Below, one piece after another: positions 1 through 64,000 of a DNA stretch of 64,000 nt (within the stretch, counting starts at the first letter, position 1; every line of letters starts with the position of its first letter). The position numbers and the translations under genes are program-made. Source of the DNA: Nonlabens sp. YIK11 (GTDB lineage Bacteria > Bacteroidota > Bacteroidia > Flavobacteriales > Flavobacteriaceae); the NCBI RefSeq assembly GCF_001413925.1, contig NZ_LBMJ01000001.1:1197001-1261000 (forward strand), read 5' to 3'. Below the pieces are notes generated by a model, which ran no database searches, had not been told where the DNA came from, and saw only the letters and a program-made list of their open reading frames with translations.

Positions 1-387
1 AATACCAATAACAATTCATCATTTGTAGCAGCAGAGCGTATTCACTATTACTTGACCGGTGGTTATGTATTTGATATCAACCCTACTTTGAAATTCAAAC
101 CTAGTACCATGATAAAAGCTGTTGCTGGTGCACCTTTACAAGTCGATCTTACGGCTAATTTCTTGATCAGTGAGAAGTTGACCTTAGGCGCTGCGTATAG
201 ATTGGACGCTGCAGTTAGTGGTTTGATAGGATATCAGGTAAGTGATCAGGTAAGCCTTGGTTTTGCCTATGACCGTGAGACTACAGAGCTTGGTAACACA
301 CAATTTGACGATGGTAGTTTTGAGGTGTTTGTTCGATTTGAACTCTTTAACTCCTACAATCGCATGTTGACGCCTAGATTCTTCTAA
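1..387 (+). CDS. PorP/SprF-like outer-membrane protein, C-terminal part
   Basis: The reading frame is open from base 1, so the gene begins upstream of the window; 128 codons are visible. The protein has alternating beta-strand patterns and the segments RIHYYLTGGYVFDI, LKFKPSTMIK and GAPLQVDLTANF, which are typical of the C-terminal half of PorP/SprF family proteins. These are outer-membrane proteins that work with type IX secretion and gliding adhesins. It ends with aromatic Phe-Phe, usual for a beta-barrel. The OmpA/PD40 gene starts 9 bases downstream, so the two are probably one operon; this pair commonly follows a large adhesin gene in Flavobacteriia. The family is recognised from pattern only. 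Confidence 0.85.
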   Translation, partial: NTNNNSSFVAAERIHYYLTGGYVFDINPTLKFKPSTMIKAVAGAPLQVDLTANFLISEKLTLGAAYRLDAAVSGLIGYQVSDQVSLGFAYDRETTELGNTQFDDGSFEVFVRFELFNSYNRMLTPRFF

Positions 388-396
388 GACCTAGTT

Positions 397-2376
397 ATGA
401 CAAACAACGTGAGAAGATATGGTATTGCAATGTTGCTGGTATTTGTGTTCGCTTTCGCGAAAGCGCAAACAAACCCCAACAAAACATCACCAAAGGCAGA
501 AAGAGAGTACGACAAATACGCCTTTATCGATTCAAGGGAAATCTTTGAAAAGATGGCCAATAAGGGATTCAAGAGTGTGGAGATCTTCTCAAAACTTGGA
601 GACACGTATTACTTTAACAACGATTATCAAAATGCGTTGAAATGGTACAATCAACTCTTCAAGTTGGATAATGAGACCATTCCTTCAGAATATTATTTTA
701 GATACGCCCAAGCGTTGAAAAGTGACCGCCAGTATGCTAAAGCAGACCGGTTGCTAAAAACTTTTGCGGTCAAAGGCGAAAAGGATAGCAGATTACAATC
801 TTTGGAAAATGCACCCAATTATCTAACGATAGTTGATTTCCAAAAGGGAAGATTTGAGGTAGAACCCGTTTCCATAAATACAAATTATCAGGATTTTGGA
901 ACGGCGTATTACGGACCAGCGCAAGTGGTTTTTGCTAGCGCAAGAGATACCGGTGTTTTCTACAAGAGACGTCATTCCTGGAATGAGAAACCATTCCTGG
1001 ATCTTTATGTGGCAGATCGTGATCAGCAAGGGAACATGAGTAATGTAGAGAAGTTTGATTCTAGGATCAATTCCATCTTTCATGAGAGTACACCTACATT
1101 TTCTAAGGATTTGAATACCGTTTATTTCACTCGTAACAATTATGAAGATGGCACATTAGGAAAGGATGACGAGCGAGTAAGCAGACTACAGATCTTTAAA
1201 TCTGAAAGAAAGGACGGTAAATGGAGTGAGCCGCAAGCCGTCGAGTTTGCTGAAGGCGGATTCAGTACTTCACATCCAGCGCTTACGCCTGATGGGAAGA
1301 CACTATACTTTTCAAGCGATATGCCTGGAACTATGGGAACTGAAAGTACCTTCAAGGAAACCGACATATGGAGAGTCACTATTGAAGACGACGGCTCTTA
1401 CAGTGATCTAGAAAACGTAAGCATTGTTAATACAGAAGGCCGTGAAAGCTATCCCTATATCAGCCGTAGCGGCAATCTGTATTTTGCCAGTAATGGGCTG
1501 CAAGGTTTAGGTGGACTTGACATTTTTGTCTCTACCATCAATAAAGATGGATCGCTTAGTAATCCAGTCAATATAGGTGAGCCTGCAAATAGTCCAGATG
1601 ATGACTTTGCTTTCATCGTTGATGAAAGTGTCAATACGGGTTACTTTAGTTCTAATAGGGTGAGCCAAGGCGAGAATGACGACATCTATAGATTTGTACA
1701 GATTGAAGACCTGAGAGAAACCTGTGAGCAAATCATTACAGGCACCGTGACCAATGCGATCACCAAAGAAGCTCTAGAGGACGCCATGATTTCTGTGGTG
1801 GATATCAACAACAACATTGTCGTTACCAGACGGTCAGATAGAAATGGGAAGTACGCTTTAAAACTAGAATGTGATAAGACTTTCTTCATTAGAGCAGAAA
1901 AGCGAGAATTCAATACTGCAGAGGAACTTGTTAATACACCTACAACTACTGGTGTTATTGAAGTTGACCTGGCACTTGATCCAGAATCCTATAAAGGTAG
2001 AGTTGGAGATGATTTAGCTAAGCTTCTCAATTTGAACCCGATCTACTTTGATTTTGATATGTCCTTTATACGTGAGGATGCTGAATTAGAACTGCAAAAA
2101 GTACTGTCGGTTCTGGAAGATAATCCAACGATGACCATTGATATTCGTTCGCACACAGATAGTAGAGGAACCAAATCCTATAACGAGAGGTTATCAGATA
2201 GACGTGCAGCAAGTACGAGAAACTATCTAATTTCTAAAGGAATTGACGAGGCTAGATTGACTTCAAAAGGTTATGGTGAAAGTCAATTAGTCAACAAATG
2301 TTCTGATGGTGTGGAATGTACTGAAGAACAACATCAGGATAATAGAAGATCTGAGTTTATCATAATATCCATGTAA
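397..2376 (+). CDS. OmpA family protein with TPR, PD40 and carboxypeptidase-regulatory-like domains
   Basis: 659 residues. Order: signal peptide (1-25, ending FAFAKA before Gln), TPR-like helices (about 60-125), PD40 beta-propeller repeats (about 150-435; for example YFTRNN, LYFSSD, LYFASN, GYFSSN), a carboxypeptidase-regulatory-like fold (about 445-525), and a C-terminal OmpA domain (about 545-659) with the peptidoglycan-binding segment SHTDSRG and NERLSDRRA. This order matches the PorE-type proteins that tie type IX secretion parts to peptidoglycan. It lies 9 bases after the PorP/SprF-like gene, and a terminator follows. The end of the signal peptide is encoded by a copy of the 16 bp palindrome described below. 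The role in secretion or gliding is inferred from family and neighbour. Confidence 0.9.
   Translation: MTNNVRRYGIAMLLVFVFAFAKAQTNPNKTSPKAEREYDKYAFIDSREIFEKMANKGFKSVEIFSKLGDTYYFNNDYQNALKWYNQLFKLDNETIPSEYYFRYAQALKSDRQYAKADRLLKTFAVKGEKDSRLQSLENAPNYLTIVDFQKGRFEVEPVSINTNYQDFGTAYYGPAQVVFASARDTGVFYKRRHSWNEKPFLDLYVADRDQQGNMSNVEKFDSRINSIFHESTPTFSKDLNTVYFTRNNYEDGTLGKDDERVSRLQIFKSERKDGKWSEPQAVEFAEGGFSTSHPALTPDGKTLYFSSDMPGTMGTESTFKETDIWRVTIEDDGSYSDLENVSIVNTEGRESYPYISRSGNLYFASNGLQGLGGLDIFVSTINKDGSLSNPVNIGEPANSPDDDFAFIVDESVNTGYFSSNRVSQGENDDIYRFVQIEDLRETCEQIITGTVTNAITKEALEDAMISVVDINNNIVVTRRSDRNGKYALKLECDKTFFIRAEKREFNTAEELVNTPTTTGVIEVDLALDPESYKGRVGDDLAKLLNLNPIYFDFDMSFIREDAELELQKVLSVLEDNPTMTIDIRSHTDSRGTKSYNERLSDRRAASTRNYLISKGIDEARLTSKGYGESQLVNKCSDGVECTEEQHQDNRRSEFIIISM
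450..465. repeat. Palindrome CGCTTTCGCGAAAGCG, copy 1 (coding)
   Basis: A perfect 16 bp palindrome inside the OmpA/PD40 gene, read as AFAKA at the signal-peptidase end of its signal peptide. Confidence 0.95.
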
Positions 2377-2403
2377 AACTCAAGAATCATTCATAATCAC
2401 TTT

Positions 2404-2434
2404 AAAAAGAGTCGCTATTAAGCGACTCTTTTTT
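2404..2434 (+). terminator. Rho-independent terminator
   Basis: Stem GAGTCGCT / AGCGACTC around loop ATTA, with A-run before and T-run after. It lies 28 bases after the OmpA/PD40 stop codon and closes that operon. Confidence 0.9.
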
Positions 2435-2884
2435 CTTGTCTGAGTTTTAGAAGCATTGCTTGTAGCGTAATTTAAACAGTTAGCCTTGGATTTATTAGAA
2501 TTATATTGAAATACCATTGTCGTTGTCCAATCTGCTTAAAACAGATGTGCAACGCTAAATAATAGAGTATACGGCTTTCTAGAACCGTAAGATCGAGTAA
2601 TCATTAAGCATCTAGATGTAATCTTACAAAAGCTCATAAACGTACCAAGCCTTAACAAGTAAAAGTATTACAGAAATTTGTCTGCGGCCCATCAGAGAGC
2701 CTATAAAGCAAATTCGCATGACTACTTGGTGATCACTTAATTACTGCCTCCAGAACGACTATTAGTTATTTAATTGGAATGCACCTTTATCTAACTCAGA
2801 ATGTAGTTGCCAATCATAATTAAGCCAATTCTCAGGCTTTTAATAAAGATGTTTAAGTGCTTACTTACCCTAAAAATTAACGCA
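2435..2884. other. Intergenic stretch without recognisable features
   Basis: About 450 bases between two terminators. All frames are broken by stops, no tRNA or known RNA fold was recognised, and base composition is AT-rich. It lies downstream of both flanking genes, so promoters are not expected. A small RNA cannot be excluded by eye. Confidence 0.5.
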
Positions 2885-2916
2885 CAAAAAAAGCCTGAAA
2901 CGTATGTTTCAGGCTT
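2885..2916 (-). terminator. Terminator of the fasciclin gene
   Basis: Stem AAGCCTGAAAC / GTTTCAGGCTT with loop GTAT; on the minus strand it is followed by a T-run (A-run at 2886-2892). It sits 26 bases beyond the fasciclin-protein stop codon. Confidence 0.9.
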
Positions 2917-2941
2917 TCCTTAAAAGTTATAATCTAAAAGA

Positions 2942-3592
2942 TTATGCAGGCATCAATACAGTATCAACTGCGTGTACAACACCGTTAGATTGTTTTACAT
3001 CAGCAATGATTACAGTAGATTTTCCACCTTTTGCATCAGTAATAACAACTTTACCATCTACAACACTTGCAGTTAGTTGTCCACCGTTGACGGTATCTAA
3101 AGTTGCAGTACCACCATTTTGTTCGATCATGTTCATCAAACTAGCAGCATCAACGTTTCCACTTACTACGTGGTAAGTTAAGATTCCTGATAATTGTTCT
3201 TTGTTTTCTGGTTTTAGCAATGTAGCTACAGTTCCTTGTGGTAATGCGTCAAAAGCTGCATTGGTTGGAGCAAATACTGTAAATGGTCCATCACTGTTTA
3301 AAGTTTCTACTAGACCTGCTGCTTGTACCGCTGCAACTAGAGTAGTCAAATTATCTGCTTTAGAAGCATTTTCTACGATAGTTTGGTCAGCGTACATTTT
3401 TGCACCACCTACTTCAACAGCCATAGCTTCACGTTCTGCCATTCTCTCTTCTTCCATTCTTAGAGAGTCTGCAGTGCGCTGTTCCATTTCCATTTTTTCA
3501 GCTTCCATTTTTTCTTTTTCAGCATCTTTACAAGACACCATGGTTAGTGTTCCTGCTAGAATTGCTACGCTTAATACTTGTGTAAATTTCAT
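2942..3592 (-). CDS. Fasciclin (FAS1) domain lipoprotein
   Basis: 216 residues. A lipoprotein signal ends in MVSC with Cys21 as the lipid anchor. Residues 22-60 are a highly charged Glu/Lys/Met-rich helix, probably a stalk or short coiled coil. From about residue 70 there is one FAS1 domain: the conserved H1-like segment FTVFAPTNAAFDALP and the late YHVVSG and VIIADVKQSNGVVHAVDTVLMP segments are clear. FAS1 domains mediate adhesion at the cell surface, and single-domain secreted FAS1 proteins are common in marine Bacteroidota. It is a single-gene unit with its own terminator. The ligand cannot be told from sequence. Confidence 0.93.
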   Translation of the reverse strand: MKFTQVLSVAILAGTLTMVSCKDAEKEKMEAEKMEMEQRTADSLRMEEERMAEREAMAVEVGGAKMYADQTIVENASKADNLTTLVAAVQAAGLVETLNSDGPFTVFAPTNAAFDALPQGTVATLLKPENKEQLSGILTYHVVSGNVDAASLMNMIEQNGGTATLDTVNGGQLTASVVDGKVVITDAKGGKSTVIIADVKQSNGVVHAVDTVLMPA

Positions 3593-3726
3593 AATTGTTG
3601 ATTTAATTGAGGTGTAAATATATTGTGGGAAACACCATTAGAAACTACGTCTAACGTAGGTTTATCAATTGATTAGCTAATATTTAACAATAAGGCTGGT
3701 TTCTTACATATAATATCCTAATATTC

Positions 3727-3775
3727 AAGCAAATAAAAAACCGCCTTAACAACTGTTCAGACGGTTTTCTTATCA
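3727..3775 (-). terminator. Probable terminator of the OmpA-like lipoprotein gene
   Basis: Imperfect stem AAAAACCGCC / GACGGTTTT with one mismatch and a long loop; the A-run at its left edge becomes a T-run on the minus strand. It lies 13 bases past the stop codon at 3789. Confidence 0.75.
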
Positions 3776-3788
3776 AAAATGGGTGTTT

Positions 3789-4658
3789 TTACTTCTCAGA
3801 TTCGTCCAAAACGGCTAGATCACTATCCAGCATCGCAAAGAATTTATCTAGATTAGGCATGATCACGATCTGCGTACGTCTATTTTTTGCCATGTTTTCT
3901 CTGGAATCATTGGCCACTATTGGATCATAGCTAGCTCTACCTGCAACGATTAGCTGCTCTTGTGGTACGCTAAATTTGGAATTCAATCTGCGAGCAATGG
4001 CAGCAGCACGTTCTGTACTCAAATCCCAGTTGTCTTTAATGTAGCTGCCTTCTTTCACCGTGCGACTGTCGGTATGACCTTCTACGAGAACTTCAAGTGA
4101 TGGCTCAGAATTTACCACTGCAGCAATCTTTGATAGAATACCGTCTGCTTTGCTTCCCACGCGATAACTACTGTCGCCGAATAGCAAATCGTCGGCAATT
4201 TGAATCATCACCACAGTATTCTCAATTTTCATATCCACCTGCTTACCAGCATTCTCGCCTTGCAAACGTTGTGACATCTTGTAGCTTATGGCCAGGTTGA
4301 GACTGTCCTTAAGATTGGTCGCTGTTGCCAGTTGTTCTTGAGGTACATTTTTAAGCGTACGTCTCATGGCTTGCTTGTTCTTTTCAGAAACGGCAAACTC
4401 GCCATTGTTTGAGGTGACCAGCATGCCTTCCTTGTCAGACTGCAGGGACGCAATCTTCTCGTTGTAGCGATCAACTCGCGTTTCAATCGCAGCAAATTTG
4501 GCTTCTAGATCTTCCTTCTCGACTCTCGTCTTCAATAGTTCAGATCTGGTGTTGTTGTAATCGGTTTCCAGTTCGTTGTATTTTTTCTTTGATACACAAC
4601 TTGCTAGAACGGCTGCCATGGTTAGGGCACCAACAGCCTTGGTTAACTTGTTATTCAT
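3789..4658 (-). CDS. OmpA-like peptidoglycan-binding lipoprotein
   Basis: 289 residues. The signal peptide ends in LASC, giving lipid-bearing Cys21. Residues about 25-75 form a charged coiled coil, a central linker follows, and residues about 150-275 are an OmpA-type peptidoglycan-binding domain with EGHTDSRTV and the NLSTERA-like helix (DLSTERAAAIARRLN). The likely role is tethering the outer membrane to peptidoglycan, as in Pal-like or MotB-type lipoproteins. The gene is alone, with its own terminator. An 8 bp inverted repeat (4663-4690) lies in the leader just before the start codon. Confidence 0.92.
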   Translation of the reverse strand: MNNKLTKAVGALTMAAVLASCVSKKKYNELETDYNNTRSELLKTRVEKEDLEAKFAAIETRVDRYNEKIASLQSDKEGMLVTSNNGEFAVSEKNKQAMRRTLKNVPQEQLATATNLKDSLNLAISYKMSQRLQGENAGKQVDMKIENTVVMIQIADDLLFGDSSYRVGSKADGILSKIAAVVNSEPSLEVLVEGHTDSRTVKEGSYIKDNWDLSTERAAAIARRLNSKFSVPQEQLIVAGRASYDPIVANDSRENMAKNRRTQIVIMPNLDKFFAMLDSDLAVLDESEK

Positions 4659-4662
4659 AATT

Positions 4663-4690
4663 AGGGTTTTTAGGTTGCATTGAAAACCCT
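4663..4690 (-). other. Leader hairpin before the OmpA-like lipoprotein start codon
   Basis: Inverted repeat AGGGTTTT / AAAACCCT with a 12-base loop, ending 4 bases from the start codon on the minus strand. It could form in the mRNA leader and affect translation. No second copy was seen. Confidence 0.4.
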
Positions 4691-4806
4691 CATATTTTTG
4701 ATCTAGTATAATCCTGGTATTAGAGTTTTGTTAAAGAATGCTAAGGTTTTACAAAGTGAGTCCTTTCAAAACTGGTTAGTTAAGTGCAAATGGATTGTGG
4801 TGGCAT

Positions 4807-4822
4807 CGCTTTCGCGAAAGCG
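4807..4822. repeat. Palindrome CGCTTTCGCGAAAGCG, copy 2 (intergenic)
   Basis: A perfect 16 bp copy between the OmpA-like lipoprotein and mscS genes, just beyond the mscS terminator. Confidence 0.95.
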
Positions 4823-4827
4823 TAACA

Positions 4828-4862
4828 CAAAAAAATCCCAAGACTCAAAGCCTTGGGATTTG
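4828..4862 (-). terminator. Terminator of the MscS gene
   Basis: Stem AAATCCCAAG / CTTGGGATTT; on the minus strand it is followed by a T-run (A-run at 4828-4835). It lies 21 bases past the stop codon. Confidence 0.85.
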
Positions 4863-4882
4863 CATTTAATTTTTAGTTCCAA

Positions 4883-5824
4883 CTATTCCGCACTTGAAGG
4901 CGCGGTACCGTCCATCTGTAATTTATTGTTGAATTCTAGTGTACGGATAGGGAACGGTATGTTGATATCGTTAGCATCATATACTTTCTTGATCGCCAGG
5001 ATCGCATCACTTTGCGCTTGTAAATTTTGCTTATTCTTGACGGCATCCACCCAGAATCGAATGATAAAGTTGATACTGCTATCGCCAAATTCCTGATAGA
5101 AAAACTCCACTTCTTCACCATCTTTCTGCGGGAATTTCTCGCTAACGGCATCAATGGCCAGTTGTTTACAAAATTCTAGGTCCATTTTATAGCCTACGCC
5201 ACATCCCACAACCACACGCATGCGTGGTGTCAAAGAAAAGTTCTTTAACGGGTTGTCAATGATCGTTTTGTTGGGAATGATTACTAAGTTGTTATCGGAC
5301 TGCTTAATGATGAATTTATCCAATTGGATCTCCATGACCTCACCAGCAAAGTCTGTCGTTTCTATCCAGTCGCCCACACGCACTTGCTTACGGAATGACA
5401 GGATGATACCGCTAATAACGTTAGACATCGAGCCTTGTAGTGCAAGACCTATTACCAGTCCAGAGATACCAGCACCTGCAATGATACCTTGAACCGCATC
5501 ATTGAGCTGTAGAACACTCATGGCGATGAATATGCCGCCCAGAACTACAATTATAGCTACCGCTTTACCAGCAAGTCTTCGAACACTCGCTTGCGACACC
5601 TTGCTTTGCAGCACTTTTTGAATACCTCGATCTACATACTTGGAGACAAAATAGGCAATGATCAATACAATGATTGCGATACCTATATTAGGTAAGTGTG
5701 CAATAAATGAGTTGTACCATCCAGCCAGTTGATCCCAGATCAACTCGCCGCTATCTTTAATTTCAGTGGTTTTTTTTGCGGCTTCCTGCGTTTGCGCTGC
5801 CGCTTCTTGTAAAAATGTCATCAT
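4883..5824 (-). CDS. mscS: Small-conductance mechanosensitive channel, MscS family
   Basis: 313 residues, near the usual MscS length. A short Gln/Ala-rich N-terminus is followed by three membrane helices (about 48-66, 88-106, 112-135). The third is the Gly/Ala-rich pore helix (GIIAGAGISGLVIGLALQGS), followed by the beta domain (about 145-205) and an alpha/beta C-terminal vestibule domain. The channel releases solutes on hypo-osmotic shock. The gene is divergent from era. A TATTTTTG box on the minus strand ends 5 bases before the first ATG, so the mRNA may have almost no leader. Confidence 0.94.
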   Translation of the reverse strand: MMTFLQEAAAQTQEAAKKTTEIKDSGELIWDQLAGWYNSFIAHLPNIGIAIIVLIIAYFVSKYVDRGIQKVLQSKVSQASVRRLAGKAVAIIVVLGGIFIAMSVLQLNDAVQGIIAGAGISGLVIGLALQGSMSNVISGIILSFRKQVRVGDWIETTDFAGEVMEIQLDKFIIKQSDNNLVIIPNKTIIDNPLKNFSLTPRMRVVVGCGVGYKMDLEFCKQLAIDAVSEKFPQKDGEEVEFFYQEFGDSSINFIIRFWVDAVKNKQNLQAQSDAILAIKKVYDANDINIPFPIRTLEFNNKLQMDGTAPSSAE

Positions 5825-5829
5825 AGATT

Positions 5830-5837
5830 CAAAAATA
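5830..5837 (-). promoter_or_regulatory. TAnnTTTG -7 box for mscS
   Basis: TATTTTTG on the minus strand matches the Bacteroidota -7 consensus. It ends 5 bases before the mscS ATG, which places transcription start at or next to the start codon. Confidence 0.6.
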
Positions 5838-6001
5838 ATTTCTTTATTTCTGGATTTTATAAGGCTTAACAGCTTTTAACGCTTTTAGTTCAAGGTTGGT
5901 GCTATTTCTTTAAACATCTTTAAGAGTTTTTTCATAAATCAAAGGATGTGTCACAGGTGCGACGATTCATTTAATATCGCACGCATCTATAAAAATGCCG
6001 T

Positions 6002-6009
6002 TATCTTTG
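6002..6009 (+). promoter_or_regulatory. TAnnTTTG -7 box for era
   Basis: TATCTTTG ends 4 bases before the era ATG. If this is the active box, the era transcript is leaderless or nearly so. Confidence 0.6.
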
Positions 6010-6013
6010 TCCC

Positions 6014-6904
6014 ATGGAACACAAGGCAGGATTTGTAAATATCGTTGGGAATCCCAATGTAGGGAAAAGCACATTGATGAATGCGCTGGTAGGCGAGCGC
6101 CTATCCATCATCACTAGTAAGGCACAAACGACCAGACACAGGATTTTGGGTATCGTCAATGGTGACGATTTCCAAATTGTTTTAAGTGACACACCTGGTA
6201 TCATGAAGCCAGCCTACAAACTGCAGGAAAGCATGATGGAGTTTGTAAAGAACGCCTTTGAAGATGCCGATTGTATCCTATATATGGTGGAGCTGGGCGA
6301 AAAGGAATTGAAGAACGAGGACTTTGAAAAGCGACTCACCTTTGCAGAGGTTCCTATCATTGTGTTGATCAATAAGATTGACAAAGGTGACGAGACCCAA
6401 CTCGCCGAAGCCATGAAACACTGGAAAGAACGACTTCCCAATGCAGAGATCTTTGCGATAAGTGCCTTGGAAAACTTTGGAGTACCGCAATTGCTGGATA
6501 GGATCATAGAGATGCTACCAGAATCACCAGCATATTATCCTAAGGATGCCTTGACTGACAAGCCAGAACGATTTTTTGTCAACGAGAGCATACGCGAGAA
6601 AATCCTTATACATTACAAAAAGGAAATTCCATATTCCGTAGAGATTGATACTGAAGAATTCTTTGAGGACGAGACCATCATACGCATACGGTCTGTCATC
6701 ATGGTAGAGCGCGAGACCCAGAAGGGCATCATCATAGGCCATAAGGGAACCGCCATCAAGCGTGTAGGCGTTGAAGCCCGCAAGGATTTGGAAAAATTCT
6801 TTGGCAAGCAGGTACACTTGGAATTGTACGTCAAGGTCAACAAGAACTGGCGTAGTGACGAGAAGCAGTTAAAACGCTTTGGTTATAAAGGCGAGAATAA
6901 ATAA
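6014..6904 (+). CDS. era: GTPase Era
   Basis: 296 residues, the usual length for this ribosome-biogenesis GTPase, which binds the 3' end of 16S rRNA during 30S maturation. The G1 loop GNPNVGKS is at 12-19, switch I contains TTRHR, G3 DTPG is at 59-62, G4 NKID is near 120, and a C-terminal KH RNA-binding domain (about 200-290) carries the GXXG-type loop IIGHKGTA. The start MEHKAGF fits the family, because only a few residues precede the first beta strand. It is a single-gene unit with a terminator downstream. The very short promoter-to-ATG distance is noted separately. Confidence 0.97.
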   Translation: MEHKAGFVNIVGNPNVGKSTLMNALVGERLSIITSKAQTTRHRILGIVNGDDFQIVLSDTPGIMKPAYKLQESMMEFVKNAFEDADCILYMVELGEKELKNEDFEKRLTFAEVPIIVLINKIDKGDETQLAEAMKHWKERLPNAEIFAISALENFGVPQLLDRIIEMLPESPAYYPKDALTDKPERFFVNESIREKILIHYKKEIPYSVEIDTEEFFEDETIIRIRSVIMVERETQKGIIIGHKGTAIKRVGVEARKDLEKFFGKQVHLELYVKVNKNWRSDEKQLKRFGYKGENK

Positions 6905-6910
6905 GAAGTT

Positions 6911-6946
6911 CGCTTTCGCGCCTGCCTGTCGGCAGACAGGAAAGCG
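6911..6946. repeat. Palindrome copy 3, interrupted by a second palindrome
   Basis: CGCTTTCGCG (6911-6920) and AAAGCG (6941-6946) together make the standard 16 bp palindrome. They are split by the 20 bp perfect palindrome CCTGCCTGTCGGCAGACAGG (6921-6940). The insert leaves no extra or missing host bases. Confidence 0.9.
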
Positions 6947-6975
6947 AAACACCTCAACATCAACCATCACAAATC

Positions 6976-7006
6976 AAATGCTCTCTGAATAGGGAGCATT
7001 TTTTTT
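6976..7006 (+). terminator. Terminator of era
   Basis: Stem AAATGCTC / GAGCATTT with internal TCT-GAATA-GG loop and a run of eight T's after it. Confidence 0.88.
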
Positions 7007-7105
7007 GATGTACTTTGACCTCACCAAAGATTTCAGGATTTTTTTAAAATTTCAGGCAACCATTTAAAAAGTGTTGTGTCTATGTAAATAGAAAGCAACC
7101 AAAAA

Positions 7106-7669
7106 GTGAAGGTGATTCAACTTTATACCAACGAGAAAAAGCTGATTGAGAAAGCTGCGCAAGGTGACCGTAAGGCGCAACGCAGGCTCTATGACAAGCA
7201 TGCCGGTAAAATGTTGAGCGTTTGTCGCCAGTACATTTCACCTATCGAGACCGCAGAAGAAATCATGCTTAACGGTTTTTTCAAGGTGTTTACAAAACTG
7301 GAGACCTTTAATCACGAGGGAAGTTTTGAAGGTTGGGTGCGACGCATCATGATTAGGGAATGTTTGAATTTCCTGCGTAAAAAGGATCCATTCAAATGGA
7401 GCAGTGAGATTGATGAAGGAAAGTTTGAAGACGAACCCGAAGAGGAAGCTGAGGATGTGCCGCTGGATCAAATACAGCAATGCATTGACCAGTTGCCAGA
7501 CGGTTACAAAAGTGTTTTTGTAATGTATGTGATTGATGGCCTCAAACATCATGAAATTGCCACAATGTTGGGCATTAGTGAGAATACCAGCAAATCACAA
7601 TTTAGAAAGGCACGATTGCTATTGCAGGAAGAAATTAACGAGATTAAAAAGAAGCGCTATGAAGCTTAA
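7106..7669 (+). CDS. RNA polymerase sigma-70 family factor (ECF-type)
   Basis: 187 residues. Region 2 (about 25-95) contains the core-binding and -10-contacting segment (FFKVFTKLETFNHEGSFEGW, with WVRRIMIRECLNFLR). Region 4 (about 125-180) contains the helix-turn-helix HEIATMLGISENTSKSQFRKAR. An acidic linker separates them. The start is GTG at 7106, with a second GTG at 7112; both are in frame and not distinguishable. It overlaps the next gene by 11 bases, so translational coupling to a membrane protein is likely. The signal it responds to is unknown. Confidence 0.93.
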   Translation: MKVIQLYTNEKKLIEKAAQGDRKAQRRLYDKHAGKMLSVCRQYISPIETAEEIMLNGFFKVFTKLETFNHEGSFEGWVRRIMIRECLNFLRKKDPFKWSSEIDEGKFEDEPEEEAEDVPLDQIQQCIDQLPDGYKSVFVMYVIDGLKHHEIATMLGISENTSKSQFRKARLLLQEEINEIKKKRYEA

Positions 7670-8417
7670 TAATATAAAGAACAAATTTGACGATCGTGAG
7701 ATACAGCCCAGCGCTGACTCATGGGACCGACTTTCTGAGCGACTTTCTACCATCGAGAAGAAGAAAAAGCAACCTGTAGTACTTTGGTTAAGTGGTATCG
7801 CCGCCATCCTAATTTTGGGACTACTGGCAGCGCCTGCCATACTCTTTAATGATACCATAGACCCAACTGGAAGTGAAATCGTCATTGAAGAAACATCTAC
7901 CCAGCAAAAGGATCTTGATCTAGAAGCTATGGAACCGGTTCCTGTCATCAAAGAGCAACCACAAGATGCTGTCGCAATAACTGATAAGGATGCAGCTGTA
8001 ACAGATGAAGTAAAAGCTAAAAGAGTACCATTAGAAAGTAAGAAGTTACCTATCCAACCCAAGAAGGTGACAGACATTGCATCTATAGAACGAAAGGATG
8101 AAATAATAGAACAAAACGCTATCGCCGCATCCACGACAGATTTTAATACACAGGAAACCGTTGAACAAGAAGATACTTCTTCTTTAAACGAGGTAGATCA
8201 GCTGCTGGACAATGCGATGAAAAAAATAGCCCGTAAAAAGCAAATCAATAACAGCGTGGCAGCGATTAGCAGTAGTTCGGTAAATCCGCAAAAGCTTTTA
8301 AGAGAAACCGAATGGGACATAGAAGCTCAAAACCGCAATAAATTGGAAAATACACTGCTCGATGGTCTAGGCAGATTGAAACGAGAAGCCGTCGCGCTTA
8401 TCGATAGAAACCAGTAA
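7659..8417 (+). CDS. Single-pass membrane protein, probable anti-sigma partner
   Basis: 252 residues starting at ATG 7659. A longer frame exists upstream but lies wholly within the sigma gene, and the overlapping ATG is the natural start. A short cytoplasmic N-terminus (about 40 residues, with SWDRLSERL) precedes one membrane helix (VVLWLSGIAAILILGLLAAPAIL). A low-complexity Glu/Lys/Thr-rich periplasmic region follows. The layout, with a sigma factor directly upstream and overlapping, is that of an anti-sigma factor, but no zinc-binding anti-sigma motif (HxxxCxxC) is present. The call rests on context. Confidence 0.75.
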   Translation: MKLNNIKNKFDDREIQPSADSWDRLSERLSTIEKKKKQPVVLWLSGIAAILILGLLAAPAILFNDTIDPTGSEIVIEETSTQQKDLDLEAMEPVPVIKEQPQDAVAITDKDAAVTDEVKAKRVPLESKKLPIQPKKVTDIASIERKDEIIEQNAIAASTTDFNTQETVEQEDTSSLNEVDQLLDNAMKKIARKKQINNSVAAISSSSVNPQKLLRETEWDIEAQNRNKLENTLLDGLGRLKREAVALIDRNQ

Positions 8418-8495
8418 ATCAAAACAACATAAAATAATAATAATCAGCTATCTAAATATAGCAGACAGGAACCTCTCATTTTAAACTCAACAATC

Positions 8496-9602
8496 ATGAA
8501 AAAGCAATTACACTTTATTACCATCATTTTAATGCTTGCTGGAATGTTTGCCAGCTGGGCACAAACCACAAGAGACACCACTTATGTAGATGGTAAAACA
8601 GTCATCACTGTTACCGATAAATCAGCGCAGGATTGGGGCAATAAGATTGATAAGGAAATCAAGGCGCTGGAACAAGAAAAGCAACTCTATGAGTCCAACC
8701 AGAGAACGGCCCTTGCAGAACAAATTGAAGAAATCAATTCAAGAGTAGGCAAATGGAAAAACTATACTGAAGCGATGGCTCAAAAAGATAAGGAAACTGT
8801 AGCCGCGTTCTATGCCGAAAAAATATCCAGACACAATGAGATGATCGATTCACAAATCGAATTTGCCAAAGTAAAACAGTTCTCCAACGGTGAAGGTTCA
8901 GCAGTCGTGGCAGACTTCAGTGATGGTGTCAATATTTCTATCAAAAAGAGAAATAAGCAACTAGAGAAGAATGTGTACACCAACTCCGGGTTCACGCTAG
9001 GATTTGGCTATAACTATATCGATGGTGAGAACCTAGGCATCGATGACTTTAGCTATGGGAACAACAATTATTTTTCATTGGGTTACAATTGGGTGACCGC
9101 GCTTAATAAAAGTCAGACACTGCGTTTTAAGTACGGTCTTGAATATCAAACCCAAGGAACAGAGTTGAATGGTAATCGTGCCTTTACCATTTCAGATCCT
9201 AATAATACTCAAATAGAGCGACTTAACTTTGATTTTGATAAGGCAAAATTCCGTCAGGACCAATTAGTGGTACCCGTTCATTTTGAATTTAGTGGAACAG
9301 ACCGCAAGGAGTATGAAGATGGTCGCGTGCGCTATCTTGATTATGATAAATTCAAATTTGGTATCGGTGGTTATGCAGGGTTTAATTTGAGTTCACGTTT
9401 GAAATACAAATATGAATTGGGTGGTGAAGACATCAAGCAAACCAATGTGAACGCCTTTGATAACAATGCCTTTGTATATGGTCTTGACGCATATTTTGGT
9501 AAAGGTGACCTTGTGCTTTTTGGTAGAATGGGATTGAATGATATCTTCAAATCAGGTTCTGTAGATGGTCAATATGTAGCCTTTGGGATAAGGTTTCAGT
9601 AG
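8496..9602 (+). CDS. Outer-membrane beta-barrel protein with coiled-coil N-terminus
   Basis: 368 residues. The signal peptide ends near FASWAQ. Residues about 45-125 form a Glu/Lys/Gln-rich coiled coil (EIKALEQEKQLYE). From about 165 the chain turns into amphipathic beta strands with many Gly/Asn/Tyr (TLGFGYNYIDGENLG, YFSLGYNW) and ends in GIRFQ, an aromatic outer-membrane barrel signature. It is the third gene of the sigma/membrane protein/barrel operon. Such barrels often form the regulated output or sensing arm in Bacteroidota, but that role is inferred. Confidence 0.85.
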   Translation: MKKQLHFITIILMLAGMFASWAQTTRDTTYVDGKTVITVTDKSAQDWGNKIDKEIKALEQEKQLYESNQRTALAEQIEEINSRVGKWKNYTEAMAQKDKETVAAFYAEKISRHNEMIDSQIEFAKVKQFSNGEGSAVVADFSDGVNISIKKRNKQLEKNVYTNSGFTLGFGYNYIDGENLGIDDFSYGNNNYFSLGYNWVTALNKSQTLRFKYGLEYQTQGTELNGNRAFTISDPNNTQIERLNFDFDKAKFRQDQLVVPVHFEFSGTDRKEYEDGRVRYLDYDKFKFGIGGYAGFNLSSRLKYKYELGGEDIKQTNVNAFDNNAFVYGLDAYFGKGDLVLFGRMGLNDIFKSGSVDGQYVAFGIRFQ

Positions 9603-9620
9603 TTTTTTGAATTAGCCCAT

Positions 9621-9650
9621 AAAAAGTCTCTGTGTATGCAGGGACTTTTT
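9621..9650 (+). terminator. Terminator of the sigma-factor operon
   Basis: Stem AAAAAGTCTCTG / CAGGGACTTTTT with one G-T pair and a 6-base loop, followed by T's. Confidence 0.88.
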
Positions 9651-9659
9651 TGTTGGTCT

Positions 9660-9675
9660 CGCTTTCGCGAAAGCG
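9660..9675. repeat. Palindrome CGCTTTCGCGAAAGCG, copy 4 (intergenic)
   Basis: Perfect copy 10 bases after a terminator and upstream of the dnaG promoter box. Confidence 0.95.
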
Positions 9676-9697
9676 AACCCATCACCATCATTTTTCC

Positions 9698-9705
9698 TAT
9701 TTTTG
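9698..9705 (+). promoter_or_regulatory. TAnnTTTG -7 box for dnaG
   Basis: TATTTTTG, 49 bases before the dnaG ATG. Confidence 0.6.
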
Positions 9706-9754
9706 AAGGTTCCAGGCAGCGTATCTCAAACCGCTTGCCCAATGCCAAAATCCC

Positions 9755-11719
9755 ATGATCGCACGTACCACTGTTGATGCAGTTTTTGACGCCGCTCGAG
9801 TAGAAGAGGTGATAGGTGATTTTGTGCAATTGAAAAAATCAGGGTCTAATTTTAAAGGCCTGAGTCCATTCTCTGACGAGCGTACGCCTAGTTTTATGGT
9901 ATCGCCAGTGAAGCAAATCTGGAAAGATTTTTCCAGTGGTAAAGGTGGCAATGCCGTCACTTTCATCATGGAGCATGAACATTTCACCTTTCCAGAAGCC
10001 ATTAAATACCTCGCCAACAAATACGGTATTGAAATAGAGGAAACCGAGCAAACCGACGAGCAAAAACAGATGCAGGATGAAAAGGAGTCCATGTTTCTGG
10101 TCTCAAAGTTTGCGGCAGAATGGTTTGCAGGACAGCTCAAAACTGATGAAGGTCGCGCCATTGGTTATAGTTACTTCAAGGAACGCGGCTTTACGGACGA
10201 GACGATCAATTACTTTCAGTTAGGCTACTCTCCAGAACAATGGAGCGCCTTTACAGATGCCGCTATCAAGGCTGGCTACAAAGTTGACTTTCTTGAAAAA
10301 ACTGGACTTACCATTGTTAAGGACGATAAGCAGTTTGATCGCTTTAAAGGGCGCGTGATGTTTCCCATAAGAAGCATGTCTGGAAGAGTTTTAGGTTTTG
10401 GCGGTAGGATTCTGGACAGTTCCAAAAAGGCAGCAAAGTATCTCAATTCACCACAAAGTGAGATCTATGACAAGTCCAAGGTGCTTTATGGCATCTATGA
10501 AGCAAAACAAGCCATGGCCAAAGAAGGTTTGTGTTACCTGGTAGAAGGTTACACAGATGTAATACAACTCTATCAAGCAGGCATACAGAACGTGGTCTCC
10601 AGTTCTGGAACAGCACTTACTACTGAGCAAATACGATTAATAAGCAGGCTTACCAAAAATATTACGGTACTCTATGACGGCGACGCTGCTGGATTGAGAG
10701 CCGCCATACGTGGTATCGATTTGATTCTTGAAGCAGGAATGAACGTGCGTGTCTGTACTTTTCCAGAAGGTGAAGATCCAGACAGCTTTGCAAAATCCCA
10801 TACAGAATCAGAGATAAGAACCTTCTTGAAGGACAACGCTGTTGATTTTATCAGATTCAAATCTGGATTGTTGAAGGATGAGGCGGCTGGTGACCCTATC
10901 AAGAAGGCAGGAATGATACGCGAGATCGTCCAAAGTATTTCTAAGATTCCTGATGAGATCTCACGCGAAATCTACGTACAGGAAAGCGCCGCAATTCTGG
11001 ATATAGGTGAAGATGTCTTGTTTTCCACATTGGCTCAAATGCGCAATGCAGAGATTAGTGAGGTAAGAAAAAAGAATCGTCGCGAGCAGGAAGCACAGAC
11101 GATGCAAAAGGTCCCTAACGCACCAGCGGCTGCGGTGGTGGATCGACGTGAAGTGCTGGAGCGCAACATCATTAGAATCCTATTGCTTTACGGTGATCGT
11201 AATGAAGAGTTCATTGAGGAATATATCCAGGAGCCTGACGGTAATGAAATCGAGGTCATTAAGAAAAAGGAAAGTAAACCTGTTTATGAGAAGATATTCT
11301 TGGACCTTCAAGAAGATGAGGTAGAATTCTCAAATGCCTACTTCAAAAACCTATACCCTAAACTGATCGATATTTTCTTGATGCAAGGAAAAATTGATGT
11401 GAATACCGTGATGTCAGAATTAGAGGATCAAGAAGCCCAACTTATTGCAGATCTCATCATGGATGAAGACCGTTACCAATTGAGCAAATGGGAAGAGAAA
11501 CAAATTTTTGTCAAGCAAAAGGATGATACTGTGGCTACCTATGTGACAGACACCATTCTTAACTTCCGTAGGTTGATGATTGCAGAAAAGGTAAAAGCAC
11601 TCTATTCAGATTTAAAACCTTCTACAGATGAAGAAGATAATCTGGAAGCTCTAGCCTCTGTTATTGATTACAATAAATTGAACCAACACTTAGGAAAAAG
11701 GCTTAATCGAGTAATTTAA
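9755..11719 (+). CDS. dnaG: DNA primase DnaG with degenerate zinc finger
   Basis: 654 residues. The N-terminal domain has the family framework GLSPFSDERTPSFMVSP and KDFSSGKGGNAVTFIM (about 33-75), but the CHC2 zinc ligands are gone: Ser-Pro-Phe-Ser stands where Cys-Pro-Phe-His is usual, and no Cys-x-x-Cys pair follows. The RNA polymerase core is intact. The TOPRIM centre has EGYTD (about 267) and DGDAAG (about 308), and a family-typical middle region YSPEQWSAFTDA precedes it. The C-terminal 200 residues are the DnaB-interacting region. It synthesises RNA primers at the replication fork. It is convergent with the response-regulator gene, one base between the stops. Confidence 0.97.
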   Translation: MIARTTVDAVFDAARVEEVIGDFVQLKKSGSNFKGLSPFSDERTPSFMVSPVKQIWKDFSSGKGGNAVTFIMEHEHFTFPEAIKYLANKYGIEIEETEQTDEQKQMQDEKESMFLVSKFAAEWFAGQLKTDEGRAIGYSYFKERGFTDETINYFQLGYSPEQWSAFTDAAIKAGYKVDFLEKTGLTIVKDDKQFDRFKGRVMFPIRSMSGRVLGFGGRILDSSKKAAKYLNSPQSEIYDKSKVLYGIYEAKQAMAKEGLCYLVEGYTDVIQLYQAGIQNVVSSSGTALTTEQIRLISRLTKNITVLYDGDAAGLRAAIRGIDLILEAGMNVRVCTFPEGEDPDSFAKSHTESEIRTFLKDNAVDFIRFKSGLLKDEAAGDPIKKAGMIREIVQSISKIPDEISREIYVQESAAILDIGEDVLFSTLAQMRNAEISEVRKKNRREQEAQTMQKVPNAPAAAVVDRREVLERNIIRILLLYGDRNEEFIEEYIQEPDGNEIEVIKKKESKPVYEKIFLDLQEDEVEFSNAYFKNLYPKLIDIFLMQGKIDVNTVMSELEDQEAQLIADLIMDEDRYQLSKWEEKQIFVKQKDDTVATYVTDTILNFRRLMIAEKVKALYSDLKPSTDEEDNLEALASVIDYNKLNQHLGKRLNRVI

Positions 11720-11720
11720 T

Positions 11721-12350
11721 TTACTTGGTAGTGATTTGTAGTAATCTGGATTGGTGGATCAAATCTGCAATATTATCCACATTCAATTTTTTCAACAGGC
11801 GAGTTTTATAGGTGCTTACCGTTTTCTCGTTGATGGAAAGATCTTGGGCGATTTCCTTGTTACGTTTACCTCTAGACAGTAGATTGAGTACTTCTATCTC
11901 TCTAGTAGAAAGCGTTTTGAATTTAAGGATTTCTTGTTTTTCAGAATCAGAACTCTTTTTGTTTTTGATGTTTTCAGAAATGAATCTTTCACCTTTAACA
12001 ATAGTCAGTAATGCGTGCTTTACTTCTTTGACCGTACGGGTTTTAGAAATGAAACCTTGAGCTCCTGCTTTCAATGAAGAAACGGCATAAATCTCTTCAG
12101 GATGGCAACTTACTACTAGTACTTTAAGATCTGGGAAATGAGTTCTAATTTGTCTTAGAGAACCTACTCCATTAGAGTTGGGTAAATCAATTTCTAGAAT
12201 CAGGACGTCTGGCTCCTGTTTTTGTATTTCAGAAATCAAAAATTTACCATCCTCAACTTTTCCTTTAAATTCAAATGTCTTGTCGCCTTTCAACATACAT
12301 TTCAGTCCACGACGAAATACGGGATGATGATCAGCTATAAGTATTTTCAT
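11721..12350 (-). CDS. NarL/LuxR-type response regulator with atypical receiver
   Basis: 209 residues. The receiver domain is at 1-120 and the LuxR-type helix-turn-helix is at about 145-205 (LSTREIEVLNLLSRGKRNKEIAQ). In the receiver, Glu53 sits where the phospho-acceptor Asp is expected (VLILEIDLP against the usual LMDIDLP pattern). The acidic pair at the start is Asp7-His8 instead of Asp-Asp. The conserved Ser (VSCHPEE) and Lys (FISKT) are kept. The regulator may therefore act without phosphorylation. No histidine kinase gene is adjacent. A TATATTTG box lies 27 bases upstream of the start. Confidence 0.92.
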   Translation of the reverse strand: MKILIADHHPVFRRGLKCMLKGDKTFEFKGKVEDGKFLISEIQKQEPDVLILEIDLPNSNGVGSLRQIRTHFPDLKVLVVSCHPEEIYAVSSLKAGAQGFISKTRTVKEVKHALLTIVKGERFISENIKNKKSSDSEKQEILKFKTLSTREIEVLNLLSRGKRNKEIAQDLSINEKTVSTYKTRLLKKLNVDNIADLIHQSRLLQITTK

Positions 12351-12376
12351 TTACAAAAGTTAAATGTTGATTGGTA

Positions 12377-12384
12377 CAAATATA
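12377..12384 (-). promoter_or_regulatory. TAnnTTTG -7 box for the response regulator
   Basis: TATATTTG on the minus strand, about 26 bases before the start codon at 12350. Confidence 0.6.
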
Positions 12385-12456
12385 AATTCAACTATAATAC
12401 TTCCTACACAAACATTCGTAGGTATAAACCTACTTTACAATACTTTATGAGTTCTT

Positions 12457-13245
12457 TTATCTTAAATTGTGAGTAAATTCCCAAACAGGAATTGGCTTCA
12501 TTTTATGTTGGTTTCTTGTGTTGTAAGAAAAGTAGATATCAAGTATTTCTTTCTCTCTACCTGTAAAGGAGTCAATTGACTTGCCTTCAGCTAGTTGGTT
12601 CATGGCCCATTCCAATTCATCGTAGGAAGCGCCTATTTGATCTTCATCCGTACGCTCTGCACCATAAAGTCCATCGCTAGGCGCAGCCTTCATAATGCTC
12701 TCTGGCACTTTTAAGTGTGCTCCCAGTTTATATACCTCGCTTTTCATTAGATCTGCAATAGGACTGATGTCCACGCCGCCATCACCATATTTAGTGTAAA
12801 ACCCAACGCCAAAATCTTCAACCTTATTTCCCGTACCAGCAACCAGTAAGCTGTTCATGCCTGCATGAAAATAGAGTGTCGTCATGCGCAACCTCGCTCT
12901 GGTATTACCTTCAGTTAGTGCTCGTACGGCATCTGGCCCACCATCAGGCATGGCCTTTACAAAAGTGTCAAACACAGGCGTGAGATCACTACGCTCATCT
13001 CTTACATTTACAAAACGCTCCTTGAGTTGCGCGATATGTTCGTGGGCACGCGTCACATGGTCTGCATGCTGGTGTATGGGCATGTCCACACAAAGCACGT
13101 CAAGTCCAGTCATGGCGCATAGTGTAGAAGTTACTGCGCTGTCAATACCACCACTTACGCCCACAACATAACCTTTAACACCAGCGTTGAGTGCATAATC
13201 CTTAAGCCATTTTGCGATCGCCGTCGCTACTTTTTCTGTTTGCAT
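12457..13245 (-). CDS. nadE: NAD synthetase, ammonia-type
   Basis: 262 residues from the ATG at 13245. A start 7 codons further upstream is possible, but MQTEKVATAI fits the family. The PP-loop ATP-binding motif SGGIDSA is near residue 28, and the later segments AGTGNKVEDFGVGFYTKYGDGGVD and PSDGLYGAERTDEDQIGASY bind deamido-NAD and ammonia. It lacks the N-terminal glutaminase domain of the long form, so it uses ammonia. It makes NAD from deamido-NAD in the cytoplasm. It is divergent from gldB; nadE next to gldB-gldC is a familiar flavobacterial arrangement. Confidence 0.96.
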   Translation of the reverse strand: MQTEKVATAIAKWLKDYALNAGVKGYVVGVSGGIDSAVTSTLCAMTGLDVLCVDMPIHQHADHVTRAHEHIAQLKERFVNVRDERSDLTPVFDTFVKAMPDGGPDAVRALTEGNTRARLRMTTLYFHAGMNSLLVAGTGNKVEDFGVGFYTKYGDGGVDISPIADLMKSEVYKLGAHLKVPESIMKAAPSDGLYGAERTDEDQIGASYDELEWAMNQLAEGKSIDSFTGREKEILDIYFSYNTRNQHKMKPIPVWEFTHNLR

Positions 13246-13250
13246 AATCG

Positions 13251-13258
13251 TATTTTTG
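13251..13258 (+). promoter_or_regulatory. TAnnTTTG -7 box, probable gldB promoter
   Basis: TATTTTTG on the plus strand, 37 bases before the gldB ATG and directly outside the chosen nadE start. Confidence 0.5.
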
Positions 13259-13295
13259 CCTTTCAAAGTTATTTCTTAAGTCGGACAGTTCCTAT

Positions 13296-14273
13296 ATGAT
13301 TAACAGGATTAAAACGGTTTTAGTGGTTCTCGCTTTCGCGAAAGCGATCATATCATGCCATACCGCAAACCCACAAGAGCAGGAAATCAAATCGATCCCA
13401 TTGCAAGTGGACCTTATCCAGTTTCATGAAGAATTTGCCACGGCACCATCCAATGATTTGGATAACCTTAAGGGCAAATACCCAGCATTTTTCCCCAAAT
13501 ACGTTCCAGATAGCGTATGGATGGATAAAATGGAAGGCCGCGATACCATTCAAAATGTTCTTGAAGAAGCAGTTGGTAATGCCGGTTTTGATTTTGAAGA
13601 AATCAAAGAAGAGATAGAGCTGGTCATGAAACATGTGGAATATTATTTCCCAGAGTTTGAACCAACTCCCATAATTACGGTGCTTAGTGAGGTAGACAAT
13701 GATCTTAAAGTGTTGCCTACGCCTAATTATCTTATCATAGGTATTGATAACTATCTAGGTGCAGACCATGAGCTCTATGCAGGCATCAATAGATACAAAG
13801 CGGTCACGCTGGAAAGGGATCGCATACCGGCAGATGTTGCATTGGCATATGCTAAATTGTTTGTTCCGCCTACTAACAGCCGTCAGTTCTTGGAGCAAAT
13901 GATTTATTACGGCAAGCTTCATTATCTACAACAAAACTTTGCACCATCATCCAGTATCGCCCAGATCATGGGTTATGCAGAAGATAAGGCTCAATTCTCA
14001 CTAGAGAATGAAGAACAGATCTACCGCTATTTTGTGGATAGGGAACTTTTATACAGTACAGATCCAAAGCTACTTACCAGATTTATCCTGCCGGCGCCTT
14101 TTTCTAAGTTTTATCTGGAAATAGATAACGAGACGCCAGGCGGCGTGGCACAATATATAGGATGGCAAATAGTAGCCAGCTATGCCGAAAACAATAATGC
14201 AAGCCTACAGGATGTGATCAACACACCTGCCGAAGAAATTTTTAATCAATCCCGATACAAACCAAGATCCTAA
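13296..14273 (+). CDS. gldB: Gliding motility lipoprotein GldB
   Basis: 325 residues. The lipoprotein signal ends in IISC with Cys21. The body carries the GldB family pattern: acidic helices, FPKYVPDSVWMDKM, then a peptidase-like fold with YLIIGIDNYLGADHELY, and the late segment PGGVAQYIGWQIVASYAENN. GldB is required for gliding in Flavobacterium; its exact biochemical role is not settled. gldC starts right at the stop codon (ATG at 14274), so the two are translationally linked. The signal peptide contains a copy of the palindrome, read AFAKA. Confidence 0.93.
   Translation: MINRIKTVLVVLAFAKAIISCHTANPQEQEIKSIPLQVDLIQFHEEFATAPSNDLDNLKGKYPAFFPKYVPDSVWMDKMEGRDTIQNVLEEAVGNAGFDFEEIKEEIELVMKHVEYYFPEFEPTPIITVLSEVDNDLKVLPTPNYLIIGIDNYLGADHELYAGINRYKAVTLERDRIPADVALAYAKLFVPPTNSRQFLEQMIYYGKLHYLQQNFAPSSSIAQIMGYAEDKAQFSLENEEQIYRYFVDRELLYSTDPKLLTRFILPAPFSKFYLEIDNETPGGVAQYIGWQIVASYAENNNASLQDVINTPAEEIFNQSRYKPRS
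13331..13346. repeat. Palindrome CGCTTTCGCGAAAGCG, copy 5 (coding)
   Basis: Perfect copy in the gldB signal peptide, read as AFAKA directly before the lipobox. Confidence 0.95.
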
Positions 14274-14621
14274 ATGTCAAAGAACAAACGATCAGAAATC
14301 AAGATAGGAATAGAACTGGATGAGAACCGTGTGCCAGAAAACATCGTATGGAGCGCTCCAGACGGTGGCGTGGATACTGCAGTAAGTAAAGCCATGATGG
14401 TGTCCATGTGGGATAGTGTAGAGAAGGAAAGTTTCCGTATCGATCTGTGGACAAAAGATATGCCTGTGGATGAGATGCGCGTGTTTTTCCACCAGACCTT
14501 GGTAAGCATGGCAGATACCTATCATCGCGCCACCAATGACGAAAAAATGCGTGACACCATGCTAGACTTTTGCGACTACTTTGCAGAAAAGCTGGAGTTG
14601 AAGAAAGGGGATTCTAAATAA
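14274..14621 (+). CDS. gldC: Gliding motility protein GldC
   Basis: 115 residues, cytoplasmic, no signal peptide. The family segments SEIKIGIELDENRVPENI, WSAPDGGV and KSKAMMVSMWD-like (SKAMMVSMWDS) are clear, as is the C-terminal helix with MRDTMLDFCDYF. It directly abuts gldB. Known family role: supports gliding motility; mutants are partly impaired. Confidence 0.94.
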   Translation: MSKNKRSEIKIGIELDENRVPENIVWSAPDGGVDTAVSKAMMVSMWDSVEKESFRIDLWTKDMPVDEMRVFFHQTLVSMADTYHRATNDEKMRDTMLDFCDYFAEKLELKKGDSK

Positions 14622-14759
14622 GAATCTAGATACGAGAGCATACCTAACATGCGATTAAGAAACAAAATTTGCTACAAACGGGAATAGTGATGGGGTTGAC
14701 ACATAGCTTGAAATCGCTTTTTCTACGCAAAATAATTAATCCCATATAATAACAATCAG

Positions 14760-15143
14760 ATGGACTATATAAACCAGCTGTGTTCTCCGATATTAAGTAA
14801 AGAGATTTATAGTATTAACTTGGATGCCATCATCAATATTCTAAAGATGTGCGGTCACGAACAAGTTGATCTGCTTTTTGGGTTTTCTTGGGGTAATGAT
14901 TATAAAGACTGGAAAGAATTTAAGGTTCCAGTTCAAGAAATTAAAAATGAAATAGTACTCGCTCAAAAAAAAGGAGTTGGAGAGTTTGGAGCAAATGATT
15001 TATTCATAACTATTCCAGAGCTTCAAACTGAAATTTTATTCTGTCATGAAATGGACATCCATCTTCGTTATGAGAAAAGAAATAGAGTTGTAAATGAGAT
15101 CGTAAGTTTTTGGCATAATGAACCATTGAACAATAAACCTTAA
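14760..15143 (+). CDS. Hypothetical protein, unrecognised family
   Basis: 127 residues, no signal peptide or membrane helix. I do not recognise it. The sequence reads like a small soluble alpha/beta protein: an Ile-rich N-terminal helix, a hydrophobic-aromatic strand (DLLFGFSWGNDYKDWKEF), then NDLFITIPELQTEILFCHEMDIHLRY and a C-terminal helix. It is richer in A and T than its neighbours and splits gldC from the DUF3820 gene, which suggests a later arrival. The shape and size recall small immunity-type proteins, but nothing proves that. Confidence 0.7.
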   Translation: MDYINQLCSPILSKEIYSINLDAIINILKMCGHEQVDLLFGFSWGNDYKDWKEFKVPVQEIKNEIVLAQKKGVGEFGANDLFITIPELQTEILFCHEMDIHLRYEKRNRVVNEIVSFWHNEPLNNKP

Positions 15144-15151
15144 AATAACAA

Positions 15152-15394
15152 ATGTCAGAACTACCCTTTGACCATAAACAACTCATCGAACTGGCATGGT
15201 ACAAAATGCCATTCGGTGCGCATAAAGGTAAGTTTTTGAGTGAGTTGCCAGAGCCTTATTATATCTGGTTCCGCAGGCAAGGATTCCCGCAAGGGAAATT
15301 AGGCAACTACATGCAAACCGTTTGCGACATGAAAGTCAACGGTATTGAGAGTTTGCTAAGGGAAATACGTAAGAATACGGTAAACGATCACTAA
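15152..15394 (+). CDS. DUF3820 family protein
   Basis: 80 residues. It contains the family core MPFGAHKGKFLSELPEPYY and WFRRQGFPQGKLG, a small fold also found at the end of some exonucleases. Starts 8 bases after the preceding hypothetical gene and overlaps the end of engB tail to tail by 4 bases. The function is unknown; a nucleic-acid link is only a family-level suggestion. Confidence 0.88.
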   Translation: MSELPFDHKQLIELAWYKMPFGAHKGKFLSELPEPYYIWFRRQGFPQGKLGNYMQTVCDMKVNGIESLLREIRKNTVNDH

Positions 15395-15993
15395 TCTATC
15401 GTTTGATTGATCCCATCAATATAAGCTAGTAATTCGTCGCGACCGGTTTTGTTGGAAGCGCTAGTGACAAAATAAGGAGGCACTTCTTCCCAAATACCTT
15501 CTAGCAAAGCGTTCTTGTAATTCTCCACATTGCGCTCCAGCGCATTGGGTTTCAATTTATCGGCCTTGGTAAATATGATCCCGAATGGAATACCGTTTTC
15601 ACCTAGATATTCCATGAATTCTGTATCGATAGGCTGTGGATCATGACGCACATCTACCAGTACAAAAGCACTGACTAGCTGCTGGCGTTTTTCAAAATAA
15701 TTGGTGATGAACTTCTGGAATTTGGCTTTGCTGCTTTTGGAAACCCTTGCATAACCATAACCTGGTAAATCCACTAGATACCAATTCTTATTGATGATAA
15801 AGTGATTGATAAGCTGTGTTTTCCCTGGTCTTCCAGAGGTTTTTGCCAGATTTTTACGATCAGTCAACATGTTGATCAAAGAGGATTTACCCACGTTGGA
15901 TCTACCTATAAACGCGTACTCAGGTAACTTATTGGTAGGGCACTTTTTTACTTCCTGATTTGAAATAACAAATTCGGCGCTATTGATTTTCAT
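15391..15993 (-). CDS. engB: Ribosome-biogenesis GTPase EngB/YihA/YsxC
   Basis: 200 residues, family length. The G1 loop GRSNVGKS is at 30-37, the G2 threonine is in the segment SGRPGKTQLINHF, G3 DLPG is near 75, G4 TKAD is near 142, and G5 TSAS is near 175. It assists late 50S assembly. It lies 12 bases after the alpha/beta hydrolase gene on the same strand, so the two form an operon. Confidence 0.96.
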   Translation of the reverse strand: MKINSAEFVISNQEVKKCPTNKLPEYAFIGRSNVGKSSLINMLTDRKNLAKTSGRPGKTQLINHFIINKNWYLVDLPGYGYARVSKSSKAKFQKFITNYFEKRQQLVSAFVLVDVRHDPQPIDTEFMEYLGENGIPFGIIFTKADKLKPNALERNVENYKNALLEGIWEEVPPYFVTSASNKTGRDELLAYIDGINQTID

Positions 15994-16005
15994 AATAGAA
16001 GGAGT

Positions 16006-16770
16006 TTAGAACTGGCGTTCTTCCAGCCATTTGTGAAGGATCTCGTTGAACTCTTCAGGGTGCTCCATCATGGCAGCATGCCCGCATTTGTCGATCCAGA
16101 ATAGGTCGCTATCCGGTAGTTTTTCATGAAATTCTTCTGCCACATTAGGTGGCGTTACACCGTCCTGTTTTCCCCAAATGATGCAGGTAGGCGTAGTCAT
16201 TTTAGGCAGATCCTTTGCCATGTTGTGACGTATCGCACTTTTTGCAATAGCAAGTGTCTTGATCAATTTTTTACGGTCATTCACAACGCCAAAAACTTCA
16301 TCGACTATTTCCTTTGTCGCTACCGCTGGATCGTAAAAGACGTCCTCACTTTTTTTCTTGATGTAGTCATAATCGCCACGCTTGGGATAGCTCTCGCCCA
16401 TGGCACTTTCATACAGTCCAGAACTACCGGTAATCACAAGGGCTTTGATTTTCTTGGGATACAATTTTGTGGTTACTAGACCTATGTGACCGCCCAAAGA
16501 ATTACCTAGAAGAATCACTTCCTTGAATCCCATATGATCGATGAACTTATTGATGTGCTTTGCAAAAGTTCCCACACTCGTCTTGATCAACGGCATGGTG
16601 TACAAAGGCAAAGTAGGCACGATGACTTGATAGCCCAACTTTGGAAAATAGTCAATAACGCCCTGGAAATTACTCAGGCCGCCCATCAAACCGTGTAAGA
16701 TAATTATCGGAGTTCCTTCTCCCGAAGTGTAGTACTCAAACTTACCATCCTTAATTAAATCGTGCGTCAT
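16006..16770 (-). CDS. Alpha/beta hydrolase
   Basis: 254 residues from the ATG at 16770. A frame extends 42 codons upstream, but a TATATTTG promoter box (16789-16796, minus strand) and a palindrome copy lie in that stretch, so the shorter start MTHDLIKDGKFEYY is preferred. The oxyanion segment HGLMGG, nucleophile elbow GNSLGG, acid WGKQDG and catalytic His GHAAMMEHP are all in order. Substrate is unknown. It sits between engB and the divergent mraZ cluster, a common flavobacterial arrangement. Confidence 0.92.
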   Translation of the reverse strand: MTHDLIKDGKFEYYTSGEGTPIIILHGLMGGLSNFQGVIDYFPKLGYQVIVPTLPLYTMPLIKTSVGTFAKHINKFIDHMGFKEVILLGNSLGGHIGLVTTKLYPKKIKALVITGSSGLYESAMGESYPKRGDYDYIKKKSEDVFYDPAVATKEIVDEVFGVVNDRKKLIKTLAIAKSAIRHNMAKDLPKMTTPTCIIWGKQDGVTPPNVAEEFHEKLPDSDLFWIDKCGHAAMMEHPEEFNEILHKWLEERQF

Positions 16771-16788
16771 ATTGGGTAGTGTCAAAGA

Positions 16789-16796
16789 CAAATATA
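16789..16796 (-). promoter_or_regulatory. TAnnTTTG -7 box for the hydrolase-engB operon
   Basis: TATATTTG on the minus strand, 18 bases before the ATG at 16770. It decides against the longer upstream start. Confidence 0.65.
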
Positions 16797-16861
16797 GGCG
16801 TTTTGGTTTTATGAAATCTTGCAAATGAGCCATTGATCTTGTGGTGGGATTGTTTAGAGTT

Positions 16862-16877
16862 CGCTTTCGCGAAAGTG
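16862..16877. repeat. Palindrome variant, copy 6
   Basis: CGCTTTCGCGAAAGTG, one base off the consensus (C to T near the right end), in the upstream region of the hydrolase gene. Confidence 0.85.
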
Positions 16878-16957
16878 AGCTAATCCTCAACTTCATCGAT
16901 CACCAGATTGTTAATAAGTGGCATAGTTATTCAAGAATGGAGCGTTTTATCAACATT

Positions 16958-16982
16958 GTGGTAAAAAGTGGGAACAAGTGGT
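16958..16982 (+). promoter_or_regulatory. MraZ operator: three direct GTGGK repeats
   Basis: GTGGT, GTGGG and GTGGT start at 16958, 16968 and 16978, exactly 10 bp apart with 5-base A-rich spacers. Known MraZ-binding regions are direct TGGGN repeats spaced by 5 bases. The array ends 12 bases before the -7 box of mraZ, so MraZ can block or shape its own promoter. Confidence 0.85.
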
Positions 16983-16993
16983 AAATACTTTTC

Positions 16994-17001
16994 TATATTT
17001 G
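16994..17001 (+). promoter_or_regulatory. TAnnTTTG -7 box for the mraZ/dcw operon
   Basis: TATATTTG, 29 bases before the mraZ ATG at 17031. It lies inside a longer open frame, which shows that the upstream start is not used. Confidence 0.75.
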
Positions 17002-17030
17002 ATTACATAAGCCGCAGATCCAGCTTTTTA

Positions 17031-17498
17031 ATGAATCATTTTATAGGAACATACGAGTGCAAAGCAGACGCCAAAGGGCGTTTCATGATGCCCGTCGCCA
17101 TCAAGAAGCAGTTGCTTCCCATGCTGGACGATGGCTTTGTGATACGCAGGTCTGTGTTCCAGCCTTGTCTTGAACTGTATCCCATGAGTGAATGGAATGC
17201 CGTGATGGAAAAAATAGGCAAGCTCAACAGGTTCAATAAAAAGCATAATGATTTCATACGCCGTTTTACGGCAGGCGTCAAGATGGTAGAAGTGGATGGT
17301 AACGGTAGGTTGTTGATTCCCAGTGACCTTAAAGCCATTGCTGGAATTACCAAGGATTTGACCATCGCCAGTGCTGTGAACATCATTGAAATCTGGGATA
17401 AAGACAAATACGAGAATGCCATTGACGAGTCTGCACTAGACTTTGCAGATCTCGCACAAGAAGTAATGGGAGATGACACAAATGACCTCTTATCATGA
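17031..17498 (+). CDS. mraZ: Transcriptional regulator MraZ
   Basis: 155 residues from ATG 17031 (MNHFIGTYECKADAKGR). The longer frame would begin within the operator. Two SpoVT/AbrB-like repeats are visible: GTYECKADAKGRFMMP (about 5-20) and KMVEVDGNGRLLIPSDL (about 80-97). MraZ is a DNA-binding ring that represses the dcw operon. rsmH overlaps its 3' end by 26 bases (GTP-independent coupling by overlap). Confidence 0.96.
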   Translation: MNHFIGTYECKADAKGRFMMPVAIKKQLLPMLDDGFVIRRSVFQPCLELYPMSEWNAVMEKIGKLNRFNKKHNDFIRRFTAGVKMVEVDGNGRLLIPSDLKAIAGITKDLTIASAVNIIEIWDKDKYENAIDESALDFADLAQEVMGDDTNDLLS

Positions 17499-18390
17499 TC
17501 CAGTCCTCTTGAAGGAATCTGTTGATGGACTCGATATAAAGCCAGACGGTGTTTATGTCGATGTTACTTATGGTGGTGGCGGTCATTCCAGAGAAATCCT
17601 GAAAAGATTAGGTCCTGACGGTAAGTTATATGGATTTGATCAAGATCCAGATGCGCTGGCAAACATCATTGATGATGATAGATTTGAGCTCATTCCCGAG
17701 AATTTTAGATACATCAAGAGATTCTTAAGGTTGCACGGCCATAAAAAAGTCGACGGTATCCTGGCAGATCTAGGTGTGAGTTCGCACCAATTCAATGAGG
17801 CCAGCAGAGGTTTTTCCACACGATTTGATGCACGACTCGATATGCGTATGAATCAAAAAGCGACCGTGGATGCCGTAAGTATTGTCAATGATTATGACGA
17901 GCAAGAACTGCGTCGCATTTTTAAGGAATACGGTGAATTGCGCAACGCACCACGCATCGCGCGTGAGATTGTAGCAGCGCGCAAAACCAAAAGCATTCAA
18001 ACCGTTCAGGATCTCAAGGATATTTGTGCGCCACTAGTTCCTGCAAGAATAGAGAATAAACAAATGGCTCAAGTTTTTCAAGCCATACGTATAGAGGTGA
18101 ATCAAGAAATGGATGTGCTTCATGAGTTTTTGGAGCAGTGCAAGGATTTGTTGGAGCCTGGTGGCAGACTAAGCGTAATTTCTTACCACTCATTAGAGGA
18201 TCGACCAGTAAAAAGATTCATACGCAATGGTCTTTTTGAAGGTGAGCCAGAAAAGGATGTGTACGGTCGTGTAAGTGTACCCTTTAAAAAAGTAGGCAAC
18301 CTGATCGTGCCCAGCAAAGAAGAATTGAAACAAAACAGCCGTGCTCGCAGTGCAAAACTGCGCATCGCAGAACGAATGGAACAGGAATAA
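17473..18390 (+). CDS. rsmH: 16S rRNA m4C1402 methyltransferase RsmH
   Basis: 305 residues. The SAM-binding motif VDVTYGGGGHSREIL is at about 28-42. LADLGVSSHQFNEASRGFS and the C-terminal ISYHSLEDRPVKRF are family hallmarks. It methylates C1402 in the 30S P site. It overlaps mraZ and precedes ftsL, the standard dcw order. A second in-frame ATG three codons in is also possible. Confidence 0.97.
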   Translation: MTQMTSYHDPVLLKESVDGLDIKPDGVYVDVTYGGGGHSREILKRLGPDGKLYGFDQDPDALANIIDDDRFELIPENFRYIKRFLRLHGHKKVDGILADLGVSSHQFNEASRGFSTRFDARLDMRMNQKATVDAVSIVNDYDEQELRRIFKEYGELRNAPRIAREIVAARKTKSIQTVQDLKDICAPLVPARIENKQMAQVFQAIRIEVNQEMDVLHEFLEQCKDLLEPGGRLSVISYHSLEDRPVKRFIRNGLFEGEPEKDVYGRVSVPFKKVGNLIVPSKEELKQNSRARSAKLRIAERMEQE

Positions 18391-18391
18391 T

Positions 18392-18718
18392 ATGGCAGCA
18401 CAATTCTATGACATATTACGCGGCAATTTTCTAACCAATAGGGATGCGCTCAAGAACTGGAAATTCATCTTGTTCGTGACCGGTCTCGCATTGATCATGA
18501 TTTATACGGGTCACAACTTTGAGAGCAAAGTGCATTACATAGGCCAGCTCAATGATGAGGTGAGCGAGTTGCGCAGCCAGTATGTTGATGGCCAGCGACA
18601 ATTGATGTTTCTTCAAATGGAGAGCACTGTGGCCAGCAGGCTCAAGGAAACCGGTATCGCTCCAGCAAAAGAGCCGCCTTACAAACTCATTATAAACACG
18701 TCTCATGGCAACGACTGA
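18392..18718 (+). CDS. ftsL: FtsL-like division protein
   Basis: 108 residues from ATG 18392; the upstream frame overlaps rsmH and is not needed. A short cytoplasmic N-terminus precedes one membrane helix (FILFVTGLALIMIYTG, about 28-44) and a periplasmic coiled coil (IGQLNDEVSELRSQYVDGQRQ). This is the FtsL layout and the position between rsmH and ftsI is conserved, although sequence conservation is low. The protein links FtsB/FtsQ to FtsW-FtsI. It overlaps ftsI by 14 bases. Confidence 0.88.
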   Translation: MAAQFYDILRGNFLTNRDALKNWKFILFVTGLALIMIYTGHNFESKVHYIGQLNDEVSELRSQYVDGQRQLMFLQMESTVASRLKETGIAPAKEPPYKLIINTSHGND

Positions 18719-20684
18719 TAAGAACATATTGCATAGGGTATATGCCGTGAGCATCTTCTTTGCCGTGGTAGCGATCGCTATTGTGGCCCAAATCGTTCGT
18801 ATTCAGTTTTTTGAAGGCGATGCCTATCGTGCCAAAGCCGAAGAGCGCATCTTCCGCAATCAAATGGTAGAGGCAAACCGTGGTAATCTATATGATTCCA
18901 ATGGTCAACTTTTGGCGACCTCGATCACTAAATATGACATCCGTTTTGATGCCGTTGCTCCTAGTCAAAAGGATTTTAATAGTGAGATAGAGCCTTTGGC
19001 GAGTTCGCTTTCGCGAAAGCTGAACAAACCTAAATCCTATTTCTTAACCAAATTCAGAAAGGCGAGAACCAATAACTCCAGATACCTGCACATCATAGAC
19101 GACATCAATTATAACGACTTGATGGAGTTGAAGAGTTTCCCGTTGTTCAAGCGTGGTGCCAATCGTGGCGGTTTGATTGTAGAGCCACATGTAGAGCGTG
19201 AATATCCGCTTGGAAAAATGGCAGAACGTCTTGTGGGTTATGATGAGGTCGGTAAACCTAGAGTTGGGTTGGAAGGTGCCTACCGCAACTTTTTGAAAGG
19301 TGAAAACGGTTCCCGATTGGAACAAAAAATATCAGGCAACCAGTGGAAACCTATCAACAACGTCAATGAGATTGAGCCTAAGGATGGACTAGACGTTTAC
19401 ACAACCATCGATGTAAACATGCAAGACGTGGCGCACCATGCGTTGCTTGAGCAGTTGGAATATTTTGAGGCAGATCATGGTACTGCAGTCGTGATGGAAA
19501 CCGCGACTGGCGAGATCAAAGCCTTGTCAAATCTAGGCCGCTCGTCTGATGGTAAGTATTTTGAGAAACGCAATTATGCACTTTGGGAATCTCACGAGCC
19601 TGGATCGACCTTCAAATTAATGAGTGTGATTGCTGCTCTTGAAGATAAAGTGATTGATACCAGTACCGTTTTTGATACCCAAAACGGGAAAATTTCCTAT
19701 TATGGTCGCAATGTGCGCGACTCAAAATATGGTGGTTACGGTAAGATCAGTGTTGCGAGAGCTTTTGAATTGAGCTCCAATACAGCATTGGTCCAAATGG
19801 TTCAGGATAACTATGGTAATGATCCTGAAAAGTATGTCGACCGCTTGTATAGCATGAATCTTAATGATAAGCTCAACCTGCCCATTATTGGTGAAGGGAA
19901 GCCTATGATTCCACATCCAGATGATGAGAATTGGAGTGGCTTGTCGCTGCCCTGGATGGGATTTGGTTATGGTGTGCGTTTAACGCCTCTACAAACCTTG
20001 ACCTTCTATAATGCTGTGGCTAATAACGGTGTGATGGTCAAGCCTCGCTTGATCAAGGAAGTTAGGTCTAAGGATAAGATGATTGAGAAATACGATCGCG
20101 AGATCATCAATCCATCCATTTGCAGTCAAGAGACAATCGACAAGGTAAAGGTCATGATGGAAAATGTGGTCAAGCGCGGTACCGCAGACAATTTATATAG
20201 CAGCCGTTTTTCCATGGCTGGTAAAACTGGAACCTGTCAAACCGAATACTGGAAAGGCAGCGGTAACTATATCGCCTCTTTTGCAGGGTACTTTCCAGCG
20301 GATAAGCCCAAATACAGCTGTATAGTGGTAATTCATAAACCAAACACATCCAAAGGTTATTACGGGAACATCGTCGCAGGACCGGTTTTCAAAAAAATCG
20401 CCCAGAAAATCTACGCCAGCAATCCACAAGCTGATGAGGTCGAGCTACCCAACAGCGTTCCTACTAAAATCCAGAACAGCTTAAAGTCCTACTATACCAA
20501 GGCACAAAAAACCTCGAAAGATCTACCAGATTTAAGAGGCATGGATGCCATGGATGCGATTGCCATTATTGAAAATATGGGCGCTAAAGTAAAAATTGTT
20601 GGCGCAGGTAAAGTCAAGTCTCAAAGTATTAAGCCTGGAACCAAGATCAATACGTCTCATCAAGTAATCCTGACGCTATCATGA
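18705..20684 (+). CDS. ftsI: Division transpeptidase FtsI (PBP3) with PASTA domain
   Basis: 659 residues. One N-terminal membrane helix (about 10-32), the pedestal domain, then the transpeptidase: active-site SxxK motif as STFK near 306, SSN near 366, and KTG near 508. A C-terminal PASTA domain (about 600-659) begins at LPDLRGMDAMDAIAIIENMG; such a tail is usual in Bacteroidota. It cross-links septal peptidoglycan. It overlaps murE by 4 bases. The sequence SSLSRKL in the pedestal is encoded by a near copy of the palindrome. Confidence 0.96.
   Translation: MATTDKNILHRVYAVSIFFAVVAIAIVAQIVRIQFFEGDAYRAKAEERIFRNQMVEANRGNLYDSNGQLLATSITKYDIRFDAVAPSQKDFNSEIEPLASSLSRKLNKPKSYFLTKFRKARTNNSRYLHIIDDINYNDLMELKSFPLFKRGANRGGLIVEPHVEREYPLGKMAERLVGYDEVGKPRVGLEGAYRNFLKGENGSRLEQKISGNQWKPINNVNEIEPKDGLDVYTTIDVNMQDVAHHALLEQLEYFEADHGTAVVMETATGEIKALSNLGRSSDGKYFEKRNYALWESHEPGSTFKLMSVIAALEDKVIDTSTVFDTQNGKISYYGRNVRDSKYGGYGKISVARAFELSSNTALVQMVQDNYGNDPEKYVDRLYSMNLNDKLNLPIIGEGKPMIPHPDDENWSGLSLPWMGFGYGVRLTPLQTLTFYNAVANNGVMVKPRLIKEVRSKDKMIEKYDREIINPSICSQETIDKVKVMMENVVKRGTADNLYSSRFSMAGKTGTCQTEYWKGSGNYIASFAGYFPADKPKYSCIVVIHKPNTSKGYYGNIVAGPVFKKIAQKIYASNPQADEVELPNSVPTKIQNSLKSYYTKAQKTSKDLPDLRGMDAMDAIAIIENMGAKVKIVGAGKVKSQSIKPGTKINTSHQVILTLS
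19006..19021. repeat. Palindrome near-copy 7 (coding, ftsI)
   Basis: CGCTTTCGCGAAAGCT, last base off consensus, read as LSRK within FtsI. Confidence 0.88.
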
Positions 20685-22147
20685 AAATACTAAGAGACAT
20701 ATTGTATAAAGTAAGACTGGATACGGTAATAGGATCTACTGATCTTAAGGTAAATCATATTCACTTTGATTCCCGTAAGGTCAAGAACGGCGACGTGTTT
20801 ATAACTCTCAAGGGAACGGTAAGTGATGGTCATGATTTTATAGACAAGGCTATTGAGTTAGGTGCAAAGGCAATCGTAGTAGAAGATATCCCTGTTGACA
20901 AGAAAGAAAACGTAACTTATGTAGTGGTTGAAAATTCTCATGAAGCACTCGCTTTGATGGCGGCAAACTACTACGAGAATCCTTCAAGAGATCTCAAGCT
21001 CATTGGAGTTACAGGAACAAATGGTAAAACGACAACAACCAGTTTGCTGTACCAACTCTTTAAAAACTTGGGATACAAAACTGGGCTTATTTCTACGGTA
21101 GAAATTTTGATCAACGGTAAATCCATCCCAACAAAGCACACGACTCCAGATCCTCTCACAATCAACGATCATCTTGCTGCCATGCGAGATGCTGGTGTGG
21201 ATTATTGTTTTATGGAAGTGAGCAGTCATGGTATCGCACAGGAGCGTGTGGCAGGATTGCATTTTGCAGGTGGTATTTTTACCAACCTATCTCACGACCA
21301 CCTAGATTATCACGCCACGTTTGCAGAATATCGCGATGTCAAAAAGAGGTTCTTTGACGGCTTGCCTGCAGGTTCTTTTGCTCTTTATAACAAAGATGAC
21401 AAAAATGGACCTATCATGGTTCAGAATACTAAGGCTAGAAAACTAGGCTACGCTTTAAAAACCTATACAGATTACCAAGCCAATGTGCTCGAAAATCAAT
21501 TTGGTGGCTTGCTGTTAAAAGTCAATGGTCACGAGTTATGGACTAAGATGATTGGTGAGTTCAATGCCTATAATGTGCTAGCGATTTATGCATGCGCTAT
21601 AGAATTGGGATTGGAAGAAATGGAAGTTCTTGAGGCCATATCAAAATTGGATGGTGTTTCTGGAAGGTTTCAATATTTCACGACTGTAAAGGATAAGATC
21701 ACTGCTATAGTAGATTACGCACACACTCCAGATGCTCTTAAAAATGTACTGGAAACCATTAACAGCATACGTACCAAAAACGAAAAGGTCATTACGGTAG
21801 TAGGTTGCGGTGGCGATAGAGATCGCACCAAACGACCCATTATGGCAAATGTCGCTACTACATTGAGCGATATGGTCATCCTAACCAGCGATAATCCCAG
21901 AACTGAAGATCCACAAGCGATTTTGAAAGAAATGGAAGCTGGCGTGGAACCACAGAATTATAAGAAGGCCATCACCATTGCAGATCGTGAGCAAGCCATC
22001 AAGACAGCGGCCAATATGGCGAAACCTCAAGACATCATATTAATCGCAGGAAAAGGCCATGAAACCTATCAGGAGATCAATGGCGTGCGTCATGACTTTG
22101 ATGATCGCCTTAAGATTACAACCATCCTCAAAAACCTTGATAAATAA
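20681..22147 (+). CDS. murE: UDP-MurNAc-tripeptide synthetase MurE
   Basis: 488 residues. The ATP loop GTNGKTTTT is at about 110-118. HDHLDYH in the central domain and DNPR (in SDNPRTEDP, about 409) in the C-terminal domain are clear; DNPR is the meso-diaminopimelate-recognition motif, so this is the DAP-adding form. Overlaps ftsI (4 bases) and mraY (1 base). Confidence 0.97.
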
Positions 22148-23379
22148 TGCTGTACTATCTATTTCAATATTTGGAGAGTGAGTTTCAAATGCCTGGTGCA
22201 TCCTTGTTTGGATTCATCACATTTAGATCAGCACTAGCATTTGTTTTCTCATTAGGTTTCTCCACCATTTACGGTAAACGTATCATCAATTATCTACAAA
22301 GAAAACAGGTAGGTGAAAGCGTACGCGATTTAGGTCTGGAAGGTCAGGCTCAAAAAGCAGGAACACCTACCATGGGTGGCGTCATCATTATTTTAGGTAC
22401 GTTGATTCCGGCTTTGTTGTTATGTCAACTGGACAACATTTATGTAATCATGCTATTGATCACAACCGTCTGGATGGGTTGTATAGGTTTTACAGACGAT
22501 TACATCAAGATATTCAAAAAGGACAAAGGCGGTCTTAAAGGCTGGTTCAAGGTTATTGGTCAGGTAGGTTTAGGCCTGATTATAGGTGCGATCATGTTTT
22601 TTAATGAAGACGTTACAATCAAAGAGGAATTGGTAAACCCAGTAAATTCTCAAGAGTTAATTACCCAGAATTCATTGGCAGAATTTGGTCCAGCAGTGCA
22701 CTCTACTAAAACTACCATTCCTTTTGTGAAAGAGAATGAGTTTGATTACGAATCATTAGTCACTTGGATCGATCCAGATCTAGCACCTTTTGCATGGTTG
22801 ATCTTTATTCCTATTGTCATATTTATCGTTACTGCCGTATCAAACGGTGCTAATCTCACTGATGGTATCGATGGATTAGCCGCTGGAACCAGTGCTATTG
22901 TCGTGGTCACGTTGGCATTGTTTGCGTGGATTTCAGGAAACATCGTTTTTGCAGATTATCTCAATGTTATGTACATCCCTAATTCTGGAGAAATGGTGGT
23001 GTTTATTACCGCATTCGCTGGAGCGTTGGTTGGGTTTTTATGGTACAACACATTTCCGGCGCAAGTATTCATGGGCGATACCGGTAGCCTCACCATAGGT
23101 GGTGTTATCGCTGTACTTGCCATAGCAACTCGCAAGGAACTCTTGATCCCGATTTTGTGCGGTGTATTCATCATGGAAAACCTTTCGGTAGTCATGCAGG
23201 TTAGCTGGTTCAAGTACACCAGGCAAAAATTTGGTGAAGGACGCCGCATCTTTTTGATGTCGCCACTGCATCACCACTATCAAAAAAGAGGTTTCCATGA
23301 ATCTAAAATCGTTGTGCGATTCTGGATCGTCGGTATTCTACTCGCCATCATATCCATCGTCACACTCAAGGTACGTTAA
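22147..23379 (+). CDS. mraY: Phospho-N-acetylmuramoyl-pentapeptide transferase MraY
   Basis: 410 residues, longer than the 320-360 of many bacteria because of an insertion in a loop around 155-205, as is usual in Bacteroidota. About ten membrane helices. Catalytic motifs: [13 protein letters not shown] (about 117), [10 protein letters not shown] (about 237), GDTGSL (about 309) and [11 protein letters not shown] (about 370). It makes lipid I at the inner membrane. Confidence 0.97.
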
Positions 23380-24740
23380 TGACACAGGAGAAATTCACAT
23401 ATAATTTTTCTAACATCGTCATTCTAGGCGGTGGCATTAGCGGCATGGGCGCGGCATTGCTGGCGGCTAGTCGTGGCTATAAGGTCTTTTTGAGCAATAG
23501 GGATGAATTGAGTGACGCTTTCGCGAAAGCGTTACAAACCCACAACATTCCTTACGAGACAGGTGCTCATACACTTGAAAAAATCCTTGCTGCAAGTCTA
23601 ATTGTGAAAAGTCCCGGCATTCCAGATACGGCCGTAATCATTCAGAAAGCCACTAAAGCTAGAATTCCCGTGATTTCTGAAATTGAATTTGCCGCAGAAC
23701 ATTCTGACGAAACCATCGTAGCCGTAACAGGCAGCAATGGAAAAACAACCGTTACCAGTCTACTGGGACATCTATTCACTCAAGCGGGAATGGATCATAC
23801 CATGGGCGGCAACATAGGCAAAAGTTTTGCCCAACAAGTCACCGAATCGCCCGCTGAGGTGCGTTTAATTGAAGTAAGTAGTTTCCAACTGGACGGTATC
23901 AATAATTTTAAGCCTAAGGTCGCTGTATTGCTTAATGTGACGCCAGACCATCTAGATCGTTATGACTACAAATTTGAAAATTATCTGGCTTCAAAAATGC
24001 GCATCGCCATGAACCAGGATCAAGATGATTATCTGGTGTACAATGCAGACGATGAAGCTATAGTTCAGGCTTTAAAAACAACCCCAATAAGATCCACACT
24101 GGTTCCATTCTCGATGACAAAAGAATTGGAATATGGTGCATCACTCATAAACAACACAATTAAGATCGCCATCGATCAAACCCCATTTACTATGCCATTA
24201 GAACAACTTTCCCTCAAGGGACAACACAACACTGCAAATGCTATGGCTGCTGCTACCACCGCAAAACTTTTGAAGATACGTAAAGAGACGATCAGACAAA
24301 GTATGCAATCTTTTCAAGGTGTGGAGCACAGGCTAGAGCAAGTGCTTAAAATCAACAAGGTTCAATATATCAATGACTCTAAGGCCACTAACGTTAATGC
24401 TACATTTTATGCTTTGGACAGTATGGAACAGCCCACAGTTTGGATTGTTGGCGGCGTGGATAAGGGCAACGATTACTCACAACTGTACCATCTAGTCAAC
24501 AAGCATGTCAAAGCGATCGTTTGCCTAGGTGTCGATAATTCTAAAATAGTAGAAGCTTTTGGTAGCTGTGTAGAGCAAATGGTAGAAACCAACTCCATGG
24601 AAGATGCCGTGCGAGTGGCCTATAAATTGGCCAACGCAGGCGATACCGTATTGCTAAGTCCAGCCTGTGCGAGTTTTGACTTGTTTGACAATTATGAGGA
24701 TCGTGGCCGTCAATTTAAAAAAGCAGTAAGAGGATTATAA
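23379..24740 (+). CDS. murD: UDP-MurNAc-L-Ala D-Glu ligase MurD
   Basis: 453 residues. The nucleotide fold GGGISGMGAALLA is near the start, the ATP loop GSNGKTTV is near 118, and the later NDSKATN and SPACASFDLF(D) signature of MurD is near 330 and 425. It adds D-Glu to UDP-MurNAc-L-Ala. A perfect palindrome copy encodes AFAKA in its N-terminal domain. Overlaps mraY by one base; ftsW follows after one base. Confidence 0.97.
   Translation: MTQEKFTYNFSNIVILGGGISGMGAALLAASRGYKVFLSNRDELSDAFAKALQTHNIPYETGAHTLEKILAASLIVKSPGIPDTAVIIQKATKARIPVISEIEFAAEHSDETIVAVTGSNGKTTVTSLLGHLFTQAGMDHTMGGNIGKSFAQQVTESPAEVRLIEVSSFQLDGINNFKPKVAVLLNVTPDHLDRYDYKFENYLASKMRIAMNQDQDDYLVYNADDEAIVQALKTTPIRSTLVPFSMTKELEYGASLINNTIKIAIDQTPFTMPLEQLSLKGQHNTANAMAAATTAKLLKIRKETIRQSMQSFQGVEHRLEQVLKINKVQYINDSKATNVNATFYALDSMEQPTVWIVGGVDKGNDYSQLYHLVNKHVKAIVCLGVDNSKIVEAFGSCVEQMVETNSMEDAVRVAYKLANAGDTVLLSPACASFDLFDNYEDRGRQFKKAVRGL
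23516..23531. repeat. Palindrome CGCTTTCGCGAAAGCG, copy 8 (coding, murD)
   Basis: Perfect copy, read as AFAKA (LSDAFAKALQ) at about residue 47-51 of MurD. Confidence 0.95.
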
Positions 24741-24741
24741 T

Positions 24742-25941
24742 TTGAAGATCAAAGACTACATATCTGGCGATTCCTTTTTATGGGCACTGGTATTGATACT
24801 GGCGATATTTTCGTTTTTACCGGTATATAGTGCCAGTAGTAATTTGGCCTACCTCAATGGTGGTGAAGGGAATACGCTTAAATATGTGATCAAGCACTTT
24901 GCACATTTAGTTTTGGGATTGGGCATCGCTTATACCTTCCACAAAATACCCTATAATTATTTCAAGGGATTGAGTTTTATCATGCTTCCGATCGTGATTT
25001 TGCTACTCATATTCACTGCATTTCAAGGAACTGAAATGGATGGAGCAAACGCCAGTCGCTGGATTCAAATCCCGATTGTAGGTGTAGGATTCCAGACCAG
25101 TACGCTAGCCGCAGTGGTTTTAATGGTTTGGGTAGCTCGCTACCTTAATGCCATGAGGGAAAAGGTGATTGAATTCAAGAAATCGCTTTTGCCTTTGTGG
25201 TTGCCAGTAGGATTGATCTTGGCACTCATATTACCATCCAATTTCTCAACGACAGCGATATTGTTTTTAATGGTATTGCTAGTGTGTTTTATAGGCGGTT
25301 ATCCATGGAAATACTTATTAGCTATCGTTGGTAGCGGTCTATTGGTGTTGACCTTATTTATCATTACCGCAAAGGCTTTTCCAGACGCATTCCCTAATCG
25401 CGTCGACACATGGGTAAGTCGTATTGAAAGCTTCTCTGGTGACGGAACCTCAGATTCAGAATATCAGGTTGACAAGGCAAAAACAGCGATAGCAACTGGG
25501 TACGTTTGGGGACAAGGTCCCGGCAAAAGCCAGCAAAAACACTTTTTACCACAATCCAGCAGCGACTTTATTTATGCGATTATCATTGAAGAATTTGGTC
25601 TTATAGGTGGTGCCGTCGTGTTGCTGGTCTATATGCTGGTCTTATTCAGACTAGTGGTCATTGCCAATAAAGCTGATACCATTTTTGGAACCTTACTAGT
25701 CATAGGTGTTGGTTTTCCCATTGTTTTACAAGCATTGATCAATATGGCGGTAGCCGTGAATCTATTCCCAGTAACAGGGCAAACCTTACCGTTGATTTCC
25801 AGTGGTGGAACCTCCATCTGGATGACGTGTATGGCAATAGGAATTATTTTAAGCGTAAGTGCAAAAAGACAAGCTATAAAAGCTCAGGAAACTCCTGAGG
25901 AAGAATTGAACCCATTAGATGTATTGAGTGAAGCCTTGTAG
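24742..25941 (+). CDS. ftsW: Division SEDS glycosyltransferase FtsW
   Basis: 399 residues with a TTG start (24742) followed by [17 protein letters not shown]. Eight to ten membrane helices. The SEDS family segments are visible: [32 protein letters not shown], and the C-terminal [17 protein letters not shown]. It polymerises septal glycan with FtsI. murG starts inside its 3' end with a GTG. Confidence 0.95.
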
Positions 25942-27019
25942 AATCATCATATCTGGCGGTGGCACAGGTGGCCACATTTTCCCTGCGATCTCGATTGCAA
26001 ATGAATGCCGTCGTAGATGGCCCGATTGTGCTATTCTATTTGTAGGCGCTAACGACCGTATGGAAATGGAGAAAGTTCCAGCGGCCGGTTATGAAATCAA
26101 GGGTTTGTGGATAAGCGGTTTGCAAAGAAAGCTGTCTGCCAAAAATCTATCCTTTCCATTGAAGGTTGTGAAAAGCCTACTGGATGCCCGCAAGATTGTC
26201 AGTGAATTCAAGCCTGATGTCGCTATTGGAACTGGCGGTTATGCCAGTGGTCCGTTATTGTTTATGGCACATAAAAAAAGTGTACCAACTTTAATCCAAG
26301 AGCAAAATTCCTATGCAGGGATAACCAATAAACTACTTGCTAAGAAAGTGGATAAAGTTTGTGTGGCGAGCGATCACATGGAACGATTTTTCCCGAAAAA
26401 TAAAATAGTTTTTACTGGCAATCCGGTCCGTCGGGATCTTGTAGATCAAAAAACTTCAAAAGCTGAAGCATTACAACATTTCGGATTTGAGGATACTAAC
26501 AAAAAAACACTTTTAGTTTTAGGTGGCAGCCTAGGTGCCCACAGGATCAACCAATTGATTGAAAGTCAATTGGAGGAACTCCAGCAGGACACCCAAATCA
26601 TCTGGCAATGCGGGAAGCTGTACTATGATCAATATAAAAAACACGATGGCAACACGGTTAAGGTAAATGCTTTCTTGAACCGCATGGATCTGGCCTATGC
26701 TGCGGCAGATATTATAATTTCCCGTGCTGGCGCCGGTACGATATCAGAGTTGGCACTTATAGGCAAGCCCGTCATTTTTATACCATCGCCGCACGTCGCC
26801 GAAGATCACCAGACTAAAAACGCGCTCGCCATCCAGGATAAAGATGCGGCGCTCATGATAAGAGAACAGGAACTGGACGTTAATTTCCCGATGATCTGGA
26901 AGCAGCTTTCCAGTGATACAGCGTTACAGCAACGATTGTCTGCAAACCTCTCCAAACTCGCAAAACCCAATGCGACCGTAGAGATCGTCAACCATATTAA
27001 AGAACTCATTGATGCGTGA
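25928..27019 (+). CDS. murG: Lipid II-forming GlcNAc transferase MurG
   Basis: 363 residues, GTG start at 25928, overlapping ftsW by 14 bases. The N-terminal loop [12 protein letters not shown], the middle GTGGYASGP, and the C-terminal donor-binding [16 protein letters not shown] are all present. Membrane-associated, it converts lipid I to lipid II. Confidence 0.97.
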
Positions 27020-28370
27020 TTTGAAAGACATAACCCATTTTTATTTCATCGGCATCGGCGGGATTGGGATGAGCGCGCTGGCGCGTTATCTGCACAAGCA
27101 AGGCAAGCAGGTTGCTGGTTATGACCGTATCGTCACGTCACTTTCAAAAAGATTGGAAGATGAAGGTATCGATATTCATTATCAAAGCAAATTTGATGAG
27201 ATCCCTTCGGCCTTCAAAAATCCCGAAACTGCACAGGTAGTGTACACGCCAGCCGTACCACAAACCTTTGATGAATTAGTTCGCTTTCGCGAAAGCGGAA
27301 TACCCATCACCAAACGTGCTCAATTGCTGGGACAGATTTCTAAAACCATGACTTGTCTGGCGATCGCTGGAACTCATGGGAAGACGACAACCAGTGCAAT
27401 TTTGGCGCATTTACTATATCAAAGCGACATTAAAACTACAGCCTTTCTGGGCGGAATTCTAGAAGGGTACAACACCAACTACCTCAATAGCGGTACCGAT
27501 GTTATGGTCGTTGAGGCAGATGAATTTGATAGGTCTTTTCTACAATTGGAGCCTAATGTGGCAGGTGTAACGGCTATTGATCCAGACCATTTGGACATTT
27601 ATGGAAACGAGGAAGAATTTAGAAAGGCTTTTGAAGAATTTGGTGCGCTAGTTCCTGAAGGTGCGTTGTTTATCAATGAATCTGTGAAGCTTTCTGGTAA
27701 TACCATCGGTTTTGATTCTGGCGATTATCACACCAGTCATTTGACCATCGTCGACGGCGCCTATTACTTCAATCTGGTAACTCCATCGGGAACCATAAAA
27801 AATTGGAGTTTGAGGTTGCCTGGAAGACATAATCTGGCAAACGCGATTTTAGCCGTTGCCATGGCTCTTGAATATGGTGCTGATCCTGAAAAACTTAAAA
27901 AAGCACTGGCCACATTCAAAGGTGTGGAACGCAGGTTTTCCTACAAGTTAGACACTGAAAAATTTGTCGTCATTGACGATTATGCGCATCACCCAACGGA
28001 AATCAATGCGGTGTATCAAGCCGTCGCTGAAATGTATCCTGATGGAGAATACACCGTCATTTTCCAGCCGCACTTGTACTCACGCACTAAGGATTTCATG
28101 GATGATTTTGCATCAAGTTTATCGCAATTTCACAAGGTAGGTATACTTAACATTTATGCTGCAAGAGAAGAGCCTATGGAAGGTGTCCATGCTGCAGTGC
28201 TATGTGATTTAATTCGTAATCAGGAACAATCGCCACACATGACGACCTTGCTGGAAAAGGAAGATATAGCAGAGTTTGTAAAAGAAATGGGTAATAGGAT
28301 AGTGCTGTTACTGGGAGCTGGTGATATAGGAGCCGAAGTGGAACGAGTAGTTAAAGAATTGGCACGATGA
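27009..28370 (+). CDS. murC: UDP-MurNAc-L-alanine ligase MurC
   Basis: 453 residues. The N-terminal [11 protein letters not shown] and the ATP loop GTHGKTTTS (about 122) are present, as is [10 protein letters not shown] near 318 and PHLYSRTKD. It attaches L-Ala to UDP-MurNAc. No ddl or murF gene follows it, in line with Bacteroidota clusters. A palindrome copy is read as RFRES in [11 protein letters not shown], where related MurC proteins also have an Arg-Glu loop. Confidence 0.97.
27282..27297. repeat. Palindrome CGCTTTCGCGAAAGCG, copy 9 (coding, murC)
   Basis: Perfect copy, read as RFRES, the third possible frame of the repeat. Confidence 0.95.
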
Positions 28371-29089
28371 AGAGGATATTCAATCTATTGATTTTACCTG
28401 TAATTCTTGTTGGGATTTTGGCGCTGTATTCTTTTGCTAACAAGCGTCATTACAATCGCGAAATCGTAGATATAAATATCTCATTTACAGATTACAGTGA
28501 CCCGTTTATATCTGAAGATAACGTTAATAAATTGTTGATACAAAAAGAAGATAGTGTCGATAATCGGCTGGTAGAAAAATTAGATTTGAATAAGAGCGAG
28601 ACCAGACTTGTCGCAGACCCAATGATCAGAGCCGCAGAGGTTTCTGTGGATCTTAACGGGAAACTACATGTCATGGTAGAGCAACGCAGGCCACTAGCAA
28701 GATTGCTAGGAGGCCTTACTGTCTATCTGGATAGTGATAATAGCATGATGCCGCTATCTAGTGAACACACGGCGCTGGTTCCTGTAGTCCTGGGTTTCAA
28801 GCCTGAATTTCAGGAAGAGTTGTATGAATTTTTAGTCTATCTGGAAAATGATGAGTTGCTTCATGCGGCAGTCACGCAAATCGTTCTGGATAGCAAGGGA
28901 AACGCCACATTGATGTTGCGTTCCAATGATATGAGATTAAAACTGGGCAAGTTGGATAAGTTGCATAGTAAGATGACCAACTTTAAAGCAATGCTTGCCA
29001 AGGTAGAAAAAGACAAAGCAGTCGATCAAATCAAAGCGATGGACTTGAGGTTTGACGGTCAGGTAATTGTAGTTAAAAAGGAAGAATAA
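28367..29089 (+). CDS. ftsQ: Division protein FtsQ/DivIB
   Basis: 240 residues. One N-terminal membrane helix (LLILPVILVGILALYSFA) and a periplasmic domain with EDNVNKLL, RAAEVSVDLNGKLHVMVEQRRPLARL, a typical POTRA/beta-domain ending (VEQR.P.AR). It joins FtsL and recruits FtsW-FtsI. Overlaps murC by 4 bases and ftsA by one base. Confidence 0.93.
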   Translation: MKRIFNLLILPVILVGILALYSFANKRHYNREIVDINISFTDYSDPFISEDNVNKLLIQKEDSVDNRLVEKLDLNKSETRLVADPMIRAAEVSVDLNGKLHVMVEQRRPLARLLGGLTVYLDSDNSMMPLSSEHTALVPVVLGFKPEFQEELYEFLVYLENDELLHAAVTQIVLDSKGNATLMLRSNDMRLKLGKLDKLHSKMTNFKAMLAKVEKDKAVDQIKAMDLRFDGQVIVVKKEE

Positions 29090-30447
29090 TGGAACCACAA
29101 GAATTTGCAGTAGGACTAGACATAGGTACGACAAAGATCGTTGCCATGATTGGTCGCAAAAATGAGTACGGCAAACTTGAGATCCTAGGTGTAGGAAGAT
29201 CAAAAAGTCTGGGCGTTCATCGTGGTGTGGTCAACAATATCACGCAAACGATCACCTCCATACAACAAGCGGTTTCACAAGCTGAAGCCGTGAGTGGTAT
29301 ACAAATCAAAGACGTTACTGTAGGTATAGCGGGACAGCATATACGCAGTTTGCAACACAGCGATTACATCACTCGTGGCGATAGTGAAACGGTGATCAAT
29401 CAAGATGATATTACAAAGTTGTGTAATCAGGTATTTAAGCTCGTTATGCTGCCAGGTGAAGAGATCATCCACGTGCTGCCTCAAGAATACAAGATTGATG
29501 GACAGTCAGAGATCAAAGAACCCATTGGAATGTATGGTGGCCGATTAGAGGCTAATTTTCATGTAGTGGTAGGTCAGGTGGCGTCCATTAGAAATATAGG
29601 TCGCTGTGTAAAAAGCGCTGATCTGGAATTGTCAGACATCACTTTAGAACCTCTCGCGAGTGCAGATGCTGTTTTGAGCCAGGAAGAAAAAGAGGCTGGA
29701 GTAGCACTTATCGATATAGGTGGTGGTACCACAGACCTCGCAATTTTTAAGGATGGAATCATTCGTCACACCGCAGTGATACCTCAAGGAGGTAACATCA
29801 TCACTCAAGATATCAAAGAAGGCTGCTCGATCATTGAAAAGCAGGCAGAGCTGCTCAAAACAAAATTTGGTAGTGCTTGGCCAGGCGAGAATAAGGAAAA
29901 CGAAATCGTTTCTATTCCAGGTTTGCGCGGTAGAGAGCCTAAGGAGATTACCCTAAAGAACTTGAGCAAGATCATACATGCCAGAGTGATTGAGATTCTG
30001 GAAACCGTATTTGTTGAGATCAAGAATTATGGTCATGACGAACCTAAAAAGCAATTGATCGCTGGTGTGGTGCTTACCGGTGGCGGTAGCCAGCTCAAGC
30101 ATATCAAACAGCTAGCGGAATATGTTACAGGAATGCCCAGTCGTATAGGCTACCCTAACGAGCATCTAGCTGGCGACAGCGATACTGAAAGTACCAGCCC
30201 GTTGTTTGCAACAGCGGTAGGACTGGTATTGAAAGGATTAGAGGCAAATGAATTCCACACGGCAATAGGCCAGCAAAAAGAAGCAGCGGTTTCCAATGCT
30301 AATGCTGAAAATAACACGCCGGTAGAAGAAAAGCCTAAAGCACCTGAAACAGAAGAACAGCAAACGGTAACCCAACCTAGAAAGAGCAAAGGCATATTTG
30401 AGAATTGGGCCAATAAGTTCAAGGACTTTCTGGACAAAGCAGAATAG
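29089..30447 (+). CDS. ftsA: Division ATPase FtsA
   Basis: 452 residues. Actin-fold signatures: GLDIGTTKIVAMIG (about 9-22), SHS2/1C domain near 80-160, IDIGGGTTDLAIF (about 208), GVVLTGGGSQL. The C-terminus carries a low-complexity tail and then a probable membrane-binding amphipathic helix (GIFENWANKFKDFLDK). It anchors FtsZ to the membrane. An A/G-rich 83-base gap separates it from ftsZ. Confidence 0.97.
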   Translation: MEPQEFAVGLDIGTTKIVAMIGRKNEYGKLEILGVGRSKSLGVHRGVVNNITQTITSIQQAVSQAEAVSGIQIKDVTVGIAGQHIRSLQHSDYITRGDSETVINQDDITKLCNQVFKLVMLPGEEIIHVLPQEYKIDGQSEIKEPIGMYGGRLEANFHVVVGQVASIRNIGRCVKSADLELSDITLEPLASADAVLSQEEKEAGVALIDIGGGTTDLAIFKDGIIRHTAVIPQGGNIITQDIKEGCSIIEKQAELLKTKFGSAWPGENKENEIVSIPGLRGREPKEITLKNLSKIIHARVIEILETVFVEIKNYGHDEPKKQLIAGVVLTGGGSQLKHIKQLAEYVTGMPSRIGYPNEHLAGDSDTESTSPLFATAVGLVLKGLEANEFHTAIGQQKEAAVSNANAENNTPVEEKPKAPETEEQQTVTQPRKSKGIFENWANKFKDFLDKAE

Positions 30448-30530
30448 AAGAAATAAAAAAGAAAAAGAAAATAACGAAGGCCTTAAAACCACCTTCAACA
30501 ATAAAGTAGTAAAGGTAAAAGTAGCAATAT

Positions 30531-32528
30531 ATGAGCAACGACGATTTTAATAGTATCGCATTTGATCTACCTAAAAACCAGTCCAACGTGATCAAGGTTA
30601 TAGGTGTAGGTGGTGGTGGTAGCAACGCCATCAAACACATGTTCCAGCAAGGAATTAAAGGTGTGGATTTCGTAATCTGCAATACAGATTCACAAGCCTT
30701 GGAAAACAGTCCAGTTCCCAATAAGATTCAGTTGGGAGTTACCTTGACCGAAGGTCTTGGTGCAGGTGCAAATCCTGAGGTTGGTGAGCGCGCCGCACAA
30801 GAGAGTATAGAAGATGTGAGAGCCATGCTCGATGCGAGAACTAAAATGGTATTTATCACCGCAGGAATGGGTGGTGGTACTGGTACTGGTGCTGCGCCTA
30901 TCATTGCACAAGTCGCTCGTGAAATGGAAATCTTAACCGTTGGGATCGTGACGACACCATTCCATTTTGAAGGAAAAGTACGTAATGAACAAGCACAAAA
31001 GGGAATTGAGAAATTCCGTAAGAACGTGGATTCATTGGTGATCATCAATAATAACAAACTGCGAGACGTGTATGGAAATCTAGGCTTCAAGGCTGGATTC
31101 TCAAAAGCAGATGAGGTACTTGCTACTGCCTCACGCGGTATTGCAGAGGTAATTACCAACCACTACACGCAAAACATTGACTTGCGTGATGCAAAAACCG
31201 TATTGTCAAATTCTGGAACAGCGATCATGGGAAGTGCTCAGGCCACTGGTTCCAACCGTGCTCAAGAAGGAATTCTTAAAGCATTGGACTCTCCATTGTT
31301 GAACGACAACAAGATCACAGGTGCCAAAAACGTGTTGCTACTCATCGTTTCTGGAACTGAAGAAATTACCATTGACGAGATAGGTGAAATCAACGAGCAC
31401 ATCCAGAATGAGGCTGGCGGCGGCGCTAACATCATCATGGGTGTGGGCGAGGACGAGGCGCTGGGCGATGCCATCGCAGTTACCGTGATTGCCACGGGTT
31501 TTAATGCAGAGCAGCAAAACGAAATCTCAAATACAGAAGGCACGCGCATCATCCACACTTTGGAAGAGGAACAGCGAGCCACCCAGGTTTTGGAAGAGAC
31601 CAACGATCGCGTGGTTGCAGGAACGCTTATCATGGATGAAGAAGTCGAGGAAAGCAAGAAGGATGAAGAAGAGTCCGCTTTCGCGAAAGCGGAATCACAA
31701 CCAGCTCCATCACAACCAGAGCCATCCAGCGAGCCATTGATCATCATGCATGAACTAGGTGATGAAGAACCAGAGGAAATTATCGTTCCTAAAAACGAGA
31801 ATCCATTAATACCAACAACGGAATTTATCAAGAACCTGAACGTGGTTTATGAAGAAGTCCTGGATCAAGAACCACAATTGATCATTAAGGAAGAAGTTGT
31901 TGAAGAGCAACCGGTCGTTCACAAACTGGAAGAGGTAGAAGAAGAGGAAGATCAGTTTTTGCTCAACTTTGACTTGCCGTTGACTAAAAATGAGGAGCCT
32001 GCAGAAGAAAAGATCACATACAATCTTGATGACATTGAAGTCAACGATGCAGTAGAAATCATTCCTATTACGGAGGTTTCTAATGAAGGCGTTAGAAAAT
32101 ATTCACTGGACGATTATATGGAAGTAGAGCAGACGTTGAACAACGCCAGACGATCTACTGAAAAACCTAAAACAGAAACAGAACAGGTAAACATCAGAAC
32201 CGTTGAAGCTCCTATCAATGCCGCTCCAGAAACGATTAAGAAAGAAGTCATGGAAGATCTGGATCCTACAGATCTACCCATCAATGAGGTTTTAAAAATG
32301 CGTGCTGAAGAGCGTAAACGTAAAATGCATGCCTACAACTTCAAGTTCAAAAGCAGCCATAGACTGGAAGAAATTGAAAAGAAGCCGGCTTATTTAAGAC
32401 ATGGTGTGGAACTGGATGAAACTCCTACATCAAGCGATAGATCTAGAACGACCTTGTCTACAGACGAAAACAATGAGATCCAGTTGCGAGGTAATAACAA
32501 CAGTTTCCTTCACGATAACGTAGACTAG
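30531..32528 (+). CDS. ftsZ: Cell-division GTPase FtsZ, long-tailed form
   Basis: 665 residues, much longer than the usual 350-400. The GTPase and tubulin folds occupy about 15-330: GVGGGGSNAI, NTDSQAL, and the tubulin signature GMGGGTGTGAAP (about 116). From about 345 comes a long Glu/Pro-rich disordered region with no clear domain, then a basic helical segment (MRAEERKRKMHAYNFKF) near 585-615 and a short tail ending in HDNVD. The tail does not match the usual DIPAFLR-like FtsA-binding peptide by eye. A palindrome copy encodes AFAKA in the acidic linker. A terminator follows. Confidence 0.96.
   Translation: MSNDDFNSIAFDLPKNQSNVIKVIGVGGGGSNAIKHMFQQGIKGVDFVICNTDSQALENSPVPNKIQLGVTLTEGLGAGANPEVGERAAQESIEDVRAMLDARTKMVFITAGMGGGTGTGAAPIIAQVAREMEILTVGIVTTPFHFEGKVRNEQAQKGIEKFRKNVDSLVIINNNKLRDVYGNLGFKAGFSKADEVLATASRGIAEVITNHYTQNIDLRDAKTVLSNSGTAIMGSAQATGSNRAQEGILKALDSPLLNDNKITGAKNVLLLIVSGTEEITIDEIGEINEHIQNEAGGGANIIMGVGEDEALGDAIAVTVIATGFNAEQQNEISNTEGTRIIHTLEEEQRATQVLEETNDRVVAGTLIMDEEVEESKKDEEESAFAKAESQPAPSQPEPSSEPLIIMHELGDEEPEEIIVPKNENPLIPTTEFIKNLNVVYEEVLDQEPQLIIKEEVVEEQPVVHKLEEVEEEEDQFLLNFDLPLTKNEEPAEEKITYNLDDIEVNDAVEIIPITEVSNEGVRKYSLDDYMEVEQTLNNARRSTEKPKTETEQVNIRTVEAPINAAPETIKKEVMEDLDPTDLPINEVLKMRAEERKRKMHAYNFKFKSSHRLEEIEKKPAYLRHGVELDETPTSSDRSRTTLSTDENNEIQLRGNNNSFLHDNVD
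31676..31691. repeat. Palindrome CGCTTTCGCGAAAGCG, copy 10 (coding, ftsZ linker)
   Basis: Perfect copy, read as AFAKA (ESAFAKAES) in the disordered FtsZ linker. Confidence 0.95.
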
Positions 32529-32551
32529 AAACGTTCTACATTTTAACCTTT

Positions 32552-32589
32552 AAAAAACCCGAAGCTGGACAACAGCTTCGGGTTTTTTT
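32552..32589 (+). terminator. Terminator of the dcw cluster
   Basis: Strong stem AAAAAACCCGAAGCTG / CAGCTTCGGGTTTTTT with a 5-base loop, 24 bases after the ftsZ stop codon. Confidence 0.93.
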
Positions 32590-32591
32590 AT

Positions 32592-32609
32592 ACGGCAGTT
32601 GCCCTATGG
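32592..32609 (+). promoter_or_regulatory. ACGGCAGTTGCCCTATGG motif, copy 1
   Basis: 18 bases with a near-palindromic core GGCAGTTGCC. The same motif occurs at 58807 and 60863; all three lie 46-65 bases before the start of a secreted-protein gene on the plus strand. Confidence 0.55.
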
Positions 32610-32655
32610 TATGGATGCTGGATCAGTTTTAGTTTAGGTAATCAAATTTACACCT

Positions 32656-33177
32656 ATGAAATCTCTATTTATTCTATTTCTATTGTCAAGCTTTTTAGTT
32701 TTAGGTCAGCAGCCTGCTGAAAACACCTCGAATCCATCATCTTTTATTGAAGGTGAAAAAAATCACGTCGCTTATTATCAAGAGTTCATGCCAGATCAAA
32801 TAAAGAATATTGGATTTAGGTATCCGCTGGCATCTTTTGACCAGCAACTGCTCGCTTCTGGACTTCCTTATAATACCAACAAGAATCGAGATCAGTTTTT
32901 TGTTCAAGCCTTAGATCAACCTTATCGTGGCGTCATGTATACTTTTCTTGAGGGAACCGGTCATGAATTGGGACAGGTGACGATATATTTTAATAACGAG
33001 GAAGCGGCCAGAGCCTATTATGCAGAGCAATTCAAAGGTAATTTTGATGAGAAGTCAGAATGGTCTTTTGTGAAATCCATAGAAGGTTTGCCCACAAGAA
33101 CCATGATTTGGCAATTTAAGGAAAGAGTATTCCTTGCAGCTAATTTACCCGGTAGTAACTGGTCAGGTAGCTTTTAA
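32656..33177 (+). CDS. Secreted hypothetical protein
   Basis: 173 residues. An N-terminal signal peptide (MKSLFILFLLSSFLVLGQQ) is followed by a soluble domain with LASFDQQLLASGLPYNTNKNRDQFFVQ and a final PGSNWSGSF. I do not recognise a family. It is preceded by motif ACGGCAGTTGCCCTATGG, shared with two other secreted-protein genes in this window. Confidence 0.8.
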   Translation: MKSLFILFLLSSFLVLGQQPAENTSNPSSFIEGEKNHVAYYQEFMPDQIKNIGFRYPLASFDQQLLASGLPYNTNKNRDQFFVQALDQPYRGVMYTFLEGTGHELGQVTIYFNNEEAARAYYAEQFKGNFDEKSEWSFVKSIEGLPTRTMIWQFKERVFLAANLPGSNWSGSF

Positions 33178-33193
33178 TTGCCTTCAGAATCCC

Positions 33194-33201
33194 TATTTTT
33201 G
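33194..33201 (+). promoter_or_regulatory. TAnnTTTG -7 box for the YqeY-like gene
   Basis: TATTTTTG, 17 bases before the ATG at 33219. Confidence 0.6.
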
Positions 33202-33218
33202 TAATTCAATTTTGAATT

Positions 33219-33665
33219 ATGAGTTTAGAGAAAGATGTCATGACCGCGATGAAAGAGGCCATGAAGGCAAAAGATCAAACAGCCCTTGCTGCTTTAAGAG
33301 CGGTGAAAGGCGAAATTTTACTGGCAAAAACTTCAGGAGCGTCTGATGGCTTGAGTGAGGATGAAGAAATCAAACTGGTTCAAAAACTTGTCAAACAAAG
33401 AAAGGACAGTGCCCGCATCTATTCCGAGCAAAATAGGGAAGACCTCGCTGAACCAGAACTGGCTCAAGCAGCTGTTCTTGAGCAATTCCTACCAGAACAA
33501 TTAAGTGAAGAGGCTATTGAGGCTGTTGTCGCAGAAATCATAGTTCGCACCAATGCCAACGGTATGAAGGACATGGGAAAAGTTATGGGAATGGCAAATA
33601 CCCAACTTGTAGGAAAAGCAGATGGTAGAACAATTAGCACTATTGTAAAAGCAAAATTGTCTTAA
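33219..33665 (+). CDS. GatB/YqeY domain protein
   Basis: 148 residues. YqeY family pattern: KDQTALAALRAVKGEIL, then RKDSARIYSEQNREDLAEPELAQAAVLEQFLPEQLS, and the C-terminal KDMGKVMGMANTQLVGKADG. This fold is shared with the tRNA-binding tail of GatB. Its cellular role is not firmly known. The C-terminal helices end directly before a palindrome copy. Confidence 0.95.
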   Translation: MSLEKDVMTAMKEAMKAKDQTALAALRAVKGEILLAKTSGASDGLSEDEEIKLVQKLVKQRKDSARIYSEQNREDLAEPELAQAAVLEQFLPEQLSEEAIEAVVAEIIVRTNANGMKDMGKVMGMANTQLVGKADGRTISTIVKAKLS

Positions 33666-33670
33666 GTTTG

Positions 33671-33686
33671 CGCTTTCGCGAAAGCG
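33671..33686. repeat. Palindrome CGCTTTCGCGAAAGCG, copy 11 (intergenic)
   Basis: Perfect copy 5 bases after the YqeY-like stop codon and 8 bases before the duplicated tRNA fragment. Confidence 0.95.
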
Positions 33687-33694
33687 AATAAAAC

Positions 33695-33743
33695 GGCCGC
33701 GTGGCGCAACTGAATACCTGCCTGCCGGCAGGCAGGGCGCACT
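33695..33743 (+). pseudogene. Duplicated 5' fragment of tRNA-Arg, interrupted by a 20 bp palindrome
   Basis: Bases 33695-33716 equal the first 22 bases of the tRNA at 33994, and 33737-33743 continue with the next seven (GCGCACT). Between them sits the perfect palindrome CCTGCCTGCCGGCAGGCAGG (33717-33736). Sequence similarity to the tRNA begins exactly at its first base and ends before the anticodon stem. Confidence 0.9.
33717..33736. repeat. Second palindrome, CCTGCCTGCCGGCAGGCAGG
   Basis: 20 bp perfect palindrome inserted in the tRNA fragment. Related inserts at 6921-6940 and 59638-59658 lie within copies of the first palindrome. Confidence 0.9.
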
Positions 33744-33755
33744 TGAAGGAAGTTC

Positions 33756-34016
33756 ATGAAGTTTGTAGTATATGTGATTGAAAGTGAGCTGGATGGTCGT
33801 TGGTACAAAGGCGTTTCTAAGAATTTTGATTCAAGGCTGGCTCAACATAATTCTGGAAAAACAGCGTCAACTAGACCATATCGCCCTTGGGTCTTGGTTC
33901 ACAAAGAAGAATTTGACACATTTGCAGAAGCCCGAAAGAGAGAATTGTATTTCAAATCAGGAATAGGAAGAGAGTATTTAAAGAAAGTCATTAGGCCGCG
34001 TGGCGCAACTGAATAG
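33756..34016 (+). CDS. Small GIY-YIG family endonuclease, tRNA-inserted
   Basis: 86 residues, one GIY-YIG (URI-type) nuclease domain. The first motif reads VVYVIES and the second WYKGVS; the catalytic Arg is in FDSRLAQHNSG and the metal-binding Glu in KRELYFKSG. The last nine residues (RPRGATE end) are encoded by the 5' end of the tRNA-Arg gene, and the stop codon TAG is at tRNA position 21-23. A copy of the same tRNA 5' end lies 40 bases before the start codon. The gene plus one repeat makes a 299-base unit, which looks like a minimal mobile element that rebuilds the tRNA upon insertion. Nuclease activity is inferred from family residues. Confidence 0.9.
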   Translation: MKFVVYVIESELDGRWYKGVSKNFDSRLAQHNSGKTASTRPYRPWVLVHKEEFDTFAEARKRELYFKSGIGREYLKKVIRPRGATE

Positions 34017-34067
34017 CGCACTGGATTTCGGCTCCAGCGGTTACAGGTTTGAATCCTGTCGCGGTCA
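33994..34067 (+). tRNA. tRNA-Arg (anticodon TCG)
   Basis: 74 bases, cloverleaf checked by hand: acceptor GGCCGCG with CGCGGTC (one G-T pair), D-stem GCGC / GCGC, anticodon stem CTGGA / TCCAG around TTTCGGC, T-stem ACAGG / CCTGT with loop TTTGAAT, discriminator A. Anticodon TCG at 34028-34030 reads CGA. No CCA is encoded. Its first 23 bases also serve as the 3' end of the GIY-YIG reading frame. A long hairpin terminator follows. Confidence 0.93.
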
Positions 34068-34074
34068 CGAATAA

Positions 34075-34130
34075 ATACAAACGCCCTAAAAATGTCTGAG
34101 CTCGCTCAGGTATTTTTAGGGCGCTTGTAT
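34075..34130 (+). terminator. Long hairpin terminator after tRNA-Arg
   Basis: Long stem: ATACAA-CGCCCTAAAAAT pairs with ATTTTTAGGGCG-TTGTAT, with an inner stem CTGAGC / GCTCAG, followed by TTTT. Confidence 0.9.
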
Positions 34131-34257
34131 TTTCAGAGCGGAGCTCCACCAGGATCACCTTTAGGTAATCCTTATAGTTTTATGGTGAGTACTTGCTCAG
34201 GTATTTTATGTCTGCAAATCGAGTTGTAAGCTGTGCGCCATCAGCTGGCTTGTCGTT

Positions 34258-35418
34258 CTAAAAGGCCTCAGCAATTCCTAGATAGAGTTCGTTGGTTCCG
34301 CGACCAAAACCCCAATCCAGCCTTATGTTGAGGTTCTCTGATTCGTCCAGCTTATAACGCACTCCAACACCGTAACTAGGCTTCAAGCTACTGAATTGAA
34401 ATTCGTCAATGTTTCTATAAACGTCACCAGCACCAACAAAGACCACAGCACCTATTCTGGAATCTTTAAAGTTTTTGCGGTATTCTGCCTGAGCGGCGAC
34501 CAGATCACGGTCTATAAAGCGTCCCTCGCGATAACCGCGCATGATTTCACTGCTGCCTAGGAAAGAGTATTCAGAAAATGGCTGGTTATTGCGCACCGTT
34601 CTACCTACGAACTGAAAACCCAGCACATCGTTATTTTTCTTAGAAACCTTCAAAAAATGTCTAAGGTCAATGCGCGTTAAATTGAATTTGTTGGTGCCGC
34701 CTAAAAATTCTCCATATTTTCCATGGGTAAACTCTAAGTACCAACCCGAAGAGGCATTCAGGATAACATCACGACTATCATAAAGGGCTGCGACTTCAAC
34801 ACCAACTGATGTGGAGCCATCAAAACCGTCCAGTTGTTCTGTAGCGATAAGTCCATCTTCCTCAAAATCTGTATTGTAGATATGATTGTATCGTATACCA
34901 GCACCTACAAAAAGGTGTCTAAGGAAGGCCTGTTTCAAAAAAATCGGTTCTATAAGAAGTTGGTTGTAGTTGTAAACCTCTTCTGCAGATTCTGGAGTGC
35001 CATTACCTATACCATAGTATAGCCTGGGATAGTTTTGAAAAAGAATATTTCCCTCGATCACCCATTTTTCCTGATTGGTAAATATTTCAAAACCAGAGTA
35101 TAAGAAATATTGACTGTTCAAGGTATATTGAAAAGTGATGGGCATATTGGAAACACGCGTCTCGTCACCACTACCTGCAAACTTGAATAAATATTTAGCA
35201 CCAATACCAAAGGCAAAATCAGTCTCTGGAGAATAGCTCACAACTGGAGCAGCGATGAATTTAGAAGGATACAATGTTGAGTCCCGTTCTACCGCTTTCC
35301 TATTGGGATAGAAAGTGAACAACTCCTTCAAATTCTCAAATTGCGCATCAGCCTGTGGTGTGTAAACTAGCCCGAGGAGCAATAAGATGGTAAGAATAAG
35401 ATTTTTGGCAGTCGGCAT
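34258..35418 (-). CDS. BamA/TamA-like outer-membrane beta-barrel
   Basis: 386 residues from ATG 35418 (MPTAKNLIL); the frame extends ten codons further but this start gives a clean signal peptide ending DAQ. The rest is a 16-strand-like barrel: FAFGIGAKYLF, YSGFEIFTN, RLYYGIGNGT, DVILNASSGWYLEF, and the Omp85 signature near GSSEIMRGYREGRFIDRDLVAAQAEYR. No POTRA domains fit upstream, so it belongs to the short surface-antigen barrels of unknown substrate. Divergent from the Crp/Fnr gene. Confidence 0.9.
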   Translation of the reverse strand: MPTAKNLILTILLLLGLVYTPQADAQFENLKELFTFYPNRKAVERDSTLYPSKFIAAPVVSYSPETDFAFGIGAKYLFKFAGSGDETRVSNMPITFQYTLNSQYFLYSGFEIFTNQEKWVIEGNILFQNYPRLYYGIGNGTPESAEEVYNYNQLLIEPIFLKQAFLRHLFVGAGIRYNHIYNTDFEEDGLIATEQLDGFDGSTSVGVEVAALYDSRDVILNASSGWYLEFTHGKYGEFLGGTNKFNLTRIDLRHFLKVSKKNNDVLGFQFVGRTVRNNQPFSEYSFLGSSEIMRGYREGRFIDRDLVAAQAEYRKNFKDSRIGAVVFVGAGDVYRNIDEFQFSSLKPSYGVGVRYKLDESENLNIRLDWGFGRGTNELYLGIAEAF

Positions 35419-35525
35419 ATATGAAAATCTTTTACAAAAGTGACGCAAAATAGATCAGCAAAATGAGACTGGACCAGCTAATTCTTCTTTTGTGAAAACA
35501 TTAAATCCGTTTAGTGTATTGCTGT

Positions 35526-35553
35526 TACATCTTAAATGATGTAGGTACTTTTG
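35526..35553 (+). promoter_or_regulatory. Promoter region of the Crp/Fnr gene with an overlapping dyad
   Basis: TACTTTTG (35546-35553) matches the -7 consensus, 90 bases before the start. Just upstream lies the perfect inverted repeat TACATC-TTAAAT-GATGTA (35526-35543), placed between the -33 and -7 positions, as expected for a repressor site. Confidence 0.5.
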
Positions 35554-35643
35554 CTTATTGAGAGTTTATAAAGGCCAGGCATCTTTTATGCGCTTTGAAA
35601 ATTTCAATATGCCAGGAATATTCATATCAATGTCTTTATTATT

Positions 35644-36270
35644 ATGACACCAGAATTCACAGCATTTTACGGCTCTTTATTTGAGCCGGACTTACTTCAT
35701 GAAATCGAGAAAGTGTCTCATTTTAGAGAAGAGGAAGAAGGAACAGACCTCATTAAAGTTGGTGAGTTTATAAAGTTCATGCCCTTATTGCTATCAGGAA
35801 GTATTAAGATCATGCGAGCAGATGCTCAAGGTGATGAGCTGTTGCTCTACTATCTTGAAAAAGGAGATACTTGTGCGATGACCTTGACGTGCTGTATGGG
35901 AAATACTAAAAGCGAAATCCACGCCGTGACAGAAACTCCCGCAAAACTGCTCATGATTCCCATAGGCAAAATGGAAGAATGGTCCAGCAAGTACAAAAGC
36001 TGGCGCAACTTCGTATTTAATAGCTATCATACAAGAATGATGGAAATGCTGGAAAGCATCGATAATATCGCATTCAATAAAATGGATGAACGGCTGGAGA
36101 ATTACCTAAATGACAAAATAGAAGTACTCAAGAGCAAGCACATCTACACCACACATAAGGACATTGCCAGCGACCTACATACCAGCCGTGTCGTCATCTC
36201 AAGACTATTGAAACGAATGGAAAATGATGGCAAGATAAAATTGCACCGCAGCTTTATTGAAGTCCTGTAA
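35644..36270 (+). CDS. Crp/Fnr family transcriptional regulator
   Basis: 208 residues. Cyclic-nucleotide-binding-like beta roll at about 10-125 and a C-terminal winged helix at about 145-208 (HKDIASDLHTSRVVISRLLKRMENDG). Two adjacent cysteines lie in the sensor fold (TLTCCMG, about 81-82); no Fnr-type N-terminal four-cysteine set exists. In the recognition helix the Glu of Fnr is Val, so the half-site should differ from TTGAT. The gene sits directly before a sulfur-handling cluster, and three promoters there carry GTAAC-N4-GTTAC dyads, so it is the likely activator of that cluster. Confidence 0.93.
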   Translation: MTPEFTAFYGSLFEPDLLHEIEKVSHFREEEEGTDLIKVGEFIKFMPLLLSGSIKIMRADAQGDELLLYYLEKGDTCAMTLTCCMGNTKSEIHAVTETPAKLLMIPIGKMEEWSSKYKSWRNFVFNSYHTRMMEMLESIDNIAFNKMDERLENYLNDKIEVLKSKHIYTTHKDIASDLHTSRVVISRLLKRMENDGKIKLHRSFIEVL

Positions 36271-36310
36271 CAACAGTTACCAAACTAGCTTTCTGCTCCA
36301 TCTACCTTTG
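36267..36310 (+). promoter_or_regulatory. Crp/Fnr-type operator plus -7 box, TauE promoter
   Basis: Operator GTAAC-AACA-GTTAC (36267-36280) and -7 box TACCTTTG (36303-36310). The operator centre to the box is 29.5 bases, which puts the operator near -41.5, the class II activator position. The dyad overlaps the stop codon of the regulator gene. Confidence 0.75.
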
Positions 36311-36329
36311 TCCAGAATCTAAAGATAAT

Positions 36330-37133
36330 ATGGAGATTGTAGAGGTTTTAGGTTACGTTGGTGCGCTTTTCATAGGATTGGTGCTGGGATTGATAGGTGG
36401 TGGCGGTTCCATTCTCACGGTGCCTATTCTAGTGTACGCGCTGTCATTCAATCCAGTTATCGCAACCGCTTACTCCTTATTTGTGGTAGGTTCAACCTCC
36501 ATGGTTGGCGCTGTAAAAAATATGTTTCATGGACGTGTCGCGTTTAAAACAGCCATCATTTTTGCTGTGCCAGCCTTTACCGCAGTGTATTTGACACGAG
36601 CGTTTATCATTCCTGCCGTCCCGCAAGATTTATTTTATATTGGAAATTTCAAGGTCACCAGAGATTTGGCCATCATGGTATTTTTTGCCGTGATCATGCT
36701 TATGGCAGCGATAACCATGATTCGCAACAGCAAGGAACAACTCATCGAGAAGAAGGCAGAGCTAAACCCCAATTACTTCATATTAGGTATCCAGGGATTG
36801 ATAATTGGATTCATTACCGGATTGGTTGGTGCTGGCGGCGGTTTTTTAATAATTCCCGCATTGGTGTTGCTGGCAAAACTACCCATGAAAAATGCGGTGG
36901 CCACCTCTTTATTTATCATTGCCATCAACTCGCTGATTGGATTTTTGGGCGATATACAGAACTACGACATCGACTGGCCATTTCTTTTGAAGTTTACTGC
37001 GATTTCGATTATTGGGATTTTTATAGGCATCTGGCTCAACAAATTTGTGGAAGGCAGCAAGCTCAAAAAAGCTTTCGGATGGTTCGTGCTCATTATGGGT
37101 GTCTATATCATCTATAAGGAACTTACCATATAA
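36330..37133 (+). CDS. TauE/SafE family sulfite/sulfur exporter
   Basis: 267 residues with about eight membrane helices and the two family repeats: GLVLGLIGGGGSILTVPILVY (about 16-36) and IGFITGLVGAGGGFLIIPALVLL (about 154-176). Family members export sulfite or organosulfur acids. The gene is driven by its own promoter with a Crp/Fnr-type operator and precedes a rhodanese. Confidence 0.94.
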   Translation: MEIVEVLGYVGALFIGLVLGLIGGGGSILTVPILVYALSFNPVIATAYSLFVVGSTSMVGAVKNMFHGRVAFKTAIIFAVPAFTAVYLTRAFIIPAVPQDLFYIGNFKVTRDLAIMVFFAVIMLMAAITMIRNSKEQLIEKKAELNPNYFILGIQGLIIGFITGLVGAGGGFLIIPALVLLAKLPMKNAVATSLFIIAINSLIGFLGDIQNYDIDWPFLLKFTAISIIGIFIGIWLNKFVEGSKLKKAFGWFVLIMGVYIIYKELTI

Positions 37134-37161
37134 TCTTTTGCAAGATGGATGATAAATATTT

Positions 37162-37177
37162 CGCTTTCGCGAAAGCG
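37162..37177. repeat. Palindrome CGCTTTCGCGAAAGCG, copy 12 (intergenic)
   Basis: Perfect copy between the TauE gene and the rhodanese gene. Confidence 0.95.
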
Positions 37178-37308
37178 AGTTCATCTACCATTTCTCAAAC
37201 ATTATTAAACCTTTATGATAGCAAAAGCTTCAGCCTAAATGATATTGCTCGAACGAGATCCGTCCTATGCCGTCCATCTTTAGTAACTTTAAAAAAGAAA
37301 TTCCAACG

Positions 37309-37680
37309 ATGAAAAATATACTTATAGCTCTTTTAGTTTTAGGCTTTTCCAGCAATATTCAAGCGCAATCTGACAGTCTGGTCACTGTATTGAGTAAGAA
37401 GGAATTCAAAGAGGCGATCACGAAAAACGAAGTCCAATTAGTGGACGTACGAACTTCAGCAGAATTTGATCAAGGAGCGATAGACGGTGCTATCAATATC
37501 GATTATTTTGAGAAGGATCAATTCAAAGAAAGCTTTGAACAATTGGACAAATCAAAGCCCATTTACATCTATTGCAGGTCTGGAAATCGCAGCGGTAAGG
37601 CCGCAATCATCCTTGAAGAACTTGGATTTACTAAAATCTATGATTTAAAAGGTGGCTATCTGGACTGGACCAAAGAATAA
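37309..37680 (+). CDS. Secreted single-domain rhodanese
   Basis: 123 residues from ATG 37309 (MKNILIALLVLGF...); the frame extends upstream but that stretch precedes the signal peptide and includes likely untranslated DNA. Signal peptide 1-20 ending IQAQ, then one rhodanese domain with VQLVDVRTSAEFDQGAI and the active-site loop YCRSGNRSG, whose Cys carries persulfide. Works in the periplasm, presumably moving sulfane sulfur to or from the neighbouring persulfide-handling proteins. Confidence 0.94.
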   Translation: MKNILIALLVLGFSSNIQAQSDSLVTVLSKKEFKEAITKNEVQLVDVRTSAEFDQGAIDGAINIDYFEKDQFKESFEQLDKSKPIYIYCRSGNRSGKAAIILEELGFTKIYDLKGGYLDWTKE

Positions 37681-37759
37681 TAATCGCAAGAGCGAACCGA
37701 AGGTTAGCATCAAGTAAAACGAAATAATACCAATAGCTTTTCAAGGACAATGCCCTTAT

Positions 37760-37803
37760 GTATCAAAGGTTACAACATCTTGTTTTTGCCTTTTTTATTT
37801 TTA
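37760..37803 (+). promoter_or_regulatory. Crp/Fnr-type operator plus -7 box, persulfide dioxygenase promoter
   Basis: Operator GTATC-AAAG-GTTAC (37760-37773; one mismatch in the left arm) and TATTTTTA (37796-37803; last base off the TAnnTTTG consensus), again 29.5 bases from centre to box. Confidence 0.65.
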
Positions 37804-37820
37804 AACCATAAAACAGAATT

Positions 37821-39149
37821 ATGAAGATCAAACAATTTGAATATAAGCCACTGTCCCATTATTCCTATGCCATACTGAGCGATGGGAAAATGGCAGTGAT
37901 CGATCCAGAGCGCGATCCAGAGCAGTATTACGCTTTCGCGAAAGCGAATAACGCCACCATCACCGCCATTATAGAAACGCATCCGCATGCGGATTTTGTG
38001 AGCTCGCATTTGGAAATTCACCAGGAAACTGGAGCCACGATTTATAATAGTAAAAAAACGGGAGCCGATTATCCGCACCAATCATTTGATGATGGTGATC
38101 AGATCGAGCTGGGCAAGGTTGTGTTGAAGGCGATCAACACGCCAGGTCATTCTCCAGACAGCATAACCATAGTTGCAACAGATGGAGACCAGACCGCGAT
38201 GTTTACTGGCGATACCTTGTTTATAGGTGATGTAGGTAGACCCGATTTGCGTGAGAAGGCTGGCAATATGAAAGCAAAGCGAGAAGAGCTTGCCGAAATG
38301 ATGTACCACACCACAAAACATAAATACACAGATTTACCAGATGATGCCGTTGTTTATCCTGCACACGGTGCAGGCTCTTTATGTGGTAAAGGTATGAGCG
38401 ATGCTGCCAGCAGCACGCTGGGCGATGAGCGTGCCAACAATTGGGCGTTTAAAGACCAGACTAAGGAAGAATTCATGGACACCTTGCTGGATGGTCAACC
38501 GTTCATTCCAGCATATTTTGGGTACGATGTGGATATCAATAAAACAGGTGCTGATAAGGTGGAGCCTGCTATCGAAAGCATCCCTTTTGAAGAGAATGCC
38601 ACAGCCAGCGGTCTTATCGTTGACATGCGAGACGAGGAAACCTTCAAAAAAGGTCATCTTAAGGGAAGTTTCAACATTCAGGCAGTGTCTGACAATGCAA
38701 AATTTGAAACCTGGTTGGGATCGATCATTGAGCCACAAGAAGAATTTACGCTTGTTATTGATGACGAGGAGAACAAGGACAAATTACTGCATCGAGTTGC
38801 CAAGATAGGTTATGAAAAGCAGCTTTCTAAAGTCATTACTCTGGCAAATAAGGATCTTGTAACCACAGACAAATTAGATCTAGAGGATTTTACTAAGCAT
38901 CCAGAGAATTATACAATCGTAGATATACGCAACACCAGCGAGGTGGAACAGGTAAAATTCTTTGGGAGCGCACTCTCACATCCATTACATGAATTGCGGG
39001 ATACGGCTGGTGAGATACCTACTGACAAGCCTATTGTTGTACATTGTGCCGGTGGATATCGCAGTGCGGCAGGCAGCAGTATTCTTGAAAAACAGGTCAA
39101 TGGCGTGACCATTTACGACTTGAGCGATGATATAGAAAAGTTTAAATAA
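37821..39149 (+). CDS. MBL-fold persulfide dioxygenase-like protein with two rhodanese domains
   Basis: 442 residues. Metallo-beta-lactamase fold at 1-250: THPHADFVSSH, NTPGHSPDS, FTGDTLFIGDVGRPDL and YPAHGAGSLCG, the pattern of ETHE1/CstB-like persulfide dioxygenases. The first rhodanese domain (about 255-345) lacks a catalytic Cys; the second (about 350-442) has it in VHCAGGYRSAAG. The enzyme class oxidises persulfides to sulfite, which the TauE protein could export. A palindrome copy encodes AFAKA (residues 37-41). Confidence 0.93.
   Translation: MKIKQFEYKPLSHYSYAILSDGKMAVIDPERDPEQYYAFAKANNATITAIIETHPHADFVSSHLEIHQETGATIYNSKKTGADYPHQSFDDGDQIELGKVVLKAINTPGHSPDSITIVATDGDQTAMFTGDTLFIGDVGRPDLREKAGNMKAKREELAEMMYHTTKHKYTDLPDDAVVYPAHGAGSLCGKGMSDAASSTLGDERANNWAFKDQTKEEFMDTLLDGQPFIPAYFGYDVDINKTGADKVEPAIESIPFEENATASGLIVDMRDEETFKKGHLKGSFNIQAVSDNAKFETWLGSIIEPQEEFTLVIDDEENKDKLLHRVAKIGYEKQLSKVITLANKDLVTTDKLDLEDFTKHPENYTIVDIRNTSEVEQVKFFGSALSHPLHELRDTAGEIPTDKPIVVHCAGGYRSAAGSSILEKQVNGVTIYDLSDDIEKFK
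37931..37946. repeat. Palindrome CGCTTTCGCGAAAGCG, copy 13 (coding)
   Basis: Perfect copy, read as AFAKA (YYAFAKANNA) in the metallo-beta-lactamase domain. Confidence 0.95.
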
Positions 39150-39159
39150 AAAGACGGTA

Positions 39160-39852
39160 TTGCAGGATAACGAGAGACATTACGTCAACCGTAGTGGTTG
39201 GTTGCGGGCAGGTGTTTTGGGAGCTAATGACGGCATCCTTTCCACGGCCAGTATCATTATAGGTGTTGCTGCGGCCAGCAGTACCAGAGATCCCATTATT
39301 ATCGCGGGCGTCGCTGGTCTGGTAGCTGGTGCCTTATCTATGGCTGCCGGTGAATATGTTTCCGTTAGTTCTCAAACAGATACGCAAAAGTCTGATCTCG
39401 CAAGAGAGTTGCAGGAATTGCAAGATACTCCGCAAGAGGAATTGCTGGAACTGGCACAGATCTATGAGAATAGAGGCTTGAAAAAAGAAACTGCTCTTGA
39501 GGTCGCCCAGCAATTAACCGAACATAACGCTCTTGAGGCACATGCCCGCGATGAGTTGGGCATCATGGACATTACAGAAGCCAAGCCTCTGCAAGCCGCG
39601 CTGTCCTCTGGAATTGCTTTTACCGTAGGTGGTTTTATGCCAGTGGTAGTAGCCTATCTGGCGCCGTTGGAACAAATGGAGTACGTGCAATATGGATTTG
39701 CGATCTTGTTTTTGGCTCTTTTAGGAGCAATTTCAGCGAGAGCTGGTGGTTCAAGTATCTGGAAACCGGTATTGCGCATCACGTTTTGGGGAACGATCGC
39801 TATGGGAATGACAGCATTGATAGGGCATCTTTTTGATGTGAACCTGGCTTAG
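39160..39852 (+). CDS. VIT1/CCC1 family membrane transporter
   Basis: 230 residues, TTG start, 10 bases after the preceding stop. N-terminal segment RSGWLRAGVLGANDGILSTASIIIGVAAAS is the family signature. Then membrane helices with GLVAGALSMAAGEYVSVSSQ and a cytoplasmic helical region (about 70-125), and C-terminal helices. Family members carry Fe2+/Mn2+. Why it stands in this sulfur block is not clear; iron-sulfur handling is one idea. Confidence 0.94.
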   Translation: MQDNERHYVNRSGWLRAGVLGANDGILSTASIIIGVAAASSTRDPIIIAGVAGLVAGALSMAAGEYVSVSSQTDTQKSDLARELQELQDTPQEELLELAQIYENRGLKKETALEVAQQLTEHNALEAHARDELGIMDITEAKPLQAALSSGIAFTVGGFMPVVVAYLAPLEQMEYVQYGFAILFLALLGAISARAGGSSIWKPVLRITFWGTIAMGMTALIGHLFDVNLA

Positions 39853-39923
39853 AAAGATTGCATGGTAATTTCTCTAGGCAAGCAGGAAAGCGATACTTCT
39901 CAACCTTAATAATTTCTAGAGCG

Positions 39924-39967
39924 GTAACAAAGGTTACACGGGTAATGGGTTGGGTACACTAAGTTTG
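39924..39967 (+). promoter_or_regulatory. Crp/Fnr-type operator plus -7 box, YeeE promoter
   Basis: Operator GTAAC-AAAG-GTTAC (39924-39937, perfect arms) and TAAGTTTG (39960-39967), 29.5 bases from centre to box, the same as the TauE and dioxygenase promoters. Confidence 0.75.
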
Positions 39968-39982
39968 TAAAAAATTATAATT

Positions 39983-40540
39983 ATGAGTTGGATAAATGAT
40001 CCATGGCCATGGTATGTTGCTGGGCCTTTAATCGCGCTTACCATGTTCCTGCTGTTGCTGGTAGGTAAGCAATTTGGAATGTCTTCACCGCTGCGCACGA
40101 CCTGCTCTGCATTAGGAGCTGGAAAGGCTGCAGATTTTTTTAGGTTTGACTGGAAAGCAGAGCGCTGGAATCTTATGGTGGTGCTGGGAGCCATAATAGG
40201 TGGTTTTATAGCCTCTAACTTTATGAGCGACAACACGGTAGAAATCAATCCAGAAGTGGCGCAGCAGTTATCCCAAGATTACGGCATTGAAAGTGCGCAG
40301 GAAGCCTACTTACCAACTGAAATCTTTGGGCTGGAGAATTTTATGGATCCAACTAATCTTGCCATTCTATTGATAGGTGGTATGCTGGTCGGTTTTGGTG
40401 CGCGATATGCTGGTGGTTGTACTTCTGGTCACGCGATCTCTGGATTGAGTAACCTGCAATTACCTTCTTTAATAGCCGTGATAGGATTCTTTATAGGTGG
40501 CCTGATCATGATCAACTTTATTTACCCTTTAATTTTTTAG
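39983..40540 (+). CDS. YeeE/YedE family sulfur transporter, first half
   Basis: 185 residues, about four membrane helices. The C-terminal loop GGMLVGFGARYAGGCTSGHAISGLS carries the family Cys (Gly-Gly-Cys-Thr-Ser-Gly-His). YeeE-type proteins take up thiosulfate through such cysteines. The companion half follows 3 bases later, a split that is usual in Bacteroidota. Confidence 0.94.
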   Translation: MSWINDPWPWYVAGPLIALTMFLLLLVGKQFGMSSPLRTTCSALGAGKAADFFRFDWKAERWNLMVVLGAIIGGFIASNFMSDNTVEINPEVAQQLSQDYGIESAQEAYLPTEIFGLENFMDPTNLAILLIGGMLVGFGARYAGGCTSGHAISGLSNLQLPSLIAVIGFFIGGLIMINFIYPLIF

Positions 40541-40543
40541 GAC

Positions 40544-40957
40544 ATGAGATACATCACATATTTAGTCATCGGCGTATTTTTTGGGATTGTCATGTTCAAA
40601 TCAGAGGCGGCATCGTGGTTTCGTATTTATGAAATGTTCCAGTTTGGAAGTTTTCATATGTATGGTATCATAGGATCTGCGCTGGTTATAGGAGTTATAG
40701 GCGTTCAACTGCTTAAAAGAAAAAATGTAGGAACACTGGATGGTAGCGAGATGAGCTTGAAACCTAAAGATAAAGGCGTTGCTCGTTATTTGATAGGCGG
40801 TACGATCTTCGGTTTGGGTTGGGCGCTTTCTGGTGCTTGTCCAGGACCCATGTACGTCTTGTTGGGAGCAGGTTTCCCGGCTATTTTGGTCGTTATTTTT
40901 GGCGCACTCTTAGGCACATTCCTATACGGTTTGTTGAAAAGCAAATTGCCACATTAA
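40544..40957 (+). CDS. YeeE/YedE family sulfur transporter, second half (DUF6691)
   Basis: 137 residues, about four membrane helices. The segment GGTIFGLGWALSGACPGPMYVLLGAG contains the second family cysteine loop (GACPGP). Together with the preceding gene it makes the complete two-repeat channel. Translated right after it. Confidence 0.94.
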   Translation: MRYITYLVIGVFFGIVMFKSEAASWFRIYEMFQFGSFHMYGIIGSALVIGVIGVQLLKRKNVGTLDGSEMSLKPKDKGVARYLIGGTIFGLGWALSGACPGPMYVLLGAGFPAILVVIFGALLGTFLYGLLKSKLPH

Positions 40958-40982
40958 GTAGTGTTGGGTTGTTTGATGAGTT

Positions 40983-40998
40983 CGCTTTCGCGAAAGCG
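40983..40998. repeat. Palindrome CGCTTTCGCGAAAGCG, copy 14 (intergenic)
   Basis: Core of a 20 bp perfect palindrome TTCGCTTTCGCGAAAGCGAA (40981-41000), 25 bases after the YeeE second-half stop codon. Confidence 0.95.
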
Positions 40999-41103
40999 AA
41001 ACTACTTTGATCATTCACCGTATAGCTTTCAGTCTAGAGGTGCTATCGACGACTCTATATTTTAGAGGAAATGTTAATCGTACCCGAATTTTCCTATTAA
41101 TTT

Positions 41104-41127
41104 ATGAGTTTTGTGCCATAAACTCAT
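41104..41127 (+). other. Leader hairpin before the large phosphatase/barrel gene
   Basis: Inverted repeat ATGAGTTT / AAACTCAT with an 8-base loop, ending 7 bases before the ATG at 41135. It may form in the leader and limit translation. Confidence 0.4.
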
Positions 41128-41134
41128 TTGATTC

Positions 41135-44100
41135 ATGGACAGATTCTACCCTAAAAAACCAGCGGAACGTACTCTTAATCACCTTTATCTTTTAGTGCTA
41201 CTGATGGCCTTTTGCGCACCAGCAGCCTATGCACAGCAGGATAAGGAGATTTCAAAAAGTGTGTATCTCACCGCAAACCTAGGTGATGACAACAACAGCA
41301 AATCTGCCGATGTTCTCAAGGCGATCGTAGAAGCTTCAAAAAAGGATAAGGATGCTGCTTTTGTGGCGTTGGGAAATACCACTAGAAAGGATGGATATCC
41401 CAAGGATAAAACCAAAAGAAAACAGGAAGAGGAATATCTTACCAACAATGTCCTAAATCCAATGGCAGACTTCAACGGCCAGGTGATCTATATTCCTGGA
41501 AAAAACGAATGGAACAAAGGTGGTCACAACAATATTGATGATCTAGAGTCCTTTTTACAGGACAATAGTAAAGGTAAATTCTGGCCTAATGACGGCTGTC
41601 CCATAGAACGCGAGACCTTAAGTGATGAGGTAGAACTGGTTATGGTAGACAGTCAGTGGTACCTGGAAGATTGGGATGATTATCCTTATATCAACAACGA
41701 TTGTGAGATCAAGACAAGAGAACAGTTTTTTGTCCAATTCAAAGATGAACTCAAGGATGAGCAGAACAAGACGGTCATCGTCGCGATTCATCATCCTATA
41801 TTAAGTGCCAACCGTCGTGGTTTCTTTGAGCGTATGGGTGGTTTTTCAAATCAATCCTACTTCAACAATCAGATGCAGTACTTGGTAGGCCGACTGGAAA
41901 CTATTGCAAGCCAGTTTGAAGATGTGGTTTTCGTTTCTGGAAACCATAAAAACCTGCAGTTTTTGATGGATGACGGCATCCCACAAGTGATTAGTGGCGC
42001 TACTGCAGGAACAGAAAAAACCCGCAATAATTCCAAAAAAGAAATTTTCTCCAATAGTGAACATGGTTTTTCAAAGCTTACCGTTTTTAAGGATGGTAGT
42101 TCCCAGGTAGAAATTTTTACTGTGGATGGAGCTAGTGTAGAGCTGGTACACACATCAGAAATTGAGCTTAAGAAAGGAAGCCTGGAAGATTTTGAATACC
42201 ATACTAAAGATGAATTTGGTGAAACTTATGACGCTTCTATTTATACCAAAGAAGAAACCGATAAGTCTGGTGTGTACAAATGGTTCTGGGGTGATCATTA
42301 TAGAGAAGTGTATTCCAAAGAAATCACCGCACCTGTGTTATTCCTAGACGATTTACCTAACAACGTCAGAGCTATTACTGAAGGTGGTGGGAACCAATCC
42401 AGAAGTTTGCGATTGATTGATGATAACGAGAACGAATTTACCGTTAGGGAATTGCGCAAGAGTGCCGTACGTTTTATCCAATCTTCCATTGACGACCATT
42501 ACGTGTTAGAGTATATGAAAAATACCATTGCAGAAGAAATCGTTCAGGATTATTATACTTCTGCCCATCCTTATGCACAATTTGCCGTGAACGAATTGAT
42601 GGATGCTGTCGATATTTATCATGCAAATCCGCGAGTGGTGTACCTACCTAAGCAAGAACGTTTGGGCCGATTCAATGAAAGCTACGGTGATAAACTTTAT
42701 ATGTTTGAAGAGCATGTAGGCGATGAGAATATTGGTCTAGGTATTTTTGGAAATCCTGATGACATCATCAGCACTGCAGATTTATTGATCGAGATACGCG
42801 AGGACAAGGATACCCAAGTAGACGAGTCTGCCTTTATCAAGGCAAGACTTTTTGATATGTTGATAGGTGATTGGGACCGTCATGAAGATCAATGGCGCTG
42901 GGCAATGACTGAAAAGGAAGACGGCACACAAGTATACGTTCCTATTCCTAGAGACCGTGATCAAGCGTTCCCTAAATACGACGGTATATTCCCAACCATT
43001 TTGAAGCTAGGAGCACCCTTAGCCCGTAACATGCAAACCTATGCACCAGAGGTCCAAAACATCAAAACCTTCAATAATGCTGGGTATTACCTGGATAAAA
43101 CCTTTATCAATGAAGCAGATTGGCAGGATTGGAAGGCACAAGCAGAATACATTCAAAACAATTTGACCGATGAGGTGATCGACAACGCATTTGAGAATCT
43201 ATTACCAGATACTAGAGATGAAAACACCGCCCAAATCAAGGAGATTCTGAAAAAACGAAGAGCTAATCTCGTGCAAATCGCCCAAGATTACTACGATTAT
43301 TTCAAGAAATATGAAACGGTTGTCGCTACCACAAAAGACAATGTAATTGATGTAGAGCGTCTTCCTAATGGTGTGACGAATATCAAGATCACCCAAAAAG
43401 ACAAGACCATATTTGAGAACACCTATAATCGTGACTTAACTAAAGAGATCTGGTTGTATGCGTTGGATGGTGATGACACGATAAACGTTACTGGTGACGG
43501 CAGCAACTACATAGATTTAAAGATTTTTGGTGGTGAAGAGAATGATATTTATAACATCGAGAATAGACGCAAGGTCAAAGTGTTTGATTACGCTTCTAAG
43601 AAAAATACCTTCAATACGCCGGTCAATAAAATGCTGTCTGATTCTTATGACATCAACAATTTTGATCCTACTAAACGCGTGTATTCTACAAACGTCATTT
43701 TACCTAGTATAGGCTTTGATCAAGATGCTGGATTCAATGCAGGTATCAACAATACGTACACTACTTATGGATTATTGCGCAATCCATTTACGGCACAACA
43801 CTCCATATCGGCTCAATACTTCTCTGCCACGCAAGGTTTTGAATTTAATTATGTTGGTGAGTTTGCTCATATTTTTTACAACTGGAACTTTGGGCTGGAC
43901 GCTCGCTATACTACTGGGAATTATGCAACCAACTTCTTTGGGATAGGTAATGGAACTTTTTATGATGATGATGCAGTAAGTCTAGACTTTAACCGTACTG
44001 AAATCAGACAATGGCACGTTCAACCTTCGTTGAAATTCAAAAAATACAATGACTTTACAGCCCATGTGGCGGCAAGGTTAGAGTCTAACGAGGTAGTCGA

Positions 44101-44734
44101 TGATCAAGGTGGTTTTATTGAAACCCAATTCAATGCCAATAACGATGTTTTTGAAAGACAGTTGTACGCTGGTGGTGAAGTAGGTTTTAACTACAACAAC
44201 AAGCAAGGCTTGATAAGCTATCCACGCCGCGGTATGGAGATAGGCGTTGTGGCAGGTTACAAACGCAATGTCGATAGTGAATTCAATAACGAGTTTTCTT
44301 ATGTACAACCTACGGTTTCCTTCATTTACCCTATTCATGAAAGTGGTGCTGCGGCACTTGCCACTAAAGCTCAAGCCCAGTTCAATATAGGAGAGAGCTA
44401 TGAGTTTTACCATGCAGCATCTGTTGGTGGTAATGAAAGCTTGAGAGGTTATCGCAACGATAGGTTCCAGGGACAGACTTCCTTTTTTCAATCCACAGAC
44501 CTGCGCGTTGGTATCACAAAATTCCGAACTTCATATGTACCCATTCGTATAGGTGTTACTGCAGGGTTTGACTACGGTCGCGTATGGGACGATACAGACA
44601 CGTCAGAAAAATGGAAAAACAGTTATGGTGGATCGATTTTCATCAATGGTTTCCAGGCGATTACTGCAAACATTGGTTATTATCAAAGTGATGAAGACAA
44701 TCGTATTATTTTCACCGCTGGTTTTAGATTCTAA
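41135..44734 (+). CDS. Degenerate metallophosphoesterase fused to an outer-membrane barrel
   Basis: 1199 residues. Signal peptide 1-34 (ending AYAQ). Residues about 40-300 follow the calcineurin-like phosphoesterase fold, and the segments MVDSQWYLEDW and AIHHPILSAN are family-typical. However, metal-ligand motifs are altered: GDDNN (50-54), GNTT (80-83) for GDNxY, PGKNEW (121-126) for PGNHDW, and SGNHKN near 265 for GHxH. Middle 350-800: a helical domain with DWDRHEDQWRWAM. From about 830: a BamA/surface-antigen barrel ending in ITANIGYYQSD and TAGFRF. It is probably an outer-membrane-anchored surface protein. Confidence 0.88.
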   Translation: MDRFYPKKPAERTLNHLYLLVLLMAFCAPAAYAQQDKEISKSVYLTANLGDDNNSKSADVLKAIVEASKKDKDAAFVALGNTTRKDGYPKDKTKRKQEEEYLTNNVLNPMADFNGQVIYIPGKNEWNKGGHNNIDDLESFLQDNSKGKFWPNDGCPIERETLSDEVELVMVDSQWYLEDWDDYPYINNDCEIKTREQFFVQFKDELKDEQNKTVIVAIHHPILSANRRGFFERMGGFSNQSYFNNQMQYLVGRLETIASQFEDVVFVSGNHKNLQFLMDDGIPQVISGATAGTEKTRNNSKKEIFSNSEHGFSKLTVFKDGSSQVEIFTVDGASVELVHTSEIELKKGSLEDFEYHTKDEFGETYDASIYTKEETDKSGVYKWFWGDHYREVYSKEITAPVLFLDDLPNNVRAITEGGGNQSRSLRLIDDNENEFTVRELRKSAVRFIQSSIDDHYVLEYMKNTIAEEIVQDYYTSAHPYAQFAVNELMDAVDIYHANPRVVYLPKQERLGRFNESYGDKLYMFEEHVGDENIGLGIFGNPDDIISTADLLIEIREDKDTQVDESAFIKARLFDMLIGDWDRHEDQWRWAMTEKEDGTQVYVPIPRDRDQAFPKYDGIFPTILKLGAPLARNMQTYAPEVQNIKTFNNAGYYLDKTFINEADWQDWKAQAEYIQNNLTDEVIDNAFENLLPDTRDENTAQIKEILKKRRANLVQIAQDYYDYFKKYETVVATTKDNVIDVERLPNGVTNIKITQKDKTIFENTYNRDLTKEIWLYALDGDDTINVTGDGSNYIDLKIFGGEENDIYNIENRRKVKVFDYASKKNTFNTPVNKMLSDSYDINNFDPTKRVYSTNVILPSIGFDQDAGFNAGINNTYTTYGLLRNPFTAQHSISAQYFSATQGFEFNYVGEFAHIFYNWNFGLDARYTTGNYATNFFGIGNGTFYDDDAVSLDFNRTEIRQWHVQPSLKFKKYNDFTAHVAARLESNEVVDDQGGFIETQFNANNDVFERQLYAGGEVGFNYNNKQGLISYPRRGMEIGVVAGYKRNVDSEFNNEFSYVQPTVSFIYPIHESGAAALATKAQAQFNIGESYEFYHAASVGGNESLRGYRNDRFQGQTSFFQSTDLRVGITKFRTSYVPIRIGVTAGFDYGRVWDDTDTSEKWKNSYGGSIFINGFQAITANIGYYQSDEDNRIIFTAGFRF

Positions 44735-44753
44735 AGTCAACGTATCAAAAAGC

Positions 44754-44785
44754 AAAAGGCTGGAAATAACTCCAGCCTTTTTTTA
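44754..44785 (+). terminator. Terminator of the phosphatase/barrel gene
   Basis: Stem AAAAGGCTGGA / TCCAGCCTTTT with a 6-base loop and a T-run. Confidence 0.9.
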
Positions 44786-44808
44786 TGCGTTATAGATAGT
44801 AAGGAGTT

Positions 44809-44824
44809 CGCTTTCGCGAAAGCG
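44809..44824. repeat. Palindrome CGCTTTCGCGAAAGCG, copy 15 (intergenic)
   Basis: Perfect copy; flanks extend the symmetry to 24 bp (44805-44828). It lies between two convergent genes. Confidence 0.95.
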
Positions 44825-44878
44825 AACTATTCCAACGTCAACCTAGAATCATTAAGATTCTGGGTTCACATTCTATTC

Positions 44879-47236
44879 TTATTGATCAACTGGAGCTTGC
44901 TCCTGAACTGGTTCTGGAAAGGATAAGCTATCCACGAGCACACTGTCCACCACGATAGGCGGATTTCTCAACAATGAGTCCTTGATCCTCAAACCTTCCA
45001 GATAAGTGCTGTCGGTTTTGTAATAATTGGTCGCCTCTGACGCTACTTGGTCAGTAAATGGTGGACATGGAAAATAGGGTCTGGCGTATTCGAAGTTGGT
45101 CAACATAGGACGTCTCCAACTGCTCAAACTCTTGAACATGGATGCGACCATAGGCATGGCTGTATTAGCACCGCTACCCATATAGGTTTTCTCAAAATGC
45201 ACTCGTTTGTCGCGAGCACCTACCCAAGATCCTATTACGATCTCTGGTGAGGCACCTATAAACCAGCCATCACCATTATTTTGAGTGGTTCCAGTCTTGC
45301 CAATGATATTATATGGGATTTCCCATCTACTAAATCCTGCTCCGGTTCCTTCAGTCAGGACCTCGCCCATCATTTGTTGCAATTCTTTGATGCTGGCTAC
45401 AGACGCCACGCCGCCATCATATTTTGGTTTTGCTTCATAAAGAACCGTTCCCTGTTGGTCTGTGATGCGCTGGATCATATAGGGATTTACCTTGTTGCCA
45501 CCATTGGAAATGCTGGCGTAAGCCATGACCATTTCCATCAAACTTATGTTTGCCGTTCCCAGAACAATGGATGGCACCTCTGGAATCTCTGACGTGATAC
45601 CCATTTTGCGCGCCTTTTCTATCGTGTTATCCACGCCTACCTGCAGTTGTAACGCCGCAGAAACCGTGTTCACACTATTTGTCAAAGCACCATGCAAACT
45701 GTAGCTGCCACCATAGCCGCCGCTACTGTTTTTAGGCTGCCAGTCCTCGTATTTGCTGTAGGTGCGTAAGGAGTTATCATAATAATCACAAGGATCAATA
45801 CCTTGGTCCAGTGCCGTTAAATACGTGATAGGTTTAAATGTGGATCCTACCTGGTTCTTTGCCTTGATGTTGTCTATTTGTGAGAACCCATAATCAATAC
45901 CACCTAGATAACCCAGTATGGCACCGCTGCGAGAGTTCATGGCGAGAATGCCCGTATGCAACCTAACGATGGAGCTAATGATGCTGTCTTCGACTGTTTG
46001 CTGTCTTGGTTCAAAGCCTTTACCTATTTCCCAGTATTTACGGCTTTTAGAGGTTTTCCAGTAGTCCATGATCTGCTCATCAGTCATTCCATTTTCTTTC
46101 ATCTGGATGATTTTGGGCTGGATGGCCATGAGGTTAGCAATGAAGGCTTCCTTACCACCATCAGTGGTTTTACTGGTCCAGTGTTGGTCCATGAGTTTTT
46201 GCAGGCGCACCATGTTGCGTTCCATGGTTTGTTCTGCATACTTCTGGATGTTGGGTTGTAATGTGGTGTAAATCTGTAGACCGTCGATTTCTAGATCATA
46301 GATGCCGCCATCGGGATCTGGGTTTTCTGCAGCCCAGTTGTTGAACTCGGTGCGTATGTATTCTTTGTAGTAACCCGATAGGGAAGAGTTTTTCTCTGGC
46401 GGACTGTACTTAAGGGAGATTTCGGTTTTTGCTGCGTCTGCTTCTTCTTGGGTAATCGCATTATTTTTTACCATTTGCTGCAGGACGACATTGCGGCGAT
46501 TGGTAGAATTCTGCGGATTCTTCCTCGGGTTGTAATACGATGGCGCTTTCAAAACACCAACGAGCGTTGCGCATTCTGATAAATTAAGCTGATCTGGAGA
46601 CTTACTGAAAAAGCGCTGGGCAGCCTTTTCTATACCGTACAGATTCTCACCAAAGGACACCGTGTTGAAATAGAGTAGGAGCAGTTCTTCTTTAGAATAA
46701 ATCGATTCCAATCGTTTGGCGATGATCACCTCACGCATTTTGTTGATAGGCGTGCTCAATAGCCAGAGATCTTTTCTCCCAAAGACGTTTTTCGCAATTT
46801 GCTGTGTGATCGTACTGCCGCCACCTTTTCCCTGTTGCATCAAGATGGACTTGACAAACACACGACCATAGCTCCTATAATCAATTCCAGAGTGTTCATA
46901 GAAACGCACATCCTCAGTCGCAACTAGTGCTTGAACCAGATAGGGATTGAGCTGGGTAGAGTCAATGTTGCTGCGGTTTTGCAGGTAGAAATAGGCAATG
47001 GGCTTCTTATCACTTCCATAAACCGTTGAGGTTACGGGATTTTCAAGTTTGGCTAGTTCATTCGAGTTGGGAACATGCCCAAAAGCGCCAGCCCAAGTCC
47101 CCAAAAATAGCAATACCACAAAGGAAACACCCGCAAGAAAAACCCACCCTAAAGATTTGAAAGGATGTTTTTTGATATAACGCAATATCTGCTGCAAGAA
47201 GCCAGCTTGTTGATCATTACTTACGCTTTGGGCCAT
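44879..47236 (-). CDS. Class A penicillin-binding protein (PBP1A type)
   Basis: 785 residues. One N-terminal membrane helix (about 33-55), glycosyltransferase GT51 domain (about 75-250) with EDVRFYEHSGIDYRS, QGKGGGSTITQQIAKN, and a transpeptidase domain (about 400-700) with STFK near 479, a serine-asparagine motif (NSVN) and KTGTTQNNGDG near 660. Makes and cross-links glycan strands. The TACCTTTG box (47305-47312, minus strand) is 69 bases upstream. Confidence 0.96.
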   Translation of the reverse strand: MAQSVSNDQQAGFLQQILRYIKKHPFKSLGWVFLAGVSFVVLLFLGTWAGAFGHVPNSNELAKLENPVTSTVYGSDKKPIAYFYLQNRSNIDSTQLNPYLVQALVATEDVRFYEHSGIDYRSYGRVFVKSILMQQGKGGGSTITQQIAKNVFGRKDLWLLSTPINKMREVIIAKRLESIYSKEELLLLYFNTVSFGENLYGIEKAAQRFFSKSPDQLNLSECATLVGVLKAPSYYNPRKNPQNSTNRRNVVLQQMVKNNAITQEEADAAKTEISLKYSPPEKNSSLSGYYKEYIRTEFNNWAAENPDPDGGIYDLEIDGLQIYTTLQPNIQKYAEQTMERNMVRLQKLMDQHWTSKTTDGGKEAFIANLMAIQPKIIQMKENGMTDEQIMDYWKTSKSRKYWEIGKGFEPRQQTVEDSIISSIVRLHTGILAMNSRSGAILGYLGGIDYGFSQIDNIKAKNQVGSTFKPITYLTALDQGIDPCDYYDNSLRTYSKYEDWQPKNSSGGYGGSYSLHGALTNSVNTVSAALQLQVGVDNTIEKARKMGITSEIPEVPSIVLGTANISLMEMVMAYASISNGGNKVNPYMIQRITDQQGTVLYEAKPKYDGGVASVASIKELQQMMGEVLTEGTGAGFSRWEIPYNIIGKTGTTQNNGDGWFIGASPEIVIGSWVGARDKRVHFEKTYMGSGANTAMPMVASMFKSLSSWRRPMLTNFEYARPYFPCPPFTDQVASEATNYYKTDSTYLEGLRIKDSLLRNPPIVVDSVLVDSLSFPEPVQEQAPVDQ

Positions 47237-47304
47237 AGGGTCGTATTGTTATTGACAATGAATTGATCTTCCCAAGATAAAATTTAATCACGCAATTTAT
47301 AGTG

Positions 47305-47312
47305 CAAAGGTA
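47305..47312 (-). promoter_or_regulatory. TAnnTTTG -7 box for the PBP1A gene
   Basis: TACCTTTG on the minus strand, 68 bases before the start codon. Confidence 0.5.
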
Positions 47313-47361
47313 ATTTTAAATCATCTGCGCCGGTTATGTGTATGAAAGTTAGATGGCAGTT

Positions 47362-47377
47362 CGCTTTCGCGAAAGCG
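47362..47377. repeat. Palindrome CGCTTTCGCGAAAGCG, copy 16 (intergenic)
   Basis: Perfect copy, symmetry extends to 24 bp (47358-47381), upstream of both flanking genes. Confidence 0.95.
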
Positions 47378-47481
47378 AACTAATCCAACATCAAACCTGG
47401 AAAGGTCAGGCAAGGTTGCTCCAGGTCAGACTATGGTCGTTGGTCTTTAATCGATTCAATTGTTAGCATCCTATTAACGCA

Positions 47482-48150
47482 ATGCTAGATGTCATGTTTG
47501 TGAATCAGATTATCTTTGCCGGCATTATGGGAGATTTTGTAATACTTGATGTCTGGGCATTTGCCATTAGTGTGTTCACTGGTTTATTTGCGATCACAAA
47601 TCCTATTGCTAATGTGCCTGTTTTTCTAGGCTTGACTGAAGGTGCCGGCCGCGTAGAGAAACACAGGATCAACAAGAAGGCAACGTTCACAGCTTTTATG
47701 ATCATCCTACTGTTTACGGTATTGGGTAAATTTATTTTTGACTTCTTTGGGATTACCATACCGGCGTTTAAGATTACTGGTGGACTACTTATTTTCTATG
47801 CAGGTTTTAGAATGCTGCAATCCAAAAAGTCCAATTTAAAAACCTTGGAGCAAGTTGATGTGGATGAAAACATCGCGATATCACCGCTTGCCATTCCCTT
47901 GATCGCTGGTCCTGGTACCATTGTAACGACCATGAACTTTGTAACAGATGCCTCTTATCTATATATAGGTATCGTCATTGCCATTGCGGCCTTGATCTGC
48001 TGGATGAATTATCTGGCTTTTAACTACAGTACCTTCATCGTAGAGAAGATAGGAAACAACGTGATCACCGTTATAGGTAAAATCATGGGATTAATTATCG
48101 CTATCATAGGAACAACTATGGTGGTGGATGGATTGAAACTCGCTTTTTAA
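47482..48150 (+). CDS. MarC family membrane protein
   Basis: 222 residues, six membrane helices. Signature segments GLFAITNPIANVPVFLGLTEG, GGLLIFYAGFRML and ISPLAIPLIAGPGTIVTTM. The function of MarC is not settled (amino-acid export has been suggested). The start is uncertain: ATG at 47482 or at 47527 (MGDFVILDVW). Confidence 0.93.
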   Translation: MLDVMFVNQIIFAGIMGDFVILDVWAFAISVFTGLFAITNPIANVPVFLGLTEGAGRVEKHRINKKATFTAFMIILLFTVLGKFIFDFFGITIPAFKITGGLLIFYAGFRMLQSKKSNLKTLEQVDVDENIAISPLAIPLIAGPGTIVTTMNFVTDASYLYIGIVIAIAALICWMNYLAFNYSTFIVEKIGNNVITVIGKIMGLIIAIIGTTMVVDGLKLAF

Positions 48151-48230
48151 TATTGGTCTAGTTCCTTTATACTTATATTTAAGATTAGTAATCAGATGAT
48201 TATGTTCACAGGTAAGTTTTAATAATATCC

Positions 48231-48629
48231 ATGAAGCCTATAAACTACATTGACCTAGGTTATGCTGAAATTTTCATATTTCAGGATTATTTGATCAATC
48301 AAATCAAGGATGGCGTGACCGTGAGCATGGAGCACGTTCGTGTATTGCGCGATATCATTGAGGACAACTTTGAAGGTCGCAATCTAGTTTACATCTCAAA
48401 TAGGGTAGGCTCTTACTCAGTTGATCCTTTGGTCTATCCACAGGTGACGTTAATTGATAACTTGTTGGGTATGGCGATTATCACAGATAATGTTTTACAC
48501 GAGAAAAGTGTTCAATTTGAGCAATTGTTTTATAAGAGAGAACTGAAAGTATTCAAGACCTTTGAAGATAGCATCGCATGGGCTGCTGGGCTAGTTAGAA
48601 AAGCAAAAGAAGCCGCGCGGTTAGAATAG
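48231..48629 (+). CDS. Hypothetical cytoplasmic protein (STAS/SpoIIAA-like shape)
   Basis: 132 residues, no signal or membrane segment. Alternating strands and helices (NLVYISNRVGSYSVDPLVY, LLGMAIITDN, LKVFKTFEDSIAWAAGLV) look like the small alpha/beta fold of flavobacterial SpoIIAA/STAS-like proteins, in which the tail binds a helix. A related role is only a guess. Confidence 0.8.
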   Translation: MKPINYIDLGYAEIFIFQDYLINQIKDGVTVSMEHVRVLRDIIEDNFEGRNLVYISNRVGSYSVDPLVYPQVTLIDNLLGMAIITDNVLHEKSVQFEQLFYKRELKVFKTFEDSIAWAAGLVRKAKEAARLE

Positions 48630-48657
48630 AGAACTTCTATCAACGCTATAAAAAATA

Positions 48658-48694
48658 AAAAAACCGCTATTCATCCTTAGAATAGCGGTTTTTT
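48658..48694. terminator. Bidirectional terminator
   Basis: Stem AAAACCGCTATT / AATAGCGGTTTT with A-run before and T-run after, between two convergent genes. Confidence 0.9.
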
Positions 48695-48711
48695 AGTGGA
48701 TTGTTTTTCTA

Positions 48712-51700
48712 TCAATCCTCTTTTTCTACCACCAGATAATCCAGTTTCAAAGCGTTGAATTTACTATTGAATTCTTTTATGTCACTATCCAGAACCTCGT
48801 TGAATTTATTCAATTCAGCTTCAATTTGAGCACTAAGCTCGTTCTTCACAGCAATGTCTTGTGCTGTTGGGGCAAAATCGCCCATGGTGACCAATGCATT
48901 AAGGTGCGCCAGTTTGTTAGTCAATTTGATAGGGAAGTTTAATGGATCTTGACCACTGCGGTTTTGTGTTTGATACAATGCCTTTTCAACTTCTTCAAAT
49001 TTTGTTTTCATAGAATCGGCTAGAGTGACCATTTCTTTGATCCCTTCCACATCTCTATCGCCATAGACCGTCTTGAACGCAGATAGTTTCTTATTAAAGT
49101 CCCTAATATTCTTGATGGATTTGTGAGCCTTGTCTACCGTTTCATTCACCTCACTTACAAATTCAAATTGCGCCTTCATATCTGCCACGGTAGCCTCGCT
49201 AATTGGAGTGCGCTTGATAACGATAGGTTGCGTTTGTGTTTCACCGTTGACTTCAAGTTCCACGGTATAGTTTCCAGGTACAGCTTTGGGTCCTGAAAGA
49301 TCTGCCCACCATAGAATCATGCCGTCCAACTCTTCGGCACCGTCGTATTGAGTGTCCCAATTAAAGGCGTTAGCGCCAGTTTCTGGTTTCAGCTTATTCT
49401 TTTTGGAATAGGTAGCGTATTCCTTGATCAGCTTTTTATTGGCGTCCATAAAACGTAAAGCAACACTGTCTTTCTCCTTGAACTCAGGCAGGTAATAATG
49501 AACTTGTACGCCAGCAGGATGATTGGTTCCAGCGGTCAATGAGCTGCGACCACCACGACCGTCCATGCGGTAGGATTCTTTAGGTTTAAACAGCTTTACT
49601 TTTTCAGGAAGGCTTGAGGTATTACGCTTTCGCGAAAGCGGACTCATTTCCAAACCTTGACGCACCATGGAAAGATCATCATGGATCCACAAACTGCGAC
49701 CCTGTGTGGCGATGATCAGGTTGTCGTCTTTAACGGCAAGATCTGTAACAGGTACGATAGGTAAATTCATTTGGAAGGATTTCCAGGTGTTACCATCATC
49801 GCTGCTTATGTACAAGCCTGTTTCAGTTCCTGCATATAACAAGCCCTGTTGTTCCTTGTCTTCTCGTACGACTCGTGTAAAATGCTCTGCAGGAATACCG
49901 TTGGTTATTTTTTTCCATGATTTTCCATAGTCCTCGGTTTTAAATAAATAGGGCTCAAAGTCTCCCAATTTATACCTAGTAGCAGCGATGTAACAAACTG
50001 CAGGGTCAAAAGAACTAGGCTCTATACTATTGATTTGAGCCCATTCTGGTAGATTTTTAGGGGTGATGTTGCTCCAATTTTCACCACCATCTTTGGACAA
50101 GTGCACTAGGCCATCATCACTTCCTACCCAAAGTTCGCCTTGGTTGATGGGAGATTCTGCTGCCGCAAAAATCGTACAGTAGTATTCCACACTGGTATTA
50201 TCCTGCGTGATAGGTCCACCACTGGAAACCAGTTTAGTAGGGTCATTTCTCGTCAAATCTGGCGAAATCGTTTCCCAGCTTTGGCCTTCATTACTGGTGA
50301 CATGAACATTATTCGAGAATGCATACAATTTATTGTCACCGTGCTTGGAAATGAAGATGGGAAAATTCCATTGGAAACGGTATTTCATGTCTTCGGCACC
50401 ATGACCCATAGGGTTGTCTGGCCAGACGTTGATACCACGCTGTGACTTGGTGGCGTGATTATATCGGGTTAGGAAACCACCATAACTACCACCATACACA
50501 ATGTCATTGTTATTGGGGTCAACTGCAATATGTGCGCTCTCGCCACCTGCCGTTCCTTCCCAATCGGTTTCTGTGATGGAGCCACCAGTCGTGCGATGTG
50601 GTATTCTAATCGTACCATTATCCTGTTGTGCTACATAAATTCTATAAGGGAACGAATTATCTGTGGTCACTCTATAGTACTGTGCGGTTGGCTGATTGTG
50701 ATATGTCGACCAGGTCTCGCCACCATCATAAGTGACCTGTGCGCCACCATCGTCACCCATGATCATACGTTGTGGATCTTCAGGTGCGATCCATAAGTCG
50801 TGGTGATCGCCATGTGGCGCTCTACCGCTGGTAAAGTTGCGGCCGCCATCGGTACTTTTGTGGTAGGAAACGTTCACGACATAGACTGCATCTTCATCTT
50901 GAGTATCAGCATAGATTCTGGTGTAGTACCAGGCACGTTGTCTCAAGCTGCGATCGTCATTCGTTTTAGTCCAGGTGAGTCCAGCATCATTACTTCTATA
51001 AACACCACCTTGATCCTTATTCTCGACGATAGCATAAAGACGGTCAGAATTCACCGCAGAAACAGTGATTCCCATGATTCCTAAAGTGCCTTTTGCAAAG
51101 CCTTCATTGTTGGAGATTTCTGTCCAGGTTTCTCCATAGTCCGTACTTTTCCATAAGGCACTGCCATCGCCACCACTGCTCAAACTATAAGGCGTACGTT
51201 GAACTCTCCAAGTAGATGCGTATAAATTACGGGCATTGCTAGGGTCGATAATTAAATCTACCGCACCAGCCAGTTCGTTGGTATACAAGGTTTTTTTCCA
51301 GGTTTTACCGCCATCAGTGGATTTATAGACACCGCGATCAGTAGATTCCTTATAGATATTACCCAGCACTGCTGCATAAACGATATCAGGATTATCTGGA
51401 TCAATCGCAATTCGTGGTACGTGACGACTTTCAGGCAATCCAGCTTGAGTCCAGCTTTTCCCAGCATCAACAGATTTCCAGATACCGTAACCACTGGAGA
51501 CATTACCGCGTACCGTTTTCTCGCCGCCACCTACATAAATCACATTGTGATCGCTGGGCGCCACACTTACCGCACCTATACTACCGCCAAAATATCCATC
51601 AGATATATTGCTCCACGTGCGACCACCATCAGTAGTTTTCCACACGCCGCCGCCAGTGCCTCCAAAGTAAAAAAGGTTGGGTTTTCCAGGAACACCAGTT

Positions 51701-51855
51701 ACCGCTGCACTTCGTCCACCTCGAAATGGCCCCAAAAGACGAAACTCTTGGGATTCATAATATTTTTGAGCCTCTGGTGGTTCTGGAAGTTGTTGGGAGT
51801 TCGCTTTCGCGAAAGCGAAAAAACAAAGGACAGCAATTGCATAATATATCTTCAT
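48712..51855 (-). CDS. Secreted BNR/VPS10-like repeat protein
   Basis: 1047 residues. Signal peptide with palindrome-coded AFAKA (residues 14-18), then two seven-bladed beta propellers full of Asp boxes (KTTDGGRTW, KSVDAGKSW, KSTDGGKTW, KSTDYGETW, LSKDGGENW, SSDDGNTW). The last 250 residues form a beta-rich and helical tail (AEVNETVDKAHKSIKN-like). Such proteins are often called glycosyl hydrolases, but no sialidase active-site set is visible, so a binding or structural role is as likely. No type IX C-terminal sorting domain was seen. Confidence 0.92.
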   Translation of the reverse strand: MKIYYAIAVLCFFAFAKANSQQLPEPPEAQKYYESQEFRLLGPFRGGRSAAVTGVPGKPNLFYFGGTGGGVWKTTDGGRTWSNISDGYFGGSIGAVSVAPSDHNVIYVGGGEKTVRGNVSSGYGIWKSVDAGKSWTQAGLPESRHVPRIAIDPDNPDIVYAAVLGNIYKESTDRGVYKSTDGGKTWKKTLYTNELAGAVDLIIDPSNARNLYASTWRVQRTPYSLSSGGDGSALWKSTDYGETWTEISNNEGFAKGTLGIMGITVSAVNSDRLYAIVENKDQGGVYRSNDAGLTWTKTNDDRSLRQRAWYYTRIYADTQDEDAVYVVNVSYHKSTDGGRNFTSGRAPHGDHHDLWIAPEDPQRMIMGDDGGAQVTYDGGETWSTYHNQPTAQYYRVTTDNSFPYRIYVAQQDNGTIRIPHRTTGGSITETDWEGTAGGESAHIAVDPNNNDIVYGGSYGGFLTRYNHATKSQRGINVWPDNPMGHGAEDMKYRFQWNFPIFISKHGDNKLYAFSNNVHVTSNEGQSWETISPDLTRNDPTKLVSSGGPITQDNTSVEYYCTIFAAAESPINQGELWVGSDDGLVHLSKDGGENWSNITPKNLPEWAQINSIEPSSFDPAVCYIAATRYKLGDFEPYLFKTEDYGKSWKKITNGIPAEHFTRVVREDKEQQGLLYAGTETGLYISSDDGNTWKSFQMNLPIVPVTDLAVKDDNLIIATQGRSLWIHDDLSMVRQGLEMSPLSRKRNTSSLPEKVKLFKPKESYRMDGRGGRSSLTAGTNHPAGVQVHYYLPEFKEKDSVALRFMDANKKLIKEYATYSKKNKLKPETGANAFNWDTQYDGAEELDGMILWWADLSGPKAVPGNYTVELEVNGETQTQPIVIKRTPISEATVADMKAQFEFVSEVNETVDKAHKSIKNIRDFNKKLSAFKTVYGDRDVEGIKEMVTLADSMKTKFEEVEKALYQTQNRSGQDPLNFPIKLTNKLAHLNALVTMGDFAPTAQDIAVKNELSAQIEAELNKFNEVLDSDIKEFNSKFNALKLDYLVVEKED
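49625..49640. repeat. Palindrome CGCTTTCGCGAAAGCG, copy 17 (coding)
   Basis: Perfect copy inside the BNR gene, read on the minus strand as LSRKR (SPLSRKRN) in the linker after the propellers. Confidence 0.95.
51802..51817. repeat. Palindrome CGCTTTCGCGAAAGCG, copy 18 (coding)
   Basis: Perfect copy in the BNR protein's signal peptide, read as AFAKA (FFAFAKANS). Confidence 0.95.
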
Positions 51856-51951
51856 GAATTCAAAATTTGAAATCTAAAGATAGCAAACAAGCGACGAATG
51901 GCGGAATCGCATCCAACTTCTATAAACCAGTGCCGAAGTGTGCCGAAAACA

Positions 51952-51984
51952 AATACGGTCAGTTTATTAGAAACTGACCGTATT
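51952..51984 (-). terminator. Terminator of the cyanophycin synthetase gene
   Basis: Perfect 14 bp stem AATACGGTCAGTTT / AAACTGACCGTATT with a 5-base loop, 24 bases past the cphA stop codon. T-run is short on either side, so efficiency is unknown. Confidence 0.75.
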
Positions 51985-52007
51985 GTGAATTTCAAGAAAG
52001 TCTTAGT

Positions 52008-54650
52008 CTAGTTTTTCTGGGCATACTGCGCCTCGCCATTGGCCTCTTTTTCCCTTAAGGAAGAAACGAGATTCACGGCGTCTGGAACCACATCGCTGCA
52101 ACACACAATCAAGCTGCCGTGTCTTGCATTTTCTACCGCGTGCATGATGGCTTTTTGTTCTGACGGAATGACCGTGATTTTGATATTGGGATCTTTTTGC
52201 TTGATGCCATCTTCCAACATTTTTATCAATTCTTCTTCGGTTTTACCGCGCAGTTGTTTGTCTTGACGTATAATGATTTCATCAAACATTTCGGCAGCAA
52301 TGGCGCCCATTTCATTATTATCTTCTACACGACGATCGCCTATTCCTGCTATGATTCCAACTTTATAGGTGTCTTCAAAACTGTCCGTGAAATTTTTTAA
52401 TGCGTGCATTCCTGCGGGATTGTGGGCATAATCCAGAAGCATGTTGAAGTTCTTGAATTTGAACATGTTCAAACGTCCTGGCGTGGTCTGCGCAGATGGG
52501 ATAAAACTCTCCAGTGCGGCCTTCATATCCTCAATACTGATTCCCTGAACATTACCTGCGATCACGGCTGGCAAGATGTTTTTGATCATGAATTGGGCTT
52601 TGCCACCGTAGGTAAGTGGCACATCTTCTGCTTTGATGATGCGCATTTTCCACTGGCCTTTACATAGCGATATGTATCCGTTTTCATAGACGGCCGTGAT
52701 GCCGCCCAATTTTTGAAGTGCCTTGACTCGTGGATTATTTTCGTCCATAGAAAATAGAGCCACGTTACAATTGACATTGCGACGCATGTCATATACAAGA
52801 TCATCGTCTGCATTTAGAATCGCATATCCATCAGGCAATACAGTTTCTGGTATGACCGCCTTTACACGAGCCAATTGTTCAATGGTGTGTATTCCCTTAA
52901 GGCCTAGATGGTCTGCACTCACATTTGTTACTATGCCCACATTACATTTCTTGAAACCCAGTCCAGAGCGTAGCAATCCACCGCGTGCGCACTCTAAAAC
53001 GGCCAGGTTAACGGTAGGGTCGCGCAGTACAAACTCTGCACTTCCAGGACCGGTACAATCACCCTGCATAAGCAATCGGTTTTGTATGTAGACGCCATCA
53101 CTTGTGGTGTAGCCCACGCGATAGCCCTTGAACTTTGCCATGTGCGCAATCAAGCGACTGGTCGTGGTTTTACCATTAGTACCTGTGATGGCAATGATGG
53201 GAATGCGACCGGTATCGCCGTATAATGGAAATAGTTTGTCAACGACTGGCGCGGCTACATTACGTGGCAGTCCGGTAGTAGGAGCAAGGTGCATTCTAAA
53301 TCCTGGGCCGGCGTTTACTTCCAGTACGGCGCCTCCAGTTTCAGATAAAGGTTTGCTGATGTCTGTGGTCATGATATCTATACCGCAAATATCAAGATCT
53401 ATGATTTTTGAGATACGCTCTGCCATCGAGACGTTTGCTGGATGGACGATTTCGGTAACATCTTCTGCGGTGCCACCAGTGCTGAGGTTTGCGGTGTCTT
53501 TAAGAACCAGTCGCTCACCATCTGGCAAGACACTTTCCAGTGTGTATCCAGCTGCAGCAATAATGGTTTTGGTTAAAGCATTGATGCTTATCTGGGTCAG
53601 TACATTTTCATGTCCGTAACCACGCCGCGGATCCTTATTGACCTCGATGATTAGTTCCTCCACGGTGTCTTTACCATTTCCTATGACATGTGCAGGAGTT
53701 CTTTTCGCGGCAGCGACAAGAGTATTATTAATAACTAGTAGTCTGTAGTCTTCTCCAACGATCATCCTCTCTACAATGACCCTGCGGGAAACATCCCTAG
53801 CTTCATTAAAGGCCACCTTAGCTTCTTCCAGGCTGTTGATGTCGACCGTGATCCCACGACCGTGATTACCGTCAATAGGTTTGATCACACAAGGAAAGCC
53901 TACATAGTTACAGGTACTCTCCAGCGATTCCTCACGAGTGATGATCTCACCACGTGGCACGGGAACCTCGGCTTGTTGTAGCAGGTATTTGGTATCTTCT
54001 TTATCACAGGCCAGTTCTACACCTATACTGCTGGTCTCGCTGGTGACAGTGGCTTGTATTCTTTTTTGGTTGGCTCCATAGCCCAATTGACATAAGGAGT
54101 ATTTATTTAGTCTAATCCACGGTATGCCACGACTTTCTGCTTCTTCTACGATAGAACCGGTGCTGGGTCCCAAACGATTGGCTTCTCGTAATACTCGCAT
54201 CTCTTGAATATCTGGATCCAGATCATAGTCTTCTGCACTTATCAAGGCTTCGCAAATGCGTACGGCGGCCTTTGCGGCATAGCGTCCTACTTCTTCTTCC
54301 ATATAAGAGAACACTACGTTGTAGACTCCTTTTTCTCCATAATCACGTGTGCGTCCAAAACCGGTATCCATTCCAGCCATCGTCTGGATCTCTAGGGCGA
54401 TGTGTTCAATAACGTGACCCATCCAGGTACCTTCTTTGACACGCATGAAGAAACCGCCTTCACAACCTTCAGAACAGCGGTGAGAATACATTCCAGGAAA
54501 CATGGCTTCCAGTCGTTCACTAAAACCGGGAATCTTATTGGAAGGATAATCCTCCATTTTTTCCAGATCGAGAACCATGACAATTAGTTTGTGACGTCTT
54601 ATCGACCAATAGTTAGGTCCGCGCATGGCGTTGATCTCTCTGATTTTCAT
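52008..54650 (-). CDS. cphA: Cyanophycin synthetase
   Basis: 880 residues, the family length. N-terminal domain 1-160 (MRGPNYWSIRRHKLIVMVLDL; GHVIEHIALEIQTMAG), ATP-grasp domain about 215-480 (GRGITVDI, VEVNAGPGFRMH-like ending VLEVNAGPGF) that adds Arg or Asp, and a Mur-ligase-like domain from about 490 with [25 protein letters not shown] and LLDYAHNPAGMHAL. It builds the Asp/Arg storage polymer without ribosomes. Divergent from cphB with 90 bases between. Confidence 0.96.
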   Translation of the reverse strand: MKIREINAMRGPNYWSIRRHKLIVMVLDLEKMEDYPSNKIPGFSERLEAMFPGMYSHRCSEGCEGGFFMRVKEGTWMGHVIEHIALEIQTMAGMDTGFGRTRDYGEKGVYNVVFSYMEEEVGRYAAKAAVRICEALISAEDYDLDPDIQEMRVLREANRLGPSTGSIVEEAESRGIPWIRLNKYSLCQLGYGANQKRIQATVTSETSSIGVELACDKEDTKYLLQQAEVPVPRGEIITREESLESTCNYVGFPCVIKPIDGNHGRGITVDINSLEEAKVAFNEARDVSRRVIVERMIVGEDYRLLVINNTLVAAAKRTPAHVIGNGKDTVEELIIEVNKDPRRGYGHENVLTQISINALTKTIIAAAGYTLESVLPDGERLVLKDTANLSTGGTAEDVTEIVHPANVSMAERISKIIDLDICGIDIMTTDISKPLSETGGAVLEVNAGPGFRMHLAPTTGLPRNVAAPVVDKLFPLYGDTGRIPIIAITGTNGKTTTSRLIAHMAKFKGYRVGYTTSDGVYIQNRLLMQGDCTGPGSAEFVLRDPTVNLAVLECARGGLLRSGLGFKKCNVGIVTNVSADHLGLKGIHTIEQLARVKAVIPETVLPDGYAILNADDDLVYDMRRNVNCNVALFSMDENNPRVKALQKLGGITAVYENGYISLCKGQWKMRIIKAEDVPLTYGGKAQFMIKNILPAVIAGNVQGISIEDMKAALESFIPSAQTTPGRLNMFKFKNFNMLLDYAHNPAGMHALKNFTDSFEDTYKVGIIAGIGDRRVEDNNEMGAIAAEMFDEIIIRQDKQLRGKTEEELIKMLEDGIKQKDPNIKITVIPSEQKAIMHAVENARHGSLIVCCSDVVPDAVNLVSSLREKEANGEAQYAQKN

Positions 54651-54709
54651 ATAATCGGTTTAAGTTGGGATGAAAGCCTTTAAATGTAGGCCTTTCTATA
54701 GACAAATGG

Positions 54710-54717
54710 TATTTTTG
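54710..54717 (+). promoter_or_regulatory. TAnnTTTG -7 box for cphB
   Basis: TATTTTTG, 23 bases before the cphB ATG, in the 90-base divergent region shared with cphA. Confidence 0.6.
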
Positions 54718-54740
54718 TAGACGCAAAAAAGCATACAAAA

Positions 54741-55604
54741 ATGGAGATCAAAGGAACGCTTATACCTATAGGTGGTAATGAGGATAAAGGAATTGAGGAG
54801 CAGGAAATCTATACTTTGGAATTCATTCAAGAAGGGATTCTGGCAAGAGTTGTGGCCGAGACTGGTGGCACTAATGCCACCATAGTCGTGGTACCTACCG
54901 CAAGTCAAATACCGGTAGAGGTAAGCAATAATTATTTGCAAGCTTTTGGAAAGCTAGGTTGCGAAAATGTCCACATCATGGACATAAGAGAACGTGAGGA
55001 TTCACTCAAACCAGAATTTCTGGAATTGATGCGCAGGGCAGACTGCGTGATGTTTAGTGGTGGCAACCAGTCCTTAATCACCAGAAAAATAGGCGGCACG
55101 GAACTGCACAGCATTATCATGGACAAGTATCAGAATACCAATTTTGTAATTGCTGGAACCAGCGCTGGTGCGATGTGCATGTCTAAAGAGATGATCACTG
55201 GCGGCAGTGCTAAAGAATCTTTTGTCAAAGGTGCCGTAGGCCTAGGTCAAGGCATGTCTTTCATTCCCAGTTTGATTATCGACTCGCATTTTATTCGTCG
55301 AGGCCGTTTTGGTCGTCTTGCAGAAAGTGTTGCAACCTTCCCAGATCTATTGGGCGTAGGCCTTGCCGAAGATACAGGTCTCGTGATCAAAAAAGGAAAG
55401 ACGATCGAGGTTATAGGTTCTGGAATGATCATTCTTTTTGATCCCAGAAAAGTGACCCACAACAACTTGCCTTACATCGAGAATGGCGAGAACCTATCTG
55501 TGGCAAACATGCGCACACATGTACTATCCAACGGCGATATCTTTAATATCAAAAAGCGCAAGTTGAAAATCGTTCCAGCCGAAAGTCACACTGCAGAATC
55601 GTAA
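54741..55604 (+). CDS. cphB: Cyanophycinase
   Basis: 287 residues, peptidase S51 family. The nucleophile motif GTSAGAMCMS is at about 138-147 and MFSGGNQS (about 99-106) is the oxyanion/substrate loop. The N-terminal PIGGNEDKG also fits. It cuts cyanophycin to beta-Asp-Arg dipeptides. No signal peptide, so it acts on the cell's own store. Divergent from cphA. Confidence 0.96.
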   Translation: MEIKGTLIPIGGNEDKGIEEQEIYTLEFIQEGILARVVAETGGTNATIVVVPTASQIPVEVSNNYLQAFGKLGCENVHIMDIREREDSLKPEFLELMRRADCVMFSGGNQSLITRKIGGTELHSIIMDKYQNTNFVIAGTSAGAMCMSKEMITGGSAKESFVKGAVGLGQGMSFIPSLIIDSHFIRRGRFGRLAESVATFPDLLGVGLAEDTGLVIKKGKTIEVIGSGMIILFDPRKVTHNNLPYIENGENLSVANMRTHVLSNGDIFNIKKRKLKIVPAESHTAES

Positions 55605-55639
55605 CAGATCATTGTCAACGCAATTTTAAAATTAATCCG

Positions 55640-56572
55640 TTAATCTTTGTAGATCGCAATGGTTTTGGGAGAGTTCGCTTTCGCGAAAGCGCGATACATA
55701 CCAGCTGTATTGAACGGCATGGTGATATTGCCTTGAACATCGACCGCGATCAAACCGCCATCGCCACCTATTTTTTTGACGCGGTTTTGTATGACTTCAT
55801 GCGCCGCTTGCTCTAGAGACAAGCCTTTGAACTCCATCAATGCACTGACTTCATAGGCTACCACTCCACGAATGAAGAATTCACCGCTACCGGTGCAGCT
55901 TACGGCACACGTATGGTTGTTAGCATAATTCCCAGCACCTATCATGGGGCTGTCACCTATGCGTCCCCATTTTTTATTGGTCATGCCACCGGTTGAGGTC
56001 GCAGCAGCGATATTTCCTTGTTGATCCATGGCCACGGCGCCAACGGTGCCAAATTTGGAATCCTTATTCACAGAATGATCCAACTGGAATCTTTCACTAT
56101 CTTTAATTTCCTGCCATTGATCATACCGCAGTTGATCGAAGAAATACTCAGGTTTTTCAGTTTGATAACCTCTTGAGTTGGCAAACTCCATGGCTCCATC
56201 GCCGGCAAGGAAAACATGCTCGCTGTGCTCCATGACGTCTCTTGCCAGATCTATGGGATTTTTGATACCAGTGATAAGTGATACAGCACCTGCATTCAAA
56301 TCCTTGCCGTCCATAATGGCAGCATCCATCTCGTGAGTTCCTTGAGCTGTAAACACGCTGCCTTTTCCAGCATTAAATAGTGGTGAATCCTCCATGTTTC
56401 TTACCGCAGCAGCTACTGCATCTACTGCCGTGCCGCCATTTTCAAGAATCGCAGTTCCCTGATCCAGGGCGATGCTTAGAGCTTGTTTGTATGCAGTCTC
56501 TTTTTCGGTAGTCATATGCTGTTTAAGTAGCGTTCCCGCACCACCATGAATGGCAATCGTATAATTTTTCAT
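55640..56572 (-). CDS. iaaA: Isoaspartyl peptidase/L-asparaginase (plant type)
   Basis: 310 residues, Ntn hydrolase. IHGGAGTLLK at the start, self-cleavage and nucleophile Thr in KFGTVGAVAMDQQGNIAAATSTGGM (about 177), and SPMIGAGNYANN. Hydrolyses beta-aspartyl dipeptides, so it finishes cyanophycin breakdown to Asp and Arg. Convergent with cphB. A palindrome copy gives AFAKA near the C-terminus. Confidence 0.94.
   Translation of the reverse strand: MKNYTIAIHGGAGTLLKQHMTTEKETAYKQALSIALDQGTAILENGGTAVDAVAAAVRNMEDSPLFNAGKGSVFTAQGTHEMDAAIMDGKDLNAGAVSLITGIKNPIDLARDVMEHSEHVFLAGDGAMEFANSRGYQTEKPEYFFDQLRYDQWQEIKDSERFQLDHSVNKDSKFGTVGAVAMDQQGNIAAATSTGGMTNKKWGRIGDSPMIGAGNYANNHTCAVSCTGSGEFFIRGVVAYEVSALMEFKGLSLEQAAHEVIQNRVKKIGGDGGLIAVDVQGNITMPFNTAGMYRAFAKANSPKTIAIYKD
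55676..55691. repeat. Palindrome CGCTTTCGCGAAAGCG, copy 19 (coding)
   Basis: Perfect copy near the 3' end of the isoaspartyl peptidase gene, read as AFAKA (YRAFAKANS). Confidence 0.95.
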
Positions 56573-56714
56573 AGGCAGTGAATTTACAGAAGTTGGCGTG
56601 ATTGTTTCAAAAAACTGTGGTAAAGCCTCTGATTTTATGATCGATTTTGTAAGGGCCAGAATGGCATGTAATGGTTTACTAATAAGATGTGAAAAAGGTA
56701 TCTATGGAATTGTG

Positions 56715-57557
56715 TTATAACACTGACTTCTCCTTTCTAAATTGAAGAGGTGACTTGCCGGTTTGTTTTTTAAAAAATTTGGAAAAATGACTGGGTTCTT
56801 TGTAGCCCAACTCGTAAGCAATCTCCTCAGCCGTTTGATCTGAAAATTGGAGTAATCGTTTTGCTTCTAGGGTAATTCTATCGTTAATGATCTTAAGCGG
56901 AGAATGGATGTCGTGTTTCTTGAAAAAGTTGGAGAGTGTTTTGGGTGACTTGAACAACAAATCTGCATAGTCAACCACTTGATGGTGTTGCTTAAAATGT
57001 TGCTCCACTAGAATGTTGAATTTCCGGATCAGGTCCACTTGTTTGATGGACATATCTTGAATATGTTCATCTTTTTTGATCAATCGTATACAGGTTATGA
57101 GTAGTCTTTTAAGTAAGGTGCGCAACATCTCACCTTGAATATGGTCCCTATTCTCAAACTCTTCCTGGAAGATCAAAAACATGGCTTCCATCGTGGTTTT
57201 TTCCTTATCGCCTAATTTAATTACAGGCGCACTGGAAGATCCATAAAACAGCAAGCCCATGCAGGAAACCTCGTTATCATGATCTCTAATGCAGTAAAAT
57301 TCTCGGTTAAATAGAGATGCTTTTAATGAGTTGCCTTTTTCTTGGATCTGAATTTTATTGTTGGGCGTGCAAAATAGAATTTGATTTTCTTGTAGTGTGA
57401 TACGATACCCATCAACGACGAGTGATTGCTTACCGTGATGGCACCATATAATCTTATAAAGATCATCAAGATCTAGAAGGTCTAGTGATGGCTTACCTTG
57501 AAAGCTGGTAAGTACAAAGAGACTATCATCCTTATCGTCACGAAATTCATGTTTCAT
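56715..57557 (-). CDS. AraC family transcriptional regulator
   Basis: 280 residues. N-terminal cupin-like sensing domain (about 15-120) and a C-terminal double helix-turn-helix (about 175-278), with ADLLFKSPKTLSNFFKKHD and AEEIAYELGYKEPSHFSKFFKKQTGKSPLQFRK. Target genes unknown; it is divergent from nothing obvious, with the isoaspartyl peptidase gene downstream on the same strand 142 bases away. Confidence 0.94.
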   Translation of the reverse strand: MKHEFRDDKDDSLFVLTSFQGKPSLDLLDLDDLYKIIWCHHGKQSLVVDGYRITLQENQILFCTPNNKIQIQEKGNSLKASLFNREFYCIRDHDNEVSCMGLLFYGSSSAPVIKLGDKEKTTMEAMFLIFQEEFENRDHIQGEMLRTLLKRLLITCIRLIKKDEHIQDMSIKQVDLIRKFNILVEQHFKQHHQVVDYADLLFKSPKTLSNFFKKHDIHSPLKIINDRITLEAKRLLQFSDQTAEEIAYELGYKEPSHFSKFFKKQTGKSPLQFRKEKSVL

Positions 57558-57652
57558 GACTTAAAAATACCAAATTAACACCTACGCACTTTCAATACAT
57601 ATCTTCAACTACAATTCTAGAAGTAGGTGATTGACCTGTTCTAGAACAAAAT

Positions 57653-57678
57653 AAGCGTCCTGCATATACAGGACGCTT
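57653..57678 (-). terminator. Probable terminator of the collar-domain exoprotein gene
   Basis: 10 bp perfect stem AAGCGTCCTG / CAGGACGCTT with a 6-base loop, 22 bases past the stop codon at 57700; T-run on the minus strand is weak. Confidence 0.65.
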
Positions 57679-57699
57679 TCCATATGATACAGCTGGTGT

Positions 57700-58539
57700 T
57701 TATGGGCCTAAGTAAACAAATACATTGGTCACAATACTTGCCTGACTAATGGAAACAGGAGCGTTGCTGGTGCCAGAATTTACATTCACCTGGTGATTAT
57801 GCGCTCCAGAAGAAGAAGTGTTTCTTGGGAGATCTGTATAGTTACCGTTAGATATATAGGCGTAAAAATTATTACCGCTTCTAAATCCCATTCTATAAAG
57901 GTCTGCCGCTTCATCACCATATTGATGATCATGTGCGCCAGAATTATCGGTAGAACCGGTCAAGGCTGGAATTTGATTGGCATTTAAAGTTACCTGATTT
58001 CCTGTGCTATTACCAGATATTGCGCCTAGTGTCTCTCCTGTATTTCTTGCTTTTAGAACTCTATTGGTCGCATTAGGCAAATTACTGGTAAAGCCTAATG
58101 ATGCGGCTGCTGTTCTAGCGGCAAGTGGAAGGCTAGAAACGGCTCTACCGTCCAATAGATACCATCCATTATGATCTGTAGGTTGGAAGCCATTTTTGAT
58201 ATCACCAGCAACGGTTTGAACAGCCGGCGTTGCTGTTAACGAGGACCACGCACTACCATTCCAGACATAATAGCCTTTTCCCAATCCATTTGTAATGGAT
58301 GGGTTAGTGTTATAAACCATTAAACCTTCTGCATTAGGCACAGATCCATCGATGCTAGCATCTGCTACATCGCTCAGGGAAACACGCGGTCCCAAAAATC
58401 CTTTATTGGATCCAGAAAGGTCTAGAATACTAGATGGGTCTGGAGTTATAGTTCCTATTCCAACTTGCGAAAATGCAGGAGCACAAAAAAGTATTATTAA
58501 AACTTTTACTATTAAAAATCGTTTACTTGGGGAATACAT
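57700..58539 (-). CDS. Secreted protein with tail-collar-like C-terminus
   Basis: 279 residues. Signal peptide 1-25 (ending AFSQ), then VGIGTITPDPSSILDLSGSNKGFLGPRVSL, a segment found in many Bacteroidota secreted fibre-like proteins. Middle region GYYVWNGSAWSSL. The C-terminal half has GAHDHQYGDEA and GAHNHQVNV, the His-x-His pattern of phage tail-collar domains. No phage genes are near, so it is a cell-surface fibre-like protein. Function unknown. Confidence 0.85.
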   Translation of the reverse strand: MYSPSKRFLIVKVLIILFCAPAFSQVGIGTITPDPSSILDLSGSNKGFLGPRVSLSDVADASIDGSVPNAEGLMVYNTNPSITNGLGKGYYVWNGSAWSSLTATPAVQTVAGDIKNGFQPTDHNGWYLLDGRAVSSLPLAARTAAASLGFTSNLPNATNRVLKARNTGETLGAISGNSTGNQVTLNANQIPALTGSTDNSGAHDHQYGDEAADLYRMGFRSGNNFYAYISNGNYTDLPRNTSSSGAHNHQVNVNSGTSNAPVSISQASIVTNVFVYLGP

Positions 58540-58806
58540 CTTAACAAATATTTGGACAATGATATAGGTTATTAATTGTTAAAAGGTCAGTTTAACCGAT
58601 TAAGTGTCAATTTACCGATGAAATACATATGCTATTCTACATTTGTAAGAATGTTCTGTAAGAAGTGTGCAGTTCGTCTAAACATTTTTGAATTTTAACA
58701 TAATTAATTTATTTAGGGCGATTGTCGTCAAATGCTGTGTAAAGCGATTTTTCTGAATTTAAATAATACTTATAGGGATTCCCTTTTTCATTTTTAGTCA
58801 TCATTT
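58540..58806. other. Intergenic AT-rich stretch between divergent genes
   Basis: Together with the motif at 58807 this is the 348-base gap between the divergent collar-domain gene and the lipoprotein gene. No ORF or RNA was recognised; promoters for both genes should lie here. Confidence 0.5.
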
Positions 58807-58822
58807 ACGGCAATTGCCCTAT
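58807..58822 (+). promoter_or_regulatory. ACGGCAATTGCCCTAT motif, copy 2
   Basis: Perfect palindromic core GGCAATTGCC, 65 bases before the lipoprotein gene at 58888. Matches the motifs at 32592 and 60863. Confidence 0.55.
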
Positions 58823-58887
58823 TTCTAATTGCATGATCAGATTGTTTCTTTGATTTCAAATCAAATCGAAACATTAAATCTGAAGGC

Positions 58888-59274
58888 ATGAAAAGAATCA
58901 TATACCTACTCGCTCTTATTGTTTTACTTACATCTTGCCACAGCTATGGCGACCGTGTGGCCACTGGCGGTGTTGAGGTGTACTACAATGATCCAGAAAT
59001 AAAGGAACAGGCCACACAATTTTCCATGCTTATGGACAGCCTGGAATATGGACAAGATGGAATGGTGAGTTTCCAATTGGTCAAAGATTCCATCATCAAT
59101 GTCAATATGGTGACCCAAGATCAGTATCATACTGACGAGAGTATGGATTATGCTTTGAATGAGATAAGCTTGCTATTAAGTCATGATATCTTTAAAGGTG
59201 AACGAGTGCAATTACATGTAAGTGACAACACTTTCAATAGGGTTAGATCCCTGGAAGTTTATGGCAACGAGTAG
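58888..59274 (+). CDS. Hypothetical lipoprotein
   Basis: 128 residues. Signal MKRIIYLLALIVLLTSC, Cys17 as lipid anchor. A soluble domain of about 105 residues follows (EVYYNDPEIKEQATQFSMLMD, LNEISLLLSHDIFKGERVQLHVSDNTF). No family recognised. It is first of a run of secreted and small membrane proteins; the next gene begins 3 bases after its stop. Confidence 0.85.
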   Translation: MKRIIYLLALIVLLTSCHSYGDRVATGGVEVYYNDPEIKEQATQFSMLMDSLEYGQDGMVSFQLVKDSIINVNMVTQDQYHTDESMDYALNEISLLLSHDIFKGERVQLHVSDNTFNRVRSLEVYGNE

Positions 59275-59277
59275 GTC

Positions 59278-59622
59278 ATGGGAATGTGGTCGTACACTAT
59301 AGCTATATTTTTAGCAGCACTCGCCGCTATTCTCATCGCGTGGATCTTTACTAAAAATAAAGACGATAAAACCAGATATTACGCGCTTGCCATTCCTTGT
59401 ATGATTTGTGCGGTTTGGGCACTGGTTTTTTGCTGGACCTGGTTCTATTATCTCAATATTTTTCTGGCATTACCGGCACTATTGATCTCCGTCGTCTTGT
59501 TCTATTTTGTTAGAAAACTAGGTTCTAAAGAACGACTGACTAAGATCATTCTCTGGAACTATGCGCTTCTGGTGCTATTGACAGTGACTTCTGCCATTTT
59601 CTTTGGGGTGTTTCACTGGTAA
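59278..59622 (+). CDS. Small three-helix membrane protein, paralogue of the one at 63695
   Basis: 114 residues with four hydrophobic stretches, about 4-22, 35-52, 54-74 and 92-112. It includes FCWTWFYYLNIFLALPALLISVVL, which aligns with WYWFYYANLFFTLPFFVVSVAL in the gene at 63695. Follows the lipoprotein gene by 3 bases, so they are one transcription unit. Unknown function. Confidence 0.85.
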   Translation: MGMWSYTIAIFLAALAAILIAWIFTKNKDDKTRYYALAIPCMICAVWALVFCWTWFYYLNIFLALPALLISVVLFYFVRKLGSKERLTKIILWNYALLVLLTVTSAIFFGVFHW

Positions 59623-59631
59623 TAGTTAGTT

Positions 59632-59668
59632 CGCTTTCCTGCCTGCCGGCAGGCACGGCGCGAAAGCG
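59632..59668. repeat. Palindrome copy 20, interrupted by the second palindrome
   Basis: CGCTTT (59632-59637) and CGCGAAAGCG (59659-59668) join to the standard 16 bp palindrome. The 21 bases between (59638-59658) are CCTGCCTGCCGGCAGGCA plus CGG, a near-perfect copy of the second palindrome. Confidence 0.88.
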
Positions 59669-59718
59669 TTACACTCCACATACTTCATTTCTCCCATTAA
59701 CCTTTTAAATCAACTCTC

Positions 59719-60414
59719 ATGAAATCATTAATGATCCTCTTTTTACTCCTCTTTGGCTTGGCGATTCAAGCACAAGACAAATCCGTGGCGCCTGTAAATC
59801 CAGTTACGCTCAAATATAAAGCCACGCATCATGGCTATTTGGGTCCCGTGAAAACCGTGGACCAACTTGAATTTGATCGTCAAGGCCGCCTGGTTACTGA
59901 GACTGGCGACAGCCCCAAGAAATTTAAATATGTTAAGGATGCCATCCTTGTGGAACAATTTGGACAAGTCTTTACCTACAAGCTCAATGACAAGAATCAA
60001 ATTACTGGCTACACAGTTGCCAGCAGTGACGATGCTGGCAGCTATACCTATGATGGCAACGGTAATCTAATAGAGGAAATAACTACCAGCGATGGTGACA
60101 CAAGCCGATTGACCTACACCTATGACGATCAAAATCGGTTGATCTCTACGACCGACTGGCAAGATGATAAGGCTTACACCACCAACTATTCCTACAATGG
60201 TACGCCCGAAAACCTGATGATTCGCCAGACAAGGGCATTTGATAGAACCGCAACAGTTGACTTTGTTTACAACAATGGCGTGATGGTCAATTACATATTT
60301 ATGGGCGCCGATAATTATGAAGACGTGGTTCTCGACGATTATGGCAATATTATAAGCTTCTACAGCCCAGCCTACGACACTACCCAAGAACACGTCATTA
60401 CATATTATCAATGA
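59719..60414 (+). CDS. Secreted YD-like repeat protein
   Basis: 231 residues. Signal peptide 1-18 (MKSLMILFLLLFGLAIQAQ). The mature part is made of RHS/YD-like repeats: LEFDRQGRLVTE, GSYTYDGNGNLIEEIT, LTYTYDDQNRLISTTDW, TNYSYNG. No toxin or autoprotease domain is present, so it is not a full RHS toxin. First in a series of similar genes. Overlaps the next gene by 4 bases. Confidence 0.85.
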   Translation: MKSLMILFLLLFGLAIQAQDKSVAPVNPVTLKYKATHHGYLGPVKTVDQLEFDRQGRLVTETGDSPKKFKYVKDAILVEQFGQVFTYKLNDKNQITGYTVASSDDAGSYTYDGNGNLIEEITTSDGDTSRLTYTYDDQNRLISTTDWQDDKAYTTNYSYNGTPENLMIRQTRAFDRTATVDFVYNNGVMVNYIFMGADNYEDVVLDDYGNIISFYSPAYDTTQEHVITYYQ

Positions 60415-60857
60415 CGACCATGGCCACCAGATTGATGAACCAGAAGGAGCGACGTAGCTTAAGACGCAAGTTGATGGGTTATCTGTTGCTATTGCCGGTG
60501 TTGCTGTTGTTTTACGCGCTGGCCTATTATTTTGAAAACTTGCCCCAGTTATTTAGGCTGGCTGCATTTGTCATTCCTACCATCGCATTTCTCATGTTTG
60601 CTGGTCTTGCGTACAAACAGTGGAAAGACCTTGCCCATGGCGAGGTACGACTGCTTAAAGGCGCCGTGACTGATAAAGTCAACTATTCCACCTATAGCAA
60701 CACAGGAAAGCATAGCAGCAAGTCAAAATATATCGTGATGAACAACGCCAAATATTATTTGGGCGACAAGCACTTCCATCAGGTACATAAGGGACAAATC
60801 ATTGAGCTAGGTATAGGTTTTCATAGCAATACGGTGCTGTCCATAAATGGTAAATGA
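60411..60857 (+). CDS. Small two-helix membrane protein
   Basis: 148 residues. Basic N-terminus, two membrane helices (about 22-41 and 50-68), and a soluble C-terminal part of 75 residues (AVTDKVNYSTYSNTGKHSSKSKYIVMNNAKYYLG). Overlaps the preceding YD-like gene by 4 bases, so the two are made together. No family recognised. A later ATG at 60420 is possible. Confidence 0.82.
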   Translation: MTTMATRLMNQKERRSLRRKLMGYLLLLPVLLLFYALAYYFENLPQLFRLAAFVIPTIAFLMFAGLAYKQWKDLAHGEVRLLKGAVTDKVNYSTYSNTGKHSSKSKYIVMNNAKYYLGDKHFHQVHKGQIIELGIGFHSNTVLSINGK

Positions 60858-60862
60858 ACTTT

Positions 60863-60880
60863 ACGGCAGTTGCCCTATGG
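60863..60880 (+). promoter_or_regulatory. ACGGCAGTTGCCCTATGG motif, copy 3
   Basis: Identical to the 18 bases at 32592, and 62 bases before the lipoprotein gene at 60943. Confidence 0.6.
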
Positions 60881-60942
60881 CATCATACTCTTAATAGCTG
60901 CAATTTTAACGCATCATAATTCTAACCATCAATAAGATTATC

Positions 60943-61836
60943 ATGATTAAAAAACACTACATCAGTCTATTGCTTATCGCCACGATCATTCTTGTCTCAT
61001 GCAACTCGGCAACCAGTCAAGCAGAAAATGATTTGGCCGTAATGAATGCACCTGCCGGTACAACAGAACTGGTCGAGAAAACCATGATCTATAAATATGC
61101 GAGTGACGAGCTCAAGCTTAAAAGTACCTCGACATTTACCTTTAATGATGAAGGCAAATTTCTGACCCACAAACAAGTGTTTCCTGAAGGGCAAACCATT
61201 TCCCAAAACTACACCTATGACGATCAAGGCAGGCTGAGCAAGATCGTGGATCGCAATTCTAATTACGATCAGGAAATCATCAAGACCTATTCCTATGAAG
61301 GTACGAACCCGCTAGTAATCAAGGTGACGGTAGAAAACGGTCAGAACTATGTGCCCAAAATCGTCCAACATTTTGAGGGCGATAAAAAAACTGTGGAAGA
61401 GATCTACAATAATGATAACGTCTTGCGTGAGCGCACAGAATTTGGCGACGATATGCAGACTATTACCTACTATACCAACGATGGTAAGCTTAGTTCCAAA
61501 CGCGTCAAGCAATTCAAAAACGGCGTTGAGGTCAAATCCACCACGTATGATGCAGACGGTAACCCTACCAGAGGTGTTGAATATGAGCTGGACAACAACG
61601 GTAACCAGATAAGATCCTGGATGCTGGATCAAGATATGAACCGTGACAGGGAAAGTTACGGCTACTATTACACCTACGACAACGATGCTTGGGTGTTGCG
61701 TGTGTCGCGCGAGATACGCGATTATGGATCTGGAATGGTTGCAAATCTTGCCGTGAGAGAAATCAAGGGCGAGACAAATGCCTCCATTTCAGAGGATGAG
61801 GTCATTAAGGAATTGAAGAAGATTAAAATAGACTAA
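60943..61836 (+). CDS. YD-like repeat lipoprotein
   Basis: 297 residues. Lipoprotein signal ends in LVSC, Cys20. YD-like repeats follow: FTFNDEGKFLTH, YTYDDQGRLSKIVD, TYSYEGTNPLVIKV, TYYTNDGKLSSKRV, TTYDADGNPTRG, VEYELDNNGNQIRSW. The section from YEGTNP to TTYDADGN aligns over about 90 residues with the protein at 62791 (YTGTNP to TVFDKNDQ), so these two are paralogues. The next gene starts 2 bases after its stop. Confidence 0.87.
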   Translation: MIKKHYISLLLIATIILVSCNSATSQAENDLAVMNAPAGTTELVEKTMIYKYASDELKLKSTSTFTFNDEGKFLTHKQVFPEGQTISQNYTYDDQGRLSKIVDRNSNYDQEIIKTYSYEGTNPLVIKVTVENGQNYVPKIVQHFEGDKKTVEEIYNNDNVLRERTEFGDDMQTITYYTNDGKLSSKRVKQFKNGVEVKSTTYDADGNPTRGVEYELDNNGNQIRSWMLDQDMNRDRESYGYYYTYDNDAWVLRVSREIRDYGSGMVANLAVREIKGETNASISEDEVIKELKKIKID

Positions 61837-61838
61837 GG

Positions 61839-62759
61839 ATGAAAAAGATAGCAGCGATGTTGATGGTTTTCGCTTTCGCGAAAGCGAACTCCCTACAAGC
61901 ACAACACATCATACTTAATGACTTTAAAATGCCGTTCAAACCTGTGGAGGTTTCCTGGGAACACTACGATGTCAAAGCACCCGTAAAGCAGATTGAGATT
62001 GCGGTTTATGAGAGAGACAAAGAGGAAAAAGTGGTGCCGCTGGAATTTAAGGGTTACGTTTTTAACGATAATGGCACGATCAAGCAGTATGTGGATCAAA
62101 ACCAATTTATCCAGAAAGGCGTTGAGTACAACTATAAAAACGGCAAGCTGGTAGGCGAGATGTCCGGTTCCAATTATGGTGCTAATAAGATTGACTATAT
62201 CGTCAACAATGATGGGCAGATCAAGTCAATTGGCACCGCTCATTTTATGTATGAAAACGGTAGGTTGAGCCAGACTTATTATCCACAACAAAGTGATAAA
62301 AAGGATTATTATAGGTATTACGGTCCCGTGACTACGATTGAGTCGACGCCGTCTAGTGATTATTTTGTTTTTTACAAGGATCAGATCCTTTTTAAAAATA
62401 AGGACGATAGCCCGTATGTAGAGGCCTACTTATATCCGTTTGATGGGACCAGTAAATTTTTCGACTTGGATAAAGCAGGTTCTAATGTTCGAAAACTTAA
62501 AGACCTAGCGGTAAGTGATGTGGCGGCTTATAACAAGTTCATCAGTTCCCAACTTACTGAATCTGACAGGAAGGCACCGCTGTCTGTTTCAAAAACCAAC
62601 AAAAAAGGCGACTGGACCGCAGCGATTTATAAACCTCAGCATGATCCATCGGTGCATAAATATTACTTCCGCAAGATTACTTATGCAGATGGAACCGTGA
62701 GTGGTGATGTGGTGGTGGATGAAGCTTTTATCAAGCAAAACTCTAAACAGCGCCAGTAA
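61839..62759 (+). CDS. Secreted MORN/YD-like repeat protein
   Basis: 306 residues. Signal peptide about 1-20 with palindrome-coded AFAKA before NSLQAQ. The body has short beta repeats (FKGYVFNDNGTIKQYVD, VEYNYKNGKLVGEM, YIVNNDGQIKSIGTA, HFMYENGRLSQTY). Looks like a more diverged member of the same family as its neighbours. Function unknown. Confidence 0.83.
   Translation: MKKIAAMLMVFAFAKANSLQAQHIILNDFKMPFKPVEVSWEHYDVKAPVKQIEIAVYERDKEEKVVPLEFKGYVFNDNGTIKQYVDQNQFIQKGVEYNYKNGKLVGEMSGSNYGANKIDYIVNNDGQIKSIGTAHFMYENGRLSQTYYPQQSDKKDYYRYYGPVTTIESTPSSDYFVFYKDQILFKNKDDSPYVEAYLYPFDGTSKFFDLDKAGSNVRKLKDLAVSDVAAYNKFISSQLTESDRKAPLSVSKTNKKGDWTAAIYKPQHDPSVHKYYFRKITYADGTVSGDVVVDEAFIKQNSKQRQ
61871..61886. repeat. 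Palindrome CGCTTTCGCGAAAGCG, copy 21 (coding)
   Basis: Perfect copy in the signal peptide of the protein at 61839, read as AFAKA (VFAFAKANS). Confidence 0.95.
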
Positions 62760-62790
62760 TTTTTCAATCAACCTCTTAAATTTTCAATAT

Positions 62791-63702
62791 ATGAAAGTAG
62801 CTCTAGCCAGTTTGTTCTTTCTTTTTATAGGATGGACCAGTATCGCTCAGGAAAAACTCCAACTAAGTGAGTATGATTTTCCAGAGAAAACCATAGGTGT
62901 AAGTGAACGTCAGTACGATTTCCAGAACTACAATAAAAGCTGGAAGGCCGGCAGGACCGTTAACTATAAATTTAATAAAGGTAATTTGATCTACCAACGT
63001 ACGGCCTATGGATTAGGTGGTGGTACCGATTCCTATGAACTCTCATATAACGATAAAAACCAAATGGTACATAGAATTCACTTTCGTACCGGTTCAAAGA
63101 CAGATGGTAAATATGAGTATGACTATGTCTATACAGGTACCAATCCAGTCACGATAACTGAGGCGGCCACTCATAGCCGATCCTACGCGCCTAAAACGGT
63201 TATTTCCTATAATGCAAAAGGAGAGAAAAGCCAGGAAGATTCCTATAACGGCAATGATAAGTTGACGGCAAGAACTTCCTATTTTCCAGACCAGACCATT
63301 CAAGTCGTGTATGATGGTGACCGACTGTGGCAAAAAAGAGTCACTAAACTCAAAAAAGGCAAAACGGAAGAGTACACGGTTTTTGACAAAAATGATCAGG
63401 TCATCTCCCAAGAAACCTTCAAATACAAAAAGGGAAACTTGATAAGCAAAACCACCTTGAAAAAGGATGGTTCCACTAACACTAGACCCTATACCTATAA
63501 GATGATCAACGGCTTTGAAGTCGCCCGTATCGAGATCTATGAAGGATATGACAAAAAGCCTAGAATTGAAGGCTTTATCACTGAATATATCCTTGAAGAT
63601 GATCAAAAAATAGGCGTCACTACTGGTAAGGAAACAGCAACTCTAGACGAGTTACTCACTGACGCCAAAAAGCAATACGGCCTCAAGAATTTTGATGAAT
63701 AG
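62791..63702 (+). CDS. Secreted YD-like repeat protein, paralogue of 60943
   Basis: 303 residues from ATG 62791 (MKVALASLFFLFIGWTSIAQ, a clean signal peptide); the frame extends 30 codons upstream, but this overlaps the preceding gene. YD-like repeats: YKFNKGNLIYQRTAY, LSYNDKNQMVHRI, YDYVYTGTNPVTI, VISYNAKGEKSQEDS, FKYKKGNLISK. Alignment to the lipoprotein at 60943 is clear in the central 90 residues. The next gene overlaps it by 8 bases. Confidence 0.86.
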   Translation: MKVALASLFFLFIGWTSIAQEKLQLSEYDFPEKTIGVSERQYDFQNYNKSWKAGRTVNYKFNKGNLIYQRTAYGLGGGTDSYELSYNDKNQMVHRIHFRTGSKTDGKYEYDYVYTGTNPVTITEAATHSRSYAPKTVISYNAKGEKSQEDSYNGNDKLTARTSYFPDQTIQVVYDGDRLWQKRVTKLKKGKTEEYTVFDKNDQVISQETFKYKKGNLISKTTLKKDGSTNTRPYTYKMINGFEVARIEIYEGYDKKPRIEGFITEYILEDDQKIGVTTGKETATLDELLTDAKKQYGLKNFDE

Positions 63703-64000
63703 CGCTTCTCAATTAGCGGTAACCACCTGCAGTATTGCCGGCGCTATTCTCGTGATCTCCATCATAGTATCTCAAGTTCTTTTTAAAAATAGAACCCATC
63801 AAAATAATGCACTCGCGATACCTTCACTTGTCCTGGCGGTGTTTGCCTTACTTACGGGATGGTACTGGTTCTATTATGCCAATTTATTTTTCACGTTACC
63901 CTTTTTTGTGGTCTCGGTAGCGCTCAACTTGATGTTGTGGAGACGTGAGCCGCGGCATCGCTGGATCAAGAGCATCGCCATTATTCAAATTTTGGCTCTG
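63695..64000 (+). CDS. Small membrane protein, partial at window end
   Basis: 102 codons visible; the frame is open at the right edge. Starts at ATG 63695 (MNSASQLAVTTC), overlapping the preceding stop. Three or four hydrophobic helices. WYWFYYANLFFTLPFFVVSVAL matches FCWTWFYYLNIFLALPALLISVVL in the gene at 59278, so it is a paralogue. Confidence 0.83.
   Translation, partial: MNSASQLAVTTCSIAGAILVISIIVSQVLFKNRTHQNNALAIPSLVLAVFALLTGWYWFYYANLFFTLPFFVVSVALNLMLWRREPRHRWIKSIAIIQILAL

Follow-up and report, generated by a model that had tools for sequence, protein, structure and literature searches.

A 299-bp GIY-YIG nuclease unit with a palindrome and a replacement tRNA end inside an unbroken tRNA-Arg gene of Nonlabens sp. 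YIK11

The window is the whole stretch of DNA analysed, 64,000 nucleotides (64 kb) of the 3.26-Mb genome of Nonlabens sp. YIK11. This genome is referred to as G000 and its sister species as G001; G and L numbers denote the genomes and loci of this analysis. Downstream of yqeY, a small nuclease gene lies between two copies of the 5' end of a tRNA-Arg gene, with the following parts:

33219..33665, plus strand: yqeY (PF09424), the native upstream neighbour and synteny anchor
33695..33716, plus strand: displaced native tRNA-Arg 5' end, nt 1-22, in its native upstream context (exact repeat)
33717..33736, no strand: perfect 20-bp palindrome CCTGCCTGCCGGCAGGCAGG, seen in the sequence, with identical or similar palindromes in the corresponding position of relatives
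33737..33746, plus strand: resumed tRNA homology GCGCACTTGA, matching tRNA nt 23-32 (GCGCACTGGA) at 9 of 10 bases
33756..34016, plus strand: GIY-YIG nuclease ORF, 86 aa (PF01541, E 1.7e-14)
33994..34015, plus strand: replacement tRNA 5' end (nt 1-22) brought by the element and overlapping the ORF 3' end (299-bp difference from the empty site)
33717..34015, plus strand: the entire insertion, 299 bp, with boundaries that can slide within the 22-nt repeat (comparison with L162)
33994..34068, plus strand: intact rebuilt tRNA-Arg(TCG) (ARAGORN; Rfam tRNA, 60.2 bits)
34082..34123, plus strand: terminator-like hairpin after tRNA-Arg

The upstream copy repeats the first 22 bases of tRNA-Arg(TCG) exactly, 299 bases before the tRNA 5' end, and the GIY-YIG gene occupies the interval between the repeats, both as a preliminary description of this DNA had reported. 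The palindrome directly follows the copy and forms the left insertion end if the insertion is placed after nt 22. Because the tRNA sequence resumes beyond the palindrome, the upstream copy amounts to about 32 nt of a tRNA 5' end split at base 22|23, an arrangement referred to below as a fossil. The reading frame enters the tRNA and stops inside it, again as described earlier, its C-terminal end (...RPRGATE) and TAG stop both being read from tRNA sequence. This TAG, tRNA nt 21-23, spans the junction at which the fossil is split; the stop is therefore completed by the intact tRNA only. Where another unit follows, the frame can continue into the next palindrome, as in database protein P0004 (...RPRGATEYLPAGRQGA). 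The tRNA-encoded C-termini that the preliminary description proposed to look for are present among 34 database relatives, window protein counted: PRGATE lies within nine and is terminal in eight. A sigma-70-type scan, which does not cover Bacteroidota promoters, finds no plus-strand promoter before the ORF, and tblastn at 1e-5 finds no match to the window protein in phage or plasmid records. The 299-bp unit combines one small nuclease gene with a palindrome and a replacement tRNA end, and is placed inside a tRNA gene with the tRNA left unbroken. Downstream, a 16-nt near-repeat (CTCGCTCAGGTATTTT) occurs at 34101-34116, inside the tRNA terminator hairpin, and at 34192-34207, beyond it.

In the sister species (yqeY dS 0.10 relative to G000), an intact tRNA-Arg directly follows yqeY and no element is present. 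The flanks of the site in the two genomes are identical over 84 bp upstream and over 88 bp from tRNA base 1 onward, and the length difference at tRNA-Arg is exactly 299 bp. The site is also empty in G014. Across the genus, tRNA-Arg is found in 14 of 23 loci anchored on yqeY; by the screens used, 12 of the 14 have neither the gene nor the repeat, and the other two (G000 and G006) have both. The element proteins of these two are 70% identical (dN 0.26, dS 1.85), and a database protein labelled Nonlabens marinus (P0002) is identical to the G006 copy over the GIY-YIG domain. The preliminary description had proposed a minimal mobile element, lacking an integrase and carrying a replacement tRNA 5' end, and had suggested a search for empty tRNA-Arg(TCG) sites. 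The precise insertion and the empty sister site support this, with movement presumably driven by the nuclease. It had also named two patterns that would speak against the proposal, a duplicated tRNA fragment in relatives without the gene and a GIY-YIG gene kept in all strains without repeats; neither occurs, the 12 gene-less loci lacking the repeat and both gene-bearing loci having it. An integrative element aimed at tRNA genes (ICE, prophage or island) would encode an integrase and use the tRNA end as its att site. The window unit is not of this type, because its 299 bp hold a single GIY-YIG ORF and are too small for an integrase.

The replacement of a tRNA end is clearest at a tRNA-Met gene of the same genome (L008), in mirror image. 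Here an intact tRNA-Met and its terminator are followed by a GIY-YIG gene and then by another tRNA-Met 3' half, where anticodon-loop bases are replaced by the palindrome TCCCGATAGCTATCGGGA. G001 is empty at the corresponding tRNA-Met. Its native flank matches the sequence after the displaced half in G000 at 143 of 150 nt, compared with 80 of 150 for the sequence after the working tRNA-Met, where the first 46 form a shared run. On account of this difference, the terminator behind the working tRNA is the new one, and the native half with its terminator lies beyond the gene. Presence/absence polymorphism with intact empty alleles, a hallmark of homing genes, is found between G000 and G001 at both tRNA-Arg and tRNA-Met. 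Transfer of donor-type flank together with the gene, another such hallmark, is seen at the tRNA-Met of G000 and is less clear in G017, where both terminator kinds are present and an extra decayed copy follows, blurring the order of native and foreign. In G022, judged by eye, the working half and the displaced half are followed by terminators of different kinds, each similar to terminators that follow tRNA-Met genes free of the element elsewhere in the genus; in G220, likewise by eye, the flank after the fossil starts like that of the ORF-less relatives G319 and G320. Units of about 80-150 bp that lack the ORF are seen at L200, L214 and L336. At L200 (G000:C1:1528800-1530600), tRNA-His has an ORF-less 3' copy about 100 bp downstream, split by a palindrome, which could be either a relic or a mini-element in the window's own genome. 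L214 (G320) is an array of units of about 80 bp, each comprising a tRNA-Met 3' end, a T-loop palindrome and a terminator, and no GIY-YIG ORF is found in this array.

A search of 299 Flavobacteriaceae genomes with the window protein returns 65 positives at E 1e-12. A tRNA lies within 1 kb at 80 of 85 family loci, in all 80 on the same strand, the gene being 5' of the tRNA in 70 and 3' in 10; the 85 are 90 loci minus L076, L096, L097, L099 and L100, for which longer versions of the same places are kept. L008, L022 and L164, added by choice, stand outside this count and inside the fragment, palindrome and prefix counts below. Five family loci miss the linkage: L126 has a tRNA found by Rfam, L134 is an array containing 3' fragments of tRNA-Met, L150 is at the end of a contig, and L137 and L156 are unexplained. 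A GTDB scan with one genome per species gives 349 loci; of the best 80, 76 show a tRNA on the gene's strand no more than 500 bp away (72 of 76 without four repeats of the first set), the misses being L233 and L295 at contig edges, L260, whose tRNA is split by a group I intron, and L273, which repeats a tRNA-Leu 3' half. The GTDB loci fall into five phylum-level groups: Bacteroidota, Ignavibacteriota, several Patescibacteria lineages, Planctomycetota and Omnitrophota. Among Bacteroidota, a profile matches at E 1e-14 in 171 of 395 sampled genomes, and 27 of 29 places checked have a tRNA within 500 bp, five of the 29 repeating earlier loci. In the control of general GIY-YIG loci from the genus, a tRNA lies within 1.5 kb at 4 of 40, the window being one of the four; the 40 comprise all 12 loci of the window genome and 28 from the best-scoring genus places, best per genome first. 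At L260:2215-2672, the intron (RF00028, 66.8 bits) splits the tRNA adjoining the element, which would place two kinds of invader in one tRNA gene.

On putatively viral contigs, four relatives of 41-49% identity are found, one of which (L297) directly adjoins tRNA-Arg. Within the GIY-YIG domain, Y5, Y16, G18, R26 and H30 are invariant and E62 is kept in at least 90% of 22 chosen sequences; the domain is of the homing type with conserved catalytic residues, which we take to lie among these six. At L203:1553-1842 (G015), the C-terminal end of a longer gene is joined in frame to a GIY-YIG domain that immediately follows a copy of the palindrome, and no tRNA is found at the locus; a protein gene may here have received an element of this kind.

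At 61 of 83 family loci and 65 of 76 GTDB loci, a copied fragment of the neighbouring tRNA is found no more than 700 bp away; among tRNA loci of the window genome this holds for 3 of 30, and the three include the window element and L008. In the same control set, the last 17 bases of tRNA-Ser(TGA) (L065, G000) are repeated 161 bp downstream. At the threshold used, no fragment is found at 33 of 159 GIY loci with a tRNA, and a clear fossil is absent at four tRNA-Asn loci (L140, L144, L149 and L154). Other small GIY-YIG genes that adjoin tRNA genes with tRNA-derived repeats, for which the preliminary description had proposed a search, do exist; beyond its account are the palindrome, the 3' version, the arrays and the cross-phylum spread. 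The edges of the fragments concentrate at nt 1 and nt 20-24. Of 157 loci, 83 have a tRNA prefix upstream that scores 16/20 or better (20/20 at 58), as against 0 of 157 shuffled upstream sequences, which dismisses a chance repeat. Among the 83, the match stops at base 20-24 in 77 and at base 22 in 46. Over these 77 loci, themselves selected by the 16/20 threshold, per-position identity is 0.90-1.00 across bases 1-20. Beyond the break, 71 of 77 loci continue with the next six tRNA bases at 5/6 or better, compared with 187 of 770 shuffles, and identity drops to 0.3-0.4 by 14-16 bases past the break, the resumed part being conditioned on at least 5/6. Ordinary transposition with target-site duplication was also rejected, since most of the upstream repeats begin with base 1 of the mature tRNA and have clade-typical ends.

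At the break, a palindrome that is strong by a strict score is present in 41 of 97 loci and in 1 of 485 shuffles. A further 48 of 97 have a weaker or interrupted palindrome, a class to which the strict-score shuffle control does not extend, and 8 of 97 have none. One palindrome sequence is shared at fossil breaks between Bacteroidota and Patescibacteria, and another is common to these two groups and a planctomycete. Other clades have different palindromes, and some loci have two, near the foot of the D stem and after about base 22. A role as an RNA insulator for tRNA processing was rejected, the palindrome of 3' elements lying behind an already terminated tRNA. The palindrome CGCTTTCGCGAAAGCG occurs at 19 places in the window at no more than one mismatch (0 expected), for example at 33671-33686. 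Some 5' loci (such as L075, L096, L220, L228 and L265) have a second tRNA fragment, nt 59-75, about 100-200 bp downstream of the tRNA, perhaps the remains of 3' units.

Twelve amino-acid types are represented beside the elements: Arg, Met, Ala, Leu, Ser, Asp, Asn, Val, Glu, Thr, Phe and Cys. The target isotype tracks the protein tree, on which tRNA type changes 17 times among 80 rows versus 46-55 times in 200 shuffles; the tree is a quick one of 82 columns with many open forks, and the fragmentary L078, L079 and L098 are left out. All 16 Leu rows fall into one group, and the three Ser rows and the four Asn rows each group together likewise; Met rows are scattered over several groups, and Ala and Arg are mixed. 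General GIY-YIG rows branch together in 28 of 29 cases (support 84), and the remaining one, L005, groups with the tRNA-Asp rows. At L005 (G000:C1:1050862-1054071), a broken GIY-YIG gene near tRNA-Asp lies between copies of a 36-nt direct repeat.

Values of dN/dS in close pairs (L084/L132, 0.23; L124/L131, 0.13; L108/L110, 0.14-0.15; L115/L120, 0.30) suggest purifying selection. This is evident in close pairs only, because the median over 535 usable pairs, many of them distant and in the range where the method saturates, is 0.46 and the maximum 1.06. Tandem arrays contain 2-8 units, with a single direction in the arrays examined; some units are identical and some diverged.

The element is probably a minimal, free-standing, homing-endonuclease-like unit that carries a replacement target end, marked by the palindrome, and is aimed at bacterial tRNA genes. 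What the sequences show is the exact 299-bp insertion with empty sites in relatives, the exchanged end at tRNA-Met, the same-strand tRNA linkage, the tRNA fragments with clustered edges, isotypes that follow the tree, arrays, and low dN/dS in close pairs. From the sequence comparisons we infer cleavage, the repair route, the role of the palindrome and movement itself, along the following lines. The GIY-YIG enzyme would cleave tRNA genes that are uninterrupted, at a position typical of its clade (D-loop nt 22|23 in the window), where the palindrome marks the fossil. An element-bearing copy would then serve as repair template through two homology arms derived from the tRNA: on the left, the broken end would pair with the donor fossil, on the right with the donor's intact tRNA, and the interval would be copied in. 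The repaired gene would thereby acquire palindrome, ORF and replacement tRNA end, the tRNA remaining whole and the old end being left as a fossil. Since the element would bring its own homology arm, taken from the target, any genome with that tRNA would be open to entry irrespective of the flanking sequence. The palindrome is proposed to break the site in the fossil, which would therefore stay uncut and hardly recombine back; the rebuilt tRNA would again be an intact site, so that repeated rounds could yield the tandem arrays. The ORF of a 5' element would lie behind whatever promoter drives the tRNA.

In homing genes, insertion destroys the target site; here the fossil is split by the palindrome and an intact tRNA is still present, the recognition sequence being presumed. 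Unlike in a classic homing insertion, the rebuilt tRNA would thus keep its presumed target, and self-cutting would have to be tolerated or restrained. Other observations also sit less easily with a homing element. The enzyme consists of a GIY-YIG domain alone and lacks a separate DNA-binding domain, and palindromes and tRNA fossils also occur without the ORF. At L114, the fossil 5' end differs from the intact tRNA at four positions and an element-free sibling has the intact type, which counts against homing because the simplest scheme then needs a further event.

The ORF-less units and the palindromes also admit a transposase-like reading, which we regard as unlikely. The GIY-YIG enzyme would recognise its own palindrome and carry units bearing it into sites that can form hairpins, tRNA arms among them. 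Scattered palindromes and tRNA units lacking the ORF would be its non-autonomous progeny, and the system would function much as REP sequences do with their transposases. L200, L214 and L336 would fit, as would the recurrence of the same palindromes at fossil breaks across phyla and the free palindrome copies nested in another palindrome (CCTGCC palindrome within CGCTTTCGCGAAAGCG, by eye, at 6 of 16 genus loci). The exact palindrome sequence is found in 34 of 65 genomes with the gene family versus 23 of 234 without, but the first figure includes copies inside elements, and 23 of the 57 palindrome-bearing genomes have no family match at E 1e-12. The palindrome sequences moreover vary between clades, and the repeats at the insertion ends are tRNA sequence, mostly matching the local tRNA, as homology repair predicts. 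It is possible, though doubtful, that the elements form a cross-phylum class of about 300 bp, so far without a name, in which a bare GIY-YIG nuclease, a conserved palindrome of its own and a tRNA-derived end work jointly. The palindrome would then be a functional part recognised by the enzyme, with ORF-less units and many scattered palindromes as offspring, and the elements would repeatedly have replaced tRNA genes with donor alleles in many Bacteroidota and Patescibacteria.

Two further readings are less likely still. As tRNA genes commonly serve as integrase targets and some fossils lack the ORF, the gene might be passive cargo of a host or trans-acting integrase that recombines at the tRNA and duplicates tRNA ends. 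This is very improbable: the insert is too small for a recombinase, both tRNA ends are used (5' in 70 and 3' in 10 of the 80 loci), and the protein family is itself tied to tRNA, with isotype following its tree. Least probable is a resident tRNA- or DNA-maintenance gene lying beside tRNA genes by happenstance. Low dN/dS in close pairs and the highly constant tRNA linkage agree with such a gene, but it is sporadic at the same site (2 of 14 loci), occurs at many isotypes and in tandem arrays, and is accompanied by empty sister sites and a replaced tRNA end; a housekeeping gene was rejected on the empty sites.

tRNA genes are viewed as stable landing sites for large, integrase-bearing elements. 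In the homing-like reading preferred here, a one-gene element would enter the body of the tRNA gene, supply a new end and leave the old one behind, thereby offering a mechanism for replacement of tRNA alleles between species. Such an element would explain database proteins that end in translated tRNA or palindrome, and is among the smallest candidate autonomous mobile elements. No description of chromosomal tRNA-rebuilding GIY-YIG elements was found in the open full-text literature, a scope that excludes most subscription papers and all bioRxiv preprints, and this widespread family of tiny elements at bacterial tRNA genes is apparently undescribed.

Against solved structures, a profile search gives UPF0213 (1zg2, 1ywl) as best match, then SLX1, and I-TevI weakly; to our knowledge, UPF0213 and SLX1 are not mobile elements. 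REP palindromes are associated with RAYT, a Y1 (HUH) transposase. Like REP/RAYT, the present elements combine short palindromes scattered in genomes with a small enzyme gene; the enzyme is a GIY-YIG nuclease instead, and in the encoded protein only the GIY-YIG domain is found. In the portion of a GIY-YIG superfamily survey considered here, tRNA is mentioned three times, the passage shown concerning a fusion with a methyltransferase, and Bacteroidetes is absent as a term (PMC1564403).

SegB of phages T4 and T6 is a free-standing GIY-YIG homing endonuclease that cleaves within tRNA genes and drives segmental amplification of a tRNA-Tyr and segB unit (PMC13096335). The present elements share with it a small GIY-YIG enzyme, a genomic tie to tRNA genes and tandem amplification of tRNA and nuclease, which for SegB proceeds via microhomology that the 5' end of the tRNA shares with the 3' end of the nuclease gene (PMC13096335). 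Compared by description only, SegB differs in being phage-borne; that study reports no preference among isotypes, and the part of it used here describes neither a palindrome-split tRNA fossil nor an element-carried replacement tRNA end (PMC13096335). Mobile endonuclease ORFs (mORFs) of fungal mitochondria make gene hybrids in Allomyces atp6 and in Glomus atp6, atp9, cox2 and nad3 (PMC3630166). As described in the sections drawn on here, a horizontal origin is inferred for mORFs, and their insert is a replacement gene end plus an endonuclease ORF, with the displaced native end beyond the ORF matching relatives (PMC3630166). The present element has all three components, replacement end, endonuclease ORF and displaced native end. 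Its target differs: mORFs lie in mitochondria, in protein genes and at C-terminal ends, with a LAGLIDADG enzyme in the atp6 example (PMC3630166), whereas units of about 300-400 bp here use both ends of bacterial tRNA genes and have palindromes in the fossil. In conclusion, the element appears to work like a free-standing homing endonuclease of the gene-hybrid kind, as a new variant in which cleavage of the empty allele, a defining feature of homing, is presumed.
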